From: Streptomyces sp. NBC_00557
GTDB lineage: Bacteria; Actinomycetota; Actinomycetes; Streptomycetales; Streptomycetaceae
DNA length: 64,000 bases
Assembly: GCF_036345995.1 (NCBI RefSeq)
Contig: NZ_CP107796.1
Span: forward strand, 3,968,001 to 4,032,000
Direction of reading: 5' to 3'
Positions 1 to 64,000 of the stretch are shown in pieces (position 1 is the first letter of the stretch; each line of letters opens with the position of its first letter). The translations under genes were made by a program, and so were the position numbers. Below the pieces are notes generated by a model. That model had not been told where the DNA came from. It did not search any database and saw only the letters and a list, made by a program, of their open reading frames with translations.

Positions 1-1
1 C

Positions 2-1006
2 CTGGTGGAGGCGCTGTCCGAGAGCCGTCAGCAGCTGCATCTGCACCCGGAGACCGTCGAGCGGGTCGTCCGTACGGGCCTGATGCTCGCCCACCGGAAG
101 GACCTCACCGAGGTCCCCGACCCCCGGCCCGACCGGGCCGCCCGCTGCTTCCGCCTGCCCGAGCTGCCCGGCGCCTGGGCGCGGGCCCGCAACGACGGCC
201 TGCGCCACCCGCTCACCGGCAAGGAGCGCCCGGTCGTCTTCGACGAGGCGGAGGCCCGCGACCGCACGGACGTGGTGCACCTGCACCTGGGGCACCGCCT
301 GGTCCAGATGTGCCTGCGGCTGCTGCGGGCGGAGCTGTGGTCGAGCGGCGCGGGGGCCCGCCTGTCCCGGGTGACGGCCCGGGTGGTGCCGGACGGTGCG
401 CTGCGGCAGCCGGCCGTGGTCGCGCACGGCCGCGTGGTCATCACCGGCAGCGGCGGGACGCGGCTGCACGAGGAGGTGATCACGGCGGGCGGGCTGATCG
501 AGGGCGGCAAGTTCGTCGCCGGGAAGATGGAGGACGTCGACAGGTGGCTGGCCGAGGCCACGGAGGAGCTGCCCGCCGAGGGCGTCCTCACCGAGCTGAC
601 CGACCTCTGGCCGCAGCTGGAGGACCGTCTCGCCCGCGCCTTGCAGAACCGGGCGAACCGGCGCTTCCGCTCACTTGAGACCATGCTCGCCGAACGGTGC
701 GAGCAGGAGGTCGAGGGCATGCGTGCGGTCCTGGAGGACCTGGGCCGCTCGATCCGGGCGCGGCTCGACGACACCGGGCACTGGCAGCAGGAGTCGCTCT
801 TCGACATCGACGACGAGCGCCGCCAGCTGCGCGCCGACCGCGAGGCGCTGCTGGAGCGGCTGCGGAGGCTGCCGGAGGTGACGGAGACGGAGACGGCCGC
901 GCTGCGCCGCCGCTGGGCCGATCCATCCCCCCGCTGGTTCCCGGTCGCCGTGACCTTCCTCGTCCCCCGTTCCCTCTCCGCCACCGCCCGCCAGGAGAAC
1001 CGCTGA
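2..1006 (+). CDS. drmD: DISARM SNF2-type helicase DrmD, C-terminal part (5' end outside window)
   Basis: Partial gene: the frame is open from the left edge and ends at TGA 1004-1006. About 334 residues remain. They lie beyond the helicase core, so no Walker motifs are visible. The piece has a mixed alpha/beta stretch and then an Arg/Glu-rich, probably coiled-coil tail (roughly residues 200-310 of the fragment) with a short LFDIDDERRQLR segment. I recognise this as the C-terminal region of SNF2-family DISARM helicases. The call rests mainly on position: the stop overlaps the drmMI start by one base (TGATG), and drmA, drmB and drmC follow further on. In class 1 DISARM, drmD directly precedes drmMI. 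The known role is restriction of incoming phage DNA together with the other Drm proteins. Confidence 0.8.
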   Translation: MVEALSESRQQLHLHPETVERVVRTGLMLAHRKDLTEVPDPRPDRAARCFRLPELPGAWARARNDGLRHPLTGKERPVVFDEAEARDRTDVVHLHLGHRLVQMCLRLLRAELWSSGAGARLSRVTARVVPDGALRQPAVVAHGRVVITGSGGTRLHEEVITAGGLIEGGKFVAGKMEDVDRWLAEATEELPAEGVLTELTDLWPQLEDRLARALQNRANRRFRSLETMLAERCEQEVEGMRAVLEDLGRSIRARLDDTGHWQQESLFDIDDERRQLRADREALLERLRRLPEVTETETAALRRRWADPSPRWFPVAVTFLVPRSLSATARQENR

Positions 1007-4000
1007 TGCCGACCGCCGCCCGCCCTGCCAGGAAGGTTCCGCCGAAGGGCTCGGTCCCCACCCCTGCCCAGCAGCACGAGGACTGGCTGCGGCTGCTGCG
1101 GCCCGACGGCCCGTTCGTCTCGCTGCCGGTGCTGGTCGGGGCGTTCCCGCAGGGCCTGGACACGATCCCGCCCGAGACATGGGAGCGGCTGCGGCAGGCC
1201 TGGGCGGAGGTCCAGGAGGACCCGGCGCTGCTGCGCTCCGCGTGGGAGCAGTTCGTCCTGGCGGAGCTGCTGGGCTGGCGGGCGCCCGGCCTGCGCGAGG
1301 GCGCGGCGATCCCCGAGTCGCTGCGGGCCGGCGCGAACACCCCCGACGCGGTGCTGGTCGGCCCCGGCCGGTCCGGCGGGCTGGCCCCGCGCGCCCTCTT
1401 CTTCCGCACGGACGACTGGGAGGGCCCCCTCAACCGCCCGCGCGGCGAACAGCCCGGCCTCGCCGACCGCGCGGCCGAGCTGTGCCGCGCCCGCGAGGTG
1501 CCGCTCGCCCTGCTGACGAACGGCCGCGAGTGGGCCCTGGTCCACGCCCGCCCGAAGGAAGCGACGACCATCGCCGTCTTCGACGCGGACCTGTGGACCG
1601 AGGAACCGATCCTCGCCCGCGCCTTCACCAGCCTGCTCACCGCGAGCCGTGTGATCCGCCCGCCGCAGGACGCCGAGGGCAAGCCGACCGACTCCACGGC
1701 GGGCCTGTTCGCCCGCACCGCCGACGCCCAGTCCGAGGTCACCGACACCCTGGGCCGCCAGGTGCGCGAGGCCGTGTCCCTGCTGGTGGCGGAGCTGTCC
1801 CGGCTGGACCGCGAGTCGGGCGGCGACCTGCTGCGGGGCGTACCGGCCAAGCAGGTCTACGAGGGCGCGCTCACCGTGATGATGCGCCTCGTCTTCCTCC
1901 TCTACGCCGAGGAACAGCGCCTGCTGCCCTCCGGAGACGAGCTGTACGACGCCTCGTACGCCATCGGCCCCCTCCACGACGAGCTGGCGAAGGCGCAGAG
2001 CCTGCACGGCGACGAGCTGGGCGACCGGGTCGAGGCGACCTGGCCGCGCCTGCTCGCGGTGTTCGCCGCGATTCACGGCGGCAGCACCCACGACCAGCTG
2101 TGGATCCCGCCCTACGGCGGCTCGCTGTTCGACCCGTCCCGCTTCCCCTGGCTGGTCCCGGCCAAGGTCACGGACCGGGTGGTCTACGAGATCCTCGACG
2201 CCCTCCTCACCCTGCGCGCCCGCAAGGGCTTCAAGGGCAGGGAACGCCTGTCCTACAAGGGCCTGGACGTCGAGCAGATCGGCCATGTCTACGAGGGTCT
2301 GCTGGAGTACGGCTGCCACTGGGCGGAGGAACCCTACGTCGGGGTCTCCTTCGGCCGGGACAGGAAGTACGAGGCGGTGCTGCCGCTGACCCGCCTGGAG
2401 GAGTGGTCGGCGGCCGGGACGCTCGCAGAGCAGGTGGCGGCGGCGACGGGCACGAAGCCGGCGACGGTTCAGGCGGCCCAGGCCAAGTCCGGCACGGTGA
2501 CGGTCGAACTGGAGACGGCGTGCGGCAGTGACCCGGCCCTGGTCGAGCGGGCGGCTGCCTTCTCCGGCCTGTACGGCACGGACCTGCGCGGCGAGCCGAA
2601 GGTGTGGCCGGCGGGCTCGATCATCATGGTCCGCTCCGGCAACCGGCGTGACACCGGCACGCACTACACGCCGAAGGCGCTGGCGGAGGAGGTCGTCGAG
2701 CACACGCTGGCACCGCTGTGCTACTCGCCGGGTCCGGCGGAGGGCGCGGACCCCGGTGTCTGGCGGCCGAAGAAGGCCGAGGAACTGCTGAAGCTGCGGG
2801 TGCTGGACCCGGCGATGGGTTCGGGAGCGTTCCTGGTGTCGGCGTGCCGGTACCTGGCGGACCGGGTGGTGGAGGCGTGGCTCCGGGAGCCGGAGCTTCC
2901 GCCGGAGATCACCCGGGACGTGGACCGGGACGACCACGAGCAACTGCACCAGATCGCCCGGCGGTTGGTGGCCGACCGGTGCCTGTACGGGGTCGACCGC
3001 GACCCCATGGCCGTGGAGCTGGCCAAGCTGTCGCTGTGGCTGGTCACGCTGGCGAAGGGGCGGCCGTTCTCGTTCCTGGACCACGCGCTGCGGTGCGGGG
3101 ACTCGCTGATCGGCGTCATCGACGTACGCCAGGTCAGGCAGTTCCATCTGGACTGGCAGGACCGGCAGTTGAGCCCCGAGGTCGCACGGGCACTGGAGAA
3201 CACGGAGTCGCTGCTGTCGCAGGCCGCAGATCTGCGGCGCCAGATCGAGTCGACGGCGGTCACGGACATCCGCGTTGTGCGGGACAAGGCCGACCTGCTG
3301 GCGAAGGCGGAGGCCCTGAGCGGCAAGCTGCGGCTGGCGGCCGATGCCGTGGTGGGCGCGGCTCTCGCTGCCGAGGGCATCTCCGACGAGGAGGCGTCCG
3401 AGATCACCGGCGAGGAGAACGTCGGCGGGGCGCGGGGGGCCGCGCGGTTCCGGGACGCCAAGGAGGACGCGAAGAGCCGGGCCTACCGGAACCGGCTGGA
3501 GGCTGTGGCGGGGCTGGTCGCTACGGCGCTGGGGGACGATGACGAGGTCGCGGCTGAGGCTGCGGCTGAACGGGCCCGGGAGATCGTGGAGGGGTGGCTG
3601 AAGGGGCCTCGGGCGGAGGCGGTTCGGCCGTTGCATTGGCCTTTGGAGTTTCCTGAAGTTATGGGGGTGGGGGGCTCTGCTGGATTCGATGTCGTGGTGG
3701 GAAATCCGCCGTTCATCGGTGGACAGAAGCTGACGGGAGCGTTGGGGCAGGACTATCGCGAGTACCTGGTCAATCGGATTGGCGGCGGCAAGCGGGGGAG
3801 CGCGGACCTGTGCTCGTACTTCCTGCTGCGCTACCTGTCGCTGGCGCCAGGTCGTCGCACGGGGATCATCGCCACGAACACTATTGCCCAGGGCGATACC
3901 CGTGAGGTGGGGCTGGATCAAGCGACGACAGATGGGTGGGCGTTGTACCGGGCGGTGAAGGCGCAGCCGTGGTCCGGCACTGCTGCCGTGGTCGTATCGC

Positions 4001-5184
4001 TCCTGTGGCTGGCCGGGAAACTCGGGCAAAGTGAGGCTCCCGTGTTGGACGGCAATGAGGTGCAGGGGATCACGCCAGGACTGGATCCGGCGTCTCGGGC
4101 GTCGGGTGTGCCACATCGTTTGGTGGCGAACGAGGCACAATCGTTCCAAGGGGCAATCGTGCTGGGTAAGGGGTTCATCCTCACTCCCGAAGAGGCTCAG
4201 GAACTTATCGGGAAGAACCCCAGGAACGCGGAGGTTATTCGTCCCTACCTCAACGGAGAAGACCTGTATCAGCGTCCGGGTTGTACAGCGAGTCGCTGGG
4301 TCATCAACTTTGAGGACTGGCCTCAGAAAAAGGCTGCGGAGTATGCAGAAGCGTTCGCAATCGTAGAGCGAGACGTGAAGCCGGTTCGAGCGCGGAACAA
4401 GAGAGCGGCGCGTCGCGAACGGTGGTGGCAGTTCGCCGAGCGTGCCTCCCAGTTGTACGAGGCGATCTCGGACATGGATCGCGCCATCGTGATCGTCCGG
4501 CATAGCAAGTCGCTGATTCCCAGCCTGTTGCCAACTAACCAAGTTTTCTCGGAAGCAGTGTCGGTGATTGCCACGTCGTCGACCGCTCAGCTTGCACTCC
4601 TGTCCAGCACACCACACGTGGCCTGGGCCTGGCATTGGGGCTCCAGCCTAAAAGGTGACCTCCGCTACAACCCGTCGGACATCTATGAGACATTCCCCCG
4701 CCCTGACGAAACATCGCGTCTTCACCGGGCAGGAGCAGTACTGGAAGCAGCCCAGCATGCTGTGATGTCAGCCCAAGACATGGGTCTCACCGACGCCTAC
4801 AAACTCGTCCACTCCAAGTCTGAGTCCGCCCCCGACATCGAAGCGATCCGCCGAGCACATATTGAGGTGGACCAGGCCGTCGCCGCGGCCTATGGCTGGA
4901 CCGATCTCGACCTCAAGCATGGGTTCCACACCACGCCGCAGGGCGTTCGCTTCACCATCGCGTCGGACGTCCAGACAGAGATCCTGGATCGGCTTCTTGA
5001 GCTGAACCACGCCCGCTACAAGGAAGAAGTGGAGAAGGGCCTGCACACGCCCGAGGCTAAGCGGCGACGCGCTGCCGCTCGTAAGGCCAAGGCAAAGGCT
5101 CGGGCCGCCGCGCGTAAGTCCAGTACCGCTTCGGGGGACTTCGACGACGGCGCGTTGTTCGCTCAGCCCGACGCGCTCTTCTGA
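1006..5184 (+). CDS. drmMI: DISARM class 1 N6-adenine DNA methyltransferase DrmMI
   Basis: A 1392-residue type IIG-like adenine methylase that marks host DNA as self in class 1 DISARM. The start is ATG 1006, overlapping the drmD stop by one base with AGGAG upstream. The SAM-binding motif is VLDPAMGSGAF near residues 599-609, and the catalytic motif IV is NPPF at residues 900-903. The N-terminal 550 residues have the long helical layout of PglX/DrmMI-like proteins. The C-terminal third should hold target recognition and ends in an Ala/Lys/Arg-rich tail. Codon use changes inside the gene: from about base 3630 to 4860 it is clearly less G/C-biased than the rest, which suggests the recognition part was exchanged. 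PglX of BREX/Pgl is the alternative, but drmA, drmB and drmC in cis make DrmMI far more likely. Confidence 0.9.
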   Translation: MPTAARPARKVPPKGSVPTPAQQHEDWLRLLRPDGPFVSLPVLVGAFPQGLDTIPPETWERLRQAWAEVQEDPALLRSAWEQFVLAELLGWRAPGLREGAAIPESLRAGANTPDAVLVGPGRSGGLAPRALFFRTDDWEGPLNRPRGEQPGLADRAAELCRAREVPLALLTNGREWALVHARPKEATTIAVFDADLWTEEPILARAFTSLLTASRVIRPPQDAEGKPTDSTAGLFARTADAQSEVTDTLGRQVREAVSLLVAELSRLDRESGGDLLRGVPAKQVYEGALTVMMRLVFLLYAEEQRLLPSGDELYDASYAIGPLHDELAKAQSLHGDELGDRVEATWPRLLAVFAAIHGGSTHDQLWIPPYGGSLFDPSRFPWLVPAKVTDRVVYEILDALLTLRARKGFKGRERLSYKGLDVEQIGHVYEGLLEYGCHWAEEPYVGVSFGRDRKYEAVLPLTRLEEWSAAGTLAEQVAAATGTKPATVQAAQAKSGTVTVELETACGSDPALVERAAAFSGLYGTDLRGEPKVWPAGSIIMVRSGNRRDTGTHYTPKALAEEVVEHTLAPLCYSPGPAEGADPGVWRPKKAEELLKLRVLDPAMGSGAFLVSACRYLADRVVEAWLREPELPPEITRDVDRDDHEQLHQIARRLVADRCLYGVDRDPMAVELAKLSLWLVTLAKGRPFSFLDHALRCGDSLIGVIDVRQVRQFHLDWQDRQLSPEVARALENTESLLSQAADLRRQIESTAVTDIRVVRDKADLLAKAEALSGKLRLAADAVVGAALAAEGISDEEASEITGEENVGGARGAARFRDAKEDAKSRAYRNRLEAVAGLVATALGDDDEVAAEAAAERAREIVEGWLKGPRAEAVRPLHWPLEFPEVMGVGGSAGFDVVVGNPPFIGGQKLTGALGQDYREYLVNRIGGGKRGSADLCSYFLLRYLSLAPGRRTGIIATNTIAQGDTREVGLDQATTDGWALYRAVKAQPWSGTAAVVVSLLWLAGKLGQSEAPVLDGNEVQGITPGLDPASRASGVPHRLVANEAQSFQGAIVLGKGFILTPEEAQELIGKNPRNAEVIRPYLNGEDLYQRPGCTASRWVINFEDWPQKKAAEYAEAFAIVERDVKPVRARNKRAARRERWWQFAERASQLYEAISDMDRAIVIVRHSKSLIPSLLPTNQVFSEAVSVIATSSTAQLALLSSTPHVAWAWHWGSSLKGDLRYNPSDIYETFPRPDETSRLHRAGAVLEAAQHAVMSAQDMGLTDAYKLVHSKSESAPDIEAIRRAHIEVDQAVAAAYGWTDLDLKHGFHTTPQGVRFTIASDVQTEILDRLLELNHARYKEEVEKGLHTPEAKRRRAAARKAKAKARAAARKSSTASGDFDDGALFAQPDALF

Positions 5185-5239
5185 GCCGTACGGCAATGCC
5201 CCGCGCCCGGTGGCGACCACGGGGCAGTCAGTCGGGAGG

Positions 5240-5452
5240 TCAGCTCTCGGACGCGTACGCCACGAAGTCTGCCCAGGCCTCCGGCGCGAGGGCGAGGCGG
5301 GGGCTGGCGTCCCGGTACTTGGAGTCGCGGACGTGGATGGTGTCGGGGGTGGTGGCGACCTCCACGCAGGAGTTGCCGTCGCCGCTGCTGCTGTAGCTGC
5401 TCTTGAACCACGCCAGCGTGGAGCCGTCGCCGGGGGTGGGGTTGCCGCTCAT
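5240..5452 (-). CDS. DUF397 domain protein
   Basis: A 70-residue protein with the DUF397 signature: W-FKSSYSSSGDGNSCVEVA near residues 15-33, then VRDSK and W-FV-Y near the C-terminus. DUF397 proteins are small actinobacterial partners of XRE/DUF5753 regulators and have been proposed as antitoxin-like or regulatory partners. Its ATG overlaps the stop of the upstream XRE gene (ATGA), so the two are translationally coupled. It lies tail-to-tail with drmMI, 55 bp away, so it is not part of the DISARM transcript. The domain call is secure; the biochemical role is not known from sequence. Confidence 0.9.
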   Translation of the reverse strand: MSGNPTPGDGSTLAWFKSSYSSSGDGNSCVEVATTPDTIHVRDSKYRDASPRLALAPEAWADFVAYASES

Positions 5453-6324
5453 GTTTCTCCAAGCATCTGCTCGATGAAAGCCCGCGACTCTCGGGGCGTG
5501 AGCGCCTGGGCCCGGATCATGCTATAGCGCAGGTCAAGGATGCGGATCTGCTTCGGATCAGTCACCGGGCGACCGTTGAACGCCCCCTCGGAGCGCCCTA
5601 CCGCCGTACCGTCCGGGAACTTCAGCACCTCGATGATCCCGCCCGTACCGAAGTGTTCCTCGACGTCTGTCGGCATGACCTGGATTGACACATTCCGCAA
5701 CTCCCCCAGCTCAAGCAAGCGTTCGAGCTGTTGACGCCACACCATTCTGCCCCCGACCGGCCGCCGGAGCGTCGACTCTTCCTGGACGAAGCTGAGCGTC
5801 GGCGCGGGTGACCGCTCGAAGATCGAACGGCGAGCCATGCGCGCTGCCACCATGCGCTCCGTCTCCTCGTCCGAGTAGGCAGGAAGCCACGCGCCGAAGA
5901 GCGCCCGCATGTGCTCCTCGGTCTGCAACAGACCGGCGATGTTGCTGTTCTCGTACACCCCGATCTCGACCGCCCGCGCCTCCATCTGCGCCAGATCCCG
6001 CACCTTCTTCGGATACCGGACCTTCGCCACATCCTCCTTCATCGCGGCGAGCAGCCCACCCGCCCCCAACACCTCGTCCGCCCTGTCCAGATACTCGGGC
6101 CGGGGAATCCGCTTCCCGCTCTCGATCTTGTAGACGAGATCCTCGCCGTACCCCACGGCCTTCCCGAAGTCGCCGGCGCGCATCCCCACCGCCTCGCGCC
6201 GCAGCTTCAACTGCCGCCCCACGGTGGCGACCACGGCCACGCCCCACTCGTCGTCCGGGTCCACCTCCCACCCCGGCTCGTCAGCCTCGGTCCTCAGCTG
6301 CCGAACCTCGCCGTCCACCGACAT
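5449..6324 (-). CDS. XRE-family regulator with DUF5753 domain
   Basis: 291 residues. A helix-turn-helix occupies roughly residues 30-85 (LKLRREAVGM...YKIESGKRIP) and a DUF5753 domain fills about 105-285, including the typical IGVYENSNIAGLLQTEEHMRAL and VRPVGG-like segments. I chose ATG 6324 because GGAGG lies seven bases upstream; longer in-frame starts add sequence that does not resemble the family. These proteins are WhiJ-like regulators of development and secondary metabolism, usually next to a DUF397 gene and an anti-sigma-like ATPase, exactly as here. Its position inside a split DISARM locus makes it a candidate local regulator; that is inference. Confidence 0.92.
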   Translation of the reverse strand: MSVDGEVRQLRTEADEPGWEVDPDDEWGVAVVATVGRQLKLRREAVGMRAGDFGKAVGYGEDLVYKIESGKRIPRPEYLDRADEVLGAGGLLAAMKEDVAKVRYPKKVRDLAQMEARAVEIGVYENSNIAGLLQTEEHMRALFGAWLPAYSDEETERMVAARMARRSIFERSPAPTLSFVQEESTLRRPVGGRMVWRQQLERLLELGELRNVSIQVMPTDVEEHFGTGGIIEVLKFPDGTAVGRSEGAFNGRPVTDPKQIRILDLRYSMIRAQALTPRESRAFIEQMLGET

Positions 6325-6482
6325 GCGCGCGCCCCTCCGTCGTACCGCCTCGTGCCAGCCACGCCCTACCCGTACGCGACGGCCCGACAAGCCCGGACAG
6401 CACCGGACAACGACCGGACAGTCACCGTACGCAACCACGACGTCACTCCCCACGGTAGGCATATCCGGCCACGCTGAGTGAC

Positions 6483-7028
6483 GTGAATCAGAAACTCCCC
6501 CAACCCGGCAGCCCCATCCGCAACTTCAGCGTCCTGCTGTCCCCCACCCCCCGAGGCGCACGCCTCGCCCGACTGCTCGCCACGGAACAACTGCGCACCT
6601 GGGGGATCTCGTTGGACCCGGCGCGGCTCATCGTGGCCGAACTGGCGAACAACGCCGCCACCCACGGCCGCGTCCCCGGCCGGAACTTCCGGCTCCTGCT
6701 CTACGTGGTCGGCCAAACCCTCCGCATCGAGGTGACGGACACACGCGGTGACCGGATTCCGCACCGCCAACCCGCCGGCCTGACCGCCGAATCCGGCCGC
6801 GGCCTGACCCTCGTCGCCGCTCTCGCCGACCGCTGGGGCGTCACCCACGGCCTGCCACCCCGCAAGACCGTCTGGGCCGAACTCACCTTCCCCGCCCCGC
6901 AGTCACCGGAACATGAAAGCCCACTCTCCGGTCCGACCTGCGCTCCCTATGCACTACCCACCGGGGAGAAAGAACCCCACCAAACCCCACCCCTCCCTCC
7001 CGCCGGGCAAACTCACCCCCGCGAGTGA
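6483..7028 (+). CDS. HATPase_c domain protein (anti-sigma/RsbW-like)
   Basis: 181 residues starting at GTG 6483, divergent from the XRE gene with about 160 bp between them. It shows the GHKL ATP-binding boxes: N box ELANNAATHG (residues 53-62), G1 DTRG (86-89) and G2 GRGL (105-108). This is the single-domain type, abundant in streptomycetes as the third member of WhiJ-like clusters. The domain ends near residue 132. The last 45 residues are a Pro-rich tail without recognisable structure, and they overlap the upstream part of the next frame. Binding partner and kinase activity cannot be told from sequence. Confidence 0.87.
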   Translation: MNQKLPQPGSPIRNFSVLLSPTPRGARLARLLATEQLRTWGISLDPARLIVAELANNAATHGRVPGRNFRLLLYVVGQTLRIEVTDTRGDRIPHRQPAGLTAESGRGLTLVAALADRWGVTHGLPPRKTVWAELTFPAPQSPEHESPLSGPTCAPYALPTGEKEPHQTPPLPPAGQTHPRE

Positions 7029-7177
7029 ATATGCCCAAGTGGGCTGGATTTGGGACCGGTTGCCTGCCCTACGCTCAGCGCCAGCAGCACCCAACAACCC
7101 CAGACATGCGACGGCCCTCGCCGGGACTGGCATCCCAGTGCGAGGGCCTGACCACCGAGGAAGATTGGCCCTTCCCG

Positions 7178-8047
7178 ATGGACACCGAAAACCCTAGCGC
7201 GCCCTCGCGCGCCCAGTCCCGTCTCCGGGGCAAAAACCACCCCGACGGGCACCGGACCGCCGGCGTCGTCCACGACCACGTCCGCCACACCGAGAACTTC
7301 ACGGTGATCGGCAACGACCTGGCCCAGCACCCGGAGCTGTCCCTGCTCGCCATCGGACTGGCCTGTTACATCCAGTCCGTCCGGCCGGGCACCGCCGTGG
7401 ACATCAAGACCCTCGCCGCCCGCTTCCCCGAGGGCCCCACCCGGATCGCCGCCGCCCTGCGCGAACTCGAAACCCACGGCTACCTGCGCCGCACCCGCGA
7501 GCGCACCCCCACCGGCCGGATCGTCACCCGCACGGTCTCCTGCAACAGGCCCGGTCACCGCGCCGCCCGCGAGACGACCACCCGCAGGCCCGCCCGCCGC
7601 ACGGCCCCGGACGAACCCGCGCCACGCAAGCGTCGCCTTCCCGCAGTCCCGAAGCCGTCGTACCCCGCGCCCGCCCTCCTCCAGACCGCCGTCGACGTCC
7701 TCGCCGGCCTGCGCCGCCACGACCCCCGCCTCCTCCTCTCCGCCACCGACGCCGAACACCTCGCCCCCGGTGTCGCCGCCTGGCTGGAACGCGACCTCAC
7801 CCCCACCGCCGTACGCCACGCCCTGACCGAGAACCTGCCCAACGAGCCCCTGATCCGCCCGGCCGCCCTCCTCGCCCACCGCCTGACCGCCCAGCTGCCG
7901 CCCCCGCCGCCGTTCCGGCTCCCGGCCGCACCGGCCCCTGAGCCCCGGCACCCCCTCCAGACCTGCGACGGCTGCGACCGCGCCTTCCGGGCCCCCGCCC
8001 CGGGCCGCTGCCGCGACTGCCGATCCGATCTCCCGGAGGCCGCCTAG
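7178..8047 (+). CDS. Winged-helix DNA-binding protein with C-terminal Cys4 cluster
   Basis: 289 residues from ATG 7178. Residues ~30-125 look like a winged helix of the replication-initiator/helix-turn-helix type (ELSLLAIGLACYIQS, then DIKTLAARFPEGPTRIAAALRELETHGYLRR). A basic, Pro/Arg-rich linker follows (about 125-165), then a helical region and a C-terminal CxxC-x11-CxxC cluster (C263, C266, C278, C281) that could bind zinc. Similar proteins are common in Streptomyces, often on plasmids or in mobile regions, and are annotated only as helix-turn-helix proteins. The frame is open back to 7025, but the N-terminus before 7178 is unlike the family. Target and function are unknown. Confidence 0.75.
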   Translation: MDTENPSAPSRAQSRLRGKNHPDGHRTAGVVHDHVRHTENFTVIGNDLAQHPELSLLAIGLACYIQSVRPGTAVDIKTLAARFPEGPTRIAAALRELETHGYLRRTRERTPTGRIVTRTVSCNRPGHRAARETTTRRPARRTAPDEPAPRKRRLPAVPKPSYPAPALLQTAVDVLAGLRRHDPRLLLSATDAEHLAPGVAAWLERDLTPTAVRHALTENLPNEPLIRPAALLAHRLTAQLPPPPPFRLPAAPAPEPRHPLQTCDGCDRAFRAPAPGRCRDCRSDLPEAA

Positions 8048-8096
8048 CATGGACGTGACGATCCTTGCCCCTGGGCACACACGAGGAGCGAGCGCC

Positions 8097-8708
8097 ATGA
8101 CCATCGCACCGGACAACGCGCGACAGGGCGCTTCACACCGCTACCGGGCCATGCGGGACTACGTTCAGTCCGCGGACGACACCCTGCCCGGCAAGTTCGA
8201 GATCACCCGGGAAGGGATCGTCCACGACATGATGTCGCCTGTCGGCCCTCATGAGCTGACCACCGTGCACCTGCGGAGGCGCCTGGAAAGGGTGATGCCG
8301 GAAGAGATCGTGGCTCACACGGGCGAACCGGATGTCGAGGACGAGTCCCAGGGCCTCATGCGCCGACCGGACATCATGGTGATCACCATGGAGGACATGG
8401 ACGTCCCGGGCTCCTTCGACCCCCGTACTCTCATCGCCGCCGTCGAGGTCGTGTCCCGCTCCAACCCGGACAACGACTGGATCACCAAGATGCGCGACTA
8501 CCCCCTGATGGGCATCCCCGTCTACGCGATCTTCGATCCCCGCACTGGCACCGGCGCGGTCCTGACCGACATCCACCCCACCCCCGACGGCCCCCGCTAC
8601 GCCACCCGCAAGGACTTCGTCTACGGCGAGAACGTCACCATCGCCGACTGGACCATCTCCACCGAGGGCCTGCCTCGATACGAAGGAAGCAGCGACGAGC
8701 AGCGGTGA
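8097..8708 (+). CDS. Uma2-family (DUF820) PD-(D/E)xK nuclease-like protein
   Basis: 203 residues from ATG 8097, with AGGAG nine bases upstream. It has the restriction-endonuclease-fold signature of Uma2 proteins: RRPDIMVI with PD at 91-92, AVEVVS with E117, and K131 after a short loop, followed by the typical YPLMGIPVYAIFDPR segment. Uma2 proteins are widespread in actinobacteria and cyanobacteria; their substrate is mostly unknown. The stop overlaps a GTG (GTGA, 8705-8708), pointing to a coupled downstream gene that is now frameshifted. A longer in-frame start at 8049 has no better ribosome site. Confidence 0.9.
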   Translation: MTIAPDNARQGASHRYRAMRDYVQSADDTLPGKFEITREGIVHDMMSPVGPHELTTVHLRRRLERVMPEEIVAHTGEPDVEDESQGLMRRPDIMVITMEDMDVPGSFDPRTLIAAVEVVSRSNPDNDWITKMRDYPLMGIPVYAIFDPRTGTGAVLTDIHPTPDGPRYATRKDFVYGENVTIADWTISTEGLPRYEGSSDEQR

Positions 8709-8904
8709 GCCCCACCCACGACGTACAGCACCCTGGGTTCTCCGCTGGGCCCGGGACATCGAGATCGCCCGCCGCCCCGAGCTGTCCGCTCGCTTCGAGC
8801 GCGCGCAGAGCAGGCTGGAGGCCGAAGATCCCGCCGTCGCCGAAGAAGCTCTTCGGGAGCTGGCCGCCGTACTGGACGAAGCCATGAAGGCAGTACGCGG
8901 TTGA
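8705..8904 (+). pseudogene. Small helical protein, frameshifted
   Basis: A coupled start, GTG 8705 (overlapping the Uma2 stop), opens MSPTHDVQHP and then runs into low-quality sequence. The adjacent frame from about 8732 gives a convincing amphipathic, Glu/Arg/Ala-rich helical protein: WVLRWARDIEIARR, then ARFERAQSRLEAEDPAVAEE and LRELAAVLDEAMKAVRG, ending at TGA 8902-8904. That frame has no ATG, GTG or TTG of its own. The simplest reading is one gene of about 65 residues broken by a one-base change between 8712 and 8735. A sequencing error or a programmed -1 slip is possible. I do not recognise a family. Confidence 0.55.
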
Positions 8905-9029
8905 GCTGGAAGCGGGAGTACGCCTTCGGCGCGGAGGAAAGCGCGCGTACGGCCCCCGTCGACTTCCTCGCCCAGGTGGCAGCCGCCTCGGTGACTCCTG
9001 CCCAGGCCTCTACTCCGGTCGCACCGTGA
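8901..9029 (+). CDS. Possible 42-residue ORF or gene remnant
   Basis: A short frame starting at TTG 8901, overlapping the stop of the preceding broken gene (TTGA), reads SWKREYAFGAEESARTAPVD and ends at 9029, inside the 3' end of the convergent gene. The coupled start argues for translation, but it is too short to classify and may be the truncated head of a larger gene. I see no family match. Confidence 0.3.
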   Translation: MSWKREYAFGAEESARTAPVDFLAQVAAASVTPAQASTPVAP

Positions 9030-10206
9030 ACTCCCGCACCCCCCGCATCCGCACGCCCGTCCCCCGCGGCTCCAGGTCTCCGGTCACCGTCACCTCCCAC
9101 CCGAACCGCCAGGCGTCCGCCGCCCGGTCGATGTCCTCGGCACGCAGCTCCACCCGGACACTGCGCTGGCGCCGGTAGTCATCGTGCAGGAAGGAACCGA
9201 AGATCGTGGCCTCGCGCGGGTGCACATCCCGGTGCAGCTTCTTCACCACCCCGTGCAGAACCGCGCCCTCCTCGCGGCCCAGCCGCTCGCGCAGGTCCTG
9301 CGCCACGGCCTCCAGCGCCACCGCGTGACGCCGGCTGATCGCGACCGGCGGCGAGGGCTGCTCCACCGGCCGCTCGGACGACCACGCGAAGGAGAGGGAG
9401 AAGTCACGGCGCTCCTCACCCGCGATCCTGACCAGGGCCTCGCACAGGTTCGCGGACAGGCCGGCATCCGACATGTGCTCGACGTGCGGCACGGAGTCCT
9501 GGGCCAGGGTCAGCTCGGCGGCCTTGTGCGCGCAGGTGACACCCGCGTACAGCATCCGGGAGACCCGGCGGGCGAACGGTTCGGGCCGTTGCGCCGCCAG
9601 GCTGCGCTGCCGAGTCAGCTCCGTCTCGTCGAAGAGAGAACCCTGGCCCCTCCGGTCGTGCCCGCCGTAGGCACCCTCCGGCAAGGGGACGTGAGCGGCG
9701 ACGACGTAACTGCCGACACGCGTCTGGTCCAGCCGTACCGACGCCACATGGTCCTTCACCGGCTGCGGTTTCCGCGCGGGCTGTACCGGCCGAGGCCCCA
9801 GCGCCGAGGACGCCGCCGCCGTGTGCAGGTCCTTCAGACCGGTCAGCGCCGACACCAGGTCGAGCAAGGGAGCCGTACCCGACGGGCCGGGCGGCACCAG
9901 GCGCAGGAACTGCCAGTCCACCGGCGGCAACCGCATCTCCCGCAGGATGTCACCCGCGGGCCGCGCCTCCACCACGGCCAGCGTCTCCAGGATGTCGGCG
10001 ACCCGGCCGGCGTAGTCACGGCGGCGCCGCACCGGCACCAGCAGTTCGTACGGCGGGCCCGGCTCGTCGCGCGGCTTCCACTCCCACAGCTCGGCACCCG
10101 ACAGGTCCCGCTCCGCGCTCCAGCCCTTGCCGCTCAGATAACGCCGGACGACCTCGGGCGCGAGGGTCGCGGCCTGCTCGAACTCCGCGTCGGTGATCAC
10201 CGTCAT
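9010..10206 (-). CDS. Unrecognised 398-residue protein, partner of DUF4365 gene
   Basis: I do not recognise this family. The start is ATG 10206, which overlaps the stop of the upstream DUF4365 gene (ATGA), so the two form a coupled operon. The N-terminal ~90 residues begin with an acidic/helical segment (FEQAATLAPEVVRRYLSGKGW) and a LLVPVRRRRDYAGR strand-helix unit. The middle has a Pro/Arg linker and then a mixed alpha/beta region with an F-WSSERP segment. The last ~75 residues (LHGVVKKLHRD..., VRVELRAEDIDRAADA, VTVTGDLEPRGTG) have the strand pattern of an OB-fold-like module; that is inference. No transmembrane helix or signal peptide is visible. Position between drmMI and drmA suggests a defence or DISARM-accessory role. 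Confidence 0.7.
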   Translation of the reverse strand: MTVITDAEFEQAATLAPEVVRRYLSGKGWSAERDLSGAELWEWKPRDEPGPPYELLVPVRRRRDYAGRVADILETLAVVEARPAGDILREMRLPPVDWQFLRLVPPGPSGTAPLLDLVSALTGLKDLHTAAASSALGPRPVQPARKPQPVKDHVASVRLDQTRVGSYVVAAHVPLPEGAYGGHDRRGQGSLFDETELTRQRSLAAQRPEPFARRVSRMLYAGVTCAHKAAELTLAQDSVPHVEHMSDAGLSANLCEALVRIAGEERRDFSLSFAWSSERPVEQPSPPVAISRRHAVALEAVAQDLRERLGREEGAVLHGVVKKLHRDVHPREATIFGSFLHDDYRRQRSVRVELRAEDIDRAADAWRFGWEVTVTGDLEPRGTGVRMRGVREFTVRPE

Positions 10207-10853
10207 GCCACCCCCACCAGCTCCCGGTAGTCCTCGGCGAACAGGTCGTGCAAGGAGTCGACGGTCAGCAGGTTGGCACGGGGGACGTAGACCGTGCGCG
10301 TACTCGAGCCCGATGTGTTGGCGGGTGCTACAGGCTTCTGGTCGTGCAGGCACAGCCAGTACGCGGCGTGGCTCAGGCGTAACCGCTCCTCGGTGGCGTG
10401 CGACCAGGCGTGGGGGTCCGCCGGAGCCAGCACGAGGAACAGGAAGCGGGGCATCTCGTAGTCGTTGCCGGCCAGCTGGTTGTAGTTCTTCACCTTGAGC
10501 GGGTAGCGAATGTGGTCGTCGTGGATGTCCGGGGACGACGTGCACTTGACCTGTGCCTCAATGGCCGGATATCTACGGGTCCCTCTGCGTCCCGCATACC
10601 CCAACTGCCAGTCGACGCCGACCCGGTCGCGCTCCTTGCGCGTCACGTCGAGGTTGGCCGCCGTGGCCAGCATGCGGATGAACTCCTCGCCGAAGGCGCC
10701 ACGATGGCCGTTGTCGCCGAAACCCTGCGATCCCTGCACCCAGGCGGGCGGGGACGCGGGACCGCTCGGCCCAGTGGATTTCGGGGCGAACAGCCGCTTC
10801 AGCAGGTCGTTCGGCTGCTGGTGCGGGATGCCGCCGGTCGTGCTGTCCGTCAT
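10203..10853 (-). CDS. DUF4365 domain protein, nuclease-like
   Basis: 216 residues from ATG 10853. The DUF4365 core is clear: GAFGEEFIRMLAT near residues 52-64, DRVGVDW with D81, then EAQVKCTSS with Q101/K103, the D...(E/Q)xK arrangement of PD-(D/E)xK nucleases. The C-terminal half has YPLKVKNYNQL and RFLFLVLAP strands typical of the domain. The gene points away from drmA across a 238 bp gap, and its stop overlaps the start of the 398-residue gene. DUF4365 proteins occur in many defence-gene neighbourhoods; cleavage activity here is inferred, not shown. A longer frame back to 10961 exists, but the extra N-terminus looks non-native. Confidence 0.85.
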   Translation of the reverse strand: MTDSTTGGIPHQQPNDLLKRLFAPKSTGPSGPASPPAWVQGSQGFGDNGHRGAFGEEFIRMLATAANLDVTRKERDRVGVDWQLGYAGRRGTRRYPAIEAQVKCTSSPDIHDDHIRYPLKVKNYNQLAGNDYEMPRFLFLVLAPADPHAWSHATEERLRLSHAAYWLCLHDQKPVAPANTSGSSTRTVYVPRANLLTVDSLHDLFAEDYRELVGVA

Positions 10854-10963
10854 CTGGCCCCGTTCACCCCCGAACACCGCACGCGCGGCGCGCGCCTGCT
10901 TCTCATGCGCCTGTGTACCCGTCGCGGGACGCACGGTAACGAAGGTCACACCGTCGGCCAACA

Positions 10964-10983
10964 GCCTTGATCGGAATCAGGCC
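10964..10983. promoter_or_regulatory. Palindrome in the DUF4365/drmA divergent promoter region
   Basis: GCC-TTGAT-CGGA-ATCA-GGC, with a perfect TGAT-N4-ATCA core at 10968-10979, lies between the divergent DUF4365 and drmA genes. It is the only clear dyad I noticed in the 238 bp gap and could be an operator for one of the local DNA-binding proteins. No confident -35/-10 pair was assigned. Confidence 0.35.
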
Positions 10984-11091
10984 GCGGCGGGCCCACCGGA
11001 CGCCCCGGGAACAACCGGTCACCGGCCCACGGACCGGGTCCGATACGGGAAGTCCGTGTCCGATGTCAGTGCGCGCGCCTACTCTTTGCCC

Positions 11092-14000
11092 GTGACCCAG
11101 CAGCCTCTCACCGGCCCCGGTCCCGAGCCGGCCGCCGGCCCCGCCGCACCGGTGCTGTCCGCGCCCACGCACCGGCAACTGCGCGACAAGCTCGCCGAGC
11201 TGGTCGTGCGCGACCTCCTGGGCCCCACCGGGGACGAGCCGGAGGAGTTGTCGGAGGGCAACCCCCTGGACCACTACATCATCGGGCGGCTGGCACCCGG
11301 CGGTGTCCGCGAGGAGGGCGACTCCGACCTGAAGACCGTCGGCAAGGTCGTCGAGCCCGAGACGCTCGAGGAGCCGGGCATGGCCCCCGAGCAGGAGCCC
11401 GAGGCCGGCGACCCCGACCCGTCCGCGCCGTCCATGCCGAGCCTGCACCCGTCGACGCTGGGACTGACCCTGCGGGTGGCGCGCGACATCCAGGAGCTGA
11501 GGGTCGACTGCACCTGGGCGCGCTACGAGCGCGGCGAGTCGGAGATCGAGGGAAACCACCGGCGGGTCTGGCGCCGGGTGCCCTGTTCGGGCACCGTCAC
11601 CGTGAAGCTGGCGGAGGGCAGACTCGCCGCCCAGCCGGTGCACCCGCGGGACTTCCCCCACATCGTGGTGCGTGGCCGGGCCCGGCTGCACGAGGGTTCC
11701 TGGCTGGTCTCGCTGTTCCTGGTCAACGGGCAGGAGAACAAGTCGGGCTGCACCCACTGGATGTTCCAGGCCTCGATGACCGTGGCGGGCGCTCCGGGCA
11801 CCGCTCCGTTCCTGCCGCGCCGGGCCGTCGAACTGCCCGGAGACGACCACGACGAGCGCCGCTCGCTCGCCATGACCTACCGCTTCCACCCCGAGTTCGC
11901 CGTCGGCCACGGCACCGGCGTGCACGCCGAGGCCGACCCGGCGGACGCCCGGCGCGCCGTACGCCTGACCACGACGGCCACCCCGTCGTACGAGATCCCG
12001 CACACCGACGTCCCCGATCCCCGCCGCGACCCGCGGGACGAGGACCTGCCCGAACTCGGCGACCTCGTGCTGGACATGCGCGAGCTGAGCCGACTGGAGG
12101 CCGCTCCCCTGCGGGCCGCGCTGCAGCCGCTCGTCGACGGGTACCGGTCTTGGATCGAGCGTCAGCGCCGGTCCGTCGACGATCCCGCCGTCGGCCTCGA
12201 CGCCTACCGTGCCGAGGCCCTGGAGAACCTCCGGCTCGCCGGTGTGGCGGCCGACCGCATCCAGGCCGGCATCGACGTGCTGCGGGACGACCCCGACGCT
12301 CTCGACGCCTTCCGGTTCGCCAACCGTGCCATGTGGCACCAGCGTGTGCACACCATCGCGGCCGCAGACCGGCGCCGTACGCCCGCGCTGTCGCTGGACG
12401 AGGCGGTCCGCGCCGCCGACCTGCCGGAGAACCGCAGCTGGCGTCCCTTCCAGCTGGCGTTCCTGCTGCTCAACCTCCCGTCGCTCGCGGACCCCGCCCA
12501 CCCCGAGCGCGCCGACGACCGCGGGGCGCTGGCCGACCTCCTGTGGTTCCCCACCGGTGGCGGCAAGACCGAGGCCTACCTCGGTCTGACCGCGTTCACC
12601 CTCGCCGTCCGCAGGCGCACGCCGCACCTCGGCGGCCTCGACGCCGAGCACGGCGTCGCCGTGATCATGCGGTACACGCTGCGTCTGCTCACCATCCAGC
12701 AGTTCCAGCGCGCCGCCGCACTGATCTGCGCCTGCGAGGTGATCCGCCGCGAGGAGCCTGCCCGCTGGGGCGACAACCCGTTCCGTATCGGTCTGTGGGT
12801 CGGTGGCCGCGTCACCCCCAACACCACCGACCAGGCCGCCGAGTGGGTCAAGGAACGCAAGAAGGACAAGGGGTTCAGCGGCTTCGGACGCACCGGGTCA
12901 CCGCACCAGCTCACGAGTTGCCCCTGGTGCGGAGCGAAAATGGAGGCGGGCCGCGACATCGCCGTGGAGCCCACCCTGCGCCGGACGTTCATCACCTGCC
13001 CCGACGCCTACGAATGCCCCTTCGGGGCCGCCGCCTTCGGGCTGCCGGCCGAGCAGCGGGGACTGCCGATCCTCGTCGTCGACGAGGAGATCTACCGTCT
13101 CCCGCCGAGCCTCGTCATCGCCACGGTCGACAAGTTCGCCCAACTGCCGTGGCGGGGCGAGACGCAGGCCCTGTTCGGCCAGGTCTCTCGCCGGTGCACG
13201 CGCCACGGATACGTCACACCGTCCGCCGTCGACAACGACTGGGAGTCGTCCAGCCATCCGCCGGGCAACGGCCACCCGGCCGCTTCCACCGTGGACGCGC
13301 AGCGCGTGCGCCCGCCGGACCTGATCGTCCAGGACGAGCTGCACCTCATCTCCGGTCCTCTCGGCTCCCTCACCGGCCTCTACGAGACAGCCGTGGATCT
13401 GCTGTCCACCTGGGAGCCCGAACCGGGCCGGAGCGTGCGGCCGAAGGTCATCGCCTCCACCGCCACCGTGCGCCGTGCGGACCGGCAGATCCACGATCTC
13501 TTCGCCCGCCGCACGGCCGTCTTCCCGCCGTCCGGACTCGACGCCGACGACACGTTCTTCGCCCGGCGCCGCGACACCGCCGAGACCCCCGGCCGCCGCT
13601 ACGTGGGCATCTGCGCCCAGGGTGTGCGGACCAAGTCCGTGGCGATCCGGGTGTTCGTCGCCCAGCTCGCCGCCGCCCAGCACCTGTACGAAACCTACGG
13701 CCCGAGCGACCTGACCGACCCGTACATGACGCTCGTCGGCTACTTCAACAGCCTGCGTGACCTCGGCGGCATGCGGCGGCTCGTCGAGGACGACGTGTCG
13801 GCGAGGCTGCTGCGGGCCGACCGCCGAGGGCTAGCCGCCCGCCGTATCGGAGAACCCGCCGAGCTGACCAGCCGCATGGCGTCCGAGGCCATCCCCGACA
13901 TCCTGGCGAAACTCGACCTCGCGTTCGGCCGCAGGCCCAAGGGATCCCCCCGGCCCATCGACGTCCTGCTCGCCACCAACATGATCGCCGTCGGAGTCGA

Positions 14001-14715
14001 CGTCGCCCGGCTCGGCGTCATGGTCGTCAACAACCAGCCCAAGTCGACCGCCGAGTACATCCAGGCCACGAGCCGCGTCGGCCGCCGCGCGCCCGGTCTC
14101 GTCTTCACCGTCCTCAACTGGGCCCGGCCGCGCGATCTCTCGCACTACGAGACCTTCGAGTCCTTCCACGCCAGCATCTACCAGCACGTCGAGGCCCTCT
14201 CCGTCACGCCGTTCGCCGATCGTGCCGTGGACCGGGGACTGACCGGTGTCCTCGCCTCCCTCGTCCGCAATCTCAAGCCGGACTACAACCCCAACCGGGG
14301 CGCACAGTGGGTGGACCGCCGCGGCGAGGTCGTCAGCCATGCCGTGCGCTCCCTGGAACTGCGCGCCCGGGACGTCCTGGCCGACCAGCACGTCGTCAAC
14401 GAGGTACGGACCCGGCTCGACGCCCGCCTCGACTACTGGGAGCAGAAGCGCCGCGCACCCGGCGCCGTCCTCGGATACCGCGCGGCCAAGCGGCAGGGCG
14501 ACGTCGCCCCGCTGCTGCTGGAGCCGGACAGCGGCCCGTGGCGGCTCATGACCTGCCCCACCTCACTGCGCGAGGTGGAACCGCCGATCCGGCTGATCTT
14601 CACCGGTGCGACAGGACCGGAACCCGACGAGGAACCGCCCTACGCACCGCGTGTGCAGGACGACGACCACGCCGGCCCGGCCGATGGCGACGACGACCCC
14701 TGGGAGAGGACATGA
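11092..14715 (+). CDS. drmA: DISARM helicase DrmA
   Basis: 1207 residues from GTG 11092; upstream in-frame codons do not encode family-like sequence. It is the core DISARM helicase. Walker A is FPTGGGKT (residues 486-493), Walker B is the DELH box (748-751), and motif VI is QATSRVGRR (991-999). A CPWC...CPDAYEC cluster (C610, C613, C636, C642) between the motor motifs probably binds zinc. The N-terminal ~400 residues are the DrmA-specific region, starting with an HRQLRDKLAELVVRDLLGP helix. With DrmB the protein forms a DNA-processing complex that acts on non-self DNA. The stop overlaps drmB (ATGA). Unlike the usual compact class 1 order, the gene sits 5.9 kb from drmMI. Confidence 0.93.
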   Translation: MTQQPLTGPGPEPAAGPAAPVLSAPTHRQLRDKLAELVVRDLLGPTGDEPEELSEGNPLDHYIIGRLAPGGVREEGDSDLKTVGKVVEPETLEEPGMAPEQEPEAGDPDPSAPSMPSLHPSTLGLTLRVARDIQELRVDCTWARYERGESEIEGNHRRVWRRVPCSGTVTVKLAEGRLAAQPVHPRDFPHIVVRGRARLHEGSWLVSLFLVNGQENKSGCTHWMFQASMTVAGAPGTAPFLPRRAVELPGDDHDERRSLAMTYRFHPEFAVGHGTGVHAEADPADARRAVRLTTTATPSYEIPHTDVPDPRRDPRDEDLPELGDLVLDMRELSRLEAAPLRAALQPLVDGYRSWIERQRRSVDDPAVGLDAYRAEALENLRLAGVAADRIQAGIDVLRDDPDALDAFRFANRAMWHQRVHTIAAADRRRTPALSLDEAVRAADLPENRSWRPFQLAFLLLNLPSLADPAHPERADDRGALADLLWFPTGGGKTEAYLGLTAFTLAVRRRTPHLGGLDAEHGVAVIMRYTLRLLTIQQFQRAAALICACEVIRREEPARWGDNPFRIGLWVGGRVTPNTTDQAAEWVKERKKDKGFSGFGRTGSPHQLTSCPWCGAKMEAGRDIAVEPTLRRTFITCPDAYECPFGAAAFGLPAEQRGLPILVVDEEIYRLPPSLVIATVDKFAQLPWRGETQALFGQVSRRCTRHGYVTPSAVDNDWESSSHPPGNGHPAASTVDAQRVRPPDLIVQDELHLISGPLGSLTGLYETAVDLLSTWEPEPGRSVRPKVIASTATVRRADRQIHDLFARRTAVFPPSGLDADDTFFARRRDTAETPGRRYVGICAQGVRTKSVAIRVFVAQLAAAQHLYETYGPSDLTDPYMTLVGYFNSLRDLGGMRRLVEDDVSARLLRADRRGLAARRIGEPAELTSRMASEAIPDILAKLDLAFGRRPKGSPRPIDVLLATNMIAVGVDVARLGVMVVNNQPKSTAEYIQATSRVGRRAPGLVFTVLNWARPRDLSHYETFESFHASIYQHVEALSVTPFADRAVDRGLTGVLASLVRNLKPDYNPNRGAQWVDRRGEVVSHAVRSLELRARDVLADQHVVNEVRTRLDARLDYWEQKRRAPGAVLGYRAAKRQGDVAPLLLEPDSGPWRLMTCPTSLREVEPPIRLIFTGATGPEPDEEPPYAPRVQDDDHAGPADGDDDPWERT

Positions 14716-16568
14716 GCAGCCCCACCACCCAAGCACTCCGTGTGGGCGAACTGCGGCCCAGCCAGCTCCTGCACACCTACGGCATCGGCGCCGTCACCGA
14801 CCTGCCCAACCTCTCGACCATGGTGATGGGCCTCGACGACTGGGACCCGGTCCGCGCGCGCGTCCTGACCGAGGACCGCCTCCTGGCCGCCGTACGCCGC
14901 CGCCTCGGCGGCTCGGTCACCGCCCTGCGCACCCCGCCCCACCTGCCGGAGAACCCCGCCGACCCCTACGGCGACTGGACCAGGACGGGCGTGCCGGTCG
15001 CCCTGTTCCCCCGGTGGCTGCGCTGCTCCCGCGAGCGGTGCAACCAGCTGGCACCCGCTTCCAGCGGCCTCTTCCAGCTGCGGCCCAACCTCTACCGGCC
15101 GGAGAAGACCAAGTACGTCCACACCAACTGCGGCGGTCCGGGCAAGGGCCAGCCGACGGCCCTGCCCGCCCGGTTCCTGGTCGCCTGCAAGGACGGCCAC
15201 ATGGACGACTTCCCCTGGGTCTACTTCGTCCACAAGGGCGACGACGCCTGCGACAACCCCACCCTGAGCCTGACCGAGTCCGGCACCACCGGCGAAGCCG
15301 CCAACGTCTTCGTGCGCTGCACGTGCGGGGCGGTCCGTTCCATGGCGGACGCCATCGGCCAGGCCGGGGAGAGCAACCTGCCGGCCTGCCGCGGCCACCA
15401 CCCCCACCTCGGCACCTTCGCCCCGGGCGGTTGCCGCGAGTTCGCACGGACGATGGTGCTGGGCGCCACCAACAGCTGGTTCGCCTCGCAACTGAAGGTG
15501 TTCAGCATTCCGCGTGCCGAAGAGCCCCTCACTCAGGCGGTCAAGGAACACTGGAAGCTGCTCTCCCCGCTCGCCGCCGTTCCCGCGGACGCCGCGAAGA
15601 TGCTGCTGCCCACGCAGGCATGCTGGCCCGAGCTGGAGCAGTACGGCGCGGACGCCGTGTGGACGGCCATCACCAAGGAAGCACAAGCGGTCACAGGTGA
15701 GCCGGAAGAAGAGGACGAGGAGTTCGACCTCATCACGCCCGAGTGGCGGGCCTTCACTCATCCACGCGACCATGCACTGCCGGACTTCACCACGGTCCGC
15801 GAGCGGCGGGTGCCCGACGGGACGGCGGAGTGGCTGGACAGCGTGGTCTTGGTCCACCGACTGCGCGAGGTGTCGGCACTCACCGGCTTCACCCGGATCG
15901 AGGCTCCCGAATGGCTGCCGGACGAAGAGGTGCGCACCCGCCCCGGAGCGCCCCTGAGCCGCAACGACCCAACCTGGGTTCCCTGCGCCGAGCTGCGGGG
16001 TGAGGGAGTGTTCCTGGCGCTCAAGGAGCGGCCACTCGCCGATTGGGAGCGACGCGACGCGGTGCTCGCCCGGGAAAGGGTCCTCCAGGACGCACACCGG
16101 GACTGGTGCCTGGCCCGCGGCGTGGAGCCGCGCTGGCCAGGAATCAGGTACGTGCTTCTGCACACCCTGGCGCACGTGCTGATCCGGCAGTTCGCGCTGG
16201 ACTGCGGCTACGGCGCCTCGGGCATAGCGGAGCGGATCTATGCCCGCTCCGGCCCCGACCCCATGTCGGGCATCCTGCTCTACACCGCGGCCCCCGACAG
16301 CGAGGGAACCCTGGGTGGACTCGTCTCGCTCGGACGCCGTGACCGCCTCGGGCCGGCCATCGCCCAGGCCCTCGAAGAGGCGAAGCTGTGCAGCTCCGAC
16401 CCGATGTGCTCCGAGCACGATCCGCGCATCCATGCCCGGTTGCACGGCGCGGCGTGCCATGCGTGCCTGTTCGCGGCGGAGACGTCCTGCGAGCGGGGCA
16501 ACCACTACCTGGACCGGGCACTGCTGGTGGAGACACTGGCGGACGACGCCTGTGCATTCAGGCCATGA
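14712..16568 (+). CDS. drmB: DISARM protein DrmB (DUF1998)
   Basis: 618 residues from ATG 14712, overlapping the drmA stop. The N-terminus has the characteristic VGELRPSQLLHTYGIGAV motif. Several Cys pairs follow (C105, C110, C140, C159, then RCTCG and LPACRGHH) and look like zinc sites. The C-terminal ~120 residues are the DUF1998 domain: LLHTLAHVLIRQFALDCGY, IAERIYAR, GILLYTAAPDSEGTLGGLV, and CSEHDPR with CHACLF and C-RGNHYLDR. DrmB is the obligate partner of DrmA in the DISARM core; it has no established catalytic activity of its own. Its stop overlaps the drmC start (ATGA), so drmA, drmB and drmC form a coupled operon. Confidence 0.94.
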   Translation: MSSPTTQALRVGELRPSQLLHTYGIGAVTDLPNLSTMVMGLDDWDPVRARVLTEDRLLAAVRRRLGGSVTALRTPPHLPENPADPYGDWTRTGVPVALFPRWLRCSRERCNQLAPASSGLFQLRPNLYRPEKTKYVHTNCGGPGKGQPTALPARFLVACKDGHMDDFPWVYFVHKGDDACDNPTLSLTESGTTGEAANVFVRCTCGAVRSMADAIGQAGESNLPACRGHHPHLGTFAPGGCREFARTMVLGATNSWFASQLKVFSIPRAEEPLTQAVKEHWKLLSPLAAVPADAAKMLLPTQACWPELEQYGADAVWTAITKEAQAVTGEPEEEDEEFDLITPEWRAFTHPRDHALPDFTTVRERRVPDGTAEWLDSVVLVHRLREVSALTGFTRIEAPEWLPDEEVRTRPGAPLSRNDPTWVPCAELRGEGVFLALKERPLADWERRDAVLARERVLQDAHRDWCLARGVEPRWPGIRYVLLHTLAHVLIRQFALDCGYGASGIAERIYARSGPDPMSGILLYTAAPDSEGTLGGLVSLGRRDRLGPAIAQALEEAKLCSSDPMCSEHDPRIHARLHGAACHACLFAAETSCERGNHYLDRALLVETLADDACAFRP

Positions 16569-17380
16569 GCCGCCCGCAGCCGATTCCCGGCCAGGAAGGG
16601 CCGAGCGGAGCGTCCCGGGCAGGCGTCCCGGCCGCTCGCAGTGGCGCGTCCTCCGCTCGCCTGCCCGCTCTTCTCGCCGCCCTCTGCGAACGCCTGCCCG
16701 AGGACAGGCGCGTCGCCCTGGAACGCGTCCTGGAAGCGGCCACCGGGCCGGACGACGCCCGGGTCAGCCGCTTCGCCGCCGGGGAATCGGCCGCCGGCCT
16801 GGCGCGCCAGCTCACGGACATCATCCATGCCTGGCGCACCGAGGCACCCGCCTTGACCGGAGCCGGACTGGCACTTGCCCTTGCCACGGCCCGGTCACTG
16901 CCACGCCCGAAGCCGACCCAGGTCGTGGTCAGCGGGCCCCTCGGCGCATCCGTACCGGCACGGCTGACGAGCGGTGTCGCCATGGAGGTGATCCGCTCCG
17001 CAACCACATCACTGCTGATCGCCAGCTTCGCCGCGCACGGCGCTCGGGATGTTGTGCGAGAGATAGGGCAAGCGGTCGACAGAGGCGTCCATGTGGACCT
17101 TTTGCTTGAGGAATCCACACAGGCAGCAGCCGCCTTCGCCGCGCTGCCCCGTGGAGTGCGCATCTGGCACCGCGTGGGGGCAGTGGGAGTACTGCACGCC
17201 AAACTGATCGCTGCCGACCGGCACACGGCGCTTTTGGGCAGCGCCAATCTCACCGACCGGGCGCTGTCAGACAACATCGAACTCGGTGTGGTGCTCCGTG
17301 ATCCCCAGCTCGTTAAGGGTCTGGTCGACCATTTTCACTGGTTGCTGACCCCGGAGCACAACATCATGCGTCAGGTGTGA
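16565..17380 (+). CDS. drmC: DISARM phospholipase D-like protein DrmC
   Basis: 271 residues from ATG 16565, overlapping drmB. It carries a single HKD motif, H211-x-K213-x4-D218-x6-G225-S226-x-N228, the PLD/Nuc active-site pattern, preceded by a SATTSLLIASFAAHG strand-helix unit. The first ~35 residues are Pro/Ser/Gly-rich and probably disordered. DrmC belongs to the three-gene DISARM core; published work found it less critical for protection than the others in a tested system. A single HKD motif implies dimerisation for nuclease-type catalysis. It is the last gene of the drmA operon; 130 bp separate it from the next gene. Confidence 0.92.
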   Translation: MSRPQPIPGQEGPSGASRAGVPAARSGASSARLPALLAALCERLPEDRRVALERVLEAATGPDDARVSRFAAGESAAGLARQLTDIIHAWRTEAPALTGAGLALALATARSLPRPKPTQVVVSGPLGASVPARLTSGVAMEVIRSATTSLLIASFAAHGARDVVREIGQAVDRGVHVDLLLEESTQAAAAFAALPRGVRIWHRVGAVGVLHAKLIAADRHTALLGSANLTDRALSDNIELGVVLRDPQLVKGLVDHFHWLLTPEHNIMRQV

Positions 17381-17510
17381 ACCGACTCCTCACGCCTCGC
17401 GACGGTACCTCAGCACGCCCGCGCCGGTGTCAGCGTCCCGTTCACGGTCGACTGAGCGGTACGCATGAGAAGCTCCCCTCGATCATCGCGACGGCAACCC
17501 GGGAAGAACC

Positions 17511-18218
17511 TTGAACGTCCCCGAACCCCACCACCGCCTCCTCGCCGACGTCGTCAGTGCGGGCGGCGCCTACGGGCTGGTGCTCGCCGGTGGATACGCG
17601 GTGCAGGCGCACGGTCTGGTGGTGCGCCCGCATGCGAATCTCGACTTCGCCACGGAGAGTTCCGAGGCGATGGACCGGATCGCCGCCGCCGTCGGCGCCG
17701 CCCTGGAGGCCCGCGGACGGCGGGTCCGGGCGGGGACGGTCACCGCGCTCACCGCGCAGCTGACGGTCGTCGATCCGCCGACGGGCGAGCCCTGTGCCGT
17801 GGCCCTGCACAAGGAAGCCTTCTGGCAGCCGCCGGAGCTGACCGAGTACGGCCCTGCCCTCTCCCTGGAGGACGCCGTCGGCACGAAGATCCGGGCGCTG
17901 TACGACCGCGGAGCGGCCGTCGACCTGATCGACGCGCGGGCCGCCGCTGCCCGCTTCTCCCTGCCGGATCTGGAGGCGCTGGGCCGCCGGCACGCCCATG
18001 ACCCGTTCGATCTGCCGACGCTGCAGTCCCGGCTGACGGGCACGGACTTCTACTCCGACGGGGACTTCCTGCGGTACGGCCTCGAGGAGGCCGAGGTCGC
18101 CGCCCTGCGCGCCTGGGCCCAGGAGTGGTCCGACGACATCGCCGAGCGACTGCTCGAAGACGGCGCGTCCCCCGACATCGAGCCGGACACGGAGTCCGGG
18201 CCCGACGCGGGGGACTGA
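17511..18218 (+). CDS. AbiEii/AbiGii-type nucleotidyltransferase-like protein
   Basis: 235 residues, starting at TTG 17511 (NVPEPHHRLLADVV is the usual family N-terminus). Residues 24-50 hold the nucleotidyltransferase start LVLAGGYAVQAHG and then RPHANLDFATES. In AbiEii-type enzymes the second element usually reads D-h-D; here N43-L44-D45 replaces the first Asp by Asn. The central LHKEAFWQPP, SLEDAVGTKIRALYDRGA and D-IDARAA segments fit the family. Related proteins are toxins of type IV toxin-antitoxin/abortive infection systems, but no AbiEi-like antitoxin is next to it. It lies just after DISARM and before aspS, at the edge of the island. Loss of activity is possible. Confidence 0.8.
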   Translation: MNVPEPHHRLLADVVSAGGAYGLVLAGGYAVQAHGLVVRPHANLDFATESSEAMDRIAAAVGAALEARGRRVRAGTVTALTAQLTVVDPPTGEPCAVALHKEAFWQPPELTEYGPALSLEDAVGTKIRALYDRGAAVDLIDARAAAARFSLPDLEALGRRHAHDPFDLPTLQSRLTGTDFYSDGDFLRYGLEEAEVAALRAWAQEWSDDIAERLLEDGASPDIEPDTESGPDAGD

Positions 18219-18253
18219 AGTAACGCGGAGGACCGCAGAGCGGCGGCGCCGTC

Positions 18254-20017
18254 CTACTTCGGCTGCGGCTTCCTGATGCTCAGGTGCAGCTCGCGCAGGC
18301 GGGTCTCGTCCAGCTCGGTCGGGGCGCCCATCATCAGGTCCTGGGCGTTGCCGTTGAGCGGGAAGGCGATCGTCTCGCGGATGTTCGGCTCGTCCGCGAG
18401 GAGCATGACGATGCGGTCGACGCCGGGGGCGATGCCGCCGTGCGGCGGGGCGCCGAAGCGGAACGCGCGGAGCATGCCCGCGAACTTCTCCTCGACGGTC
18501 TCACGGTCGTAGCCCGCGATCTCGAAGGCCTTGAGCATGATCTCCGGCTCGTGGTTCCGGATCGCGCCGGAGGACAGCTCGACGCCGTTGCAGACGATGT
18601 CGTACTGCCAGCCCAGGATGTCCAGCGGGTCCTGGGTCTCCAGGGCCTCGAGCCCGCCCTGCGGCATGGAGAAGGGGTTGTGCGAGAAGTCGATCGCGCC
18701 GGTCTCCTCGTCCTTCTCGTACATCGGGAAGTCGACGATCCAGCAGAAGCGGAAGACGCCCTCCTCGAAGTGGCCGGCGCGCTTGGCCGCCTCCACCCGG
18801 ACCGCGCCCATGATCTTGGAGACCTCGTCGAACTCGCCCGCGCCGAAGAAGACCGCGTGGCCGGGGGCCAGCGAGAGCCGCTTGGTCAGCTCGGCGACGT
18901 TCTCCTCGGTGAGGAACTTGGCGATCGGGCCGGACAGGGAGCCGTCCTCACCCACGCGGACCCAGGCCAGGCCCTTCGCGCCGAGCGAGACGGCGAACTC
19001 GCCGAGCTGGTCGAAGAACTTGCGCGGCTGGTCCTGGACCGCCGGCACCGGCAGCGCGCGCACGTGCTTGCCGGCGAACGCCTTGAACTCCGAGCCCTCG
19101 AAGACGTCGGTGATGTCGACCAGTTCCAGCTTGGCGCGCAGGTCCGGCTTGTCGGAGCCGTACTTCGCCATCGCCTCGCGGAATGGGATCCGCGGGAAGG
19201 GGGAGGTGACGTGCCGGCCGCCGCCGAACTCCTCGAACAGCTCGGTCATCAGCTTCTCGACCGGCTGGAAGACGTCCTCCTGCTCGACGAAGCTCATCTC
19301 GATGTCGAGCTGGTAGAACTCGCCCGGCGAGCGGTCCGCACGGGCGTCCTCGTCGCGGAAGCAGGGCGCGATCTGGAAGTAGCGGTCGAAGCCGGAGATC
19401 ATCAGCAGCTGCTTGAACTGCTGCGGGGCCTGCGGCAGCGCGTAGAACTTGCCCGGGTGCACACGGGAGGGGACGACGTAGTCGCGTGCGCCCTCGGGGG
19501 AGGTGGCGGACAGGATGGGCGTAGCCATCTCGTTGAAGCCCATCGCCGACATCTTCTGGCGCATGGCCGAGATGACCGCCGTACGCAGCATGATGTTGCG
19601 GTGCATGCGCTCGCGGCGCAGGTCCAGGAAGCGGTACTCCAGGCGCCGCTCCTCGTTGACCCCGTCCTCGGTGTTGATCGTGAAGGGCAGCGGGGCCGCC
19701 GCGCCCAGCACCTCGACGTCGCCGACCTCGATCTCGATCTCGCCGGTGGGCAGGTCGGGGTTCACGTTCTCGGTTCCACGTGAAACAACGCGGCCGTCCA
19801 CGCGGACCACGGTCTCCTTGGACAGCTTGTCCAGGGCCTCGTACGCCTCGGTGCCGGGGCGGGCGACCAGCTGCGTGATGCCGTAGTGGTCGCGCAGATC
19901 GATGAAGAGGATGCCGCCCAGGTCGCGCCGATTGTGCAGCCAGCCACTCAGCCGGACGTCGGTGCCGACGTCAGAAGCGCGGAGCTGGCCGCAGGTGTGG
20001 GACCTGTACCGATGCAT
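18254..20017 (-). CDS. aspS: Aspartate--tRNA ligase (AspRS)
   Basis: 587 residues, normal length for bacterial-type AspRS. It has the N-terminal OB anticodon-binding domain ([15 protein letters not shown]), class II motif 2 ([21 protein letters not shown]), the bacterial GAD insertion around residues 280-420 and motif 3 ([13 protein letters not shown]) near the C-terminus. It charges tRNA-Asp in the cytoplasm. The start ATG 20017 gives [18 protein letters not shown], the conserved N-terminus. As the first clearly housekeeping gene, it marks the right border of the accessory island. A near-consensus ParB site lies within it. Confidence 0.97.
19773..19786. other. Near-consensus parS site inside aspS
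   Basis: GTTCCACGTGAAAC differs at one position from the Streptomyces parS consensus GTTTCACGTGAAAC. Streptomyces carry many parS sites around oriC, some of them degenerate. ParB binding is plausible but not certain here. Confidence 0.6.
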
Positions 20018-20215
20018 CGTCGTTCATCCAGTCTTTGCGGATCGGGTGTCGCCAGGCGGGTACGGCCTAGGCCACCCCAAGGGTACCGGGCACCCCAACC
20101 TGGGCTCCCCACCCTTTTCCCGTGCCGCACGCCGGAGGATCCTCCGAGCGTCCCGGGACCGGCCCTCCTCTTCCTACGGTGGCACCCATCCGTCATATCT
20201 TCTTAAAGTGGGCGA

Positions 20216-22372
20216 ATGCGTACAGGCGAGCCCCTCCCGTCTGTCGGGGACGTCCTAGCCGCCCTCGCGACCGGGCTGTGGCACTGGGACACGGCCGCCG
20301 GAGAAGTCACCGTGGACGCGGAGGCCGCGCGGCTGCTCGGTCTGCCCGCGGAGGCGACCACCCTGACGGAGGCCCAGACCCGGGCCCGGCTGCACCCCGT
20401 CGACTGGAACGAGATCACCGGAGTGATCCCGCTGGCCGTCGCCGAGGGCACGCTCGCCGAGGTGCGCATACGGATCATGGACGAGCAGGGCAACGTCCTG
20501 CGGGTCGTCCGCAGCCGGTCGAAGCCGTCGTACGACCCCGTGCGGCAGGCCTACGAGCTGATCGGCACCCTCCAGGAGGTCACCGAACCGGCCCCCGGCA
20601 CCTCCGCCGCCCGCAGCGCGGTCACCGGCGACTGGCGGCGCTCGCGGGAGGCGTTCCTGCTGGACGCGGGCCGGGCACTGGCCGAGGCGCGGTCCACCAC
20701 CGAGGTGCTGCGGGTGGCCGGCGGCCTGTCGATGCCGGGGTTCTCGCCGGACGGCCTCGTGGTGTTCGGGGTGCAGGGCGACCGGCTGACGATCATCGGC
20801 CAGCACGGGCACCAGCCCGGCGACCTGGGCCCCTTCTCCCACATGCCGCTGACCACCGGCTATCCGGCCGCCGAGGTCGTCCGCACGGGCCGTGCGGTGT
20901 ATCTGTCCTCGCCGCAGGAGTACAAGGAGCGCTATCCGGCGTCCTGGCCGCTCGCCCGCCACTTCGGCCGGCAGTCCTGGGCCTTCCTGCCGCTGACCGT
21001 GGCCGGACGCCCCATGGGCGCCTGGATGGCGGCGTTCGCCCATCCCGTGGCGTTCACCCCCGACGAACGCGCCGTGCTGACGACCGTGGCCCGGATGCTC
21101 GCGCAGGCGCTGTCCCGGGCCGGCGCCGCCGAGGAGGAGCGGGAGCTGACCGAGGGCCTGCAACGGTCCATGCTGCCCTCGCTCGGCCCGGAGATCCCCG
21201 GGCTGCGGGTGGCCGCCCGGTACATCCCCACCGGCGGCGGACTCCAGGTCGGCGGCGACTGGTACGACATGATCCCGCTGCCCTCCGGCCGCTTCGCGCT
21301 GGTCATGGGCGACGTCCAGGGCCATGACGTACGCGCCGCCGGACTCATGGGCCAGCTGCGCATCGCCCTGCGCGCCTACGCCTCCGAGGGCCACCGCCCG
21401 GACGCCGTGCTCTCCCGCGCCTCGAGGTTCCTGCACGGCATCACCCACGACGACGGCGCCGGCCACCCGGCCGACCCGCGCTTCGCGACCTGTGTGTACG
21501 CCGAGGCCGACCCGGTGACCGGGATACTGGAGATCGCCCGCGCCGGGCACCCGGACCCGGCGATCCGGATGGCCGACGGCACGGTGATGACGCGGCCCAC
21601 GGCGGGCGGACTGCCGCTCGGCATCGACCCCGACCCGGACTATCCGACGACCCGGTTCACCCTGGAACCCGGCGAGACGCTGATGATCTGCACCGACGGC
21701 CTGATCGAGACCGGCGGGCACGACCTGGACAGCGGCTGGCGCCGGCTGCGGACGATCCTGGAGGAGCATCCGGCAGACGACGAGGTCGATCCGGAGTCGC
21801 TGGCCGACGCGCTGGTGCAGGGCGTGCACGGGCCGTCCTCGCACCACACCACCGGGCCGCTGGCCGACCGCCGCGAGGACGACATCGCGCTGGTGCTGCT
21901 GTGCCGCCCGCTGGAAGGCACCGTGCGGCCGGCGGTCCGGCGCACCCTGCTGTCGGTGGCGCAGGACGAGCCGGCCCGGATCGCCGACGCCCGCCGGCAT
22001 CTGAGCGCGCTGCTGCACGACTGGGGCTCGCCCGAGCAGGTCGACTCGGCGGTGCTGCTGGTCTCCGAGATGATCACCAACGTCCTGGTGCACACCGACA
22101 CCGACGCGCTGCTGCTCGCCGAGGTGACGGGCGGGGCGGGGCTGCGGCGGCTGCGGGTGGAGGTCACCGACGCGGGCGACGACCTGCCGCACAAGCGCCG
22201 GCCCGGCGAGCTGGCCTCCTCCGGCCGCGGCCTGATACTGATCGAACTCCTCGCGGACGCCTGGGGGGTGGAGCCGCGGGGCGAGGGCAAGAGCATCTGG
22301 TTCGAGCTCTACGAACCGGGCGGCGTCTCGGCGGACGGGCCCGCCGGTGCCGCGGAGGAGGGCGCCGCGTAA
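20216..22372 (+). CDS. PAS-GAF-PP2C (SpoIIE) phosphatase with C-terminal anti-sigma-type ATPase domain
   Basis: 718 residues. An N-terminal PAS-like sensor (~10-120) is followed by a GAF-like domain (~150-300), a linker helix EERELTEGLQRSMLPS and the SpoIIE/PP2C phosphatase (~310-560: GGDWYDMIPLPSGRFALVMGDVQGHD, then ICTDGLIE). A HATPase_c domain ends the protein (~585-700: VSEMITNVLVHTD, DAGDD, SSGRGLILIELLADAWG). Such proteins combine an anti-anti-sigma phosphatase with an anti-sigma kinase and act in partner-switching control of sigma factors in response to sensed signals. The partner is not encoded nearby. The 3' end overlaps the convergent AI-2E gene by 64 bp. Confidence 0.92.
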   Translation: MRTGEPLPSVGDVLAALATGLWHWDTAAGEVTVDAEAARLLGLPAEATTLTEAQTRARLHPVDWNEITGVIPLAVAEGTLAEVRIRIMDEQGNVLRVVRSRSKPSYDPVRQAYELIGTLQEVTEPAPGTSAARSAVTGDWRRSREAFLLDAGRALAEARSTTEVLRVAGGLSMPGFSPDGLVVFGVQGDRLTIIGQHGHQPGDLGPFSHMPLTTGYPAAEVVRTGRAVYLSSPQEYKERYPASWPLARHFGRQSWAFLPLTVAGRPMGAWMAAFAHPVAFTPDERAVLTTVARMLAQALSRAGAAEEERELTEGLQRSMLPSLGPEIPGLRVAARYIPTGGGLQVGGDWYDMIPLPSGRFALVMGDVQGHDVRAAGLMGQLRIALRAYASEGHRPDAVLSRASRFLHGITHDDGAGHPADPRFATCVYAEADPVTGILEIARAGHPDPAIRMADGTVMTRPTAGGLPLGIDPDPDYPTTRFTLEPGETLMICTDGLIETGGHDLDSGWRRLRTILEEHPADDEVDPESLADALVQGVHGPSSHHTTGPLADRREDDIALVLLCRPLEGTVRPAVRRTLLSVAQDEPARIADARRHLSALLHDWGSPEQVDSAVLLVSEMITNVLVHTDTDALLLAEVTGGAGLRRLRVEVTDAGDDLPHKRRPGELASSGRGLILIELLADAWGVEPRGEGKSIWFELYEPGGVSADGPAGAAEEGAA

Positions 22373-23388
22373 CGCGTCCGCAGCTCCTGTACGACCCCGA
22401 AGGCGGCGGCGGTCAGCGGTACGGCGAGCAGCATGCCGAGGATGCCCGCGACGGACGCCCCGGCGGTGATGGCGAGCATCACCACGGCCGGGTGCATCTG
22501 CACCGTCCGGCTCTGGATGACGGGCTGCAGCACGTGCCCCTCCAGCACCTGCACGGCGAGGACGACGCCGAGCGCCCACAGCGCGATGACGAAGCCCCGG
22601 TCGGCGAGCGCCACCAGGACGGCCACCGTGCCGGAGACGAAGGCGCCGAGATAGGGGACGTAGGCCCCGACGAAGACGAGCGCGCCGAGCCCGACCGCGC
22701 CGGGCACCTGGAGGATCAGCAGGCCGACGGTGATGCACAGGGCGTCGATGAGGGCGATCACGGTGGTCCCGCGCATGAACCCCTCCACCGCCTGGAAGGC
22801 GCGCCGGGCCACGGCCTCCAGCATGTCCCCCGAGCCGCGGGGCGCGAGGGCGCGCAGGGTCTGCACGGCGAGGTGGGAGTCGCGCAGGAAGAAGAAGACG
22901 AGCAGCAGGGCGAGCACGGCCATCGCGAGGGACTCGCCGACCACGCTGACCCCGCTGATGACGTTGGAGGCGGCCGTGCTCCCGAACCTGCTCAGCAGCT
23001 TGCGGGAGTTGACGGCGAGGTCGTCCAGGCCGGTGCCGGCGGCCCCGAAGCGCGCGGCGACGCTCTTGGCGGCGTGCCGCAGCGAGGCGATGATCTCGTC
23101 GCCGGTGCCGATGAGCGCGGCGACGACGATGCACACGGCGCCGCCGACGACGGCCACGACGGCGACACAGGTGAGCCCGGCCGCCACGGAGGCCTGCACC
23201 CCGGCCCGCACGAGCCGCCGGTGCAGCGGGCCGAGCAGCGCGGTGCCGAGCAGGGCGAGCAGCACGGGTGTCACGGCCGTACGGAACTCCCCGCACAGCC
23301 GCACCCCGACCCATCCCACCCCGGCGACCAGCAGCAGTACGGCGCACCAGGCGGCGAGGCGGCGGACGGGGTCGGGCAGCAGCTGCAC
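22309..23388 (-). CDS. AI-2E family transporter
   Basis: 359 residues from GTG 23388. A first helix pair at residues ~10-55 (AAWCAVLLLVAGVGWVGVRL; TPVLLALLGTALLGPL) is followed by a long extramembrane stretch and five to six C-terminal helices, with the family signatures GALVFVGAYVPYLGAFVSG and LEGHVLQPVIQSRTVQMHPAVV. The family includes autoinducer-2 exporter TqsA and several Na+/H+ antiporters; the substrate cannot be predicted. The 3' end overlaps the phosphatase gene on the other strand. An AGGCG/GGAGG stretch sits almost against the GTG, so the true start may be slightly further in. Confidence 0.9.
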   Translation of the reverse strand: MQLLPDPVRRLAAWCAVLLLVAGVGWVGVRLCGEFRTAVTPVLLALLGTALLGPLHRRLVRAGVQASVAAGLTCVAVVAVVGGAVCIVVAALIGTGDEIIASLRHAAKSVAARFGAAGTGLDDLAVNSRKLLSRFGSTAASNVISGVSVVGESLAMAVLALLLVFFFLRDSHLAVQTLRALAPRGSGDMLEAVARRAFQAVEGFMRGTTVIALIDALCITVGLLILQVPGAVGLGALVFVGAYVPYLGAFVSGTVAVLVALADRGFVIALWALGVVLAVQVLEGHVLQPVIQSRTVQMHPAVVMLAITAGASVAGILGMLLAVPLTAAAFGVVQELRTRYAAPSSAAPAGPSAETPPGS

Positions 23389-23459
23389 GCCTCCAGCGGA
23401 TCATGCCCCCTCGACGGGTGTCCTGCGCACGACGCCGGGCGGGTGAGGCGGTGCCGGTA

Positions 23460-23486
23460 CCGGTACCTGACCGGTGCAGGTACCGG
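23460..23486. terminator. Dyad between pirin and AI-2E genes
   Basis: Perfect 9 bp inverted repeat CCGGTACCT / AGGTACCGG with a 9 base spacer, placed just after the pirin stop on the minus strand and upstream of the AI-2E gene. It may be a stem-loop terminator for pirin or an operator for the transporter. Confidence 0.45.
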
Positions 23487-23513
23487 CGTCCGCCCGGCGG
23501 CGGTGGCGGCTCG

Positions 23514-24491
23514 TCAGGCCTGCGGGCCGGTCTCCGTCATGCCGTGGACCGCCGGGATCGAGCCCAGCCGGCCCTTCTGGTAGTCCTCGAAGGCCTGCAT
23601 CAGCTCGTCCTTGGTGTTCATGACGAACGGGCCGTAGTGCGCCATGGGCTCACGGATCGGCCGTCCGCCCAGCAGCACGACCTCCAGGTCCGGGGTGTGG
23701 GAGTCCTGCTGGGCGTCCGCGCGGACGGTCAGCGAACCCCCGGCGCCGAACACGGCGGTCTGGCCGAGGTGGATCGGCCGGCGCTCGGTGCCGACGCTGC
23801 CGCGGCCCGCGAGGACGTAGGCCAGGCCGTTGAAGTCCTCCCGCCAGGGCAGGGTCAGCTCGGCGCCCGGGGCGAGCGTGGCGTGGATCATCGTGATCGG
23901 GGTGTGGGTGATGCCGGGACCCTGGTGGCCGTCCAGCTCGCCCGCGATGACCCGCAGCAGCGCACCGCCGTCGGGGGAGGTGAGCAGCTGGACCTGGCGG
24001 CCGCGGATGTCCTGGTAGCGCGGCGCCATCATCTTGTCCTTGGCCGGGAGGTTCACCCACAGCTGCAGGCCGTGGAAGAGACCGCCGGACACGACGAGGT
24101 GCTCCGGCGGGGCCTCGATGTGCAGCAGGCCGGAGCCGGCGGTCATCCACTGGGTGTCGCCGTCGGTGATGGTGCCGCCACCGCCGTGCGAGTCCTGGTG
24201 GTCGAAGATCCCGTCGATGATGTAGGTGACGGTCTCGAAGCCGCGGTGCGGGTGCCAGGGGGTGCCCTTGGGCTCGCCCGGCGCGTACTCCACCTCGCCC
24301 ATCTGGTCCATCATGATGAACGGGTCGAGGTGGCGGTAGTTGATCCCCGCGAACGCCCGGCGCACCGGGAAGCCCTCGCCCTCGAATCCGCTCGGAGCGG
24401 TCGTGACCGCCAGCACGGGACGCGCCACGGCGTCGGCGGGAGCGGTCACACGGGGCAGCGTCAACGGGTTCTCGACGGTCACTGCAGGCAT
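23514..24491 (-). CDS. Pirin family protein
   Basis: 325 residues from ATG 24491, with AAGGAGGT seven bases upstream. It is a bicupin with the pirin metal-site motif in the N-terminal cupin: FIMMDQMGEVEY, then PWHPHRGFETVTYIIDG and the H-x-D-S-H region, leading to MTAGSGLLHIE; His58, His60, His102 and Glu-type ligands are as usual. The C-terminal pirin domain (EDFNGLAYVLAGRG) is complete. Pirins bind iron and act as transcription cofactors or quercetinase-like dioxygenases. In Streptomyces a pirin has been tied to redox control of beta-oxidation, which fits the acyl-CoA dehydrogenase one gene away. A tandem heptamer repeat precedes it. Confidence 0.95.
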   Translation of the reverse strand: MPAVTVENPLTLPRVTAPADAVARPVLAVTTAPSGFEGEGFPVRRAFAGINYRHLDPFIMMDQMGEVEYAPGEPKGTPWHPHRGFETVTYIIDGIFDHQDSHGGGGTITDGDTQWMTAGSGLLHIEAPPEHLVVSGGLFHGLQLWVNLPAKDKMMAPRYQDIRGRQVQLLTSPDGGALLRVIAGELDGHQGPGITHTPITMIHATLAPGAELTLPWREDFNGLAYVLAGRGSVGTERRPIHLGQTAVFGAGGSLTVRADAQQDSHTPDLEVVLLGGRPIREPMAHYGPFVMNTKDELMQAFEDYQKGRLGSIPAVHGMTETGPQA

Positions 24492-24516
24492 GGTCGGTAC
24501 CTCCTTGTGGACCCAG

Positions 24517-24536
24517 TTTAGTTGAGCGTTGAACTT
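24517..24536. promoter_or_regulatory. Tandem heptamers upstream of pirin gene
   Basis: GTTGAGC-GTTGAAC lies side by side in an unusually A/T-rich patch (TTTAGTTGAGCGTTGAACTTT) 30-45 bases before the pirin start, overlapping where the promoter should be. It resembles operators of MarR/HxlR-type regulators. No regulator gene is adjacent. Confidence 0.4.
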
Positions 24537-24555
24537 TCTGCCACCCCTAACAGAA

Positions 24556-24585
24556 CGAGCCCGGAGGGCATTCCCTCCGGGCTCG
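24556..24585 (-). terminator. Stem-loop terminator after sseB-like gene
   Basis: Perfect 13 bp inverted repeat CGAGCCCGGAGGG / CCCTCCGGGCTCG around the loop CATT, 40 bases past the stop of the SseB-family gene. There is no T-run, as is usual for Streptomyces terminators. It separates that gene from the pirin gene. Confidence 0.8.
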
Positions 24586-24626
24586 CGGGCGGCGACGGCC
24601 GTCAGCCGTCGGCGGAGCAATGGCGC

Positions 24627-25106
24627 CTAGCCGCCATACATCCGGCGCATCGCGAAGTCGACCATCTGCTCCACCGCCTTCGCGTCGAACACCATCCGGT
24701 GCTCCCCCTCCATGTCCAGGACGAAGCCGTAGCCGGTGGGCAGCAGGTCGATCACCTCGGCGCCGGTGATGACGAAGTACTTGGACTCCTTGCCCGCGTA
24801 CCGGCGCAGCTCCTTGAGCGAGGTGAACATGGGGATCACCGGCTGCTGGGTGTTGTGCAGGGCCAGGAAGCCGGGGGTGTCGCCACGCGGGCAGTACACC
24901 TTCGACGTGGCGAAGATCTGCTGGAAGTCCTCGGCGGACATCTGCCCGGTCGTAAAGGCGCGCACCGCGTCGGCGAGCGAGGGCGGGGACGGCTCCGGGT
25001 AGAGCGGCGGCTGCTGGCCGTACCCGCCGACACCGCCGGGCTGCTGCGGCGGGGCGTACTGCTGCTGGGCGGCGGCGCCGTCCATGGGCTGGCCGTATCC
25101 GTACAT
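24627..25106 (-). CDS. SseB family protein
   Basis: 159 residues from ATG 25106. An N-terminal Gln/Pro/Gly-rich tail (residues 1-42, YGYGQPMDGAAAQQQYAPPQ) leads into an SseB-like alpha/beta domain: RAFTTGQMSAEDFQQIF, GFLALHNTQQPVIPMFTSLKELRRYAG and PTGYGFVLDMEGEHRMVFD. SseB domains are common and poorly characterised in actinobacteria; the original E. coli SseB was linked to serine sensitivity. No signal peptide. It is a single gene with its own terminator. Confidence 0.85.
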   Translation of the reverse strand: MYGYGQPMDGAAAQQQYAPPQQPGGVGGYGQQPPLYPEPSPPSLADAVRAFTTGQMSAEDFQQIFATSKVYCPRGDTPGFLALHNTQQPVIPMFTSLKELRRYAGKESKYFVITGAEVIDLLPTGYGFVLDMEGEHRMVFDAKAVEQMVDFAMRRMYGG

Positions 25107-25428
25107 GGCGCAAGAGTACCGAGGGCGGGCGGCGCCGTGGGGCGCCGCGGGATCCAACCCCCGGCCGACGCCCGGGCGGTGCGCATACCGGGCGGTCACC
25201 CGCCTTCCGCGCGGGCGGCCGCGGCGGCCGGCCGCCGCGCCCCGCGCGCTGCTCACGGGCGGGCGCACGGTCCGGTTCCCGGCCGCCGAGGAGTAGACCC
25301 TTCTCACACTTGCGGGGGCGGGGCTTGCTTCTTATTACCGGCGGGTAGCATCATCGTGGCTACTTGTTGGTACGTGAACTAGGTGCGAGGAGTCAGTGCC
25401 TCGCCGATCCCTCTACGGAGCCGTGACC
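25107..25428. promoter_or_regulatory. Intergenic region with TACC-N4-GGTA palindrome before acyl-CoA dehydrogenase
   Basis: 322 bp between the divergent SseB-family and acyl-CoA dehydrogenase genes, with no gene-like frame. TACCGGCGGGTA at 25336-25347, inside TTATTACCGGCGGGTAGC, is a near-perfect dyad about 80 bases upstream of the dehydrogenase. Lipid-responsive TetR regulators of actinobacteria often bind palindromes of this general type, so it is a likely operator. The surrounding A/T enrichment fits a promoter. Confidence 0.45.
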
Positions 25429-27255
25429 ATGGGGCACTACAAGGCGAATCTCCGCGACATCGAGTTCAACCTCTTCGAAGTACTCGGCCGCGACAAGGTG
25501 TACGGCACCGGCCCGTTCGAGGAGATGGACGTCGACACCGCGAAGAGCATCCTGGAGGAGATGACCCGCCTCTCGGAGAACGAGCTGGCCGAGTCCTTCG
25601 CCGACGCCGACCGCAACCCGCCCGTCTTCGACCCGGAGACCAACACCGCGCCGGTCCCGGCGTCCTTCAAGAAGAGCTACCAGGCCTTCATGGACTCCGA
25701 GTACTGGCGGCTCGGCCTGCCCGAGGAGATCGGCGGCACCACCTCGCCGCGCTCCCTGATCTGGGCCTACGCGGAGCTGATCCTGGGCGCCAACCCGGCC
25801 GTGTGGATGTACTCCTCCGGCCCGGCGTTCGCCGGCATCCTCTTCGAGGAGGGCAACGAGGTCCAGAAGCACATAGCGAAGATCGCCGTGGAGAAGCAGT
25901 GGGGCTCCACCATGGTGCTCACCGAGCCCGACGCGGGCTCCGACGTGGGCGCCGGCCGCACCAAGGCGATCCAGCAGGAGGACGGCTCCTGGCACATCGA
26001 GGGCGTGAAGCGCTTCATCACCTCCGGTGAGCACGACATGTCGGAGAACATCCTCCACTACGTGCTCGCGCGTCCCGAGGGCGCCGGCCCCGGCACCAAG
26101 GGCCTGTCCCTGTTCCTCGTGCCGAAGTACCTGTTCGACTTCGAGACCGGCGAGCTGGGCGAGCGCAACGGCGTCTACGCCACCAACGTCGAGCACAAGA
26201 TGGGCCTGAAGGTCTCCAACACCTGCGAGATGACCTTCGGCGACAAGCACCCCGCCAAGGGCTGGCTCATCGGCGACAAGCACGACGGCATCCGCCAGAT
26301 GTTCCGCATCATCGAGTTCGCCCGCATGATGGTCGGCACGAAGGCGATCTCCACGCTGTCCACCGGCTACCTCAACGCGCTGGAGTACGCCAAGGAGCGC
26401 GTCCAGGGCCCGGACCTGGCGAACTTCATGGACAAGACCGCGCCGAAGGTCACCATCACCCACCACCCGGACGTGCGCCGCTCGCTGATGACGCAGAAGG
26501 CGTACGCCGAGGGCATGCGCGCCCTGGTGATGTACACCGCCTCGATCCAGGACGCGATCCAGATCAAGGAGGCCGCCGGCGAGGACGCCTCCGCCGAGCA
26601 CGCCCTGAACGACCTGCTGCTGCCCATCGTCAAGGGCTACGGCTCCGAGAAGGGCTACGAGCAGCTCGCCCAGTCGCTGCAGACCTTCGGCGGCTCCGGC
26701 TTCCTGCAGGAGTACCCGGTCGAGCAGTACATCCGGGACTCCAAGATCGACACCCTGTACGAGGGCACCACCGCGATCCAGGGCCAGGACTTCTTCTTCC
26801 GGAAGATCGTCCGCAACCAGGGCGCCGCGCTGAACTCCCTCGCCGAGGACATCAAGAAGTTCCTGGCGCTCGGCACCGGCGGCGAGGAGCTGGCCGGCGC
26901 CCGCGAGCACCTGGCCAAGGCCGCCGTGGAGCTGGAGGCGATCGTCGGCCTGATGCTGACCGACCTCGCCGCCACCGAGCAGGACACCAAGAACATCTAC
27001 AAGGTGGGCCTGAACACCACCCGCCTGCTGATGGCCTCCGGCGACGTCGTCGTCGGCTACCTGCTGCTCAAGGGCGCCGCGGTCGCCGCCGAGAAGCTGC
27101 CCACCGCCTCCGCCAAGGACAAGGCGTTCTACACCGGCAAGATCGCCGCGGCGAAGTTCTTCGCGGCGAACGTCCTGCCGGGCGTCACCCTCGCCCGCAA
27201 GGTCGCCTCCGGTGTGGACCTGGACCTGATGGAACTGGACGAAGCCGCGTTCTGA
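25429..27255 (+). CDS. Acyl-CoA dehydrogenase, FadE5-like
   Basis: 608 residues from ATG 25429 ([21 protein letters not shown]). A GTG at 25396 is an alternative start with a reasonable GAGG upstream. Length and layout match the long acyl-CoA dehydrogenases with an extra C-terminal domain, as in mycobacterial FadE5. FAD-binding motifs are [14 protein letters not shown] and [12 protein letters not shown]; the central domain has [21 protein letters not shown], and [21 protein letters not shown] followed by [17 protein letters not shown] contains the catalytic-loop Glu. It catalyses the first oxidation step of acyl-CoA beta-oxidation. Likely single-gene transcript, ended by a strong hairpin. Confidence 0.95.
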
Positions 27256-27275
27256 GGCTCTGTAGATACCCTGTG

Positions 27276-27306
27276 CGGGCCCGCTCCCTTTCCGGGAGCG
27301 GGCCCG
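27276..27306 (+). terminator. Terminator after acyl-CoA dehydrogenase
   Basis: Perfect 13 bp stem CGGGCCCGCTCCC / GGGAGCGGGCCCG with loop TTTCC, 20 bases after the dehydrogenase stop and before the aminopeptidase gene. Confidence 0.88.
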
Positions 27307-27328
27307 TGCACGTCGTTAAGGTGAATCC

Positions 27329-28627
27329 ATGAGCGCACCAGTCCGCTTCGACCGCGGCCACACCGACGACCTGATGTCCTTTCTCGCGGCCGGCCCGACG
27401 CCGTACCACGCCGTGGCGGCCGCCGCCGAACGGCTGGAGAAGGCCGGCTTCCGGCAGGTGGCCGAGACGGACGCCTGGGACGGCGCCAAGGGCGGCAAGT
27501 ACGTGCTGCGCGGCGGCGCGATCATCGCCTGGTACGTCCCCGAAGGCGCCGAGGCGCACACGCCGTTCCACATCGTCGGCGCCCACACCGACTCCCCGAA
27601 CCTGCGGATCAAGCCGCGCCCGGACAGCGGGGCGCACGGCTGGCGCCAGGTGGCCGTCGAGATCTACGGCGGCCCGCTGATGAACTCCTGGCTGGACCGC
27701 GACCTGGGCCTGGCCGGCCGGCTGAGCCTGCGCGACGGCTCCACGGTCCTGGTGAACGTGGACCGGCCGCTGCTGCGCGTCCCCCAACTCGCCATCCACC
27801 TCGACCGTTCCGTCAGCAGCGAGGGGCTCAAGCTCGACAAGCAGCGCCATCTGCAGCCGGTCTGGGGCCTCGGCGACGACGTCACCGACGGCGACCTGAT
27901 CGCCTTCCTGGAGCAGGAGGCGGGGCTGGCCGCCGGCTCGGTCACCGGCTGGGACCTGATGACGCACCCCGTGGAGGCCCCCGCCTACCTCGGCCGGGAC
28001 CGGGAACTGGTCGCCGGTCCGCGCATGGACAACCTGCTGTCGGTGCACGCGGGCACGGCCGCGCTGGCCGCCGTCGCCACCTCCGGCGCCCGGCTCACCC
28101 GCATCCCCGTACTGGCCGCGTTCGACCACGAGGAGAACGGCTCCCAGTCCGACACGGGCGCCGACGGCCCGCTGCTCGGCACGGTGCTGGAGCGTTCGGT
28201 CCTCGCGCGCGGCGGCTCCTTCGAGGACCGGGCCCGCGCCTTCGCCGGCACGGTCTGCCTGTCCTCCGACACGGGCCACGCCGTCCACCCCAACTACGCG
28301 GAGCGGCACGACCCGACGCACCACCCGCGGGTCAACGGCGGCCCGATCCTCAAGGTGAACGTCAACAACCGCTACGCCACGGACGGTTCGGGCCGCGCCG
28401 TGTTCGCCGCCGCCTGCGAGAAGGCGGGCGTGCCGTTCCAGTCGTTCGTCTCCAACAACTCCATGCCCTGCGGCACCACGATCGGTCCCATCACCGCGGC
28501 CCGGCACGGCATCAGGACCGTGGACATCGGCGTGGCCATCCTCTCGATGCACAGCGTGCGCGAACTGTGCGGCGCCGACGACCCGTTCCTGCTGGCCAAC
28601 GCCCTGACGGCCTTTCTGGAGGGCTGA
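27329..28627 (+). CDS. M18 family aminopeptidase
   Basis: 432 residues, the usual length of M18 (aspartyl aminopeptidase-like, prokaryotic putative aminopeptidase 2) enzymes. Metal and catalytic motifs are present: HIVGAHTDSPNLRIKPRP (first His and Asp), FDHEENGSQSDTGADGP (Glu pair), SSDTGHAVHPNY, and the late NNSMPCGTTIGPITAARHGIRTVDIG. It hydrolyses N-terminal residues from peptides in the cytoplasm using two zinc ions. The start ATG 27329 follows the terminator hairpin closely (TTAAGGTGAATCC upstream), so the gene has a short leader. Confidence 0.95.
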   Translation: MSAPVRFDRGHTDDLMSFLAAGPTPYHAVAAAAERLEKAGFRQVAETDAWDGAKGGKYVLRGGAIIAWYVPEGAEAHTPFHIVGAHTDSPNLRIKPRPDSGAHGWRQVAVEIYGGPLMNSWLDRDLGLAGRLSLRDGSTVLVNVDRPLLRVPQLAIHLDRSVSSEGLKLDKQRHLQPVWGLGDDVTDGDLIAFLEQEAGLAAGSVTGWDLMTHPVEAPAYLGRDRELVAGPRMDNLLSVHAGTAALAAVATSGARLTRIPVLAAFDHEENGSQSDTGADGPLLGTVLERSVLARGGSFEDRARAFAGTVCLSSDTGHAVHPNYAERHDPTHHPRVNGGPILKVNVNNRYATDGSGRAVFAAACEKAGVPFQSFVSNNSMPCGTTIGPITAARHGIRTVDIGVAILSMHSVRELCGADDPFLLANALTAFLEG

Positions 28628-28715
28628 TCCGGGCGCCGCCGACGGCTAGTCGGGGCCTCGCCGGGTACCCGGACGGCACCGGAGATTCCGGAACCGAAAG
28701 GGGAGGCGACTTCTC

Positions 28716-28970
28716 ATGGGGCTCGGAGGATGCATCATCCTCATCGCCGTGGGGGCCATCCTCACGTTCGCGACCGACTGGCACATGCACGGTGTCAACC
28801 TGACCGTCGTCGGCGTGATCCTGATGGCCGTGGGCCTGATCGGCGTGGCGACCTTCAGCGGAATCGCCCGGCGCCGGCGGGTCGTGATGCCGCCGACGCC
28901 GGTGGTCGAGGAGGAACCGCACCACCATCACCACCACGTCGACGGCTACAGCGACGGCTACGGCGTCTGA
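28716..28970 (+). CDS. Small membrane protein, DUF6458-like
   Basis: 84 residues from ATG 28716, with GGGGAGG upstream. Two transmembrane helices (residues ~3-20 and ~27-46; LGGCIILIAVGAILTF and VVGVILMAVGLIGVATF) are followed by a cytoplasmic RRRR stretch and a tail with six consecutive His (EEEPHHHHHH). This matches the short actinobacterial DUF6458 proteins of unknown role. The His run is natural in such proteins and might bind metal. Confidence 0.75.
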   Translation: MGLGGCIILIAVGAILTFATDWHMHGVNLTVVGVILMAVGLIGVATFSGIARRRRVVMPPTPVVEEEPHHHHHHVDGYSDGYGV

Positions 28971-29001
28971 GGAGGGTCCTTGATCCGGTGAACCTGCCTG
29001 C

Positions 29002-30810
29002 CTACTGTTCGTCCATCCCGGCCAGGACGAGGGGCAGGCGGTCCGCGCCGTCCGCGGTGAGACGGACCGGGACGCCCCAGTCCTGCTGGTGGACGTGGCA
29101 GGCGGGGTAGTCGTTGGCCGGGTCGTCGTCGCAGCTCGCCGCCATGGCCGAGACGTGCAGGACGCCCTCGGCGACCTCCGGGTTCAGCTCCAGGTCGCGG
29201 GAGAGGTCCGTGTCCGCGCCCTCGCCCCCGAGCAGCAGCTCGGGCGGGGTGGAGGAGACCAGCAGGCGGGTGGAGGGGCCGTACCGGGTGTCCAGCTTCT
29301 GGCCGGCCGGGGCCTGGAAGACGACGTCCAGCCGGAGCCTGCCGGGCGCGACCTCGGTCGCCGCCCGCTGGGTGCGGTGGGCGACCGCCTCCACCCGCAC
29401 CGCCTCCTCCGGCAGCCGCAGCCGGGTCAGCCGGTGCCGGGCCGACTCCACCACCACGATGTCCTCGCCGGCGAGCACGGCGTCGCTGGGCTCGCGCAGA
29501 TCCGTGGCCAGGGTCGTGACCTCGCCGGTCGCCGGGTCGTAGCGGCGCAGGGCGTGGTTGTAGGTGTCGGCGACCGCCACCGAGCCGTCGGGGAGGGCCG
29601 TCACGCCCAGCGGATGCTGGAACAGGGCCTGCCCGGCGGCGCCGTCGCGGTGCCCGAAGTCGAACAGCCCGGTGCCGACCGCGGTGTGGACGTGTCCGTC
29701 CAGGTCCACCCAGCGCAGGGCGCTCGTCTCGGAGTCGGCCAGCCACAGCCGCTCGGCGGTGGCCGCGAGACCGGAGGGCTGAGCGAACCAGGCCTCGGCG
29801 CCGGGTCCGTCCACCAGCCCCTCGTTGGTCGTGCCGGCCGCCACGCCGACCGTGCCCGCCTCGGGATCGTACGTCCACAGCTGGTGCACGCCCGCCATGG
29901 CGATCCACACCTTGCCGGCGAACACCGCCACGTCCCACGGCGAGGAGAGGTCGACCTCGCGGGCCGGCCCGGCGGTGGCGGACCCCTGCCACCACTGCCG
30001 CCCGGTGCCGGCCAGGGTGGTCACCCCGCCGGAGGCGAGGTCCAGGCGGCGCAGGGCGTGGTTGACGGTGTCGGCCACCACCACCGCGCCGTCCTCCAGC
30101 AGGGCGAGCCCCTGCGGCTCGTTGAAGGAGGCGTTCTCCGGGCCGCCGTCGGCGAACCCGCGCGAGCCGGAGCCGATGCGCCGTACGACCGTCTCGGCGT
30201 CCTCGGCCAGCTCCACCAGCTGGTGCCGGGTGGTGTCGCTGACCAGGAAGTTGCCCGACGGCAGCAGCAGCGCCTTGCCCGGGAAGCGCAGGGTGGTGGG
30301 CTGCGGCTCGGGCGGCACGTACGGCCCGTCCCCACGGCGCAGCGTGCCCTTCGCCCCGTGCTCCGCCTCCAGCTCCCCGACCAGCCGCTCGATGGCGTGC
30401 GCGTGCCCCTCGCCCGCGTGCTGCGCGACCACGTACCCCTCCGGGTCGATCACCACCAGGGTCGGCCAGGCACGCACCGCGTACTGCTTCCAGGTGGACA
30501 GCTCCGGGTCGTCCAGCACCGGGTGCTCCACGCCGTAGCGCTCCACCGCGTCCACCACCGCCTGGTGCTCGGCCTCGTGCACGAACTTCGGCGAGTGCAC
30601 CCCGATGATCACCACCGTGTCCCGGTGCTTCTCCTCCAGCTCGCGCAGCTCGTCCAGGACGTGCAGGCAGTTCACGCAACAAAATGTCCAAAAATCAATA
30701 ATTACGATGCGTCCTCGGAGCCCGGCAAGGCTGAGCTCCTTGTGACCCGTATTGATCCAGCCGCCCTTGCCGATCAGTTCGGGGGCGCGAACGCGTGCGT
30801 GCTTCGCCAT
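29002..30810 (-). CDS. Thioredoxin-like protein with NHL/beta-propeller repeats
   Basis: 602 residues from ATG 30810. Residues ~10-150 form a thioredoxin/TlpA-like domain with a CVNC redox site (C45-V46-N47-C48) in FWTFCCVNCLHVLDEL. Residues ~175-500 carry NHL repeats typical of a six-bladed propeller (repeated LALLEDGAVVVADTVNHALRRLD-like units). The rest is a beta-rich C-terminal domain. The layout matches NHLRC2-like proteins, a conserved but uncharacterised thiol-redox group. No signal peptide is seen, so it is probably cytoplasmic. Oddity: codons 36-44, just before the CVNC, all end in A or T except TGG, in a gene otherwise ending in G/C. Confidence 0.93.
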   Translation of the reverse strand: MAKHARVRAPELIGKGGWINTGHKELSLAGLRGRIVIIDFWTFCCVNCLHVLDELRELEEKHRDTVVIIGVHSPKFVHEAEHQAVVDAVERYGVEHPVLDDPELSTWKQYAVRAWPTLVVIDPEGYVVAQHAGEGHAHAIERLVGELEAEHGAKGTLRRGDGPYVPPEPQPTTLRFPGKALLLPSGNFLVSDTTRHQLVELAEDAETVVRRIGSGSRGFADGGPENASFNEPQGLALLEDGAVVVADTVNHALRRLDLASGGVTTLAGTGRQWWQGSATAGPAREVDLSSPWDVAVFAGKVWIAMAGVHQLWTYDPEAGTVGVAAGTTNEGLVDGPGAEAWFAQPSGLAATAERLWLADSETSALRWVDLDGHVHTAVGTGLFDFGHRDGAAGQALFQHPLGVTALPDGSVAVADTYNHALRRYDPATGEVTTLATDLREPSDAVLAGEDIVVVESARHRLTRLRLPEEAVRVEAVAHRTQRAATEVAPGRLRLDVVFQAPAGQKLDTRYGPSTRLLVSSTPPELLLGGEGADTDLSRDLELNPEVAEGVLHVSAMAASCDDDPANDYPACHVHQQDWGVPVRLTADGADRLPLVLAGMDEQ

Positions 30811-30839
30811 GATCGGGACCAACCACACCCAGGCCTGAG

Positions 30840-31076
30840 CTATTCCTCGTGGCTTGCGCCCACCCAGACGATCCGGAGCCGTTTCTCAGGATCGAACCGT
30901 TGCCCCCTGCCCTGAGCCCTGACGTCCACGTGGGCGGGCACATCCTCCTGGCGGTCGCCGACCGTGAGGGTGCGGGTGGGCTCGAACAGGAGGACTTCGG
31001 CGCGCCGGGGCGCGGACGGCTTGTGGTAGGTGCCGCGCGGGACGGTGAACACCGAGCCGCTGGTCAGGACGACCGT
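30840..31076 (-). pseudogene. Cupin protein remnant (C-terminal half only)
   Basis: The minus strand reads VVLTSGSVFTVPRGTYHKPS, then AEVLLFEPTRTLTVGDRQED and PAHVD before the stop at 30840. This is the second half of a small cupin_2 protein of the kind with the VPRGVEHRP and LLFEP-GT-NTG motifs. The first half, including the His-rich metal-binding strand, is missing: upstream of about 31076 the same frame is merely the complement of the AraC-type gene. The fragment abuts an AraC gene that has also lost its N-terminus, so one deletion probably removed both 5' ends and the shared promoter. The downstream tail is longer than usual. Confidence 0.6.
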
Positions 31077-31767
31077 GCGCGCCCCGGCCGGCTCGCGCAG
31101 GCCCAGGGCGCGCATCGTCAGCTTCTGCACGGGCAGTTTCGCCCTCGCCGAGGCCGGGCTGCTGGACGGGCGCCGGGCCACCACCCACTGGATGTGGGCG
31201 GACGCCTTCCGGGACCTGCATCCCAAGGTGCTGCTGGAGCCGGACGTGCTCTTCGTCGACGAGGGCGACGTCCTCACCGCCGCCGGCAGCGCGGCCGCCC
31301 TCGGCCTCGGGCTGCACCTCTGGCGCCGCGACCACGGCGCCGAACTCGCCGCCGCCGTCTCCCGGCGCCTGGTGTTCGCCGCCCACCGCGACGGCGGCCA
31401 GCGGCAGTTCGTGGAGCGGCCGGTGCCCGACGTGCCCGACGAGTCCCTCGGCCCGCTGCTGGCCTGGGCACAAGAGCGGCTGGGCGATCCGCTGACGGTG
31501 GCGGACCTCGCCGCCCGCGCGGCCGTCAGCCCCGCCACCCTGCACCGCCGCTTCCGCGCCCAACTGGGCACCACCCCGCTGGCGTGGCTGACCGGAGAAC
31601 GGGTGGCCCTTGCGTGCCGCCTCATCGAGCGGGGCGAGGAGCGCCTGGACGTCGTCGCGGCCCGCAGCGGCCTGGGTACGGCGGCCAACCTGCGGGCGCG
31701 GCTGCGCCGGGAGACGGGGCTCAGCCCGTCGGCGTACCGGAGGCGTTTCGGGCCGGCGGCGCCGTGA
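31030..31767 (+). pseudogene. GlxA-type AraC regulator, N-terminally truncated
   Basis: The only start in frame is GTG 31030, directly behind a TAG (31027-31029), giving 245 residues. Family-like sequence begins only near base 31105: ARIVSFCTGSFALAEAGLLDG with the DJ-1/PfpI elbow, then DVLFVDEGDVLTAAGSAA and a complete C-terminal AraC HTH pair (DLAARAAVSPATLHRRFRAQ; GTAANLRARLRRETGLSPSAYRRRF). GlxA-type regulators usually have ~315-330 residues, so the first half of the ligand-like domain is gone. The HTH is intact, so a DNA-binding fragment might still be made, but it has lost its native promoter and start. Confidence 0.65.
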
Positions 31768-31798
31768 CGATCAACGCGCGGCGGGGAACGGTACCCGC

Positions 31799-32293
31799 AT
31801 GAGACTCCTCGTACACGACCGGCTGCTCGGCATCGGCGACGATTACTGGATCGAGGACGAGCACGGCCGCAAGGTCTTCCTCGTCGACGGCAAGGCCATG
31901 CGGCTGCGGGACACCTTCCAGCTGAAGGACGCCCACGGGCGGGTGCTCATCGACATCCACCAGAAGATGTTCGCGCTGCGCGACACCATGGTGATCGAGC
32001 GGGACGGCGAGGGCCTGGCGACCATCCGGCGCAAACGGCTGTCCCTGCTGCGCCACCACTACCGGGTGTCGCTGGTCGACGGCACCGAACTGGACGTCAG
32101 CGGCAGGATCCTCGATCACGAGTTCGCCATCGAGTACGACGGCGAGCTCCTGGCCGTGATCTCCCGCCGCCGGCTCACCCTCCGGGACACCTACGGCATC
32201 GACATCGTGCGCGAGGACGCCGACCCGGCCCTGCTGGTCGCGGTGGCGGTGTGCGTGATCCACCTGGCGCAGAAGGAGCGGGAGGACGACTGA
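31799..32293 (+). CDS. LURP-one-related (tubby C-like) protein
   Basis: 164 residues from ATG 31799. The sequence is a chain of beta hairpins (FLVDGKAMRLRDTFQLKD, RVLIDIHQKMFALRDTMVIE, IRRKRLSLLRHHYRVSLVDG, EFAIEYDGELLAVISRRRLTL) ending in a hydrophobic helix (LLVAVAVCVIHLA), the pattern of the LOR/tubby-C barrel. Bacterial members have no firmly known function; a phospholipid-scramblase-like fold has been noted. It lies 31 bp after the AraC fragment and before the tandem repeat region. A single-gene unit. Confidence 0.88.
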   Translation: MRLLVHDRLLGIGDDYWIEDEHGRKVFLVDGKAMRLRDTFQLKDAHGRVLIDIHQKMFALRDTMVIERDGEGLATIRRKRLSLLRHHYRVSLVDGTELDVSGRILDHEFAIEYDGELLAVISRRRLTLRDTYGIDIVREDADPALLVAVAVCVIHLAQKEREDD

Positions 32294-32324
32294 CACCGCC
32301 GACCCGCCCGCCCTCTGGCACCAC

Positions 32325-32630
32325 AGGGCGCTCCAGGCCCAGCGGTCGCCCGCCGGCGGTACGAGGGCTCAGGTCAACCGGTCGCCCGCCGATGCCGCGA
32401 GGGTCAGGCCGCAACCGATCGCACGCCGATGCTGTCGCGGATCAGCCCCAATCGGTCGCCCGTCGGCGTCGCGGCGGCTCCAGGCCGACCGGTCGCCGGC
32501 GTCGCGGCAGCTTCAAGTCAGTGGTCGCCGACCGGCGTACAGCGCTCAAGGCACATCGGCCGCCCGTCGGCGCGCGGCTCCAGGCCCAGCGGTCGCCCGC
32601 TAGCGGCGCGGCGGCTCCAGGCCCAGCACG
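32325..32630. repeat. Degenerate ~35 bp tandem repeat running into the nitrilase 3' end
   Basis: About eight units, starting near 32343, 32379, 32416, 32453, 32490, 32522, 32557 and 32590 (spacing 32-37 bp), share a head CGGTCGCCCGCCGGCG and a tail GCGGCTCCAGGCCCAG. The last unit overlaps the stop and final codons (LGLEPPRR) of the carbon-nitrogen hydrolase gene. The array therefore looks like repeated duplication of that gene's 3' end, then decay. It fills the whole 306 bp gap between the LOR and hydrolase genes; no other gene is seen there. Confidence 0.8.
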
Positions 32631-33394
32631 CGGTCCTTCAGCGCCGGGAACTGCTCGCGGGTGGCCGCCACCTTCGCGGGGTCGAGGTCGACGGTGAGGA
32701 TCTCCTCGTCCGGGCCCGCCTCGGCGAGCACCTCGCCCCACGGGTCCACCACGATCGAGTGACCCGCCTGGGGAACTCCCGCGTGGGTGCCGGCCGTTCC
32801 ACACGCGAGCACGAACGCCTGGTTCTCCACCGCCCGTGCCTGAGCCAGCAGCGTCCAGTGCGAGCGCCGTCGCTCGGGCCAGCCCGCCGGGATCACCAGG
32901 GTGTCGGCGCCCGCGTCGACCAGGGCACGGAAGAGTTCGGGGAAACGGAGGTCGTAGCAGGTGGCCACGCCGAGCGTGGTCCCGGGCAGCCGGACCGTCA
33001 CCAGGTCCCGCCCGGCGCCCATCAGGACGGCCTCGCCCTTGTCGAAGCCGAAGCGGTGGATCTTGCGGTAGGCGGCGGCCAGTTCACCGGAGGGGGAGAA
33101 GACGAGAGAGGTGTTGTAGAGGGGCCCGTCAGGGTCACGCTCCGGAATCGACCCCGCGTGCAGCCACACGCCCGCGTCGCTCGCGGCCTTGGCCATCGCC
33201 TCGTGCGTCGGCCCCTCCAGCGGCTCGGCCTCGCGGCCGAACTCCTCGTAGGCGAAGGCGCCGGTGGTCCACAGCTCGGGCAGGACGACGAGGTCGGCAC
33301 CGGCCTGTTCCCGGACCAGTGCGGCCACCCGCTGCCGCCGGGACTCGACCGATTCGTCCTCGTTCACAGCGATCTGGATCAGCGAGGCGCGCAC
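32600..33394 (-). CDS. Carbon-nitrogen hydrolase (nitrilase superfamily)
   Basis: 264 residues from GTG 33394 (RASLIQIAVNEDESV is the typical N-terminus). The catalytic triad is intact: E40 in VVLPELWTTG, K111 in YRKIHRFGFDKG and C146 in GVATCYDLRFPELFR. It is a cytoplasmic hydrolase of the omega-amidase/carbamoyl-hydrolase branch; the exact substrate is uncertain. Transcribed away from the mycothiol-enzyme gene across a ~180 bp promoter region. Its last codons coincide with the final unit of the tandem repeat array, so its C-terminal LGLEPPRR may have been shaped by the duplications. Confidence 0.93.
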   Translation of the reverse strand: MRASLIQIAVNEDESVESRRQRVAALVREQAGADLVVLPELWTTGAFAYEEFGREAEPLEGPTHEAMAKAASDAGVWLHAGSIPERDPDGPLYNTSLVFSPSGELAAAYRKIHRFGFDKGEAVLMGAGRDLVTVRLPGTTLGVATCYDLRFPELFRALVDAGADTLVIPAGWPERRRSHWTLLAQARAVENQAFVLACGTAGTHAGVPQAGHSIVVDPWGEVLAEAGPDEEILTVDLDPAKVAATREQFPALKDRVLGLEPPRR

Positions 33395-33576
33395 ACTACC
33401 ACCGTCCTGGCATTCGAGTCGTCCACACCGGCCTACGATCGTCACACGAAAGCACTGCCGGGGTGCCTGCGGGGAGCGTAACTTAGCCTCCCAGACACCC
33501 GCCGAAGTGCAGCCACCGCCCGCTGGCACCGCCGCCACAACCTGCCCGTGTACCGACCGCCGAGGGGTCCCGTTCC

Positions 33577-34401
33577 GTGAGTCTGCATCCCACCCTCCAG
33601 CCCTACGCCGATGCCTGGACGCACTCCATCGAAGCGATATCCGAGATGGTGCAGCCGCTCGTCGAGGGCGAGTGGAACCGGCGGACCCCCTGCCCGGGCT
33701 GGTCGGTTCGGGACATCGTGTCGCACGTCATCGGCATGGAGTGCGAGATGCTCGGCGACCCGCGCCCGATCCACTCCCTGCCCCGCGACCTGTTCCATGT
33801 CACCACCGAGCACCAGCGGTACATGGAGATGCAGGTCGACGTCCGCCGCCACCACACGGCGCCGGAGATGACGGCCGAGCTGGAGTACACGGTCATCCGC
33901 CGCAACCGGCAGCTGCGCAACGAGTCCCGTGACCCCGGCACCATGGTGCGCGGCCCGCTGGGCAAGGAGATCACGCTGGAACAGGCCTACCGCATGCGCG
34001 CCTTCGACGTGTGGGTGCACGAACAGGACCTGCGTACGGCCCTCGGCCGCCCCGGCAACCTGGACTCCCCGGGTGCGTACGTGACCCGCGACGTCCTCCT
34101 GGACGCGCTCCCCAAGGTCGTCGCGAAGGACGCGGACGCGCCGCGCAGTTCGGCCATCGTCTTCGACGTGCACGGCCCGGTGGAGTTCCTGCGCACGGTC
34201 CGCGTCGACATCCAGGGCCGCGGCACCCTGGAAGCCACCCCGGCCCTCGGCCCGGCCGCCACCCTCACCCTCGACTGGGAGACCTACGTCCGCCTCGCCT
34301 GCGGCCGCGTCACCCCCGAGGCGGTCGCCGACCGGGTCAAGACCGAGGGCGACCCGGCCCTGACGGCAGCGATCCTGGCGAACTTCACGGTGACGCCGTA
34401 G
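33577..34401 (+). CDS. Maleylpyruvate isomerase family mycothiol-dependent enzyme
   Basis: 274 residues from GTG 33577. The N-terminal DinB-like metal-binding domain has the family motif TPCPGWSVRDIVSHVIGMECEM, with His in VSHV, and a second His in the RAFDVWVHEQDLRTALGRPGN segment; together with a Glu these form the usual divalent-metal site. The C-terminal ~80 residues are the second conserved domain (ALGPAATLTLDWETYVRLACGR). Such proteins use mycothiol as cofactor in thiol-transfer or isomerisation reactions; the substrate is unknown. It ends before a short repetitive stretch. Confidence 0.93.
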   Translation: MSLHPTLQPYADAWTHSIEAISEMVQPLVEGEWNRRTPCPGWSVRDIVSHVIGMECEMLGDPRPIHSLPRDLFHVTTEHQRYMEMQVDVRRHHTAPEMTAELEYTVIRRNRQLRNESRDPGTMVRGPLGKEITLEQAYRMRAFDVWVHEQDLRTALGRPGNLDSPGAYVTRDVLLDALPKVVAKDADAPRSSAIVFDVHGPVEFLRTVRVDIQGRGTLEATPALGPAATLTLDWETYVRLACGRVTPEAVADRVKTEGDPALTAAILANFTVTP

Positions 34402-34470
34402 GGGGTGCCCCGCAGGGCGCGAGCGGCGGTGGTGACGGAGAGCCGCCGACGGCGCGGAGCCGGGAAGGCT

Positions 34471-34564
34471 GGGCGGCTCCTCGAGCGACGTCGGGCGGCT
34501 TCTCGAGCGACTGGAAACGGGTGGCGCGTGGGTGGGAGAGCGTCGGCGCGGGAGAGCGTCGGCG
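34471..34564. repeat. Short direct repeats between two convergent genes
   Basis: GGGCGGCTCCTCGAGCGAC (34471) recurs with one change at 34493, and GGGAGAGCGTCGGCG (34534) recurs exactly at 34550. They lie in the 169 bp gap between the 3' ends of the mycothiol-enzyme and MFS genes. No hairpin terminator is obvious. Confidence 0.7.
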
Positions 34565-34570
34565 TCGGAG

Positions 34571-35881
34571 CTAGGCCGCAGGCACGTGCACCGTCTCCAC
34601 CCGGCTCGCCACCAGCCGCTCACGCTCACGCCGAGCCGCCCGCCCCCGCAGCCGCAGGATCTGCGAGACCCCGAGCGCCTGCAGCACGAACACCGCCGAG
34701 AACGCGACGCCGTAGTGGTCCCCCGTGGCGTCCAGCAGCACCCCGATCGCGAACAGCGTCGTCATCGAGGCGACGAAACCACCCATGTTGGTGATCCCCG
34801 ACGCCGTCCCCTGCCGCTCCGGCGGATTCGCCGGCCGGGCGAAGTCGAACCCGATCATCGAGGCCGGCCCGCACGCGCCCAGCACCGTGCACAGCACGAC
34901 CAGCAGCCACATCGGCGCGTGCGCCCCGGGATACGCCAGCGTCGCAGCCCACAGCGTCGCCGTCGCTCCCACCGTCCCCAGCGCCAGCGGCAGCCGGGCC
35001 GCATGGTGCCGGGCGACGATCTGGCCGTAGACCAGACCGATCACCATGTTGGACAGCACGACCAGCGTGAGCAGGTCACCGGCCGTGGCCCGGCTGAGCC
35101 CCTGCGCCTGCACCAGGAACGGCATCCCCCACAGCAGCAGGAACACCATGGCCGGGAACTGCGTGGTGAAGTGCACCCACAGCCCGAGCCGCGTCCCCGG
35201 CTCCCGCCAGGCCGCCGCGATCTGCCGGCGCACGTACGCCGCGCCCTGGTGCGCGACGGGCTCCGGCTCGTACCCCTCGGGGTGGTCCTTGAGGAACAGC
35301 AGCGTCAGCACGAGGACGACGACGCCCGCGAGCGCGCTGCCGGCGAACGCCGCGGTCCAGCCGATGCCGTGCAGCAGCCGGGCGATGACCAGTGTGGAGA
35401 CCAGGTTGCCCGCCATGCCGACGAGCCCCGCGAGCTGCGCGACCAGCGGTCCGCGCCGGGCCGGGAACCAGCGGGTGCCGAGCCGCAGCACGCTGATGAA
35501 GGTCATCGCGTCGCCGCAGCCCAGCAGCGCACGCGAGGCGAGCGCGGTGCCGTAGGACGGGGAGAAGGCGAAGCCCAGCTGCCCGGCCGTGAACAGCACC
35601 GCCCCGATGCTCAGCACCTTCTTGGTGCCGAGCCGGTCGACGAGCAGGCCGACGGGTATCTGCATGCCGGCGTAGACCAGCAGCTGGAGGATGGAGAACG
35701 TCGACAGGGCGGAGGCGTTCACATGGAAGCGGTCCGCCGCGTCCAGTCCCGCCACCCCCAGTGACGTACGGAAGATGACGGCGACGAAGTAGACGGCGAC
35801 GCCCGTGCACCACACGGTGACGGCGCGTCGGCCGCCCGGCGGATCACCCGGGAGGGTGGGGTTCCGTGCCGGGGTGCTCAT
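34571..35881 (-). CDS. MFS transporter (12 TM)
   Basis: 436 residues with about twelve hydrophobic helices and the major facilitator motif A-like loop GLLVDRLGTKKVL between TM2 and TM3. A cytoplasmic loop of ~35 residues (FLKDHPEGYEPEPVAHQG...) splits the two six-helix halves. The family resembles anion/oxoanion or sugar-acid permeases. The ATG at 35881 overlaps the stop of the preceding GntR gene (ATGA), so the two are co-translated and the GntR protein probably controls the transporter. The substrate cannot be read from sequence. Confidence 0.92.
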   Translation of the reverse strand: MSTPARNPTLPGDPPGGRRAVTVWCTGVAVYFVAVIFRTSLGVAGLDAADRFHVNASALSTFSILQLLVYAGMQIPVGLLVDRLGTKKVLSIGAVLFTAGQLGFAFSPSYGTALASRALLGCGDAMTFISVLRLGTRWFPARRGPLVAQLAGLVGMAGNLVSTLVIARLLHGIGWTAAFAGSALAGVVVLVLTLLFLKDHPEGYEPEPVAHQGAAYVRRQIAAAWREPGTRLGLWVHFTTQFPAMVFLLLWGMPFLVQAQGLSRATAGDLLTLVVLSNMVIGLVYGQIVARHHAARLPLALGTVGATATLWAATLAYPGAHAPMWLLVVLCTVLGACGPASMIGFDFARPANPPERQGTASGITNMGGFVASMTTLFAIGVLLDATGDHYGVAFSAVFVLQALGVSQILRLRGRAARRERERLVASRVETVHVPAA

Positions 35882-36552
35882 CGGACCTCACCCCGCGCGA
35901 GGTGCTCGAACCAGGTCACATGCCGGTGCACGACCTCGACGGCCGCCTCCGCGTCCCCGGCGCTCAGCGCCCGCAGGATCTCCTCGTGCTCGGCGAGCGT
36001 CTTGGCGATCCGGTCGGGGTGGGAGTGCATGACGGCGACTCCCATCCGCAGCTGCCGGTCGCGCAGCTGGTCGTAGAGCCGGGACAGGATCTCGTTGCCG
36101 CCGCTGCGCACGATCTCGGCGTGGAAGCAGCGGTCGGTCACCGCGGCCCCGGCCAGGTCACCGGCGGCGGCCTGCGCCTTCTGCTGCTCCAGCAGCTCGG
36201 CGAGCCGCTCGAGCAGCGCGGGCGGGGCGGGTACGGCCTTGCGCGCGGCGTGCTCCTCGACCAGCTGGCGGGTCTCCACCACGTCGGCGATCTCCTGCGC
36301 GGAGACCGGCAGGACCAGGGCGCCCTTCTTCGGATACAGCCGGATCAGGCCCTCGACCTCCAGCCGCAGCAGCGCCTCGCGCACGGGCGTGCGGGAGACC
36401 CCGACGGCCTCGGCCAGCTCGCCCTCCGTGAGGAGGGTGCCGCCCTCGTAGCGACGGTCGAGCACGCCCTGCTTGACATGGGCGTACACGCGGTCGGCGG
36501 CGGGCGGGGGCTTGTCGTGCCGGCGGGCCGGCTGCTGTACGGCCGTCTTCAT
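35878..36552 (-). CDS. GntR family regulator, FCD (FadR-C) type
   Basis: 224 residues from ATG 36552. Winged helix at residues ~18-85 (EGELAEAVGVSRTPVREALLRLEVEGLI, then KGALVLPVS). The C-terminal FCD effector domain at ~90-215 carries the metal-binding pattern D...H..I, H and H (RCFHAEIVRSGGNEI; EHEEILRALSAGDAEAAVEVVHRHV). FCD regulators usually respond to small organic acids. First gene of a two-gene operon with the MFS transporter. The upstream A/T-rich stretch TTGTATCTATGC probably contains promoter/operator elements. Confidence 0.93.
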   Translation of the reverse strand: MKTAVQQPARRHDKPPPAADRVYAHVKQGVLDRRYEGGTLLTEGELAEAVGVSRTPVREALLRLEVEGLIRLYPKKGALVLPVSAQEIADVVETRQLVEEHAARKAVPAPPALLERLAELLEQQKAQAAAGDLAGAAVTDRCFHAEIVRSGGNEILSRLYDQLRDRQLRMGVAVMHSHPDRIAKTLAEHEEILRALSAGDAEAAVEVVHRHVTWFEHLARGEVR

Positions 36553-36765
36553 GGCCACAGCATAGATACAACACGTACGCAAGGTGCAGCGGCGTCCACC
36601 ATCCGGACGGGACGTCGAGCCCGGCGCCCCGTGCGACGAAGATCTCCTGCAGCATCCGTGCAACCTTCTGTGCTACTTACGTGTCTCACACTTGCGGCCT
36701 CTTGCTCTCGCCACCTCAACTCGGCCGCACTACAGGGGCATTCACGACTATCGGGGTACATCACT

Positions 36766-37677
36766 TTGATTACCGGCATTAAGGGCACCCGCAGCACCAG
36801 CATCCGCAGAGCCGCCGCCGTCGCCGTCACCTCCGGCGCGCTGCTCGCGACCGGCGCCCTCACCGCAGCTCCCGCTCAGGCCGTCACCACGCCCTCGATC
36901 ATCGCCAAGGGCGGCTACGCGATGAACAACGCGAGCGGTACGACGCTGTTCAAGAAGGCGGCGGACACCCGTCGCTCAACCGGTTCCACCACCAAGATCA
37001 TGACCGCCAAGGTCGTGCTCGCGCAGTCGAACCTCAACCTCGACAAGCAGGTGACGATCCAGAAGGCGTACAGCGACTACGTCGTCAAGAACAACGCCTC
37101 CCAGGCCCACCTGATCGTCGGCGACAAGGTCACCGTCCGCCAGCTGCTGTACGGCCTGATGCTCCCGTCCGGCTGCGACGCCGCCTACGCGCTCGCCGAC
37201 ACCTACGGTTCCGGCTCCACCCGCGCCGCGCGCGTGAGCAACTTCATCGGCAAGATGAACGCCGCCGCCAAGAGCCTCAACCTCACGAACACCCACTTCG
37301 ACTCGTTCGACGGCATCGGCAACGGCAGCAACTACTCGACCCCGCGCGACCTGACGAAGATCGCCAGCAGCGCGATGAAGAACGCCACGTTCCGCGCGAT
37401 CGTCAAGACGAAGTCGTACACCGCGAAGACGATCACCAAGACCGGCAGCACCCGCACGATGGCCCCGTGGACCAACACCAACGGGCTGCTCAGCAGCTAC
37501 AGCGGCACCATCGGCGTGAAGACCGGCTCCGGCCCGGAGGCCGGCTACTGCCTGGTCTTCGCCGCCACCCGCAACGGCAAGACCGTCATCGGCACCGTCC
37601 TCGCCTCCACCTCCATCCCGAACCGGGAGTCGGACGCGAAGAAGATCATGAACTACGGCTTCGCCACGCTCGGCTGA
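36766..37677 (+). CDS. dacA: Serine-type D-alanyl-D-alanine carboxypeptidase, secreted
   Basis: 303 residues, most likely from TTG 36766 (ITGIKGTRSTSIRRAA). A signal peptide is clear: basic n-region, AAAVAVTSGALLATGAL core and an AxA-type site APAQA near residue 39. The penicillin-binding motifs are S74-T-T-K77, S135-G-C137 and K252-T-G254. Asn at the third position of motif 2 is the rule in many DD-peptidases; Cys here is a variant seen in related Streptomyces enzymes. It trims the terminal D-Ala from peptidoglycan pentapeptides outside the cell. A strong hairpin follows the gene. Confidence 0.92.
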   Translation: MITGIKGTRSTSIRRAAAVAVTSGALLATGALTAAPAQAVTTPSIIAKGGYAMNNASGTTLFKKAADTRRSTGSTTKIMTAKVVLAQSNLNLDKQVTIQKAYSDYVVKNNASQAHLIVGDKVTVRQLLYGLMLPSGCDAAYALADTYGSGSTRAARVSNFIGKMNAAAKSLNLTNTHFDSFDGIGNGSNYSTPRDLTKIASSAMKNATFRAIVKTKSYTAKTITKTGSTRTMAPWTNTNGLLSSYSGTIGVKTGSGPEAGYCLVFAATRNGKTVIGTVLASTSIPNRESDAKKIMNYGFATLG

Positions 37678-37694
37678 CACACCTGAGGCACTGA

Positions 37695-37722
37695 CGGGCT
37701 CGCCGCGCAAACGGCGGGCCCG
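37695..37722 (+). terminator. Terminator after DD-carboxypeptidase gene
   Basis: Stem CGGGCTCGCCG / CGGCGGGCCCG (11 bp, one G-T pair) with a six-base loop, 18 bases past the stop. Confidence 0.85.
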
Positions 37723-37850
37723 TTCGCATGTGCGGACTCGTCCGCGTCTGCGGCAGTGTGCCGCAGCCGGAGGCATTGGGACGGCAGCCGGTCCGCCCGG
37801 TGGTCCCACTCGGCGTCAGTGCGCAGCTCCCTCCCTTCCGGGTCCGGTCG

Positions 37851-38627
37851 TCACCCCCGCGGGGGCAGCTGGTCGTAGGTCTTGAAGGTGTATGAGGCGT
37901 CGTAGGACAGCAGGTTGCCTTCGGTCGCCGGCAGACCGAGGCGTCGGTCCAGGAGCCCGGTGAGCGGCCCGCAGTGTTCGGCGGCCGGGACGGTGAACGT
38001 GTCGTCGTAGGCCGAGAACTCGATCACCGGAGGGTCCTGGGAGACCCACGTCGAGGGACCGGAGCGCTTCAGCCGGAAGTCGACCGGTGCGTCCGCCCCG
38101 ATGGCGCAACTGTGCGGCAGCAGCGGGCCGGTGAGCCGGAACCGCAGGCTGAGCTGCCCGGTGTAGAAGTCGGACCGGCCGCCGTACTCCGGCTGTATCG
38201 CCAGCCCCGCGGTCGCGCGGTCCCCGGCCGGGATGCCCGTCAGGCCCCCCGGTATGGCGGTGGGGGAGCTGTGCATCGCGCCCCACACCTGGCCCTTGCC
38301 GCCGTCCGGCATCGGGCCCTCGGCGTGGGTCATGGTGATCGGGGCGAGGCCGCCCGTGACGTCGCCCAGGGTCAACCGCGGGGCGGCCGTGTGCACTTCG
38401 CATCTCCACCGCGCCGGGTCGACGCCGTCGGGCAGCGGCGGGCAGTCACCGAAGACGGTCGCGGCCGCAGTCGGGAGGCGCGGCGCGGCATGGGCGGCGC
38501 CCGGCACTCCCACCGCCGCCGTACCGGCGAGGACGGCGGCGCCCGCGACGGCGGCGACACGGTGGACGGAGGAGGAACCCGGACGTACTCGGGGGGAACC
38601 GGGGCGACCGGCAACGGATTTCGTCAT
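37851..38627 (-). CDS. Secreted protein of unknown function
   Basis: 258 residues from ATG 38627. A long signal peptide is visible: Arg-rich n-region with Pro/Gly/Ser, VAAVAGAAVLAGTAAVGVPG core and AAHAAP cleavage site near residue 48. The mature part has four Cys (GDCPPLPDGVDPARWRCEVH; HSCAIG; EHCGPL) that could form two disulfides. It is rich in Gly/Pro and beta strands (LTLGDVTGGLAPITMTHAEG, QLSLRFRLTGPLLPHSCAIG, VIEFSAYDDTFTVP). I do not recognise a characterised family. It stands alone, with its own promoter gap towards murJ. Confidence 0.8.
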   Translation of the reverse strand: MTKSVAGRPGSPRVRPGSSSVHRVAAVAGAAVLAGTAAVGVPGAAHAAPRLPTAAATVFGDCPPLPDGVDPARWRCEVHTAAPRLTLGDVTGGLAPITMTHAEGPMPDGGKGQVWGAMHSSPTAIPGGLTGIPAGDRATAGLAIQPEYGGRSDFYTGQLSLRFRLTGPLLPHSCAIGADAPVDFRLKRSGPSTWVSQDPPVIEFSAYDDTFTVPAAEHCGPLTGLLDRRLGLPATEGNLLSYDASYTFKTYDQLPPRG

Positions 38628-38746
38628 GGCACCAGCGTGCCGCCGTAGCCACCCCCTCACCATCCGTGACGTCCCTGACACCACCCCGACCGGTCCCTGA
38701 CACGACGTCAGGGCCGGTCCCTCCGCGGTGTGCGGGACGTCCCAGG

Positions 38747-40393
38747 TCAGCGCAACCCCGGAAGCCGTCGAAGCTCCCCGATCCCCAGCGCTCTGCCGAC
38801 CACGACGTAGACGAGCCCGAGTGCGAGCGAGCCGGAGACGGTCGTCAGCGCGGCGCTCACCGTGCCGTGCCCCGCCACCCGGGCACAGGTCCGCGCCGCC
38901 GCCCAGGCCGCCACCGCCGCGACCCCTCCGGCGCCCAGCAGCCTGGCGTAGGTGCCGCGCAGGGTGCCGTCGTCGAGCCGGCCGCCGGTGCGGCGGGCCA
39001 GCAGGCGGGCGGTCAGGAGGAGCCCGGCGGCGTAGGAGACGGTGTAGGCGCCGGCCATCCCGGTGACCGCCCAGCGCGCGGGCAGCAGCAGATGGCAGGC
39101 GGTGGCGAGCGCGACGTTGACGACCCCGATCCACACGGCCATGAAGAACGGCGTGCGGGTGTCCTCGAACGCGTAGAAGCCGCGCAGCAGCAGGTACTGC
39201 GCGGAGAACGGGATCAGCCCGAGCCCGAAGGCCTGGAGCATGTGTCCCAGGGGCTGGGCCGTGGCGGGATCGGCGGCGCCGTGCGCGAAAAGGAGGACGG
39301 CGATGTCCGGCCCGAGCGCGGTGAAGAGGAAGGCGGCCGGCACGATCACCACCCCGCTGACCCGCAGCGCCCGGGACAGGTCGGCGCGCAGATCGGCGAT
39401 CCGCCCCTCCGCGGCAGCCCTGCTCATACGCGGCAGCAGGGCGGTGACGAGCGAGACGGTCACGATGGACTGCGGCAGCATCCAGATGGTCTGCGCGTAG
39501 CTGTACGCCGTGTAGCCGACGCCCGCCTTCGGCAGCTGCTGGTCGGCGGCGTTGGCGTAGTTGGTGACGACGGTGAGCGCGACCAGGTTGGTCAGCACGA
39601 ACAGCAGCGTCCACTTGGCCGCGTGGATCCCGGAACCGAGTCCGGCTCCGCGCCAGTCGAACCGGGGCCGGAACCGGAAGCCTGCGGCACGCGCGAACGG
39701 GATGAGCGCGAGGGCCTGTACGGCGATGCCGAGGGTCGTCCCGACGCCGAGCCATCGCACCTGGGCATCGGTGACGTCGGTGACGGAGCGGGGCACGGTC
39801 ATCATCCCGAGATACACGCCGAACATCGCCACGAGCACGACGTTGTTGAGCACCGGCGTCCACATCATGGCGCCGAACCTCTCGCGGGCGTTGAGCACTT
39901 GGCCGTAGATGGCGAAGAGCCCGTAGAAGAAGATCTGCGGAAGCAGGAACCGTGCGAAGACGACCGTCAGCCGGTACGCCGCGTGCTCCTTGGGCGTGTC
40001 CCGTATGTACAGGCTCACGATCTCCGGCGCCGCCCACACGGCGAGCGCGGTACCGACGGCCAGCACACTGACGACGAGGGTGACGAGCCGCTGCTCGTAC
40101 GCCCGCCCGCCATCGGCGTGCGAGGCACGCGCGCGTACCAGCTGCGGAACCAGCACGGCGTTCAGCGCGCCGCCGATCAGCAGGGTGTACAGGCTGGTCG
40201 GCACGGTGTTGGCCGTGTTGTACGTGCTCGCGAGCAGTCCCGTCCCGAGCGCGGCCCCTTGCAGCACCTGCCGGACCAGCCCACTGGCCCGCGACACGAC
40301 GGTCCCACCGGCCATGAGCACCGAGGCCCGCCCGGCACCACCCGCCGCCCGCGGCTTCACAGGCCGCCCGGCGGCCTTCTCCCCCGTCACCAT
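38747..40393 (-). CDS. murJ: MurJ/MviN-like lipid II flippase paralogue
   Basis: 548 residues with about fourteen transmembrane helices. The N-terminus has the MviN signature: GGTVVSRASGLVRQVL and TYNTANTVPTSLYTLLIGGALNAVLVPQLVRA; later PQIFFYGLFAIYGQVLNARERFGAMMWTPVLNN is typical of MurJ. It is predicted to flip the peptidoglycan precursor lipid II across the membrane. Streptomyces generally carry more than one MviN-like gene, the main one being near parAB at oriC, so this is probably a paralogue. Its position close to the DD-carboxypeptidase gene suggests a local cell-wall theme. Confidence 0.88.
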   Translation of the reverse strand: MVTGEKAAGRPVKPRAAGGAGRASVLMAGGTVVSRASGLVRQVLQGAALGTGLLASTYNTANTVPTSLYTLLIGGALNAVLVPQLVRARASHADGGRAYEQRLVTLVVSVLAVGTALAVWAAPEIVSLYIRDTPKEHAAYRLTVVFARFLLPQIFFYGLFAIYGQVLNARERFGAMMWTPVLNNVVLVAMFGVYLGMMTVPRSVTDVTDAQVRWLGVGTTLGIAVQALALIPFARAAGFRFRPRFDWRGAGLGSGIHAAKWTLLFVLTNLVALTVVTNYANAADQQLPKAGVGYTAYSYAQTIWMLPQSIVTVSLVTALLPRMSRAAAEGRIADLRADLSRALRVSGVVIVPAAFLFTALGPDIAVLLFAHGAADPATAQPLGHMLQAFGLGLIPFSAQYLLLRGFYAFEDTRTPFFMAVWIGVVNVALATACHLLLPARWAVTGMAGAYTVSYAAGLLLTARLLARRTGGRLDDGTLRGTYARLLGAGGVAAVAAWAAARTCARVAGHGTVSAALTTVSGSLALGLVYVVVGRALGIGELRRLPGLR

Positions 40394-40632
40394 GCCGTCA
40401 CATTACGGCAGTTGTGATCAGTCCCGGCCAGATGCCTGGCGAAACGGCCGGTCAGCCGGTCGCCGCGTTCCGTACAGCCGCCGCACATCCGGGCCCGGGG
40501 CACGGGCCGCCATCTGCCGGCCGGAGCCCCGAGGGCCATTGGCCGCCTTCATCCGCTCCCGCGGCGGAGCCGAGGACGGCGCGCCGGTGTATGTGCCGAA
40601 ACAGTCCTGAGCGAGCCGGAAAGCAGAAGGGG

Positions 40633-40659
40633 GCGGCCGCACGTCGCGTGTGCGGCCGC
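40633..40659 (-). terminator. Terminator of the first bkd cluster
   Basis: Perfect 10 bp inverted repeat GCGGCCGCAC / GTGCGGCCGC with a 7 base loop, 26 bases beyond the E2 stop. The rest of the 291 bp gap to murJ (40394-40684) holds no gene-like frame. Confidence 0.85.
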
Positions 40660-40684
40660 TCGCGCTTCCAGGCTGTCCTGGCCG

Positions 40685-42061
40685 TCACGCCCAGGTGATC
40701 AGCCTCTTCGGCTGTTCCAGAATCGCCGCCACGTCCGCCAGCACCTTCGAGCCCAGTTCGCCGTCCACCAGGCGGTGGTCGAAGCTCAGCGCCAATGTGG
40801 TGACCTGGCGCGGCTTGACCTTGCCCTTGTGGACCCACGGCTGGAGCTTGATCGCGCCGACCGCGAGGATCGCCGACTCGCCGGGGTTGAGGATCGGCGT
40901 GCCGGTGTCGACGCCGAAGACGCCGACGTTGGTGATGGTCACCGTGCCGCCCTGCATCGCGGCGGGGGACGTCTTGCCCTCGCGGGCCGTCGTCACCAGC
41001 TCGCCGAGGGCGGCGGCCAGCTGCGGGAGCGTCTTTTCGTGCGCGTCCTTGATGTTCGGCACGATCAGGCCGCGCGGAGTGGCCGCAGCGATGCCCAGGT
41101 TGACGTAGTGCTTCTGGACGATCTCCTGGTTGGCCTCGTCCCAGGACGCGTTGATCTCCGGGTTGCGCTTGATCGCGACCAGCAGGGCCTTGGCGATCAG
41201 CAGCAGCGGGTTGACCCGCAGACCCTGCATCTCCTTGTCCTGCTTCAGCTCCTCGACCAGCTTCATCGTGCGGGTGACGTCGACCGTCACGAACTCCGTG
41301 ACGTGCGGAGCCGTGAACGCCGAGCCGACCATCGCCGCCGCCGTCGCCTTGCGGACGCCCTTGACCGGGATGCGGGTCTCGCGCGCGCCGTCGTAGGACG
41401 CTGCCGGCGCCGGAGTCACCGGTGCGGCCGGGGCCGCTGCGGCGGGGACCGGCTGCTCGGCGGGCCGTGGTGCCGCCGCCGCGTGGACGTCCTCGCGCGT
41501 GATGATGCCGTCCGGGCCGGACGGGGTGACCGTCGCCAGGTCGACGCCGAGGTCCTTGGCCAGCTTGCGCACCGGCGGCTTGGCCAGCGGGCGGGGCTTC
41601 TCGGCGACCGGCGGGTGGCCGTTCAGCTCGGCCTGGATCGCCTGGGCCGGCGCCGGGACGCTCACCTCGGGACCCTTGCGGGGGCGCCGCTTGGTGGCGG
41701 AGGTCGACACGCCGTAGCCGACGAGCACCGGCTGGCGGCCCTCCGGCTTGGGCTCGGCCTCCTCGGCGGCGGGCTGCGGCTGCTGCACCGGCGCCTCGGC
41801 CGCCGTACCGCCCGTCACGTCCACCGCGATGATGGGCGTGCCCACGTCGACCGTGGTGCCCTCGGGGAAGTGGAGGGCGCGGACCACGCCGTCGTAGGGG
41901 ATGGGCAGTTCCACCGCCGCCTTGGCGGTCTCCACCTCGCACACCACCTGGCCGTCGGTGACGGTGTCACCCGGCTGGACGTACCACTTGAGGATCTCGG
42001 CCTCGGTGAGTCCCTCGCCGACGTCCGGCATCTTGAACTCGCGTACGGACGCTTCCGTCAT
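40685..42061 (-). CDS. bkdC: Branched-chain alpha-keto acid dehydrogenase E2 (first cluster)
   Basis: 458 residues from ATG 42061; GTG 42070, three codons earlier, is an equal alternative. Lipoyl domain at 1-80 with the lipoylated Lys47 in VETAKAAVE. Ala/Pro linkers flank a peripheral-subunit-binding domain (VRKLAKDLGVDLATVTPSGPDGIITREDV). The acyltransferase domain ends in FDHRLVDG with catalytic His429 and Asp433. It transfers the branched acyl group from E1 to CoA, making isobutyryl-, isovaleryl- and 2-methylbutyryl-CoA, precursors for branched fatty acids and polyketides. Third gene of an E1alpha-E1beta-E2 operon; 20 bp separate it from E1beta. Confidence 0.94.
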   Translation of the reverse strand: MTEASVREFKMPDVGEGLTEAEILKWYVQPGDTVTDGQVVCEVETAKAAVELPIPYDGVVRALHFPEGTTVDVGTPIIAVDVTGGTAAEAPVQQPQPAAEEAEPKPEGRQPVLVGYGVSTSATKRRPRKGPEVSVPAPAQAIQAELNGHPPVAEKPRPLAKPPVRKLAKDLGVDLATVTPSGPDGIITREDVHAAAAPRPAEQPVPAAAAPAAPVTPAPAASYDGARETRIPVKGVRKATAAAMVGSAFTAPHVTEFVTVDVTRTMKLVEELKQDKEMQGLRVNPLLLIAKALLVAIKRNPEINASWDEANQEIVQKHYVNLGIAAATPRGLIVPNIKDAHEKTLPQLAAALGELVTTAREGKTSPAAMQGGTVTITNVGVFGVDTGTPILNPGESAILAVGAIKLQPWVHKGKVKPRQVTTLALSFDHRLVDGELGSKVLADVAAILEQPKRLITWA

Positions 42062-42081
42062 CGTCGTCACGACCTTCTCCC

Positions 42082-43059
42082 TCAGTACGCCAGCGAGCGG
42101 TCGACGGCGTCGAGCACGCGGTCCAGGTCCGGCAGGTACTCCTCCTCCAGGCGGGCCGGCGGGTAGGGGGCGTGGTAACCGCCCACCCGCAGGACCGGTG
42201 CCTCCAGGTGGTAGAAGCAGCGCTCGGTGATCCGGGCGGCGATCTCCGCGCCGGAGCCGAAGAACACCGGGGCCTCGTGGACCACGACCAGGCGGCGGGT
42301 CTTCTCGACGGAGCCCTGGACGGTGTCGAAGTCCAGCGGGGACACCGAGCGCAGGTCCAGGACCTCCAGGGACCGGCCCTCCTCGGCGGCCGCGTCGGCC
42401 ACCTCCTGGCACAGCTTCACCATGGGGCCGTACGCCGCCAGGGTGAGGTCGGTGCCCTCGCGGACGACCTGCGCCTTGTGCAGCGGGGCGGGGATCGCCT
42501 CGGCGTCCACCTCGGCCTTGTCCCAGTACCGGCGCTTCGGCTCGAAGTAGATCACCGGGTCGTCGCTCTGGATGGCCTGCTGCATCATCCAGTACGCGTC
42601 CGACGCGTTCGACGGCGAGACGATCTTCAGGCCCGCCACGTGCGCGAACAGGGCCTCGGGGGACTCCGAGTGGTGCTCGACCGCGCCGATGCCGCCGCCG
42701 TAGGGGATGCGGACGACGACCGGCAGCTTCACCTTGCCCAGCGAGCGCGCGTGCATCTTCGCGAGCTGGGTGACGATCTGGTCGTAGGCCGGGAAGACGA
42801 AGCCGTCGAACTGGATCTCCACCACCGGGCGGTAGCCGCGCAGGGCGAGGCCGATCGCGGTGCCGACGATGCCGGACTCCGCCAGCGGGGTGTCGATGAC
42901 GCGGCTGTCGCCGAAGTCCTTCTGCAGGCCGTCCGTCACGCGGAACACGCCGCCGAGCTTGCCGACGTCCTCACCCATGATCAGAACCTTGGGGTCGGTC
43001 TCCAGGGCGCGGCGCAGCGACTCGTTGATGGCCTTGGCCATCGCCATCTTCTCGGCCAT
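42082..43059 (-). CDS. bkdB: Branched-chain alpha-keto acid dehydrogenase E1 beta (first cluster)
   Basis: 325 residues, standard length. The conserved transketolase beta fold shows MGEDVGKLGGVFRVTDGL, the TPP-side Glu region DTPLAESGIVGTAIGLALRG, RIPYGGGIGAVEHHSESPEALF, and the C-terminal VVHEAPVFFGSGAEIAARI. With the alpha subunit it decarboxylates 2-keto acids from Val, Leu and Ile. The gene is separated by one base from the E1alpha stop and followed at 20 bp by E2. It is about as similar in design to the beta subunit of the second cluster as paralogues usually are. Confidence 0.95.
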   Translation of the reverse strand: MAEKMAMAKAINESLRRALETDPKVLIMGEDVGKLGGVFRVTDGLQKDFGDSRVIDTPLAESGIVGTAIGLALRGYRPVVEIQFDGFVFPAYDQIVTQLAKMHARSLGKVKLPVVVRIPYGGGIGAVEHHSESPEALFAHVAGLKIVSPSNASDAYWMMQQAIQSDDPVIYFEPKRRYWDKAEVDAEAIPAPLHKAQVVREGTDLTLAAYGPMVKLCQEVADAAAEEGRSLEVLDLRSVSPLDFDTVQGSVEKTRRLVVVHEAPVFFGSGAEIAARITERCFYHLEAPVLRVGGYHAPYPPARLEEEYLPDLDRVLDAVDRSLAY

Positions 43060-43060
43060 C

Positions 43061-44293
43061 TCAGTGACCCCCTTCTGCGTCCGCGAACGACGCCTGGTAG
43101 GCGGCGAACTGCGCTCGCTCCTCGTCGACGAGCGCGTGCCCGTCCGCGTACACGTTCTCGAAGATGGCGAAGTGGTCCGGGTCGGGCATGGCGCGGACCG
43201 CTTCGCGCACTCGCTTGCCCAACGCCTCGGACTCGTGCTCGAGTTCCGCGAAGAATCCCTCGTCCGCGTGGTTTGAGGCCTCCAGATACCGGCGAAGGCG
43301 CAGGAGCGGATCCTTCGCCTCCCAGGCGAGGCGCTCGTCGTCGCCGCGGTAGCGGGTGGGGTCGTCGGAGGTGGTGTGGGCGCCCATGCGGTAGGTGTAC
43401 GCCTCGACGAGGGTGGGGCCCTCGCCGCTGCGGGCGCGCTCCAGCGCCCACTTGGTGACCGCGAGGCAGGCCAGCACGTCGTTGCCGTCCACGCGCACGC
43501 CGGGGAAGCCGAAGCCCTGGGCGCGCTGGTAGAGCGGCACCCGGCTCTGCTTCTCGGTCGGCTCGGAGATCGCCCACTGGTTGTTCTGGCAGAAGAACAC
43601 CACGGGGGCGTTGTAGACCGCGGAGAAGGTGAACGATTCGGCCACGTCGCCCTGGCTGCTCGCGCCGTCGCCGAAGTAGGCGATCACCGCGCTGTCCGCG
43701 CCGTCCTTGGCGACGCCCATCGCGTAGCCGGTGGCGTGCAGCGTCTGGGAGCCGATGACGATCGTGTACAGGTGGAAGTTGTTGCTGTTCGGGTCCCAGC
43801 CGCCGTTGTTCACGCCGCGGAACATACCGAGCAGGTTGGTCGGGTCGACCCCGCGGCACCAGGCGACGCCGTGCTCCCGGTAGGTCGGGAAGACGTAGTC
43901 GTCGTCGCGCAGCGCCCGACCGGAGCCGATCTGGGCGGCCTCCTGGCCCAGCAGGGAGGCCCACAGGCCCAGCTCGCCCTGGCGCTGCAGGGCGGTGGCC
44001 TCGGCGTCGAAGCGGCGGGTGAGCACCATGTCGCGGTACAGGCCGCGCAGGTCTTCGGGGGTGATGCCGGCGACGTAGGCGTCGTACTCGGCGTTCTCGA
44101 CCCGCTCGCCCTCGGGCGTCAGCAGCTGTACGAGCTCGGGCTCGGTGCTCTGCGCGGCGGTGGCGCGGGGGGTGCGCTTGGTGCCGGTGGCTCCGGACTT
44201 GGTACCGGTCGTGCCGGTCTTGCTGCCGGTGGTGCCGGCTTTGCCTGCGGCGCTGCGGCGCGGCTTGCGCGTGGCACTGCTGTCCACGGTCAC
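43061..44293 (-). CDS. bkdA: Branched-chain alpha-keto acid dehydrogenase E1 alpha (first cluster)
   Basis: 410 residues from GTG 44293, with GGAGGA seven bases upstream. The first ~50 residues form a low-complexity Gly/Thr/Lys tail with repeated TTGSKTGTTGTK-like units, not present in the second E1alpha. The catalytic core binds thiamine pyrophosphate through GDG (208-210) to NN (237-238), spaced as usual. E1alpha starts the oxidative decarboxylation of branched-chain keto acids. It is the first gene of the operon. The upstream 645 bp contains two palindromes that could be operators. Confidence 0.94.
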   Translation of the reverse strand: MTVDSSATRKPRRSAAGKAGTTGSKTGTTGTKSGATGTKRTPRATAAQSTEPELVQLLTPEGERVENAEYDAYVAGITPEDLRGLYRDMVLTRRFDAEATALQRQGELGLWASLLGQEAAQIGSGRALRDDDYVFPTYREHGVAWCRGVDPTNLLGMFRGVNNGGWDPNSNNFHLYTIVIGSQTLHATGYAMGVAKDGADSAVIAYFGDGASSQGDVAESFTFSAVYNAPVVFFCQNNQWAISEPTEKQSRVPLYQRAQGFGFPGVRVDGNDVLACLAVTKWALERARSGEGPTLVEAYTYRMGAHTTSDDPTRYRGDDERLAWEAKDPLLRLRRYLEASNHADEGFFAELEHESEALGKRVREAVRAMPDPDHFAIFENVYADGHALVDEERAQFAAYQASFADAEGGH

Positions 44294-44938
44294 GTGTGCT
44301 CCTCCGTCGTTCCGGCCCCCGGGGTTGCCGGTAGGCCAGTGCGGCTCACCTGTTTCGACCACCGGGCACGGGGTGGGTGCCACTCGGCCGGGAACAGGCG
44401 TGACAGGTGCCCCGGCGAGCGCCCTGCAACCATCACGTTACCCACAGCTCCACATTTCTGTGAAACCCCACCTGACCTGCGATTTTGCTTGGATTTCCAA
44501 GTAAATCGAGGAGGTGTGGAAGCGCGCTGGTCACAGCCTTGCGAAAGGCCGGAGCAAAGCGCACGTTATATCGCTGACCCAGGTCACGGGAAGAGCTGTG
44601 TGTGAGACCGATCGCGCACACAAGGCAGGACATGTCCGGGCGTTCTCCCGCGACGGCCGTGAGGGTGACCGCTGCGGCGCACGGGACGGGACAGGGCGCC
44701 GCTCGCCGGCAGCCGCTCGTCGCGCCCTTGATGGGGACGGAAAATCACGGAGCCCTTTGCGGCAGGCGGGAACTCGTCGGGGATTTTCGAACAACGCGCC
44801 GCCTCCGGAGAGGGAATCATGATCAGAATGCGCGAGGAACGCACGCCCCGGACCATGGCGTGACCGAATGCGATCGACGGCGACTTCCTGTGACAACGCC
44901 CAGCTCACAGCCTCTTTTCGTGCCCTACGATCTGCGGC
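44294..44938. promoter_or_regulatory. Long intergenic region with two palindromes upstream of bkd cluster 1
   Basis: 645 bp without a normal gene, between the divergent bkdA and phosphotransferase genes. It holds CTTGGA-TT-TCCAAG at 44488-44501 (in an A/T-rich TTGCTTGGATTTCCAAGTAA context) and TGACC-CA-GGTCA at 44575-44586. Both are perfect dyads and plausible regulator sites for the E1-E2 operon. A 14-codon frame with a good ribosome site lies at 44819. Nothing else was recognised. Confidence 0.5.
44819..44863 (+). CDS. Possible 14-residue leader peptide
   Basis: ATG 44819 is preceded by GGAGAGGGAATC and reads IRMREERTPRTMA before TGA. It lies about 75 bases upstream of the phosphotransferase gene. 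The ribosome site is better than chance would suggest, but size and lack of comparison keep this speculative. Confidence 0.25.
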   Translation: MIRMREERTPRTMA

Positions 44939-45982
44939 GTGCCGCGCTCATGTGTACCACCCCCCGTACCCCACGCGCCCCCTTTGGGCACCTTGCTGCG
45001 CCTCTACGCCGCCGGTACGGCCCTCACGTGCGAGCCGGTCGACCAGGGGCTGCTGAACCGCGGCTACCGGCTGTGCACCACGCGCGGCCGCTACTTCCTC
45101 AAGCACCACTTCGACCCCGACACCGCCGACCCCGCCGCCATCGAGCGCCGGCACCGCGCCACCCAGCGGCTGGCCGACCTCGGCGTCCCGGTCGCCGTAC
45201 CCCTCGCGCACCGCGAGGGCCGCACGGTCGCCGTCGTCGGCGGCCACGCCTACGCGCTGCACCCCTGGATCGACGGCAGGCACCGCCACGGCGGACAGCT
45301 CACGCGCGGGGAGAGCGCGCGCCTGGGCGCGGTCCTGGGCGCCGTGCACGCCTGTCTGGAGCGGGTGATGCCGCCCAAGGGGCGCACGCGCCCCGCCACC
45401 AGCCCGCACCCCGTGGAGAGCGCCGACCCCGCCGACACCTACGCGCTCATCGACGACCTGCTCGCCCATGTGCGCCGGCACCGCCCCGCCGACGCCTTCG
45501 ACGAGCTGGCCCGGCACCGGCTGCTGGAACGCCGCGCGCTCCTGGAGCAGCACGCGGACCGCCGCCCGCCGCCCGGCGGCTCGGTGGGCTGGGTGCACGG
45601 CGACTTCCACCCGTTCAACGTGCTCTACAAGGACGACACCCCGGCGGCCATCGTCGACTGGGACCGGCTCGGTGTGCAGCCCCGCGCCGAGGAGGCCGTA
45701 CGCGCCGCCGCGATCTTCTTCGTACGGCCCGCGGGCACCCTCGATCTGCCGAAAGTGCGCGCCTACGCGCGCGCGTACCGGCGTGCGGCCGACGCCACGC
45801 CCTCGGAGCTGGCGGCGGCCGTGCACCGGGTGTGGTGGGAGCGGCTGAACGACTTCTGGATGCTGCGCTGGCACTACGAAAAGGGCGACACGCGCGCGGA
45901 CTGCCAGTTCCCGGCCGCGTCCGCGCTCGCCGTGTGGTGGACGCGCGAGTACGAGGCGGTGTGCCAGGCGTTCACCGGCTGA
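44939..45982 (+). CDS. APH/choline-kinase-like phosphotransferase
   Basis: 347 residues from GTG 44939. Kinase-like fold with a nucleotide-binding N-lobe (QGLLNRGYRLCTTRGRYFLKHH, Lys in the FLK position), the Brenner-type catalytic loop WVHGDFHPFNVLY and the metal-binding AIVDWDRL. Members phosphorylate small hydroxylated molecules (homoserine, choline, aminoglycosides, sugars); the substrate here is unknown. It does not look like a dedicated resistance gene. It lies tail-to-tail with the serine/threonine kinase gene 46035-47693. Confidence 0.88.
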   Translation: MPRSCVPPPVPHAPPLGTLLRLYAAGTALTCEPVDQGLLNRGYRLCTTRGRYFLKHHFDPDTADPAAIERRHRATQRLADLGVPVAVPLAHREGRTVAVVGGHAYALHPWIDGRHRHGGQLTRGESARLGAVLGAVHACLERVMPPKGRTRPATSPHPVESADPADTYALIDDLLAHVRRHRPADAFDELARHRLLERRALLEQHADRRPPPGGSVGWVHGDFHPFNVLYKDDTPAAIVDWDRLGVQPRAEEAVRAAAIFFVRPAGTLDLPKVRAYARAYRRAADATPSELAAAVHRVWWERLNDFWMLRWHYEKGDTRADCQFPAASALAVWWTREYEAVCQAFTG

Positions 45983-46034
45983 CCCCGGCCCGCCTCCGCG
46001 GGGCGGCCCCGGTGGCCGCACCGGCGGGCGCGCC

Positions 46035-47693
46035 TCAACCGGTCGTGCCGGTGTCCGCGCCGCCGTCCGCCGTGGTTCCGCCGTCGGTGGCGCCGTTGGT
46101 CGTACCGCTGTCCGTGCCGCCGTTGGTCGTACCCGTGTCCGTGCCGCCGTTGGTCGTACCCGTGTCCGTGCCGCCGTTGGTCGTACCCGTGTCCGTGCCG
46201 CCGTTCGTGGTGCTGCCGCTCGTGGACTGCGACGGGGAGGTCTGCGGGTCCGTGGGCTCGTCGGTCGGGCCCGTGGACTGCGACTGGGACGTCTGCGGAT
46301 CCGACGGCGTGTAGCCGGACCCGCCCGAGGTCGAGCCGGAGCCGTCGTCGGTGGTGGTGCCCGTGGGCTGGTCGGTGGTGTCGTCCGTCGGGGACGGGGT
46401 GTGCGAGTGGTCCTTCGGGGCCTGCGAGTGCGTCGCGGGCGGCTTCGTGTGGGTGCCGGTGCCCTGGCCGCCGGTGTTGTGCTTCAGCGCCAGTGCGACA
46501 CCCGCCGTGATCGCGACGACCGCGAGGACGGCCAGCAGCCACAGCTTGCCGCGGCCGCCGCCCTTGTTGCCGTGCCCCTCGAAGCCGCCGTCGTCGCCGC
46601 TTCCGTAGCCCTGCGGCAGGATCGGCTGCGGGATCTGCGCGGTGCCGGAGCCGAAGTCGCCCGGGTGCTGCATCGCGGTCGTCCGCGCGAAACCGCCCGC
46701 CGGGGTGTGCCGGCCGTCGTGCGCCTCCACCGGGCCGGTGTTCCAGGTGCCGGTGTGCCCGCCCTGCTCGTACAGCATCTGCAGGCCGTACTGGACCAGA
46801 CCGCGCATCTCCTCGGCCGTCTGGAACCGGTCGTCCGGCTCCTTGGCGAGCGAGCGCATCACCAGGCCGTCCAGCTCCGGCGGGCAGCCCTCGGAGACCT
46901 CCGAGGGCGGGGTCGGGATGTCCTGGACGTGCTGGTAGACCACCGACAGCGGGGTCTCGCCGGTGAACGGGGGCCGCAGCGCGAGCAGTTCGTACAGCAG
47001 GCAGCCGGTCGCGTACAGGTCGGAGCGGTGGTCCACGGCCTTGCCGAGCGCCTGCTCCGGGGAGAGGTACTGCGGCGTGCCCATGACCATGCCGGTCTGC
47101 GTCATCGTCGTCGACGCGCCGTGCAGGGCGCGCGCGATGCCGAAGTCCATCACCTTCACGGCGCCGCTGTTCGTGATGATCACGTTGGCGGGCTTGATGT
47201 CGCGGTGCACGATGCCGTGCTGGTGCGAGTAGGCGAGCGCGTCCAGCACCCCGGAGACGATGATCAGCGCCTGCTCGGGGCCGGGCGCCTCCGCGTTCAT
47301 CAGCAGGTCGCGGATCGTCCGGCCCTCGACCAGCTCCATCACGATGTACGGCACGGACTGGCCGCCGACGACGTCCTCACCGGAGTCGTACACGGCGACG
47401 ATCGCGTGGTGGTTGAGGCCGGCCACGGACTGCGCCTCGCGCGTGAAGCGGGCCTTGGAGACCGGGTCCTCGGCGAGGTCCGCACGGAGCAGCTTCACCG
47501 CGACGGTACGGCCGAGACGGACGTCCTCGGCCGCGAACACCTCGGCCATGCCGCCCCGGCCCAGCCGGTGGGTCAGCCGGTACCGGCCGTCGCCGACGAG
47601 CCCTCCGTTGCCCCATGTCTCCGGCGCGTCCGACATGCCGCCGCCACTCGCCTCGGGGTCGGACGGGCCCTGGGCGCGCTGCGTCTGTGCCAT
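46035..47693 (-). CDS. Membrane serine/threonine protein kinase with repetitive extracellular tail
   Basis: 552 residues from ATG 47693. The cytoplasmic kinase domain (~38-300) has GRGGMAEVF (45-53), Lys67, HRDIKPAN (163-170), DFG (183-185) and the activation-segment GTPQYLSPEQ, so it should be active. A single transmembrane helix lies at 384-403. The outside part (404-552) is Ser/Thr/Gly/Asp-rich without PASTA domains and contains four near-perfect copies of TNGGTDTGT. Such Hanks-type kinases control growth, cell wall and antibiotic production. Divergent from a second, related kinase 344 bp away. Confidence 0.93.
   Translation of the reverse strand: MAQTQRAQGPSDPEASGGGMSDAPETWGNGGLVGDGRYRLTHRLGRGGMAEVFAAEDVRLGRTVAVKLLRADLAEDPVSKARFTREAQSVAGLNHHAIVAVYDSGEDVVGGQSVPYIVMELVEGRTIRDLLMNAEAPGPEQALIIVSGVLDALAYSHQHGIVHRDIKPANVIITNSGAVKVMDFGIARALHGASTTMTQTGMVMGTPQYLSPEQALGKAVDHRSDLYATGCLLYELLALRPPFTGETPLSVVYQHVQDIPTPPSEVSEGCPPELDGLVMRSLAKEPDDRFQTAEEMRGLVQYGLQMLYEQGGHTGTWNTGPVEAHDGRHTPAGGFARTTAMQHPGDFGSGTAQIPQPILPQGYGSGDDGGFEGHGNKGGGRGKLWLLAVLAVVAITAGVALALKHNTGGQGTGTHTKPPATHSQAPKDHSHTPSPTDDTTDQPTGTTTDDGSGSTSGGSGYTPSDPQTSQSQSTGPTDEPTDPQTSPSQSTSGSTTNGGTDTGTTNGGTDTGTTNGGTDTGTTNGGTDSGTTNGATDGGTTADGGADTGTTG
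46093..46206. repeat. 27 bp coding repeats in the kinase tail
   Basis: About four copies of a 27 bp unit (CCGTTGGTCGTACCCGTGTC followed by CGTGCCG on the plus strand) encode nine-residue TNGGTDTGT repeats near the C-terminus of the first kinase. Two or more copies are nearly identical at DNA level, implying recent expansion and likely length variation between strains. Confidence 0.85.
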
Positions 47694-48037
47694 CAGTCCT
47701 CGCCGTCGTTTCTGCCCGCGGTGCGCGCGGTGTTGTCACGGTCTCCGTCCGCCCACGCTACAGCCTCCGCGCGAACCACCGGTCCGGAACCGGTACCGGG
47801 ACCGGCCCAAGCCGGACCGGCCATCAAACCTGTAGCACGCGCTGTCGTGCAAATTCCGTGTGCCGGCCGTACGTCCCCTGTAACGCTTGCGCGACGCTTC
47901 TTGCGCGTACGGTCACGGAACGGGCACCGCGCTTGACGTGCCAGGACCCTCGGGCAGACTTGGCCGGGAATGACACATTCGATCAAGGCCCGTGCGAAGA
48001 GCGAAGGCGCCGGACGGCCGATGGGGGACGCGGAGAG
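47694..48037. promoter_or_regulatory. Divergent promoter region of two kinases
   Basis: 344 bp between the two kinase genes, with no gene-like frame. A weak promoter candidate for the rightward kinase is TTGACG at 47933-47938 with CAGACT 16 bases later (47955-47960), about 75 bp before its start. Confidence 0.4.
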
Positions 48038-49675
48038 ATGAGCCAGGACGGCGCACACGGCCGGTACGCGGGACGGGCCCTGGCCGGCGGCCGCTACCAG
48101 CTGCGGGACCTGCTCGGCGAGGGCGGCATGGCCTCGGTGCACCTGGCCTACGACGCCGTGCTCGACCGCCAGGTGGCGATCAAGACGCTGCACACGGAAC
48201 TCGGCCGGGAACAGGCGTTCCGCGAGCGCTTCCGCCGCGAGGCCCAGGCCGTGGCCAAGCTCACGCACACCAACATCGTCTCCGTCTTCGACACCGGCGA
48301 GGACGATCTGGGCGGCATGACGACGCCGTACATCGTCATGGAGTACATCGAGGGCCGCCCGCTGGGCTCGGTCCTCGCGGAGGACATCCGGCAGTACGGC
48401 GCGATGCCCGCCGACAAGGCGCTGAAGGTCACCGCGGACGTGCTGGCCGCACTGGAGATCAGCCACGAGATGGGGCTGGTCCACCGCGACATCAAGCCGG
48501 GCAACGTGATGGTGACCAAGCGCGGCGTGGTCAAGGTCATGGACTTCGGCATCGCCCGCGCCATGCAGTCCGGTGTGACGTCGATGACACAGACCGGCAT
48601 GGTCGTCGGCACCCCGCAGTACCTCTCGCCCGAGCAGGCCCTCGGCCGCGCCGTCGACGCCCGTTCCGATCTGTACTCGGTCGGCATCATGCTGTTCCAG
48701 CTGGTCACCGGGCGGCTGCCGTTCGACGCGGACTCGCCGCTGGCGATCGCGTACGCGCACGTGCAGGAGGAACCGGTCGCCCCCTCCTCGATCAACCGCG
48801 CGCTGCCGCCCGCGGTGGACGCGCTCGTCGCCCGCGCGCTGAAGAAGAACCCGAACGAGCGGTTCCCGAGCGCGGAGGCCATGCGCGACGAGTGCCTGCG
48901 CGTCGCCGCGTCCCTCCAGGCGGCCGCGCCGAGCATCGTGCCCGGCGCCGGGCCGACGCAGAGCGGCGCGGGCGTCGGCTCCGCGGTGTTCCCGCCGGTC
49001 GACCGCAGCGCCCAGGCGGCCCCCGGCCCGGTGCAGACGCCGTACCAGCCGGGCCCGTACGGCGCACCGCAGACACCGGTGGCGGGGTACGGCTACCCGC
49101 AGCAGGGCCCGCAGAGCGGCTACCAGACGCCGCCGCCCGTGGGCTACGGCCCGCAGGCCCCGCAGGCCGCGTCGACCCCGCCGCCGTACGTCATCTCGGG
49201 GCAGCCGTCCGTCCCGGGCTCCGGCGGGGGCAAGAGCAACAAGCCCGTGATCATCGGCTCGGTCGTGGTGTCGCTCGTCGCGGTCGTCGCCCTGGTCGTG
49301 GCGCTCACGCTGAACAACAACGGCAGTGACGACAAGGGCGGCAGCGGCGGCGCGAGCGCCTCGGCGTCCTCCCACCCGTCGGGCTACCGCGCGCCGGACA
49401 GGACCCGGGTGATCGACCCGGCCAAGTGCACGGATCCGACGGAGTCCTACAACGACGAGACGAAGGTCCTGCTGCCGGACTTCCGCTACAAGGACATCAA
49501 CTCCGTGAAGAAGTGCCTCCAGGCCGGGCACTGGAAGTACAAGACCACCCGCCAGGACGACAACACGTGGGAAGACGGCACCGTCCTGGACCAGTTCCCC
49601 GCCCCCAACACGGAGGTCGACCCTAAGAACCCGGGCACCATCGAACTGACCGTCTCGACGGGCAGGCCGGCCTAG
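48038..49675 (+). CDS. Membrane serine/threonine protein kinase with PASTA-like domain
   Basis: 545 residues from ATG 48038. The kinase domain (~20-285) is complete: GEGGMASVH, K49, HRDIKPGN with D151, DFG at 169-171 and GTPQYLSPEQ. A Pro/Gln/Gly/Tyr-rich linker follows (~320-400), then one transmembrane helix (KPVIIGSVVVSLVAVVALVV, ~405-428). The extracellular C-terminus (~455-545) looks like one PASTA domain (DFRYKDINSVKKCLQAGHWK, TVLDQFPAPNTEVDPKNPGTIELTVS). PASTA domains sense muropeptides or beta-lactam-like ligands. Kinase activity and cell-wall sensing are inferred from family. A strong hairpin follows. Confidence 0.94.
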   Translation: MSQDGAHGRYAGRALAGGRYQLRDLLGEGGMASVHLAYDAVLDRQVAIKTLHTELGREQAFRERFRREAQAVAKLTHTNIVSVFDTGEDDLGGMTTPYIVMEYIEGRPLGSVLAEDIRQYGAMPADKALKVTADVLAALEISHEMGLVHRDIKPGNVMVTKRGVVKVMDFGIARAMQSGVTSMTQTGMVVGTPQYLSPEQALGRAVDARSDLYSVGIMLFQLVTGRLPFDADSPLAIAYAHVQEEPVAPSSINRALPPAVDALVARALKKNPNERFPSAEAMRDECLRVAASLQAAAPSIVPGAGPTQSGAGVGSAVFPPVDRSAQAAPGPVQTPYQPGPYGAPQTPVAGYGYPQQGPQSGYQTPPPVGYGPQAPQAASTPPPYVISGQPSVPGSGGGKSNKPVIIGSVVVSLVAVVALVVALTLNNNGSDDKGGSGGASASASSHPSGYRAPDRTRVIDPAKCTDPTESYNDETKVLLPDFRYKDINSVKKCLQAGHWKYKTTRQDDNTWEDGTVLDQFPAPNTEVDPKNPGTIELTVSTGRPA

Positions 49676-49723
49676 AAGACACGGCTCCGAAGGCTCCGCG
49701 GGACGGGGCCGCAAGGGACGGCG

Positions 49724-49753
49724 AAGGGCCCGGCGCCGATGCGCCGGGCCCTT
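49724..49753. terminator. Terminator between kinase and bpa genes
   Basis: Perfect 13 bp stem AAGGGCCCGGCGC / GCGCCGGGCCCTT with loop CGAT; because it starts with AA and ends with TT it can serve both convergent genes. Confidence 0.92.
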
Positions 49754-49859
49754 GGCCGTGTACGGCTCCGCGGGCGCGTCCCGCCCGCCCGTACGTCCTC
49801 TTACGGGTACGCGCCGCTTGCCGGTGCGCACCGCTCACGGGTACGGCAGGTACGTCCGC

Positions 49860-50423
49860 TTACAGGTAGGGACCGCCCGAGCGGCCCGCGGTGCGGTGGT
49901 CGTCGCCGCCCTCATGTCCGGTCATGCCCGGCGGCAGCGCGCGGCGCATCTGCTCCAGCTGGGCCCGCGCGGCCATCTGCTGGGCGAACAGCGTGGTCTG
50001 GATCCCGTGGAAGAGGCCCTCCAGCCAGCCCACCAACTGCGCCTGGGCGATCCGCAGTTCCGCGTCGCTCGGGGTGACGTCGTCGGTGAACGGGAGCGAG
50101 AGCCGCTCCAGTTCCTCCACCAGCTCCGGGGCCAGGCCGTCCTCCAGCTCCTTCACCGAGCTGGCGTGGATCTCCTTGAGCCGCACCCGGCTCGCCTCGT
50201 CCAGGGGAGCGGCGCGCACCTCCTCCAGGAGCTGCTTGATCATGCTGCCGATCCGCATGACCTTGGCCGGCTGTTCCACCTGCTCCGTGACCGGGGTCTC
50301 ACGGGACTCGTCGTCCCCGTTGCCGCCGCCGAGCGCCATCCCGTCCTGGCCCACGACGAGGATCTGGGGATTCTCCGGCGACCGTTCGTTCCTCGGCATC
50401 TCCATGCCGCCATTCTCTCGCAC
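49860..50423 (-). CDS. bpa: Bacterial proteasome activator (Bpa/PafE)
   Basis: 187 residues from GTG 50423, which has GAGGT six bases upstream; ATG 50405 is the alternative start (181 residues). After an acidic, disordered N-terminus comes the four-helix-bundle core (VMRIGSMIKQLLEEVRAAPL, RLKEIHASSVKELEDGLAPEL, AELRIAQAQLVGWLEGLFHGI). The extreme C-terminus is GGPYL, the counterpart of the GQYL motif that docks Bpa on the 20S proteasome to open its gate, independent of ATP. In streptomycetes this would serve proteasomal turnover of damaged proteins. No prcBA genes are nearby. Confidence 0.93.
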   Translation of the reverse strand: MRENGGMEMPRNERSPENPQILVVGQDGMALGGGNGDDESRETPVTEQVEQPAKVMRIGSMIKQLLEEVRAAPLDEASRVRLKEIHASSVKELEDGLAPELVEELERLSLPFTDDVTPSDAELRIAQAQLVGWLEGLFHGIQTTLFAQQMAARAQLEQMRRALPPGMTGHEGGDDHRTAGRSGGPYL

Positions 50424-50658
50424 CCGTACACCTCATCACCGTGGTGCCCCCTCGTGGGGGTGATCCACCGTTTAGACCCGACGGCCCATCCTGAAATGTC
50501 CGGCTCGCCATTGAATGTGAGGCTGGATCCGTCGGTCATCCGGCCGTCCGCCCCTCCACCTGCCCCATCGACCCGGCTTCCATTCCCAGCCCCCTCCCCT
50601 TGCCCCCCTTGTCCATCCGCCCATCGCTCCCGCCATCGGGCTCCAGGAGGTCACCGAC

Positions 50659-51381
50659 GTGACTCCATGGCTGCGCACATCACTCCGCTGCGTACGGCTG
50701 CTGCCGCTCGTCCTCGCCGTGTCCCCGCCGGCGTACGGCACCGTCACCGCCCACACCACGCCCGCGTACGCCGCCCACCCCGGTCCGAGGACATCCCCCG
50801 ATTCCCCGCACCGGCCCGCCCCGCACGACACGGCCCAGGCCCCTCCGGCCCGCCCGGAGCGGGCAGAGCACGGGAAGCACGCGGGGCGAGCGGACCGCGG
50901 CGACTCAGAGCCGTCGGAGGGCGGCGCCGGTTCGATGAGTCCCGGCCCCGATCACTTCGGGTTGCCCGTGCCCGGCCGCACGCCGATACCCCCCATACCC
51001 TCGGACTCCGCCTCCGCCTCGTACCGTCCGACGACCGTCGAGCCGACCCGCGCGGGCAGCCGGCCCGGCGAAGGGCGGATGCGGCCCGGACGGCCGGACG
51101 GTCCGGCGGCCGAGGTCGAGGGCGACGACCCCATACCCACCGCCACCCCCAGCAGCCACCAGGCGGAGGAACCCGAGACCGCGGACCTTCCGACCGCCAC
51201 CCCGACCCCCTCGAACACCCCCGGTTCGGCCGGCCTCCACCGGCCCCCGCCCCAGAACGCCGCCCCCCAGGGCGAGACCGACCAGCCGGTCCTGCAGACA
51301 CTCCCGCTGGGCAGCGGCCTGGTCCTCATAGGCCTGGGGCTGGCCCTGGCCCTGCTGGGCCTCAGACTCCGCAGAGACTGA
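50659..51381 (+). CDS. Pro-rich surface protein with C-terminal membrane anchor
   Basis: 240 residues from GTG 50659, with AGGAGGT seven bases upstream. N-terminal signal peptide (VRLLPLVLAVSPPAYG, possible cleavage after AYA near residue 38). The middle ~170 residues are very rich in Pro, Ser, Thr, Gly and charged residues, predicted disordered. A C-terminal hydrophobic helix (LGSGLVLIGLGLALALLGLR) is followed by RRD, like a sorting or simple anchor tail without an LPxTG motif. I do not recognise a family; probably a spacer-like cell-envelope protein. Confidence 0.75.
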   Translation: MTPWLRTSLRCVRLLPLVLAVSPPAYGTVTAHTTPAYAAHPGPRTSPDSPHRPAPHDTAQAPPARPERAEHGKHAGRADRGDSEPSEGGAGSMSPGPDHFGLPVPGRTPIPPIPSDSASASYRPTTVEPTRAGSRPGEGRMRPGRPDGPAAEVEGDDPIPTATPSSHQAEEPETADLPTATPTPSNTPGSAGLHRPPPQNAAPQGETDQPVLQTLPLGSGLVLIGLGLALALLGLRLRRD

Positions 51382-51440
51382 CCACCAGCCCCGGAAAACA
51401 CCCCTCGCGGGACCACCGTCCCGTCAGCCGTCTCCCGGCG

Positions 51441-52421
51441 TTACGACGTCACCAGCAGCACTTTCCCCACGTGTCCGCTCTCCTCCACCACCCGGTGCCC
51501 CTCGGCCGCCTCCGCCATCGGCACCTCGCGGTCCACGACCGGACGGACATGCCCGCCGGCGACCAACGGCCACACGTGCTCCCGCACCGCCGCCACGATC
51601 GCCGCCTTCTCGCTCAGCGGCCGGGCCCGCAGCGAGGTCGCGCTGATCGCGGCCCGCTTGTTGAGCAGCGTGCCGATGTTCAGCTCACCCTTGACCCCGC
51701 CCTGCAGGCCGATGATCGCGAGCCGTCCGTTGACGGCGAGCGCCCGCACATTGCGGTCCAGGTACTTGGCCCCCATGTTGTCGAGGATCACATCGGCCCC
51801 CGCGCCATCGGTGGCCCGCTCGATCTCGGCGACGAAGTCCTGCTCCCGGTAGTTGATCAGGATGTCCGCGCCCAGCTCGGCACACCGCTCCAGCTTCTCC
51901 TTGGTGCCGGCGGTCACCGCGACCTTCGCCCCGACGGCCTTGGCGAGCTGGATCGCCATGGTGCCGATGCCGCTGGACCCACCGTGCACCAGCAGCGTCT
52001 CGCCGGGCCGCAGATGGGCGATCATGAACACGTTGGACCAGACGGTGCAGACCACCTCGGGCAGGGCCGCGGCCTGACTGAGGCCGACACCCTCGGGCAC
52101 GGGCAGCAGCTGCCCGGCCGGTACGACGACCTTCTCGGCGTAACCGCCGCCCGCGAGCAGCGCGCACACCTCGTCGCCGACGGCCCAGCCGGACACGCCG
52201 GGACCGAGCGCGGCGATCCTGCCGGAGCACTCCAGGCCGGGGTAGGGGGAGGCCCCGGGCGGCGGGTTGTAGAAGCCCTGCCGCTGCAGGATGTCCGCAC
52301 GGTTGACGGCGCTGGCCACCACCTCGACCAGCACCTCGCCCTCACCGGGCGCCGGGTCGGGCACCTCTGCCCACACCAGCGCCTCGGGACCACCAGGTTC
52401 GGGAATCGTGATCGCATGCAT
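51441..52421 (-). CDS. NAD(P)H-quinone oxidoreductase (zinc-independent MDR family)
   Basis: 326 residues from ATG 52421 (MHAITIPEPGGPEALVW). N-terminal catalytic domain with NRADILQRQGFYNPPPGASPYPGLECSG. Rossmann domain with the NADPH motif LVHGGSSGIGTMAIQLAKAVGA and the quinone-reductase VILDNMGAKYL segment; no zinc-ligand pattern. It matches the PIG3/QorA-like group, which reduces quinones with NADPH. It lies 79 bp downstream of the moeA gene, convergent with the Pro-rich protein gene. Confidence 0.95.
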   Translation of the reverse strand: MHAITIPEPGGPEALVWAEVPDPAPGEGEVLVEVVASAVNRADILQRQGFYNPPPGASPYPGLECSGRIAALGPGVSGWAVGDEVCALLAGGGYAEKVVVPAGQLLPVPEGVGLSQAAALPEVVCTVWSNVFMIAHLRPGETLLVHGGSSGIGTMAIQLAKAVGAKVAVTAGTKEKLERCAELGADILINYREQDFVAEIERATDGAGADVILDNMGAKYLDRNVRALAVNGRLAIIGLQGGVKGELNIGTLLNKRAAISATSLRARPLSEKAAIVAAVREHVWPLVAGGHVRPVVDREVPMAEAAEGHRVVEESGHVGKVLLVTS

Positions 52422-52497
52422 GCCCGTGACGCTACTCCCCACGACTGCGCCCCCGAGGCAGACCCGCTCGCCGGCGTCTATGGCGTGGGTTCCGGAC

Positions 52498-52511
52498 GTT
52501 TCACGTGAAAC
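52498..52511. other. Consensus parS site at the moeA stop codon
   Basis: GTTTCACGTGAAAC is an exact match to the Streptomyces ParB-binding consensus. It overlaps the last codons and stop of the moeA-like gene (reading F-T-stop on the minus strand). Streptomyces carry some twenty such sites clustered around oriC; finding one here places the window in the ori region. Confidence 0.92.
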
Positions 52512-53853
52512 ACACCTCGATTCCCGCGGTCGCCCACGGCAGTTCGAGCAGCTCGGTCTCCTCGCCCTGCCGGGCGCCACCGGGCGGTACGACGGCCAGC
52601 GCGTCGGCGGCGGCGATACCGCGGAGCATGGCCGGCCCGTTGTAGTGCAGCGGTACGGCATGGTCGCCGCGCAGCACCACGGGAATCAGCCGGGTGTCGT
52701 ACGGATGCCCCTGAACGGCGTCGCTGAGCGGCAGCGTGTACGGCTCGGGGGCCGGGTGGGCGGCCAGGGTGCGCACCAGCGGCTCGGCGAGCGTCAGCAG
52801 GCCGGACACGGCCGCGAGCGGGTTGCCGGGCAGACCGACGAGGTACTGGGCGTCCTTGGTGCGGGCCAGCAGCATGGGGTGGCCGGGGCGCACCTTCACG
52901 CCGTCGACGAGGAGTTCGGCGCCGAGGCGCTCCAGGATGGGGTGGACGTGGTCGACGGGACCGCCTGCCGTACCACCCGTGGTGACGATCAGGTCGGCCG
53001 CGGAGCCGCCGACGGCCTTGCGCAGGGCCTCGGCGTCGTCGCCGATCCGGCGTACGGAGATCACCTCGGCGCCGAGGGCGCGCAGCCACGGCGGCAGCAT
53101 CGGGCCGAGCGCGTCCCGGATCAGCCCGTCGTGGGGCAGCCCCTCGGTCAGCAGTTCGTCGCCGAGCACGAGGACTTCGGCACGCGGTCGCGGTACGGCG
53201 GTGACGGTGTCGTATCCGGCCGCCGCGGCGAGGCCCAGGACGGCCGGGGTGACCCGGGTGCCGATGGGCAGCAACTGGTCGCCGCTGCGGCACTCCTGGC
53301 CACGCGGGCGGATGTCCTGCCCGTGCTCGATCTCCCGCGTGGCGTGCAGTCGCCCCTGCGCGTCGGTCCGTCCGTGCTCGCTGCGCAGGACGGCGGTGGT
53401 GTCGGCGGGGATGCGGGCGCCGGTGGCGATGCGGACCGCCTCGCCGTCGGTGAGCGGTTCGGGCTGGGCGTGCCCGGCGAGCACTCCCTCGTCGCGCACC
53501 TCCCAGGGGCCGGGTCCGGCGACGGCCCAGCCGTCCATCGCGGAGGTGTCGAAGGAGGGCAGGTCGGTGAGCGCGTCGAGCGGGGCGGCCAGCACCAGGC
53601 CGAGGGCGTCGCCGAGCGGCACGGAGACGGGGGCGCGGCGCGTCCCGGCTCGTGCGGCGCGGGCGGCGATCTCGCGGGCCCGGTGCCAGGGGGCGGCCCG
53701 GTGCCGGTGGTCGCCGGGCGTCTCGGACCCCGGGGCGGGGGGCCGGTCCGTGTGGCCGTCCTTGGCTTCCCTCACGAGGGCCAGCGCCTCCTCGACGTCG
53801 AGGTCGTCGCCGTCCTCGGCGGGCGCCGCGGCGCGCGTTCCCGGGGCGGTCAT
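52501..53853 (-). CDS. moeA: MoeA-like molybdopterin molybdotransferase
   Basis: 450 residues from ATG 53853, overlapping the stop of the mobA-like gene (ATGA). MoeA domains are present: SFDTSAMDGWAV in the N-terminal part, RIATGARIPADTTAV, the MogA-like core with VLGDELL and IVTTGGTAGGPVDHV, KVRPGHPMLLART with VGLPGNPLAAVSG, and the C-terminal domain. It inserts molybdate into adenylylated molybdopterin to finish Moco. The first ~60 residues are a charged, disordered extension. An exact parS site occupies the end of the gene, constraining its last codons. Confidence 0.93.
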   Translation of the reverse strand: MTAPGTRAAAPAEDGDDLDVEEALALVREAKDGHTDRPPAPGSETPGDHRHRAAPWHRAREIAARAARAGTRRAPVSVPLGDALGLVLAAPLDALTDLPSFDTSAMDGWAVAGPGPWEVRDEGVLAGHAQPEPLTDGEAVRIATGARIPADTTAVLRSEHGRTDAQGRLHATREIEHGQDIRPRGQECRSGDQLLPIGTRVTPAVLGLAAAAGYDTVTAVPRPRAEVLVLGDELLTEGLPHDGLIRDALGPMLPPWLRALGAEVISVRRIGDDAEALRKAVGGSAADLIVTTGGTAGGPVDHVHPILERLGAELLVDGVKVRPGHPMLLARTKDAQYLVGLPGNPLAAVSGLLTLAEPLVRTLAAHPAPEPYTLPLSDAVQGHPYDTRLIPVVLRGDHAVPLHYNGPAMLRGIAAADALAVVPPGGARQGEETELLELPWATAGIEVCFT

Positions 53854-54761
53854 CCGGCGTCCGGGGCGCTCGGGCCCCCGCTGCTCGCTTCCTTGCCCCC
53901 GGCGTTCTCTTCCTCCCAGCGCAGCGCGAGCGCGGCGGCCTTGCGGGCGGCTTCGGCGACGGTCTCGGGGCCGCCCTTGCCCTGCGCGGCGGCGTAGCCG
54001 ACGAGGAAGGTGGTCAGCGGGGCTGCGGGCCGGGCCACGCCGTGCGCGGCGTCACGGGCCAGGTCGAGCAGGACGCCGGTGTCGACGTCGAGGTCGATGC
54101 CCAGCTCGTCCTTGACTGCGGAAATCCATTCATCCAACACGTGCCCATGCTCCCTGATGCGTGCCCTGGCGTTGACGAGGTCGTCCCAGGTGTCGCAGTC
54201 GAAGGACGCGAGCGGGTCCGGGACGCGGGTGAGCTTGAGGGCGCCGGTCAGCCGGCGCAGGGGCAGTCCGCTCAGGCCGTCGGGCCCGGCCGCGAGGTCG
54301 GCCAGCTCGCGGCGGAGCACGGCGGTGCGGTAGGCGGCCACGAGCGGCTGGTCGCGGCCGTCGGCGTCGGTGAGCAGCGCACCGTCGGCCCCGGTGTCGC
54401 CGAGAGCGGCCAGCAGGCGCCGCAGCGTGGCCGGCCGGAGGAACGGCAGGTCGGCGGAGAGGACGACGGCGTGCTCGGCCTCGGCGAGCCGCAGTCCGGC
54501 CTCCAGCGCGGCGACCGGTCCGGCCCCGGGCGGCTCCTCGCGCGCCCACAGCACCGGCCGCGCGGTGGGCCGTCGGTCGGCCACCACCACGGTCGTCCCG
54601 GCGTCCGCGCAGGCGGCCAGGACCCGGTCGAGCAGTGGCCGGCCCCCAACTCGCAGACCGGGCTTGTCGGCCCCGCCGAGCCGTCGGGCGGCGCCTCCGG
54701 CCAGCACGACGGCGTCGTACGGCATGGGCGTCGCCGGCGCGGCGGGGGCGTTGTCGGTCAC
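53850..54761 (-). CDS. mobA: MobA-like nucleotidyltransferase fused to DUF6457-type domain
   Basis: 303 residues from GTG 54761; ATG 54725 would give a start just before the domain. Residues ~13-200 are a molybdenum cofactor guanylyltransferase: VVLAGGAARRLGGADKPGL (nucleotide loop), GPVAALEAGL, LSADLPFL and FDCDTWDDL. The C-terminal ~85 residues (LDEWISAVKDELGIDLDVD...PLTTFLVGYAAAQGK) are a separate helical DUF6457 domain often fused to or next to MobA in actinobacteria. It probably attaches GMP to Moco. Two-gene operon with moeA. Confidence 0.9.
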   Translation of the reverse strand: MTDNAPAAPATPMPYDAVVLAGGAARRLGGADKPGLRVGGRPLLDRVLAACADAGTTVVVADRRPTARPVLWAREEPPGAGPVAALEAGLRLAEAEHAVVLSADLPFLRPATLRRLLAALGDTGADGALLTDADGRDQPLVAAYRTAVLRRELADLAAGPDGLSGLPLRRLTGALKLTRVPDPLASFDCDTWDDLVNARARIREHGHVLDEWISAVKDELGIDLDVDTGVLLDLARDAAHGVARPAAPLTTFLVGYAAAQGKGGPETVAEAARKAAALALRWEEENAGGKEASSGGPSAPDAG

Positions 54762-54831
54762 CCCCCGAGTATGTCCCGGGAGGCGCCGCTTTGTATCTCC
54801 CGCGGGGCCTTGCCCGCAGGCCCCGCGAGTG

Positions 54832-56280
54832 TCACAGCGTGCGCAGGAGCACCGCGGGCTGCTCCACGCAGTCCGCCACATACCGCAGGAAGCCGCCGGC
54901 CGTGCCGCCGTCGCACACCCGGTGGTCGAAGGTCAGCGAGAGCTGGACGACCTGGCGCACGGCGAGCTCGCCCTCGTGCACCCAGGGTTTGGGGACGATC
55001 CGGCCGACGCCGAGCATCGCGGCCTCGGGGTGGTTGATGATCGGGGTGGAGCCGTCGACGCCGAAGACCCCGTAGTTGTTCAACGTGAAGGTCCCGCCGG
55101 TGAGCTCGCCGGGTGTCAGCGTCCCGGCGCGCGCGGCCTCGGTGAGCCGGGCGAATTCGGCGGTCAGCGCCTCGGCATCGCGCGCGTGAGCGTCCCGGAC
55201 CACCGGCACGACGAGCCCGCGGTCGGTCTGTGCGGCGAACCCGAGGTGCACATGGTCGAGCTGGACGACCTCGCGGGCCTCGGTGTCGACGAAGGAGTTC
55301 AGCTCGGGGAACCGGGCGAGGGCGGCCGTGCAGATGCGGGCGAGCAGCGCGATGAGGGAGATCTTCGGCCCGCCCGCCGCGTTCATGGCGGCACGCGCGC
55401 GCATGAGCTCGGTCGCGTCGGCGTCGACCCAGCAGGTGGCGTCCGGGATCTCCCGGCGGCTGCGGGAGAGCTTGTCGGCGACGGCGCCGCGGACGCCCTT
55501 GAGCGGGACGCGGGTGCCTGCGGCGCGCGCACCGGGAGCGGCGGCGGGCGCCTGCCGGGCGGGGGCCGCGTGGGCGTCCTGTGCCGCGGGTGCCGCGGCG
55601 GCCTTGGCCCGCAGCGCGTTCTCGACGTCCGCGCGCAGGATCAGCCCGTCAGGGCCCGAACCGGCCAGCTGCCGCAGGTCCACACCGCCCTCCCGGGCGA
55701 GCCGGCGGACCAGGGGGGAGATCACGGGCACCGGGCCCTCGGCATGGGGTGCGCCCACGCGCGCGTGGGCGGTCCCGCCGGCTGCCGTACCCGTCGGCGC
55801 GGCAGGCGCCGGAGCGTCCGCCCGGGCTGCCCCGGCGGCCGCGTCCGGGCTGTGCCCTCCGTCCGGGCGCGTCCCCCGGGGCGCGCTCGCGGTACGGCCC
55901 GTCCCGGTACTGCCGTTCGCGGCGGCCGGACCCGTCGGCGCCGGCCGCACCCTGCGGCGCCGGGCCGGGGCCTGTGACGTGCCGTATCCGACCAGGACGT
56001 TGCCGGATCCCTCGCCGTCCCCGGAGGGGGCCTGCGGGCCCACGGCCACCGTCAGCAGCGGTGCGCCGACCGGCAGTTCGGTGCCCTCCTCGCCGAGGAG
56101 GGCGGTGACCACGCCGCCGTACGGACAGGGCACCTCGACCATCGCCTTGGCCGTCTCCACCTCGACGACCGGCTGGTCGACGTCGACGACGTCGCCGACC
56201 CGGACCAGCCAGCGGACGATCTCCGCCTCGGTGAGGCCCTCGCCGAGGTCGGGGAGCTTGAACTCCAGCACCTGTGCCAT
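54832..56280 (-). CDS. bkdC: Branched-chain alpha-keto acid dehydrogenase E2 (second cluster)
   Basis: 482 residues from ATG 56280, overlapping the E1beta stop. Lipoyl domain with Lys45 in VETAKAMVE, and a long Ala/Pro/Gly linker of ~90 residues. The subunit-binding domain is VRRLAREGGVDLRQLAGSGPDG, and the acyltransferase domain ends with FDHRVCDG carrying His453 and Asp457. Function is as for the first cluster. Length and linker differ from the first E2, so the two E2 cores may not be exchangeable. Last gene of the E1alpha-E1beta-E2 operon; no clear hairpin follows in the 70 bp before mobA. Confidence 0.94.
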   Translation of the reverse strand: MAQVLEFKLPDLGEGLTEAEIVRWLVRVGDVVDVDQPVVEVETAKAMVEVPCPYGGVVTALLGEEGTELPVGAPLLTVAVGPQAPSGDGEGSGNVLVGYGTSQAPARRRRVRPAPTGPAAANGSTGTGRTASAPRGTRPDGGHSPDAAAGAARADAPAPAAPTGTAAGGTAHARVGAPHAEGPVPVISPLVRRLAREGGVDLRQLAGSGPDGLILRADVENALRAKAAAAPAAQDAHAAPARQAPAAAPGARAAGTRVPLKGVRGAVADKLSRSRREIPDATCWVDADATELMRARAAMNAAGGPKISLIALLARICTAALARFPELNSFVDTEAREVVQLDHVHLGFAAQTDRGLVVPVVRDAHARDAEALTAEFARLTEAARAGTLTPGELTGGTFTLNNYGVFGVDGSTPIINHPEAAMLGVGRIVPKPWVHEGELAVRQVVQLSLTFDHRVCDGGTAGGFLRYVADCVEQPAVLLRTL

Positions 56281-57284
56281 CAGCCCTCGGCCTCCCACTG
56301 CAGCCGGGCCACGGCGTCCAGAATGCGGTCGACGCCGGGCAGATGGTGCCGCTCCAGCATGGGCGGCGGGTAGGGGATGTCGAAGCCGGCCACGCGCAGC
56401 ACCGGCGCCTCCAGGTGATGGAAGCAGCGCTCGGTGATCCGGGCCGCGATCTCGCCGCCCGGCCCGCCGAACCCGGTGGACTCGTGGACGACGACCGCGC
56501 GTCCGGTGCGCCGTACGGCCGCGCAGACCGTCTCGTCGTCGAACGGCACCAGCGAGCGCAGGTCGATCACTTCCAGGTCCCAGCCCTCGGCCTGCGCGGC
56601 CTCGGCGGCCTCCAGGCAGACCGGCAGGGAGGGACCGTAGGTGATCAGCGTGGCGCTGCTGCCCGGGCGGCGGACGACCGCCCGTCCGATGGGCTCCACG
56701 TCCGTGGGGTGCTCGGGGTTCCAGGAGTCCTTCGACCAGTACAGGCGCTTGGGCTCCAGGAAGACGACCGGGTCGTCGGAGGCGATGGCCTGGCGCAGCA
56801 GTCCGTAGGCGTCGGCGACCGTCGCGGGCGTGACGACGTGCAGGCCCGGCGTGGCCATGTAGTAGGCCTCGGAGGAGTCGCTGTGGTGCTCGACGCCGCC
56901 GATGCCGCCGCCGTAGGGGACGCGCACGGTGATCGGCAGGGGCATCCTGCCGCGCGTGCGGTTGCGCATCCGGGAGACATGGCTGACGAGCTGCTCGAAC
57001 GCCGGGTAGGCGAACGCGTCGAACTGCATCTCCACCACCGGCCTGAGGCCGTACATGGCCATGCCGACGGCGGTGCCGAGGATGCCGGCCTCGGCGAGCG
57101 GGGTGTCGGTGCAGCGGTCCTCGCCGAACTCCTTGGCGAGGCCGTCGGTGATCCGGAAGACACCGCCGAGGGTGCCGACGTCCTCGCCCATGACGTGCAC
57201 GGCGGGGTCGGCGGCCATCGCGTCGCGCAGCGCGCGCGTGAGGGCCTGCGCCATGGTGGCGGGCTTGACGGCGACGGTGGTCAT
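56280..57284 (-). CDS. bkdB: Branched-chain alpha-keto acid dehydrogenase E1 beta (second cluster)
   Basis: 334 residues; its ATG overlaps the E1alpha stop and its stop overlaps the E2 start. Conserved segments are MGEDVGTLGGVFRITDGLA, DTPLAEAGILGTAVGMAMYGL, RVPYGGGIGGVEHHSDSSEAYY and VHESTGFGGPGGEIAARI. Beta subunit of the thiamine-dependent decarboxylase. The tight overlaps here contrast with the 1 and 20 bp gaps of the first cluster. Confidence 0.95.
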   Translation of the reverse strand: MTTVAVKPATMAQALTRALRDAMAADPAVHVMGEDVGTLGGVFRITDGLAKEFGEDRCTDTPLAEAGILGTAVGMAMYGLRPVVEMQFDAFAYPAFEQLVSHVSRMRNRTRGRMPLPITVRVPYGGGIGGVEHHSDSSEAYYMATPGLHVVTPATVADAYGLLRQAIASDDPVVFLEPKRLYWSKDSWNPEHPTDVEPIGRAVVRRPGSSATLITYGPSLPVCLEAAEAAQAEGWDLEVIDLRSLVPFDDETVCAAVRRTGRAVVVHESTGFGGPGGEIAARITERCFHHLEAPVLRVAGFDIPYPPPMLERHHLPGVDRILDAVARLQWEAEG

Positions 57285-58435
57285 CGGGCGCCGCCTTCCT
57301 GCGCGCCGTGCTGCTCCTGCTCGGCCTCCAGCTCGGCCCTGAGCAGGGCGCGCTGTTCGCGCAGCTGGGCGGTGGTCTCGGCGTAGACGTGGTCGAAGAG
57401 GGCCATCGGGTCCAGCTCGGGATCGCGGTTCATGCGTTCACGCAGGGAGGCGGCCATCGCCTCGGCGTCCTGGCGGGCGGCCTCGATGCCGGCCTCGTCA
57501 AGCAGTCCGCGCTCGGTCAGCTCCGCCTCCAGCAGCTCGATCGGGTCGTGGGCGCGCCACGCCTCGACCTCGGCGTCGCCGCGGTAGCGGGTGGCGTCGT
57601 CGGCGTTGGTGTGGGCGTCGATCCGGTAGGTCACCGCCTCCACCAGGGTCGGTCCGCCGCCCGCACGCGCCCGCCGTACGGCGTCGCTGAGGACCTCATG
57701 CACGGCCGCGGCGTCGTTTCCGTCGACCAGCCGGCCCGGCATGCCGTACCCGACGGCCTTGTGGGCCAGGGAGGGGGCGGCGGTCTGCTTGGCGAGCGGG
57801 ACGGAGATCGCGAAGCCGTTGTTCTGCACGAGGAAGACGACCGGGGCCTGCCAGACGGCGGCGAAGTTCAGCGCCTCGTGGAAGTCGCCCTCGCTGGTGC
57901 CGCCGTCGCCGACCATGGCGAGGGCGACGACGTCGTCGCCCTTGAGGCGGGCGGCGTGCGCGAGGCCCACGGCGTGCGGCAGCTGTGTGGCCAGCGGGGT
58001 GGACAGGGGGGCGACGCGGTGTTCGTAGGGGTCGTAGCCGCTGTGCCAGTCGCCGCGCAGCAGGGTGAGGGCCTCCACGGGGTCCACACCGCGGGCGACG
58101 ACGGCGAGGGTGTCGCGGTAGCTGGGGAAGAGCCAGTCGCGCTCTTCGAGGGCCAGGGCGGCGGCGACCTCGCAGGCCTCCTGGCCGGTGCTGGAGGGGT
58201 AGACGGCGAGGCGGCCCTGCTTGGTGAGCGCGGTGGCCTGCGTGTTGTAGCGGCGGCCGCGCACCAGCTGGGCGTGGAGCCGGCGCAGCAGGTCGGGGTC
58301 GGCCTTGGCGACCGCCTCGGTGCCGAGGACGCGGTAGGGCTCGGCGTCGGGCAGCAGCGGCGCGGGGTCCGTACGGGGCTGCCAGGCGGGCGGCGGCGAT
58401 GGCCGGTACGCGCCCCGCTGCTCCAGAACCGTCAT
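57281..58435 (-). CDS. bkdA: Branched-chain alpha-keto acid dehydrogenase E1 alpha (second cluster)
   Basis: 384 residues from ATG 58435, with GAGGAGGTGCCGTC upstream. The thiamine pyrophosphate motif runs from GDGGTSEGDF to VQNN with normal spacing. Unlike the first-cluster E1alpha, it has no Gly/Thr/Lys tail. First gene of the operon, transcribed away from the Lrp-type regulator. The shared 174 bp promoter region contains a PaaR-like palindrome and a 32 bp inverted repeat. Confidence 0.95.
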   Translation of the reverse strand: MTVLEQRGAYRPSPPPAWQPRTDPAPLLPDAEPYRVLGTEAVAKADPDLLRRLHAQLVRGRRYNTQATALTKQGRLAVYPSSTGQEACEVAAALALEERDWLFPSYRDTLAVVARGVDPVEALTLLRGDWHSGYDPYEHRVAPLSTPLATQLPHAVGLAHAARLKGDDVVALAMVGDGGTSEGDFHEALNFAAVWQAPVVFLVQNNGFAISVPLAKQTAAPSLAHKAVGYGMPGRLVDGNDAAAVHEVLSDAVRRARAGGGPTLVEAVTYRIDAHTNADDATRYRGDAEVEAWRAHDPIELLEAELTERGLLDEAGIEAARQDAEAMAASLRERMNRDPELDPMALFDHVYAETTAQLREQRALLRAELEAEQEQHGAQEGGAR

Positions 58436-58494
58436 GACGGCACCTCCTCGTGGGAGCGGCTACGAAGGCGCATCGGCTGTGAGGCGCCTCACCA

Positions 58495-58508
58495 ACCGAT
58501 TGTTCGGT
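58495..58508. promoter_or_regulatory. PaaR-like operator in the bkd2/lrp promoter region
   Basis: ACCGATTGTTCGGT, one base from the ACCGNNCGNNCGGT core that I recall for the TetR-type regulator PaaR. A matching site lies in the paaN promoter region at 61332. Probable operator of the TetR gene at 59174-59761 or a relative. Confidence 0.5.
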
Positions 58509-58537
58509 CGCCGGCACATTTTGGCTACAGGCGGCTC

Positions 58538-58569
58538 CAGGCTGTGGACAAACGGTTCTCCACAGCCTG
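58538..58569. promoter_or_regulatory. 11 bp inverted repeat with two DnaA-box-like sequences
   Basis: CAGGCTGTGGA and TCCACAGCCTG form a perfect inverted repeat around a 10 base spacer, 41-72 bases upstream of the Lrp gene. The inner parts contain TGTGGACAA (58543-58551, reverse of the DnaA box TTGTCCACA) and TTCTCCACA (58556-58564). It could be the Lrp autoregulatory site, a DnaA target, or both. Confidence 0.55.
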
Positions 58570-58609
58570 CAATGAACGCAGGACGTCCACGGCGAGGGAG
58601 CGGGGGGCA

Positions 58610-59110
58610 ATGGCAGCTGAACAAATGGCCGACGGACCGCAGAACGGTGCCGCGCTGCCGCCGCCGCGCCCGCTGGACGCGATCGACCAGGACATCCTGA
58701 AGATGCTGCAGGCGGACGGCCGCGCCTCCATACGGTCGGTCGCCGAACGGGTCCACGTATCGCGCGCCAACGCCTACGCGCGCATCAACCGGCTGGTCGA
58801 GGACGGCGTCATCCGCGGGTTCAGCGCGCGCGTGGACCACGAGCGGGCGGGGCACGGCACCTCGGCGTACATCACGCTGAAGATCGTCCAGAACACCTGG
58901 CGCACGGTCCGCGAGCAGCTCAGACAGCTGCCCGGCGCCTCCCACATCGCGCTCGTGGGCGGCGACTTCGACGTGCTGCTGCTGGTGCACACGCCCGACA
59001 ACAGGGCGCTGCGCGAACTGGTGCTGACCCGGCTCCAGGCCATCCCCGAGGTGCTCAGCACCCGCACGCTGCTGGTGTTCGAGGAGGAGGACGTGGAGCC
59101 GGAGGCGTGA
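58610..59110 (+). CDS. Lrp/AsnC family regulator, probable bkd regulator
   Basis: 166 residues from ATG 58610. N-terminal winged helix at ~22-75 (DQDILKMLQADGRASIRSVAERVHVSRANAYARINRLVEDGVIRGF) and C-terminal RAM effector domain (~85-160: TSAYITLKIV, ASHIALVGGDFDVLLLVHTPD). It is divergent from the second E1alpha gene, the classic arrangement for Lrp-type activators of branched-chain keto acid dehydrogenase that sense amino acids. The promoter region between them holds the dyads described separately. Target and ligand are inferred from context. Confidence 0.93.
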   Translation: MAAEQMADGPQNGAALPPPRPLDAIDQDILKMLQADGRASIRSVAERVHVSRANAYARINRLVEDGVIRGFSARVDHERAGHGTSAYITLKIVQNTWRTVREQLRQLPGASHIALVGGDFDVLLLVHTPDNRALRELVLTRLQAIPEVLSTRTLLVFEEEDVEPEA

Positions 59111-59123
59111 ATCCGGGGCGGCC

Positions 59124-59192
59124 GGTGCCGGCTCTGCTTCAGGCCCGGTGCCGGCTCTGCTTCAAGCTCCGTGTCAGCTCTGCTTCAGGCCC
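59124..59192. repeat. Three 23 bp tandem units at the TetR gene 3' end
   Basis: Units start at 59124, 59147 and 59170 (GGTGCCGGCTCTGCTTCAGG plus CCC, with changes in the later ones). The third unit contains the stop codon and last codons of the minus-strand TetR gene, so the array looks like duplication of a gene end. Confidence 0.8.
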
Positions 59193-59761
59193 GCGAAGGC
59201 CAGCCGTACGACCGCGTCGGCGACCTCGCGTTCACCGGCGCCCCGCGGGTCCGGCCGGTACCACTCCACGATCGAGTTGATCATCCCGAAGACCAGCCGG
59301 GTGGCCAGCCGGAACTCCACGTCGCCGCGCACGTCCCCGTCCGCCGCCGCCGCCTTCAGCAGCTGCGCGACCCGGTGGTCGAAGTCGCGCCGCCGCTCCA
59401 GCGCCCACCGCTCGGTCGCGGTGTTGCCGCGCACGCGCAGCAGCAGCGTCACGTACGGCAGCTCGCGGATGAGCACCTCGACCATGCGCCGTACCACGTG
59501 CTCGAGGCGGTCGACGGGCCGCCCCACGCGCGCGTGCTCCTCGTCCAGGATCGCGAACAGGCCGTCCAGGGCACGGCTGACGGCCCGCCGCAGCAGCTCC
59601 TCCTTGCCGCTGACGTGGTGGTATATCGACGACTTGGAGATGCCGGCCGCCTTCGACAGGTGCTCCATGGAGGTGCCGTCGTAACCGCGCTCGATGAAGA
59701 CCTGGACGGCGACGGAGAGCAGCGTCTCGGGCGTGTAGGTGTCGCGCTTGGCCGTGGTCAT
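59174..59761 (-). CDS. TetR family regulator, PaaR-like candidate
   Basis: 195 residues from ATG 59761, overlapping the stop of the 3-hydroxyacyl-CoA dehydrogenase gene (ATGA). N-terminal HTH is typical (ETLLSVAVQVFIERGYDGTSMEHLSKAAGISKSSIYHHVSGKEELL); the rest is the helical ligand-binding domain. Co-transcription with a PaaH-like gene and closeness to paaN fit a repressor of phenylacetate/aromatic acid catabolism. The palindrome ACCGATCGTTCGGT in the paaN promoter region supports this. Ligands of such repressors are acyl- or phenylacetyl-CoA. Confidence 0.88.
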   Translation of the reverse strand: MTTAKRDTYTPETLLSVAVQVFIERGYDGTSMEHLSKAAGISKSSIYHHVSGKEELLRRAVSRALDGLFAILDEEHARVGRPVDRLEHVVRRMVEVLIRELPYVTLLLRVRGNTATERWALERRRDFDHRVAQLLKAAAADGDVRGDVEFRLATRLVFGMINSIVEWYRPDPRGAGEREVADAVVRLAFAGLKQS

Positions 59762-61275
59762 GACGTGCCCTCCCGCTTGTCCTCGACGGCGTACGCATGG
59801 CGGTAGAGCGCGAGGGAGGGCGCGTAGCGTCCGGAGGGGTCGCGCTCGTGCATCTCGTCCAGGACGTCGAAGGCGAACGTGCGGCCGAGCCTGCGGTCCC
59901 ACTCGAACGGGCCGAGGGGGTAGTTCACCCCGAGGCGCATCGCCGTGTCGATGTCCTCCTCGGTGGCGACGCCCTTGGCGACGGCGTCGTGGGCGAGGTC
60001 GATGATCCGGGCGACCGTGCGCGCGACGATCATGCCGGGGACGTCGCCGATGACGCTGACGTCCTTGCCGAGGGCCTGGAACAGGCCGGTGGCCTCGGCG
60101 AGGGTCTGCGGCGAGGTGTCCTGCGAGGCGGACAGGGCGATGCGGGTGGCGGTGCGGTAGTCGAGGGCGAGGTCGAAGTAGACGACGTCACGGAACTCCA
60201 CGGAGGTCTGGCCGTCGGCGAGGACCAGCTGGCCACCGCTGGGCAGGACCAGCCGGGTGCCGTTGTCCTCGTCCTCCTCGCGGACCTGGATGCCCGCCTC
60301 GCGGATCAGCGTGAGCAGCTCGGCCGCCGGGCCGAGGCCGCCCTCGGCGACGACGTACGCGGGCGGCTGCTCCTTGTCGGCGGTGTGCGGCTCGGGCCGC
60401 TCGGCGCCTTCGGTGTGGTCGTACCAGCCGTGCCCGGTCTTGCGGCCGAGGCGGCCGGACTCCACCAGCCGGCGCTGCGCCAGGGACGGGGTGAAGCGCA
60501 CGTCCTGGAAGAAGGACTGCCACACGGAGCGGGTCACGGACTCGTTGACGTCCTGGCCGATCAGGTCGGTCAGCTCGAAGGCGCCCATCTTGAACCCGCC
60601 CGACTCGCGCAGGACGGCGTCGATGGTGGCCGGGTCGGCGGCCTGCGCCTCGTAGACCGCGAAGGCCTCGGCGTAGAACGGCCGGGCGATCCGGTTGACG
60701 ATGAAACCCGGGGTGTCGGCGCAGGCCACCGGGTTCTTGCCCCAGGCGCGGGCCGTCTCGTACGCGCGCGTGGCCGACGTGACGTCGGTGGCGAACCCGG
60801 AGACCACCTCGACCAGCGGCATGAGCGGGGCCGGGTTGAAGAAGTGCAGGCCCACGAAGCGGCCCGGATGGCGCAGGGCGCCGCCGATGGCCGTCACCGA
60901 CAGCGAGGAGGTGTTGGTGGCGAGCAGACAGTCCTCGGCGACGATCTTCTCCAGCTCGCCGAAGAGCTCCTGCTTGACGTCCAGCCGCTCCAGGACGGCC
61001 TCGACGACCAGCGCGCAGTCCGCCAGGTCCGCGAGGCTCTCCACGGGCGTGAGGCGGGCGCGGGCCGTATCCCGGTCGGCGGCGTCAAGCCTGCCCTTCT
61101 CCACGAGCCGGTCCAGACGGGCGCCGATCGCCGCGGCCGCGTCCCGGGCACGCCCGGCGACGGCGTCGTACAGCCGCACGGGGTGGCCGGCGACCAGCGC
61201 GACCTGGGCGATGCCCTGGCCCATGGTGCCGGTGCCGACGACCGCGACGGGGCTGCTGAGGTCGAGTGCTGTCAT
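59758..61275 (-). CDS. 3-hydroxyacyl-CoA dehydrogenase (PaaH/PaaC-like)
   Basis: 505 residues, the long form with two C-terminal 3HCDH domains. The N-terminal Rossmann domain has VAVVGTGTMGQGIAQVALVAGH, then EAVLERLDVKQELFGELE and the catalytic HFFNPAPLMPLVEVVSG (His) with NTSSLSVTAI. It oxidises 3-hydroxyacyl-CoA with NAD+; in phenylacetate degradation this step yields 3-oxoadipyl-CoA. It is divergent from paaN (211 bp) and coupled to the downstream TetR gene, so aromatic catabolism is the best guess. A general beta-oxidation role is possible. Confidence 0.92.
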   Translation of the reverse strand: MTALDLSSPVAVVGTGTMGQGIAQVALVAGHPVRLYDAVAGRARDAAAAIGARLDRLVEKGRLDAADRDTARARLTPVESLADLADCALVVEAVLERLDVKQELFGELEKIVAEDCLLATNTSSLSVTAIGGALRHPGRFVGLHFFNPAPLMPLVEVVSGFATDVTSATRAYETARAWGKNPVACADTPGFIVNRIARPFYAEAFAVYEAQAADPATIDAVLRESGGFKMGAFELTDLIGQDVNESVTRSVWQSFFQDVRFTPSLAQRRLVESGRLGRKTGHGWYDHTEGAERPEPHTADKEQPPAYVVAEGGLGPAAELLTLIREAGIQVREEDEDNGTRLVLPSGGQLVLADGQTSVEFRDVVYFDLALDYRTATRIALSASQDTSPQTLAEATGLFQALGKDVSVIGDVPGMIVARTVARIIDLAHDAVAKGVATEEDIDTAMRLGVNYPLGPFEWDRRLGRTFAFDVLDEMHERDPSGRYAPSLALYRHAYAVEDKREGTS

Positions 61276-61331
61276 GTGCGCGATCCTCCCGCACGACGTT
61301 TTCCACAGATGCGGCAGGCCCCCTTGTCCCG

Positions 61332-61345
61332 ACCGATCGTTCGGT
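61332..61345. promoter_or_regulatory. PaaR-like operator between paaN and hydroxyacyl-CoA dehydrogenase genes
   Basis: ACCGATCGTTCGGT is a perfect palindrome matching the ACCGNNCGNNCGGT core recalled for PaaR-type TetR repressors, with CGGTTACT extending the right arm. It sits 57 bases before the dehydrogenase start and about 140 before paaN, fitting repression of one or both. Confidence 0.65.
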
Positions 61346-61486
61346 TACTCTAGCCCTGACCGTCCCGCCCGTCACCCGCCACCGACAAGAACGAGGCGCT
61401 TCGCGCCGCACCTGCCGATTCCTGCCAGGTTTCCGCCCAGGTCATGGACTCGAAGAAGAGTTCTCCAGACGAGGAGTTGGTCCCGT

Positions 61487-63181
61487 ATGGCCGCCGAACT
61501 GACCGCCCACGAGCTGATCGCCAAGCACCGGCCCACGCTCGACCAGGCGCTGGAAGCGATCCGCACGCGCGCGTACTGGTCCCCGCACCCCGAGCACCCC
61601 AAGGCCTACGGCGAGAACGGCAGCCTGGACGCCGCGGCGGGCAAGGCCGCCTTCGACGCCCTGCTGGGCAACCGCCTCGACCTCACCGACCAGCCCGGCA
61701 CGGACGACTGGGTGGGCGGCGAGGTGTCCCCGTACGGCATCGAGCTGGGCGTGACCTACCCGCACCCCGACATCGACGTGCTGCTGCCCGCGATGAAGGC
61801 CGGGCAGCGCGCCTGGCGGGAGGCGGGACCGGAGATCCGGGCCATGGTCTGCCTGGAGATCCTGAAGCGCATCAGCGACCGCACGCACCAGTTCGCGCAC
61901 GCGGTCATGCACACCTCCGGCCAGGCCTTCATGATGGCGTTCCAGGCGGGCGGCCCGCACGCCCAGGACCGCGGCCTGGAGGCGGTGGCGTACGCGTACG
62001 CGGAGCAGATCCGCACGCCCGAGACGGCCGAGTGGACCAAGCCCCAGGGCAAGCGCGACCCGCTGGCCCTCACCAAGCAGTTCACGCCGGTCCCGCGCGG
62101 CCTCGCCCTGCTCATCGGCTGCAACACCTTCCCGACCTGGAACGGCTACCCGGGCCTGTTCGCCTCCCTCGCCACCGGCAACGCGGTCCTGGTCAAGCCC
62201 CACCCGCGCGCGGTGCTGCCGCTCGCGCTCACCGTGCAGATCGCGCGTCAGGTGCTCACCGAGACCGGCTTCGACCCGAACCTGGTGGCGCTGGCCGCCG
62301 AGCGCCCCGGCGAGGGCATCGCCAAGACCCTCGCCACCCGCCCCGAGATCAAGATCATCGACTACACCGGGTCCACGTCCTTCGGTGACTGGCTGGAGGC
62401 CAACGCCCGCCAGGCGCAGGTCTACACCGAGAAGGCCGGCGTCAACACGGTGATCGTGCACTCCACCGACGACTACAAGGGGATGCTGTCCAACCTGGCC
62501 TTCTCGCTGTCCCTCTACAGCGGCCAGATGTGCACCACCCCGCAGAACCTGCTGATCCCCCGGGACGGCATCCGCACCGACGAGGGCCCCAAGACCTTCG
62601 ACGAGGTCACCGCCGACCTCGCCCGCGCGGTCGACGGCCTCCTCGGCGACGACGCCCGCGCCAACGCCCTGCTGGGCGCGATCGTCAACCCGGACGTCAA
62701 GGCGCGCCTGGAGGCCGCCGCCGGCCTCGGCGAAGTCGCCCTCGCCTCGCGGGAGATCACCAACCCGGACTTCCCCGGCGCGGTGGTCCGCACGCCCGTC
62801 ATCGTCAAGCTGGACGGCGCCAAGCCGGATGCCGAGGCCGCCTACATGAGCGAGTGCTTCGGCCCCGTCTCCTTCGCCGTCGCCGTCGACTCCGCGCACG
62901 ACGCGGTGGAGCTGCTGCGCCGCACGGTCCGCGAGAAGGGCGCGATGACGGTCGGCGCCTACACCACCGACAGCGAGGTGGAGCAGGCCGTCGAGGAAGT
63001 GTGCCTGGAGGAGGCGGCCCAGCTGTCGCTCAACCTGACCGGCGGGGTGTACGTGAACCAGACCGCCGCGTTCTCCGACTTCCACGGCTCGGGCGGCAAC
63101 CCGGCGGCCAACGCCGCGCTGTGCGACGGGGCGTTCGTGGCCAACCGGTTCCGGGTCGTGGAGGTCCGCCGCGAGGCCTAG
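61487..63181 (+). CDS. paaN: Phenylacetic acid degradation protein PaaN
   Basis: 564 residues from ATG 61487. It has the aldehyde-dehydrogenase fold without a hydratase fusion, matching the actinobacterial PaaN type: LLIGCNTFPTWNGYPGLFASLATGNAVLVKPHP in the cofactor domain, IDYTGSTSFGDWLE, SLYSGQMCTTPQNLLIPRDG with the catalytic-type Cys, and a long acidic C-terminus (GGVYVNQTAAFSDFHGSGGNPAANA). PaaN acts on the ring-opened intermediate of phenylacetyl-CoA breakdown in the cytoplasm. The stop shares bases with the stop of the convergent methyltransferase gene (CCTAGG). Confidence 0.93.
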   Translation: MAAELTAHELIAKHRPTLDQALEAIRTRAYWSPHPEHPKAYGENGSLDAAAGKAAFDALLGNRLDLTDQPGTDDWVGGEVSPYGIELGVTYPHPDIDVLLPAMKAGQRAWREAGPEIRAMVCLEILKRISDRTHQFAHAVMHTSGQAFMMAFQAGGPHAQDRGLEAVAYAYAEQIRTPETAEWTKPQGKRDPLALTKQFTPVPRGLALLIGCNTFPTWNGYPGLFASLATGNAVLVKPHPRAVLPLALTVQIARQVLTETGFDPNLVALAAERPGEGIAKTLATRPEIKIIDYTGSTSFGDWLEANARQAQVYTEKAGVNTVIVHSTDDYKGMLSNLAFSLSLYSGQMCTTPQNLLIPRDGIRTDEGPKTFDEVTADLARAVDGLLGDDARANALLGAIVNPDVKARLEAAAGLGEVALASREITNPDFPGAVVRTPVIVKLDGAKPDAEAAYMSECFGPVSFAVAVDSAHDAVELLRRTVREKGAMTVGAYTTDSEVEQAVEEVCLEEAAQLSLNLTGGVYVNQTAAFSDFHGSGGNPAANAALCDGAFVANRFRVVEVRREA

Positions 63182-63930
63182 GAAGGCGTGAGCGCGCCCC
63201 CTGCGCTCCAGTGGTAGAGCGTCATCGCCACGCTCGTGGCCAGGTTGTAGCTGGAGACCTGGGGGCGCATCGGCAGGGACAGCAAGTGGCCGGCACGCGC
63301 GCGCAGTTCCGCCGACAGTCCGCTGCGCTCGGAGCCGAAGGCGAGGACGGCGTCGTCCGGGAGCCGCACGCCCCGGATGTCGTCGCCCTCGGGGTCCAGC
63401 GCGAACACCGGCCCGGGGGGCAGCTCGTCGACGTCCAGCCGCTCCACGGCGGTCGCGAAGTGCAGGCCCGCGCCGCCGCGCACCACCGTGGGATGCCAGG
63501 GGTCGAGCGTGCCCGTGGTGACCACGCCGGTCGCCCCGAAACCGGCGGCCAGCCGGATCACGGCACCCGCGTTGCCCAGGTTGCGCGGGTTGTCCAGGAC
63601 CACGACGGGCGCGGTGCGGGGCAGGTGGGCGAGCCTGCGCAGATTCGCCTCGCGTGAAGGTCGTACGGCGAGCGCGGCCACCCCGGTGGGGTGCCGCCGT
63701 GGGACGAGCGAGGCGTACGCCTCCGCGGGCACCTCGGTGAGCAGCGCGTCGAGCGCGTCCCGTACGTCCCCTGCCAGGTCCTCGGCGAGGGCGAGCGCGG
63801 CCCGCCGGTCCGTGGCGACCGCCACCGGGACCTCGGCGCCGAAACGCAGCGCGTGCTTGAGGGCGTGGAAGCCGTCCAGCAGCACGGCGTCACCGGCATG
63901 CTCACGCCAACGGATCAGCGGGTCGGTCAT
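63178..63930 (-). CDS. TrmH/SpoU family RNA methyltransferase
   Basis: 250 residues from ATG 63930. The C-terminal SPOUT domain carries the three motifs: VVVLDNPRNLGNAGAVIRLAAGFGA (motif 1), LAFGSERSGLS (motif 2) and LPMRPQVSSYNLATSVAMTLYHW (motif 3, the knot that binds SAM). The N-terminal ~100 residues are the substrate-binding region. It should methylate a ribose 2'-OH in rRNA or tRNA; the target is not predictable. The remaining 70 bases to the right edge hold the upstream region only. Confidence 0.93.
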   Translation of the reverse strand: MTDPLIRWREHAGDAVLLDGFHALKHALRFGAEVPVAVATDRRAALALAEDLAGDVRDALDALLTEVPAEAYASLVPRRHPTGVAALAVRPSREANLRRLAHLPRTAPVVVLDNPRNLGNAGAVIRLAAGFGATGVVTTGTLDPWHPTVVRGGAGLHFATAVERLDVDELPPGPVFALDPEGDDIRGVRLPDDAVLAFGSERSGLSAELRARAGHLLSLPMRPQVSSYNLATSVAMTLYHWSAGGALTPS

Positions 63931-64000
63931 GCGGTGAACCCTCCCCCACGCTCGGCTGCGCTCGCGCGAGGGGACCCCCATCGGCCGTGCGCGCCGTCCT

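Follow-up and report, generated by a model that had tools for sequence, protein, structure and literature searches.

Analysis of a 64,000-nt window (G000:C1:3968001-4032000 of a 9.0-Mb genome) revealed two overlapping genes, here called A and B, which form the candidate two-gene nuclease cassette PDC-M02, are fixed in a subgroup of class 1 DISARM loci and are, by our tentative first choice of explanation, most likely an auxiliary nuclease arm of that system. Both proteins belong to the respective families, the active site of A is conserved, its predicted fold is that of a nuclease, and the genes are coupled in one operon. Moreover, their position is fixed, they are co-inherited with drmA and drmB, and homologues recur beside Druantia I. 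A and B may couple physically to DrmAB and act against phages.

The pair and its junctions are as follows:

10203..10853 (-): gene A, 216 aa, DUF4365 / DREN-type PD-(D/E)XK nuclease family, PADLOC PDC-M02A
9010..10206 (-): gene B, 398 aa, partner of A, PADLOC PDC-M02B
10203..10206 (-): ATGA, 4 bases shared by the A stop and the B start, translational coupling
10854..11091 (.): intergenic spacer from which A and drmA diverge, containing conserved blocks

Both genes were found where the first-pass annotation had placed them and share four bases, as it had stated. The 4-nt overlap was present in 19/20 junctions examined, the window included, with starts chosen by the analyst and a start 3 nt later equally possible in one of the 19 (L036). 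The pair had also been described as divergent from drmA, and indeed a spacer of 238 bp with invariant positions across nine aligned loci separates A from the GTG start of drmA at 11092. Its conserved blocks are candidates for an operator and a promoter. A GTAACG core was seen in eight of the nine aligned loci, surrounded in several of them by an imperfect dyad, and TGTC and CTA are invariant just upstream of the drmA GTG.

Organization of the DISARM locus

All five genes of a class 1 DISARM system (drmD, drmMI, drmA, drmB, and drmC) are present and flank A-B, so that the system around the pair is complete. The features of this locus are:

1..1006 (+): drmD, 3' part, 1059 aa (L003:13827-17006), start 2.2 kb outside the window
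1006..5184 (+): drmMI, Eco57I/MmeI-type methyltransferase, 1392 aa
5240..5452 (-): DUF397 protein, 70 aa, in the drmMI-drmA stretch
5449..6324 (-): regulator with HTH and DUF5753, 291 aa
7178..8047 (+): HTH_36-like protein, 289 aa, below the Pfam cut-off
8151..8708 (+): Uma2-family putative endonuclease, 185 aa, PADLOC PDC-S03
11092..14715 (+): drmA, helicase, 1207 aa
14742..16568 (+): drmB, 608 aa, MrfA Zn-binding (MZB) domain
16565..17380 (+): drmC; the ORF 16388-17380 matches DrmC from residue 89, and the ATG at 16565 overlaps the drmB stop

Since drmC is present in the same locus, this DISARM system is not nuclease-free, and a reading of A-B as a replacement for drmC was discarded. Compared with related class 1 DISARM loci, from which it is missing, A-B represents an addition between drmMI and drmA. 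Downstream of drmC, a gene for an AbiEii-like nucleotidyltransferase (PF08843, E 2.3e-6) was detected at 17511-18218 (+). The closest named locus found was that of Streptomyces naganishii, with a B identity of 96%.

Characterization of the two proteins

Gene A encodes a DUF4365 protein, matching PF14280 at 55.8 bits (cut-off 24.3) and the PADLOC model PDC-M02A (PDLC04284) with an E value of 8.2e-96 and 317 bits. The D...QxK pattern read from this gene in the first-pass annotation proved real, as residues D76, D81, Q101, and K103 were invariant in 39/39 alignment rows, making them candidates for the active site as judged from the alignment. The predicted structure of A revealed a PD-(D/E)XK core fold of the DREN type, and its top fold matches were the DUF4365 (DREN) nuclease domains of SPARDA, with the DREN match spanning residues 41-216. 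Sequence searches against solved structures resulted in no match for the A2 profile of A at E up to 1, and in a weak match to a SPARDA DUF4365 protein (E 0.043) plus one chance-level match for the A4 profile. A shares its predicted effector nuclease fold and QxK motif with SPARDA, which consists of a short pAgo and a DREN/DUF4365-APAZ protein, and A is probably active as a nuclease. APAZ is fused to DREN in SPARDA, while A, with 216 aa and PF14280 as the sole family found, lacks an APAZ extension. The SPARDA partner is a short pAgo; B, in which no pAgo family was matched at E up to 1, ends in an OB fold, and no guide is implied.

For B, the predicted structure displays an N-domain (about residues 1-105), a middle part (about 110-310), and a C-terminal OB fold (309-398), the latter being a barrel that resembles single-stranded DNA-binding proteins. 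The OB-fold-like C-terminus that had been proposed from the letters of the sequence is thus backed by the model, and it suggests that B may sense strands or bind single-stranded nucleic acid. The same annotation had described B as having no recognised family, which holds for Pfam but not for PADLOC: B has no Pfam family, and no Pfam family recurred among 39 homologues searched at E up to 1, while PDC-M02B (PDLC04298) recognises residues 1-397 with an E value of 1.9e-117. Sequence searches against solved structures gave nothing convincing for the B profile (best E 0.29), nor did they for the N-domain (best E 0.34), and a HicA-like N-domain found no sequence support either in Pfam at E up to 1 or in the solved-structure sequence search.

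Several relationships of B were considered. A reading as short pAgo or APAZ was unsupported by Pfam or by the fold matches listed, which barely cover the middle part (about 110-310); the Piwi family was absent from B at E up to 1, and no pAgo was among the fold matches listed, although the absence of such a match proves little by itself. A relationship with DruD was unsupported, comparison with a single DruD sequence reaching an hhalign probability of 0.1. One viral Foldseek hit (E 1.3e-6) pointed to DUF6575, described as an anti-phage domain in PMC9519451, but with a TM of 0.30, an rmsd of 14.4, and no Pfam match, it is a lead only.

All 39 B homologues tested matched PDC-M02B models. Since PADLOC-DB already lists PDC-M02, A-B is not a new family: the phage defence candidate of PADLOC-DB 2.0.0 comprises PDC-M02A and PDC-M02B, with both proteins and their adjacency as found here. 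It is a computational candidate only, and the PADLOC PDCs are described in PMC12988326 as unpublished candidates from guilt-by-embedding, most of them awaiting validation. The pair had been put forward as a new defence system; of this, a candidate defence family with a nuclease-family protein and a predicted OB-fold partner stands, while novelty at the family level does not. Our literature search found no published report on PDC-M02 by name or on DISARM together with DUF4365. What is added here to PDC-M02 is its constant presence in one DISARM subgroup, its place beside Druantia I of Streptomycetaceae, the predicted folds, and the active-site comparison.

In 28 of the 29 B loci first collected, A lies immediately upstream of B, including L040, where A is split in two; L025 is the sole locus of these without A. 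Plasmid and phage homologues mostly have the same A-B order. Further exceptions to the pairing are L065 and a Pigmentibacter plasmid (L074), both with B but without A, and L078, in which A is shortened.

Linkage of the pair to DISARM

The eight other loci with a B more than 50% identical (L032-L039; 51-96%, tblastn) all carry A-B between drmMI and drmA, beside drmA and divergent from it. The distance between drmMI and drmA in the pair-bearing loci is about 4.7-9.8 kb. In this stretch, homologues of the HTH and DUF5753 regulator were found in 8/8 of the other loci, of the HTH_36-like protein in 6/8, and of the Uma2-family protein in 2/8, counts in which the gene caller could miss small genes. 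The regulator, which is constant in the stretch, may control A-B and drmA together. In several relatives, the position of Uma2 is taken by other genes.

Two loci with a DrmB 61% identical (L082 and L083) harbor no insert, the frame matching drmMI ending less than 200 bp from drmA, and they also carry matches to drmD, drmB, and drmC. Profile searches at E up to 1 revealed neither A nor B in L082 and L083, nor in L084 and L085, which are two of twelve loci with a DrmB of 43-46% identity (44-46% in these two) and were identified by the DrmB match alone. As L082 and L083 thus hold drmD, drmMI, drmA, drmB, and drmC without A or B, the pair is not obligatory in class 1 DISARM.

Mantel tests on eight loci, the window included, resulted in a rho of 0.86-0.95 for the distance matrices of A or B against those of DrmA or DrmB (p ≤ 0.005 by permutation), a co-inheritance which is also expected of any gene within a gene cluster. 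L034 (Streptomyces sp. Tue 6430) was left out of these tests because its drmA reads in pieces. In this locus, drmA, drmB, and drmMI all match in several pieces, with A and B intact, and the fragmentation reflects decay or assembly errors.

Among 200 genomes of the family, a single-sequence search identified B in 21, and DrmB-type matches occurred in 67. Comparison of coordinates showed that the pair adjoins DrmB in only five of these 67 genomes, so that the pair is tied to one subgroup of DISARM and not to the system as a whole. Four of the five, our own genome included, have a DrmB at least 73% identical; in the fifth (G088, L041), with a DrmB of 36%, A-B is again divergent from drmA at a distance of about 1.2 kb. 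Altogether, the link between A-B and DISARM is well supported as genome architecture and hypothetical as a mechanism. The constant position and the co-inheritance would also fit with the earlier suggestion that the pair modifies DISARM.

Druantia I and other neighbourhoods

PADLOC models were run on 127 proteins from the surroundings of 13 non-DISARM loci and, for comparison, on 125 proteins from 13 control regions 100-150 kb away. Controls came from the same genomes in 12/13 cases; the genome of L056 had no control, L099 derived from the genome of the dropped locus L045, and L100 lay outside the scan. Dropped from the count of 13 were L045 and L047, which nearly duplicate L044 and L046; L055, which lies at a contig end; the short loci L024, L025, L030, and L031; and the DISARM-type locus L041. 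Genes overlapping A-B even by a few bases were excluded, by which the helicase of L051 was lost and later scanned separately.

Among the best 25 of 41 families in the test neighbours, druA1 was hit in three members, druD1 in three, and druE in two, and Druantia I was the sole multi-gene system among these 25, present at 3 of the 13 loci. No druA1, druD1, or druE appeared among the best 25 of 66 families in the control neighbours, where the hits listed were kinases and other generic ones. A general enrichment of the 13 loci in defence islands was rejected: Druantia I aside, the listed hits were single or generic, and those of the controls were generic too. Judged from gene starts, the other non-DISARM loci have mostly ordinary chromosomal or mobile-element gene neighbours. 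Thus, the proposal that homologues of the pair recur in defence loci is borne out for class 1 DISARM and, with remote homologues, for Druantia I, but not for most other remote loci among the families listed; homologues that never occur near defence genes, which would have spoken against the proposal, are not what was observed.

A direct scan of L044 revealed the order druD-druE-A-B facing druA, and in L051 a shorter druE frame lies next to A-B, likewise facing druA, so that druE directly precedes the pair in both. DruA1 was matched in 6/200 genomes, and the four full-length matches (G188, G144, G118, and G114) all have A-B, here of a remote branch, within 2 kb. The loci of G188 and G144 (L044 and L045) are near-duplicates, and therefore the number of independent Druantia events is lower than four. 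The two weak partial matches have no A-B nearby, their surroundings (L103 and L104) holding neither A nor B. Druantia type I is absent from the genome studied here (PDLC00001 DruA1, 0 matches in G000).

Possible role beside YprA-family helicases

DISARM and Druantia are both described as built on YprA-family helicases, those of Druantia I carrying an inactivated Vsr nuclease domain, while DISARM has the PLD nuclease DrmC (PMC12458937). The terms DUF4365 and PDC do not occur in the main text of that source. For DISARM, DrmC is reported to be dispensable and often missing, DrmAB to load on single-stranded or 5'-overhang DNA, and the recruitment of a nuclease is called a mystery in the structure paper (PMC9142583). 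Given the YprA helicases in both systems, the inactivated Vsr domain of Druantia I, and the dispensable DrmC, we infer that A-B could be their nuclease cassette.

As an auxiliary arm of DISARM, the pair might work as follows. DrmAB would load on a 5'-overhang or on single-stranded DNA and mark or unwind the phage DNA, while B, with its OB fold binding single-stranded nucleic acid, would capture the exposed strand or the helicase. B would thus act as a gating partner, bringing in A or assembling it once the phage DNA has been opened, and A, as a DREN-type PD-(D/E)XK nuclease, would cut. In this scheme, the predicted OB fold of B is likely the link to the unwound strand. Hachiman, with its HamA nuclease and HamB helicase, offers a likeness in idea, in that a helicase sensor there releases a nuclease.

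A wider version, which we regard as rather doubtful, would make A-B an exchangeable nuclease module of YprA helicases, providing the active cutter for systems whose own nuclease is reportedly dead (Druantia I) or dispensable (class 1 DISARM), with the OB fold of B receiving the single strand that the helicase produces and switching DREN on without an Argonaute. If true, it would answer where YprA-helicase systems get their nuclease, and A-B would demonstrate a second, Argonaute-free way to control a DREN nuclease. Lying beside the DISARM helicase gene and Druantia I genes, the pair offers a tangible candidate for the missing cutter, and one that can be deleted.

Copies outside defence systems and alternative explanations

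A possibility to be taken seriously is that A-B is a self-contained defence, in which B senses and A cuts, perhaps killing the cell, and which just happens to lie within DISARM under a common regulation, leaving DrmAB untouched. Plasmids from several phyla and temperate phages do carry A-B pairs (genes 0038/0037 of Leptospira phage LE1; genes 1-2 of an M. abscessus prophage), and the SPARDA DREN domain, once activated, is reported to give collateral cleavage (PMC12205087). Against it stands the fixed place beside the DISARM helicase gene and the Druantia I genes, which, together with the empty sites of L082 and L083, suggests more than chance embedding. The auxiliary nuclease arm is our preferred, if tentative, explanation.

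The phage and plasmid copies have no DISARM or Druantia annotation nearby, LE1-0039 being the one gene among these neighbours that was scanned. In LE1 (L101), the DUF4365 gene and B follow this gene, which encodes a type IIG restriction-methyltransferase (E 0) and represents another DNA-targeting context for A-B.

The genome under study harbors a second A-B pair (G000:C1:6811797-6813400; L001, L067, L086), with the active-site residues kept. It is flanked by genes for an RNase_T exonuclease and a predicted threonyl-tRNA synthetase, the latter named from a reading of its sequence start. By profile, B of this branch was found in eight other Streptomyces genomes, in one of which (G044) no A was seen, and it was not matched in three same-genus genomes listed; A-type matches in general occur in 124/200 family genomes. 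The branch is apparently near-core in Streptomyces, and its setting looks like a housekeeping one. The family is therefore not purely defensive, and a role in DISARM cannot be read from the family alone.

Another explanation would be a DNA repair or recombination module, consisting of an Hjc-like junction nuclease and an SSB/PriB-like partner, which defence loci have retained secondarily. We consider this unlikely: for A, Hjc ranks below the SPARDA effector nucleases, and the B branch reached by the single-sequence search is patchy (21/200 family genomes). A toxin-antitoxin or addiction module, in which A would be a DNase toxin and B its antitoxin, keeping the DISARM locus or plasmids stable, is quite improbable, since typical antitoxins have neither the length nor the several domains of B, HicA has no sequence support in B, and apparently near-core chromosomal copies exist.

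Scanning viral contigs with P0002 as a single sequence gave no match, while B of the M. abscessus prophage retrieved one near-identical fragment. In Mycobacterium phage prophi102-2 (L071), A and B, as genes 1 and 2, form the end of the prophage and are followed by WXG and polymorphic-toxin genes. Finally, in the Tolypothrix and Nostoc plasmids (L078 and L079), B is short, comprising the N-terminal and OB parts with no middle, and adjoins an integrase gene.
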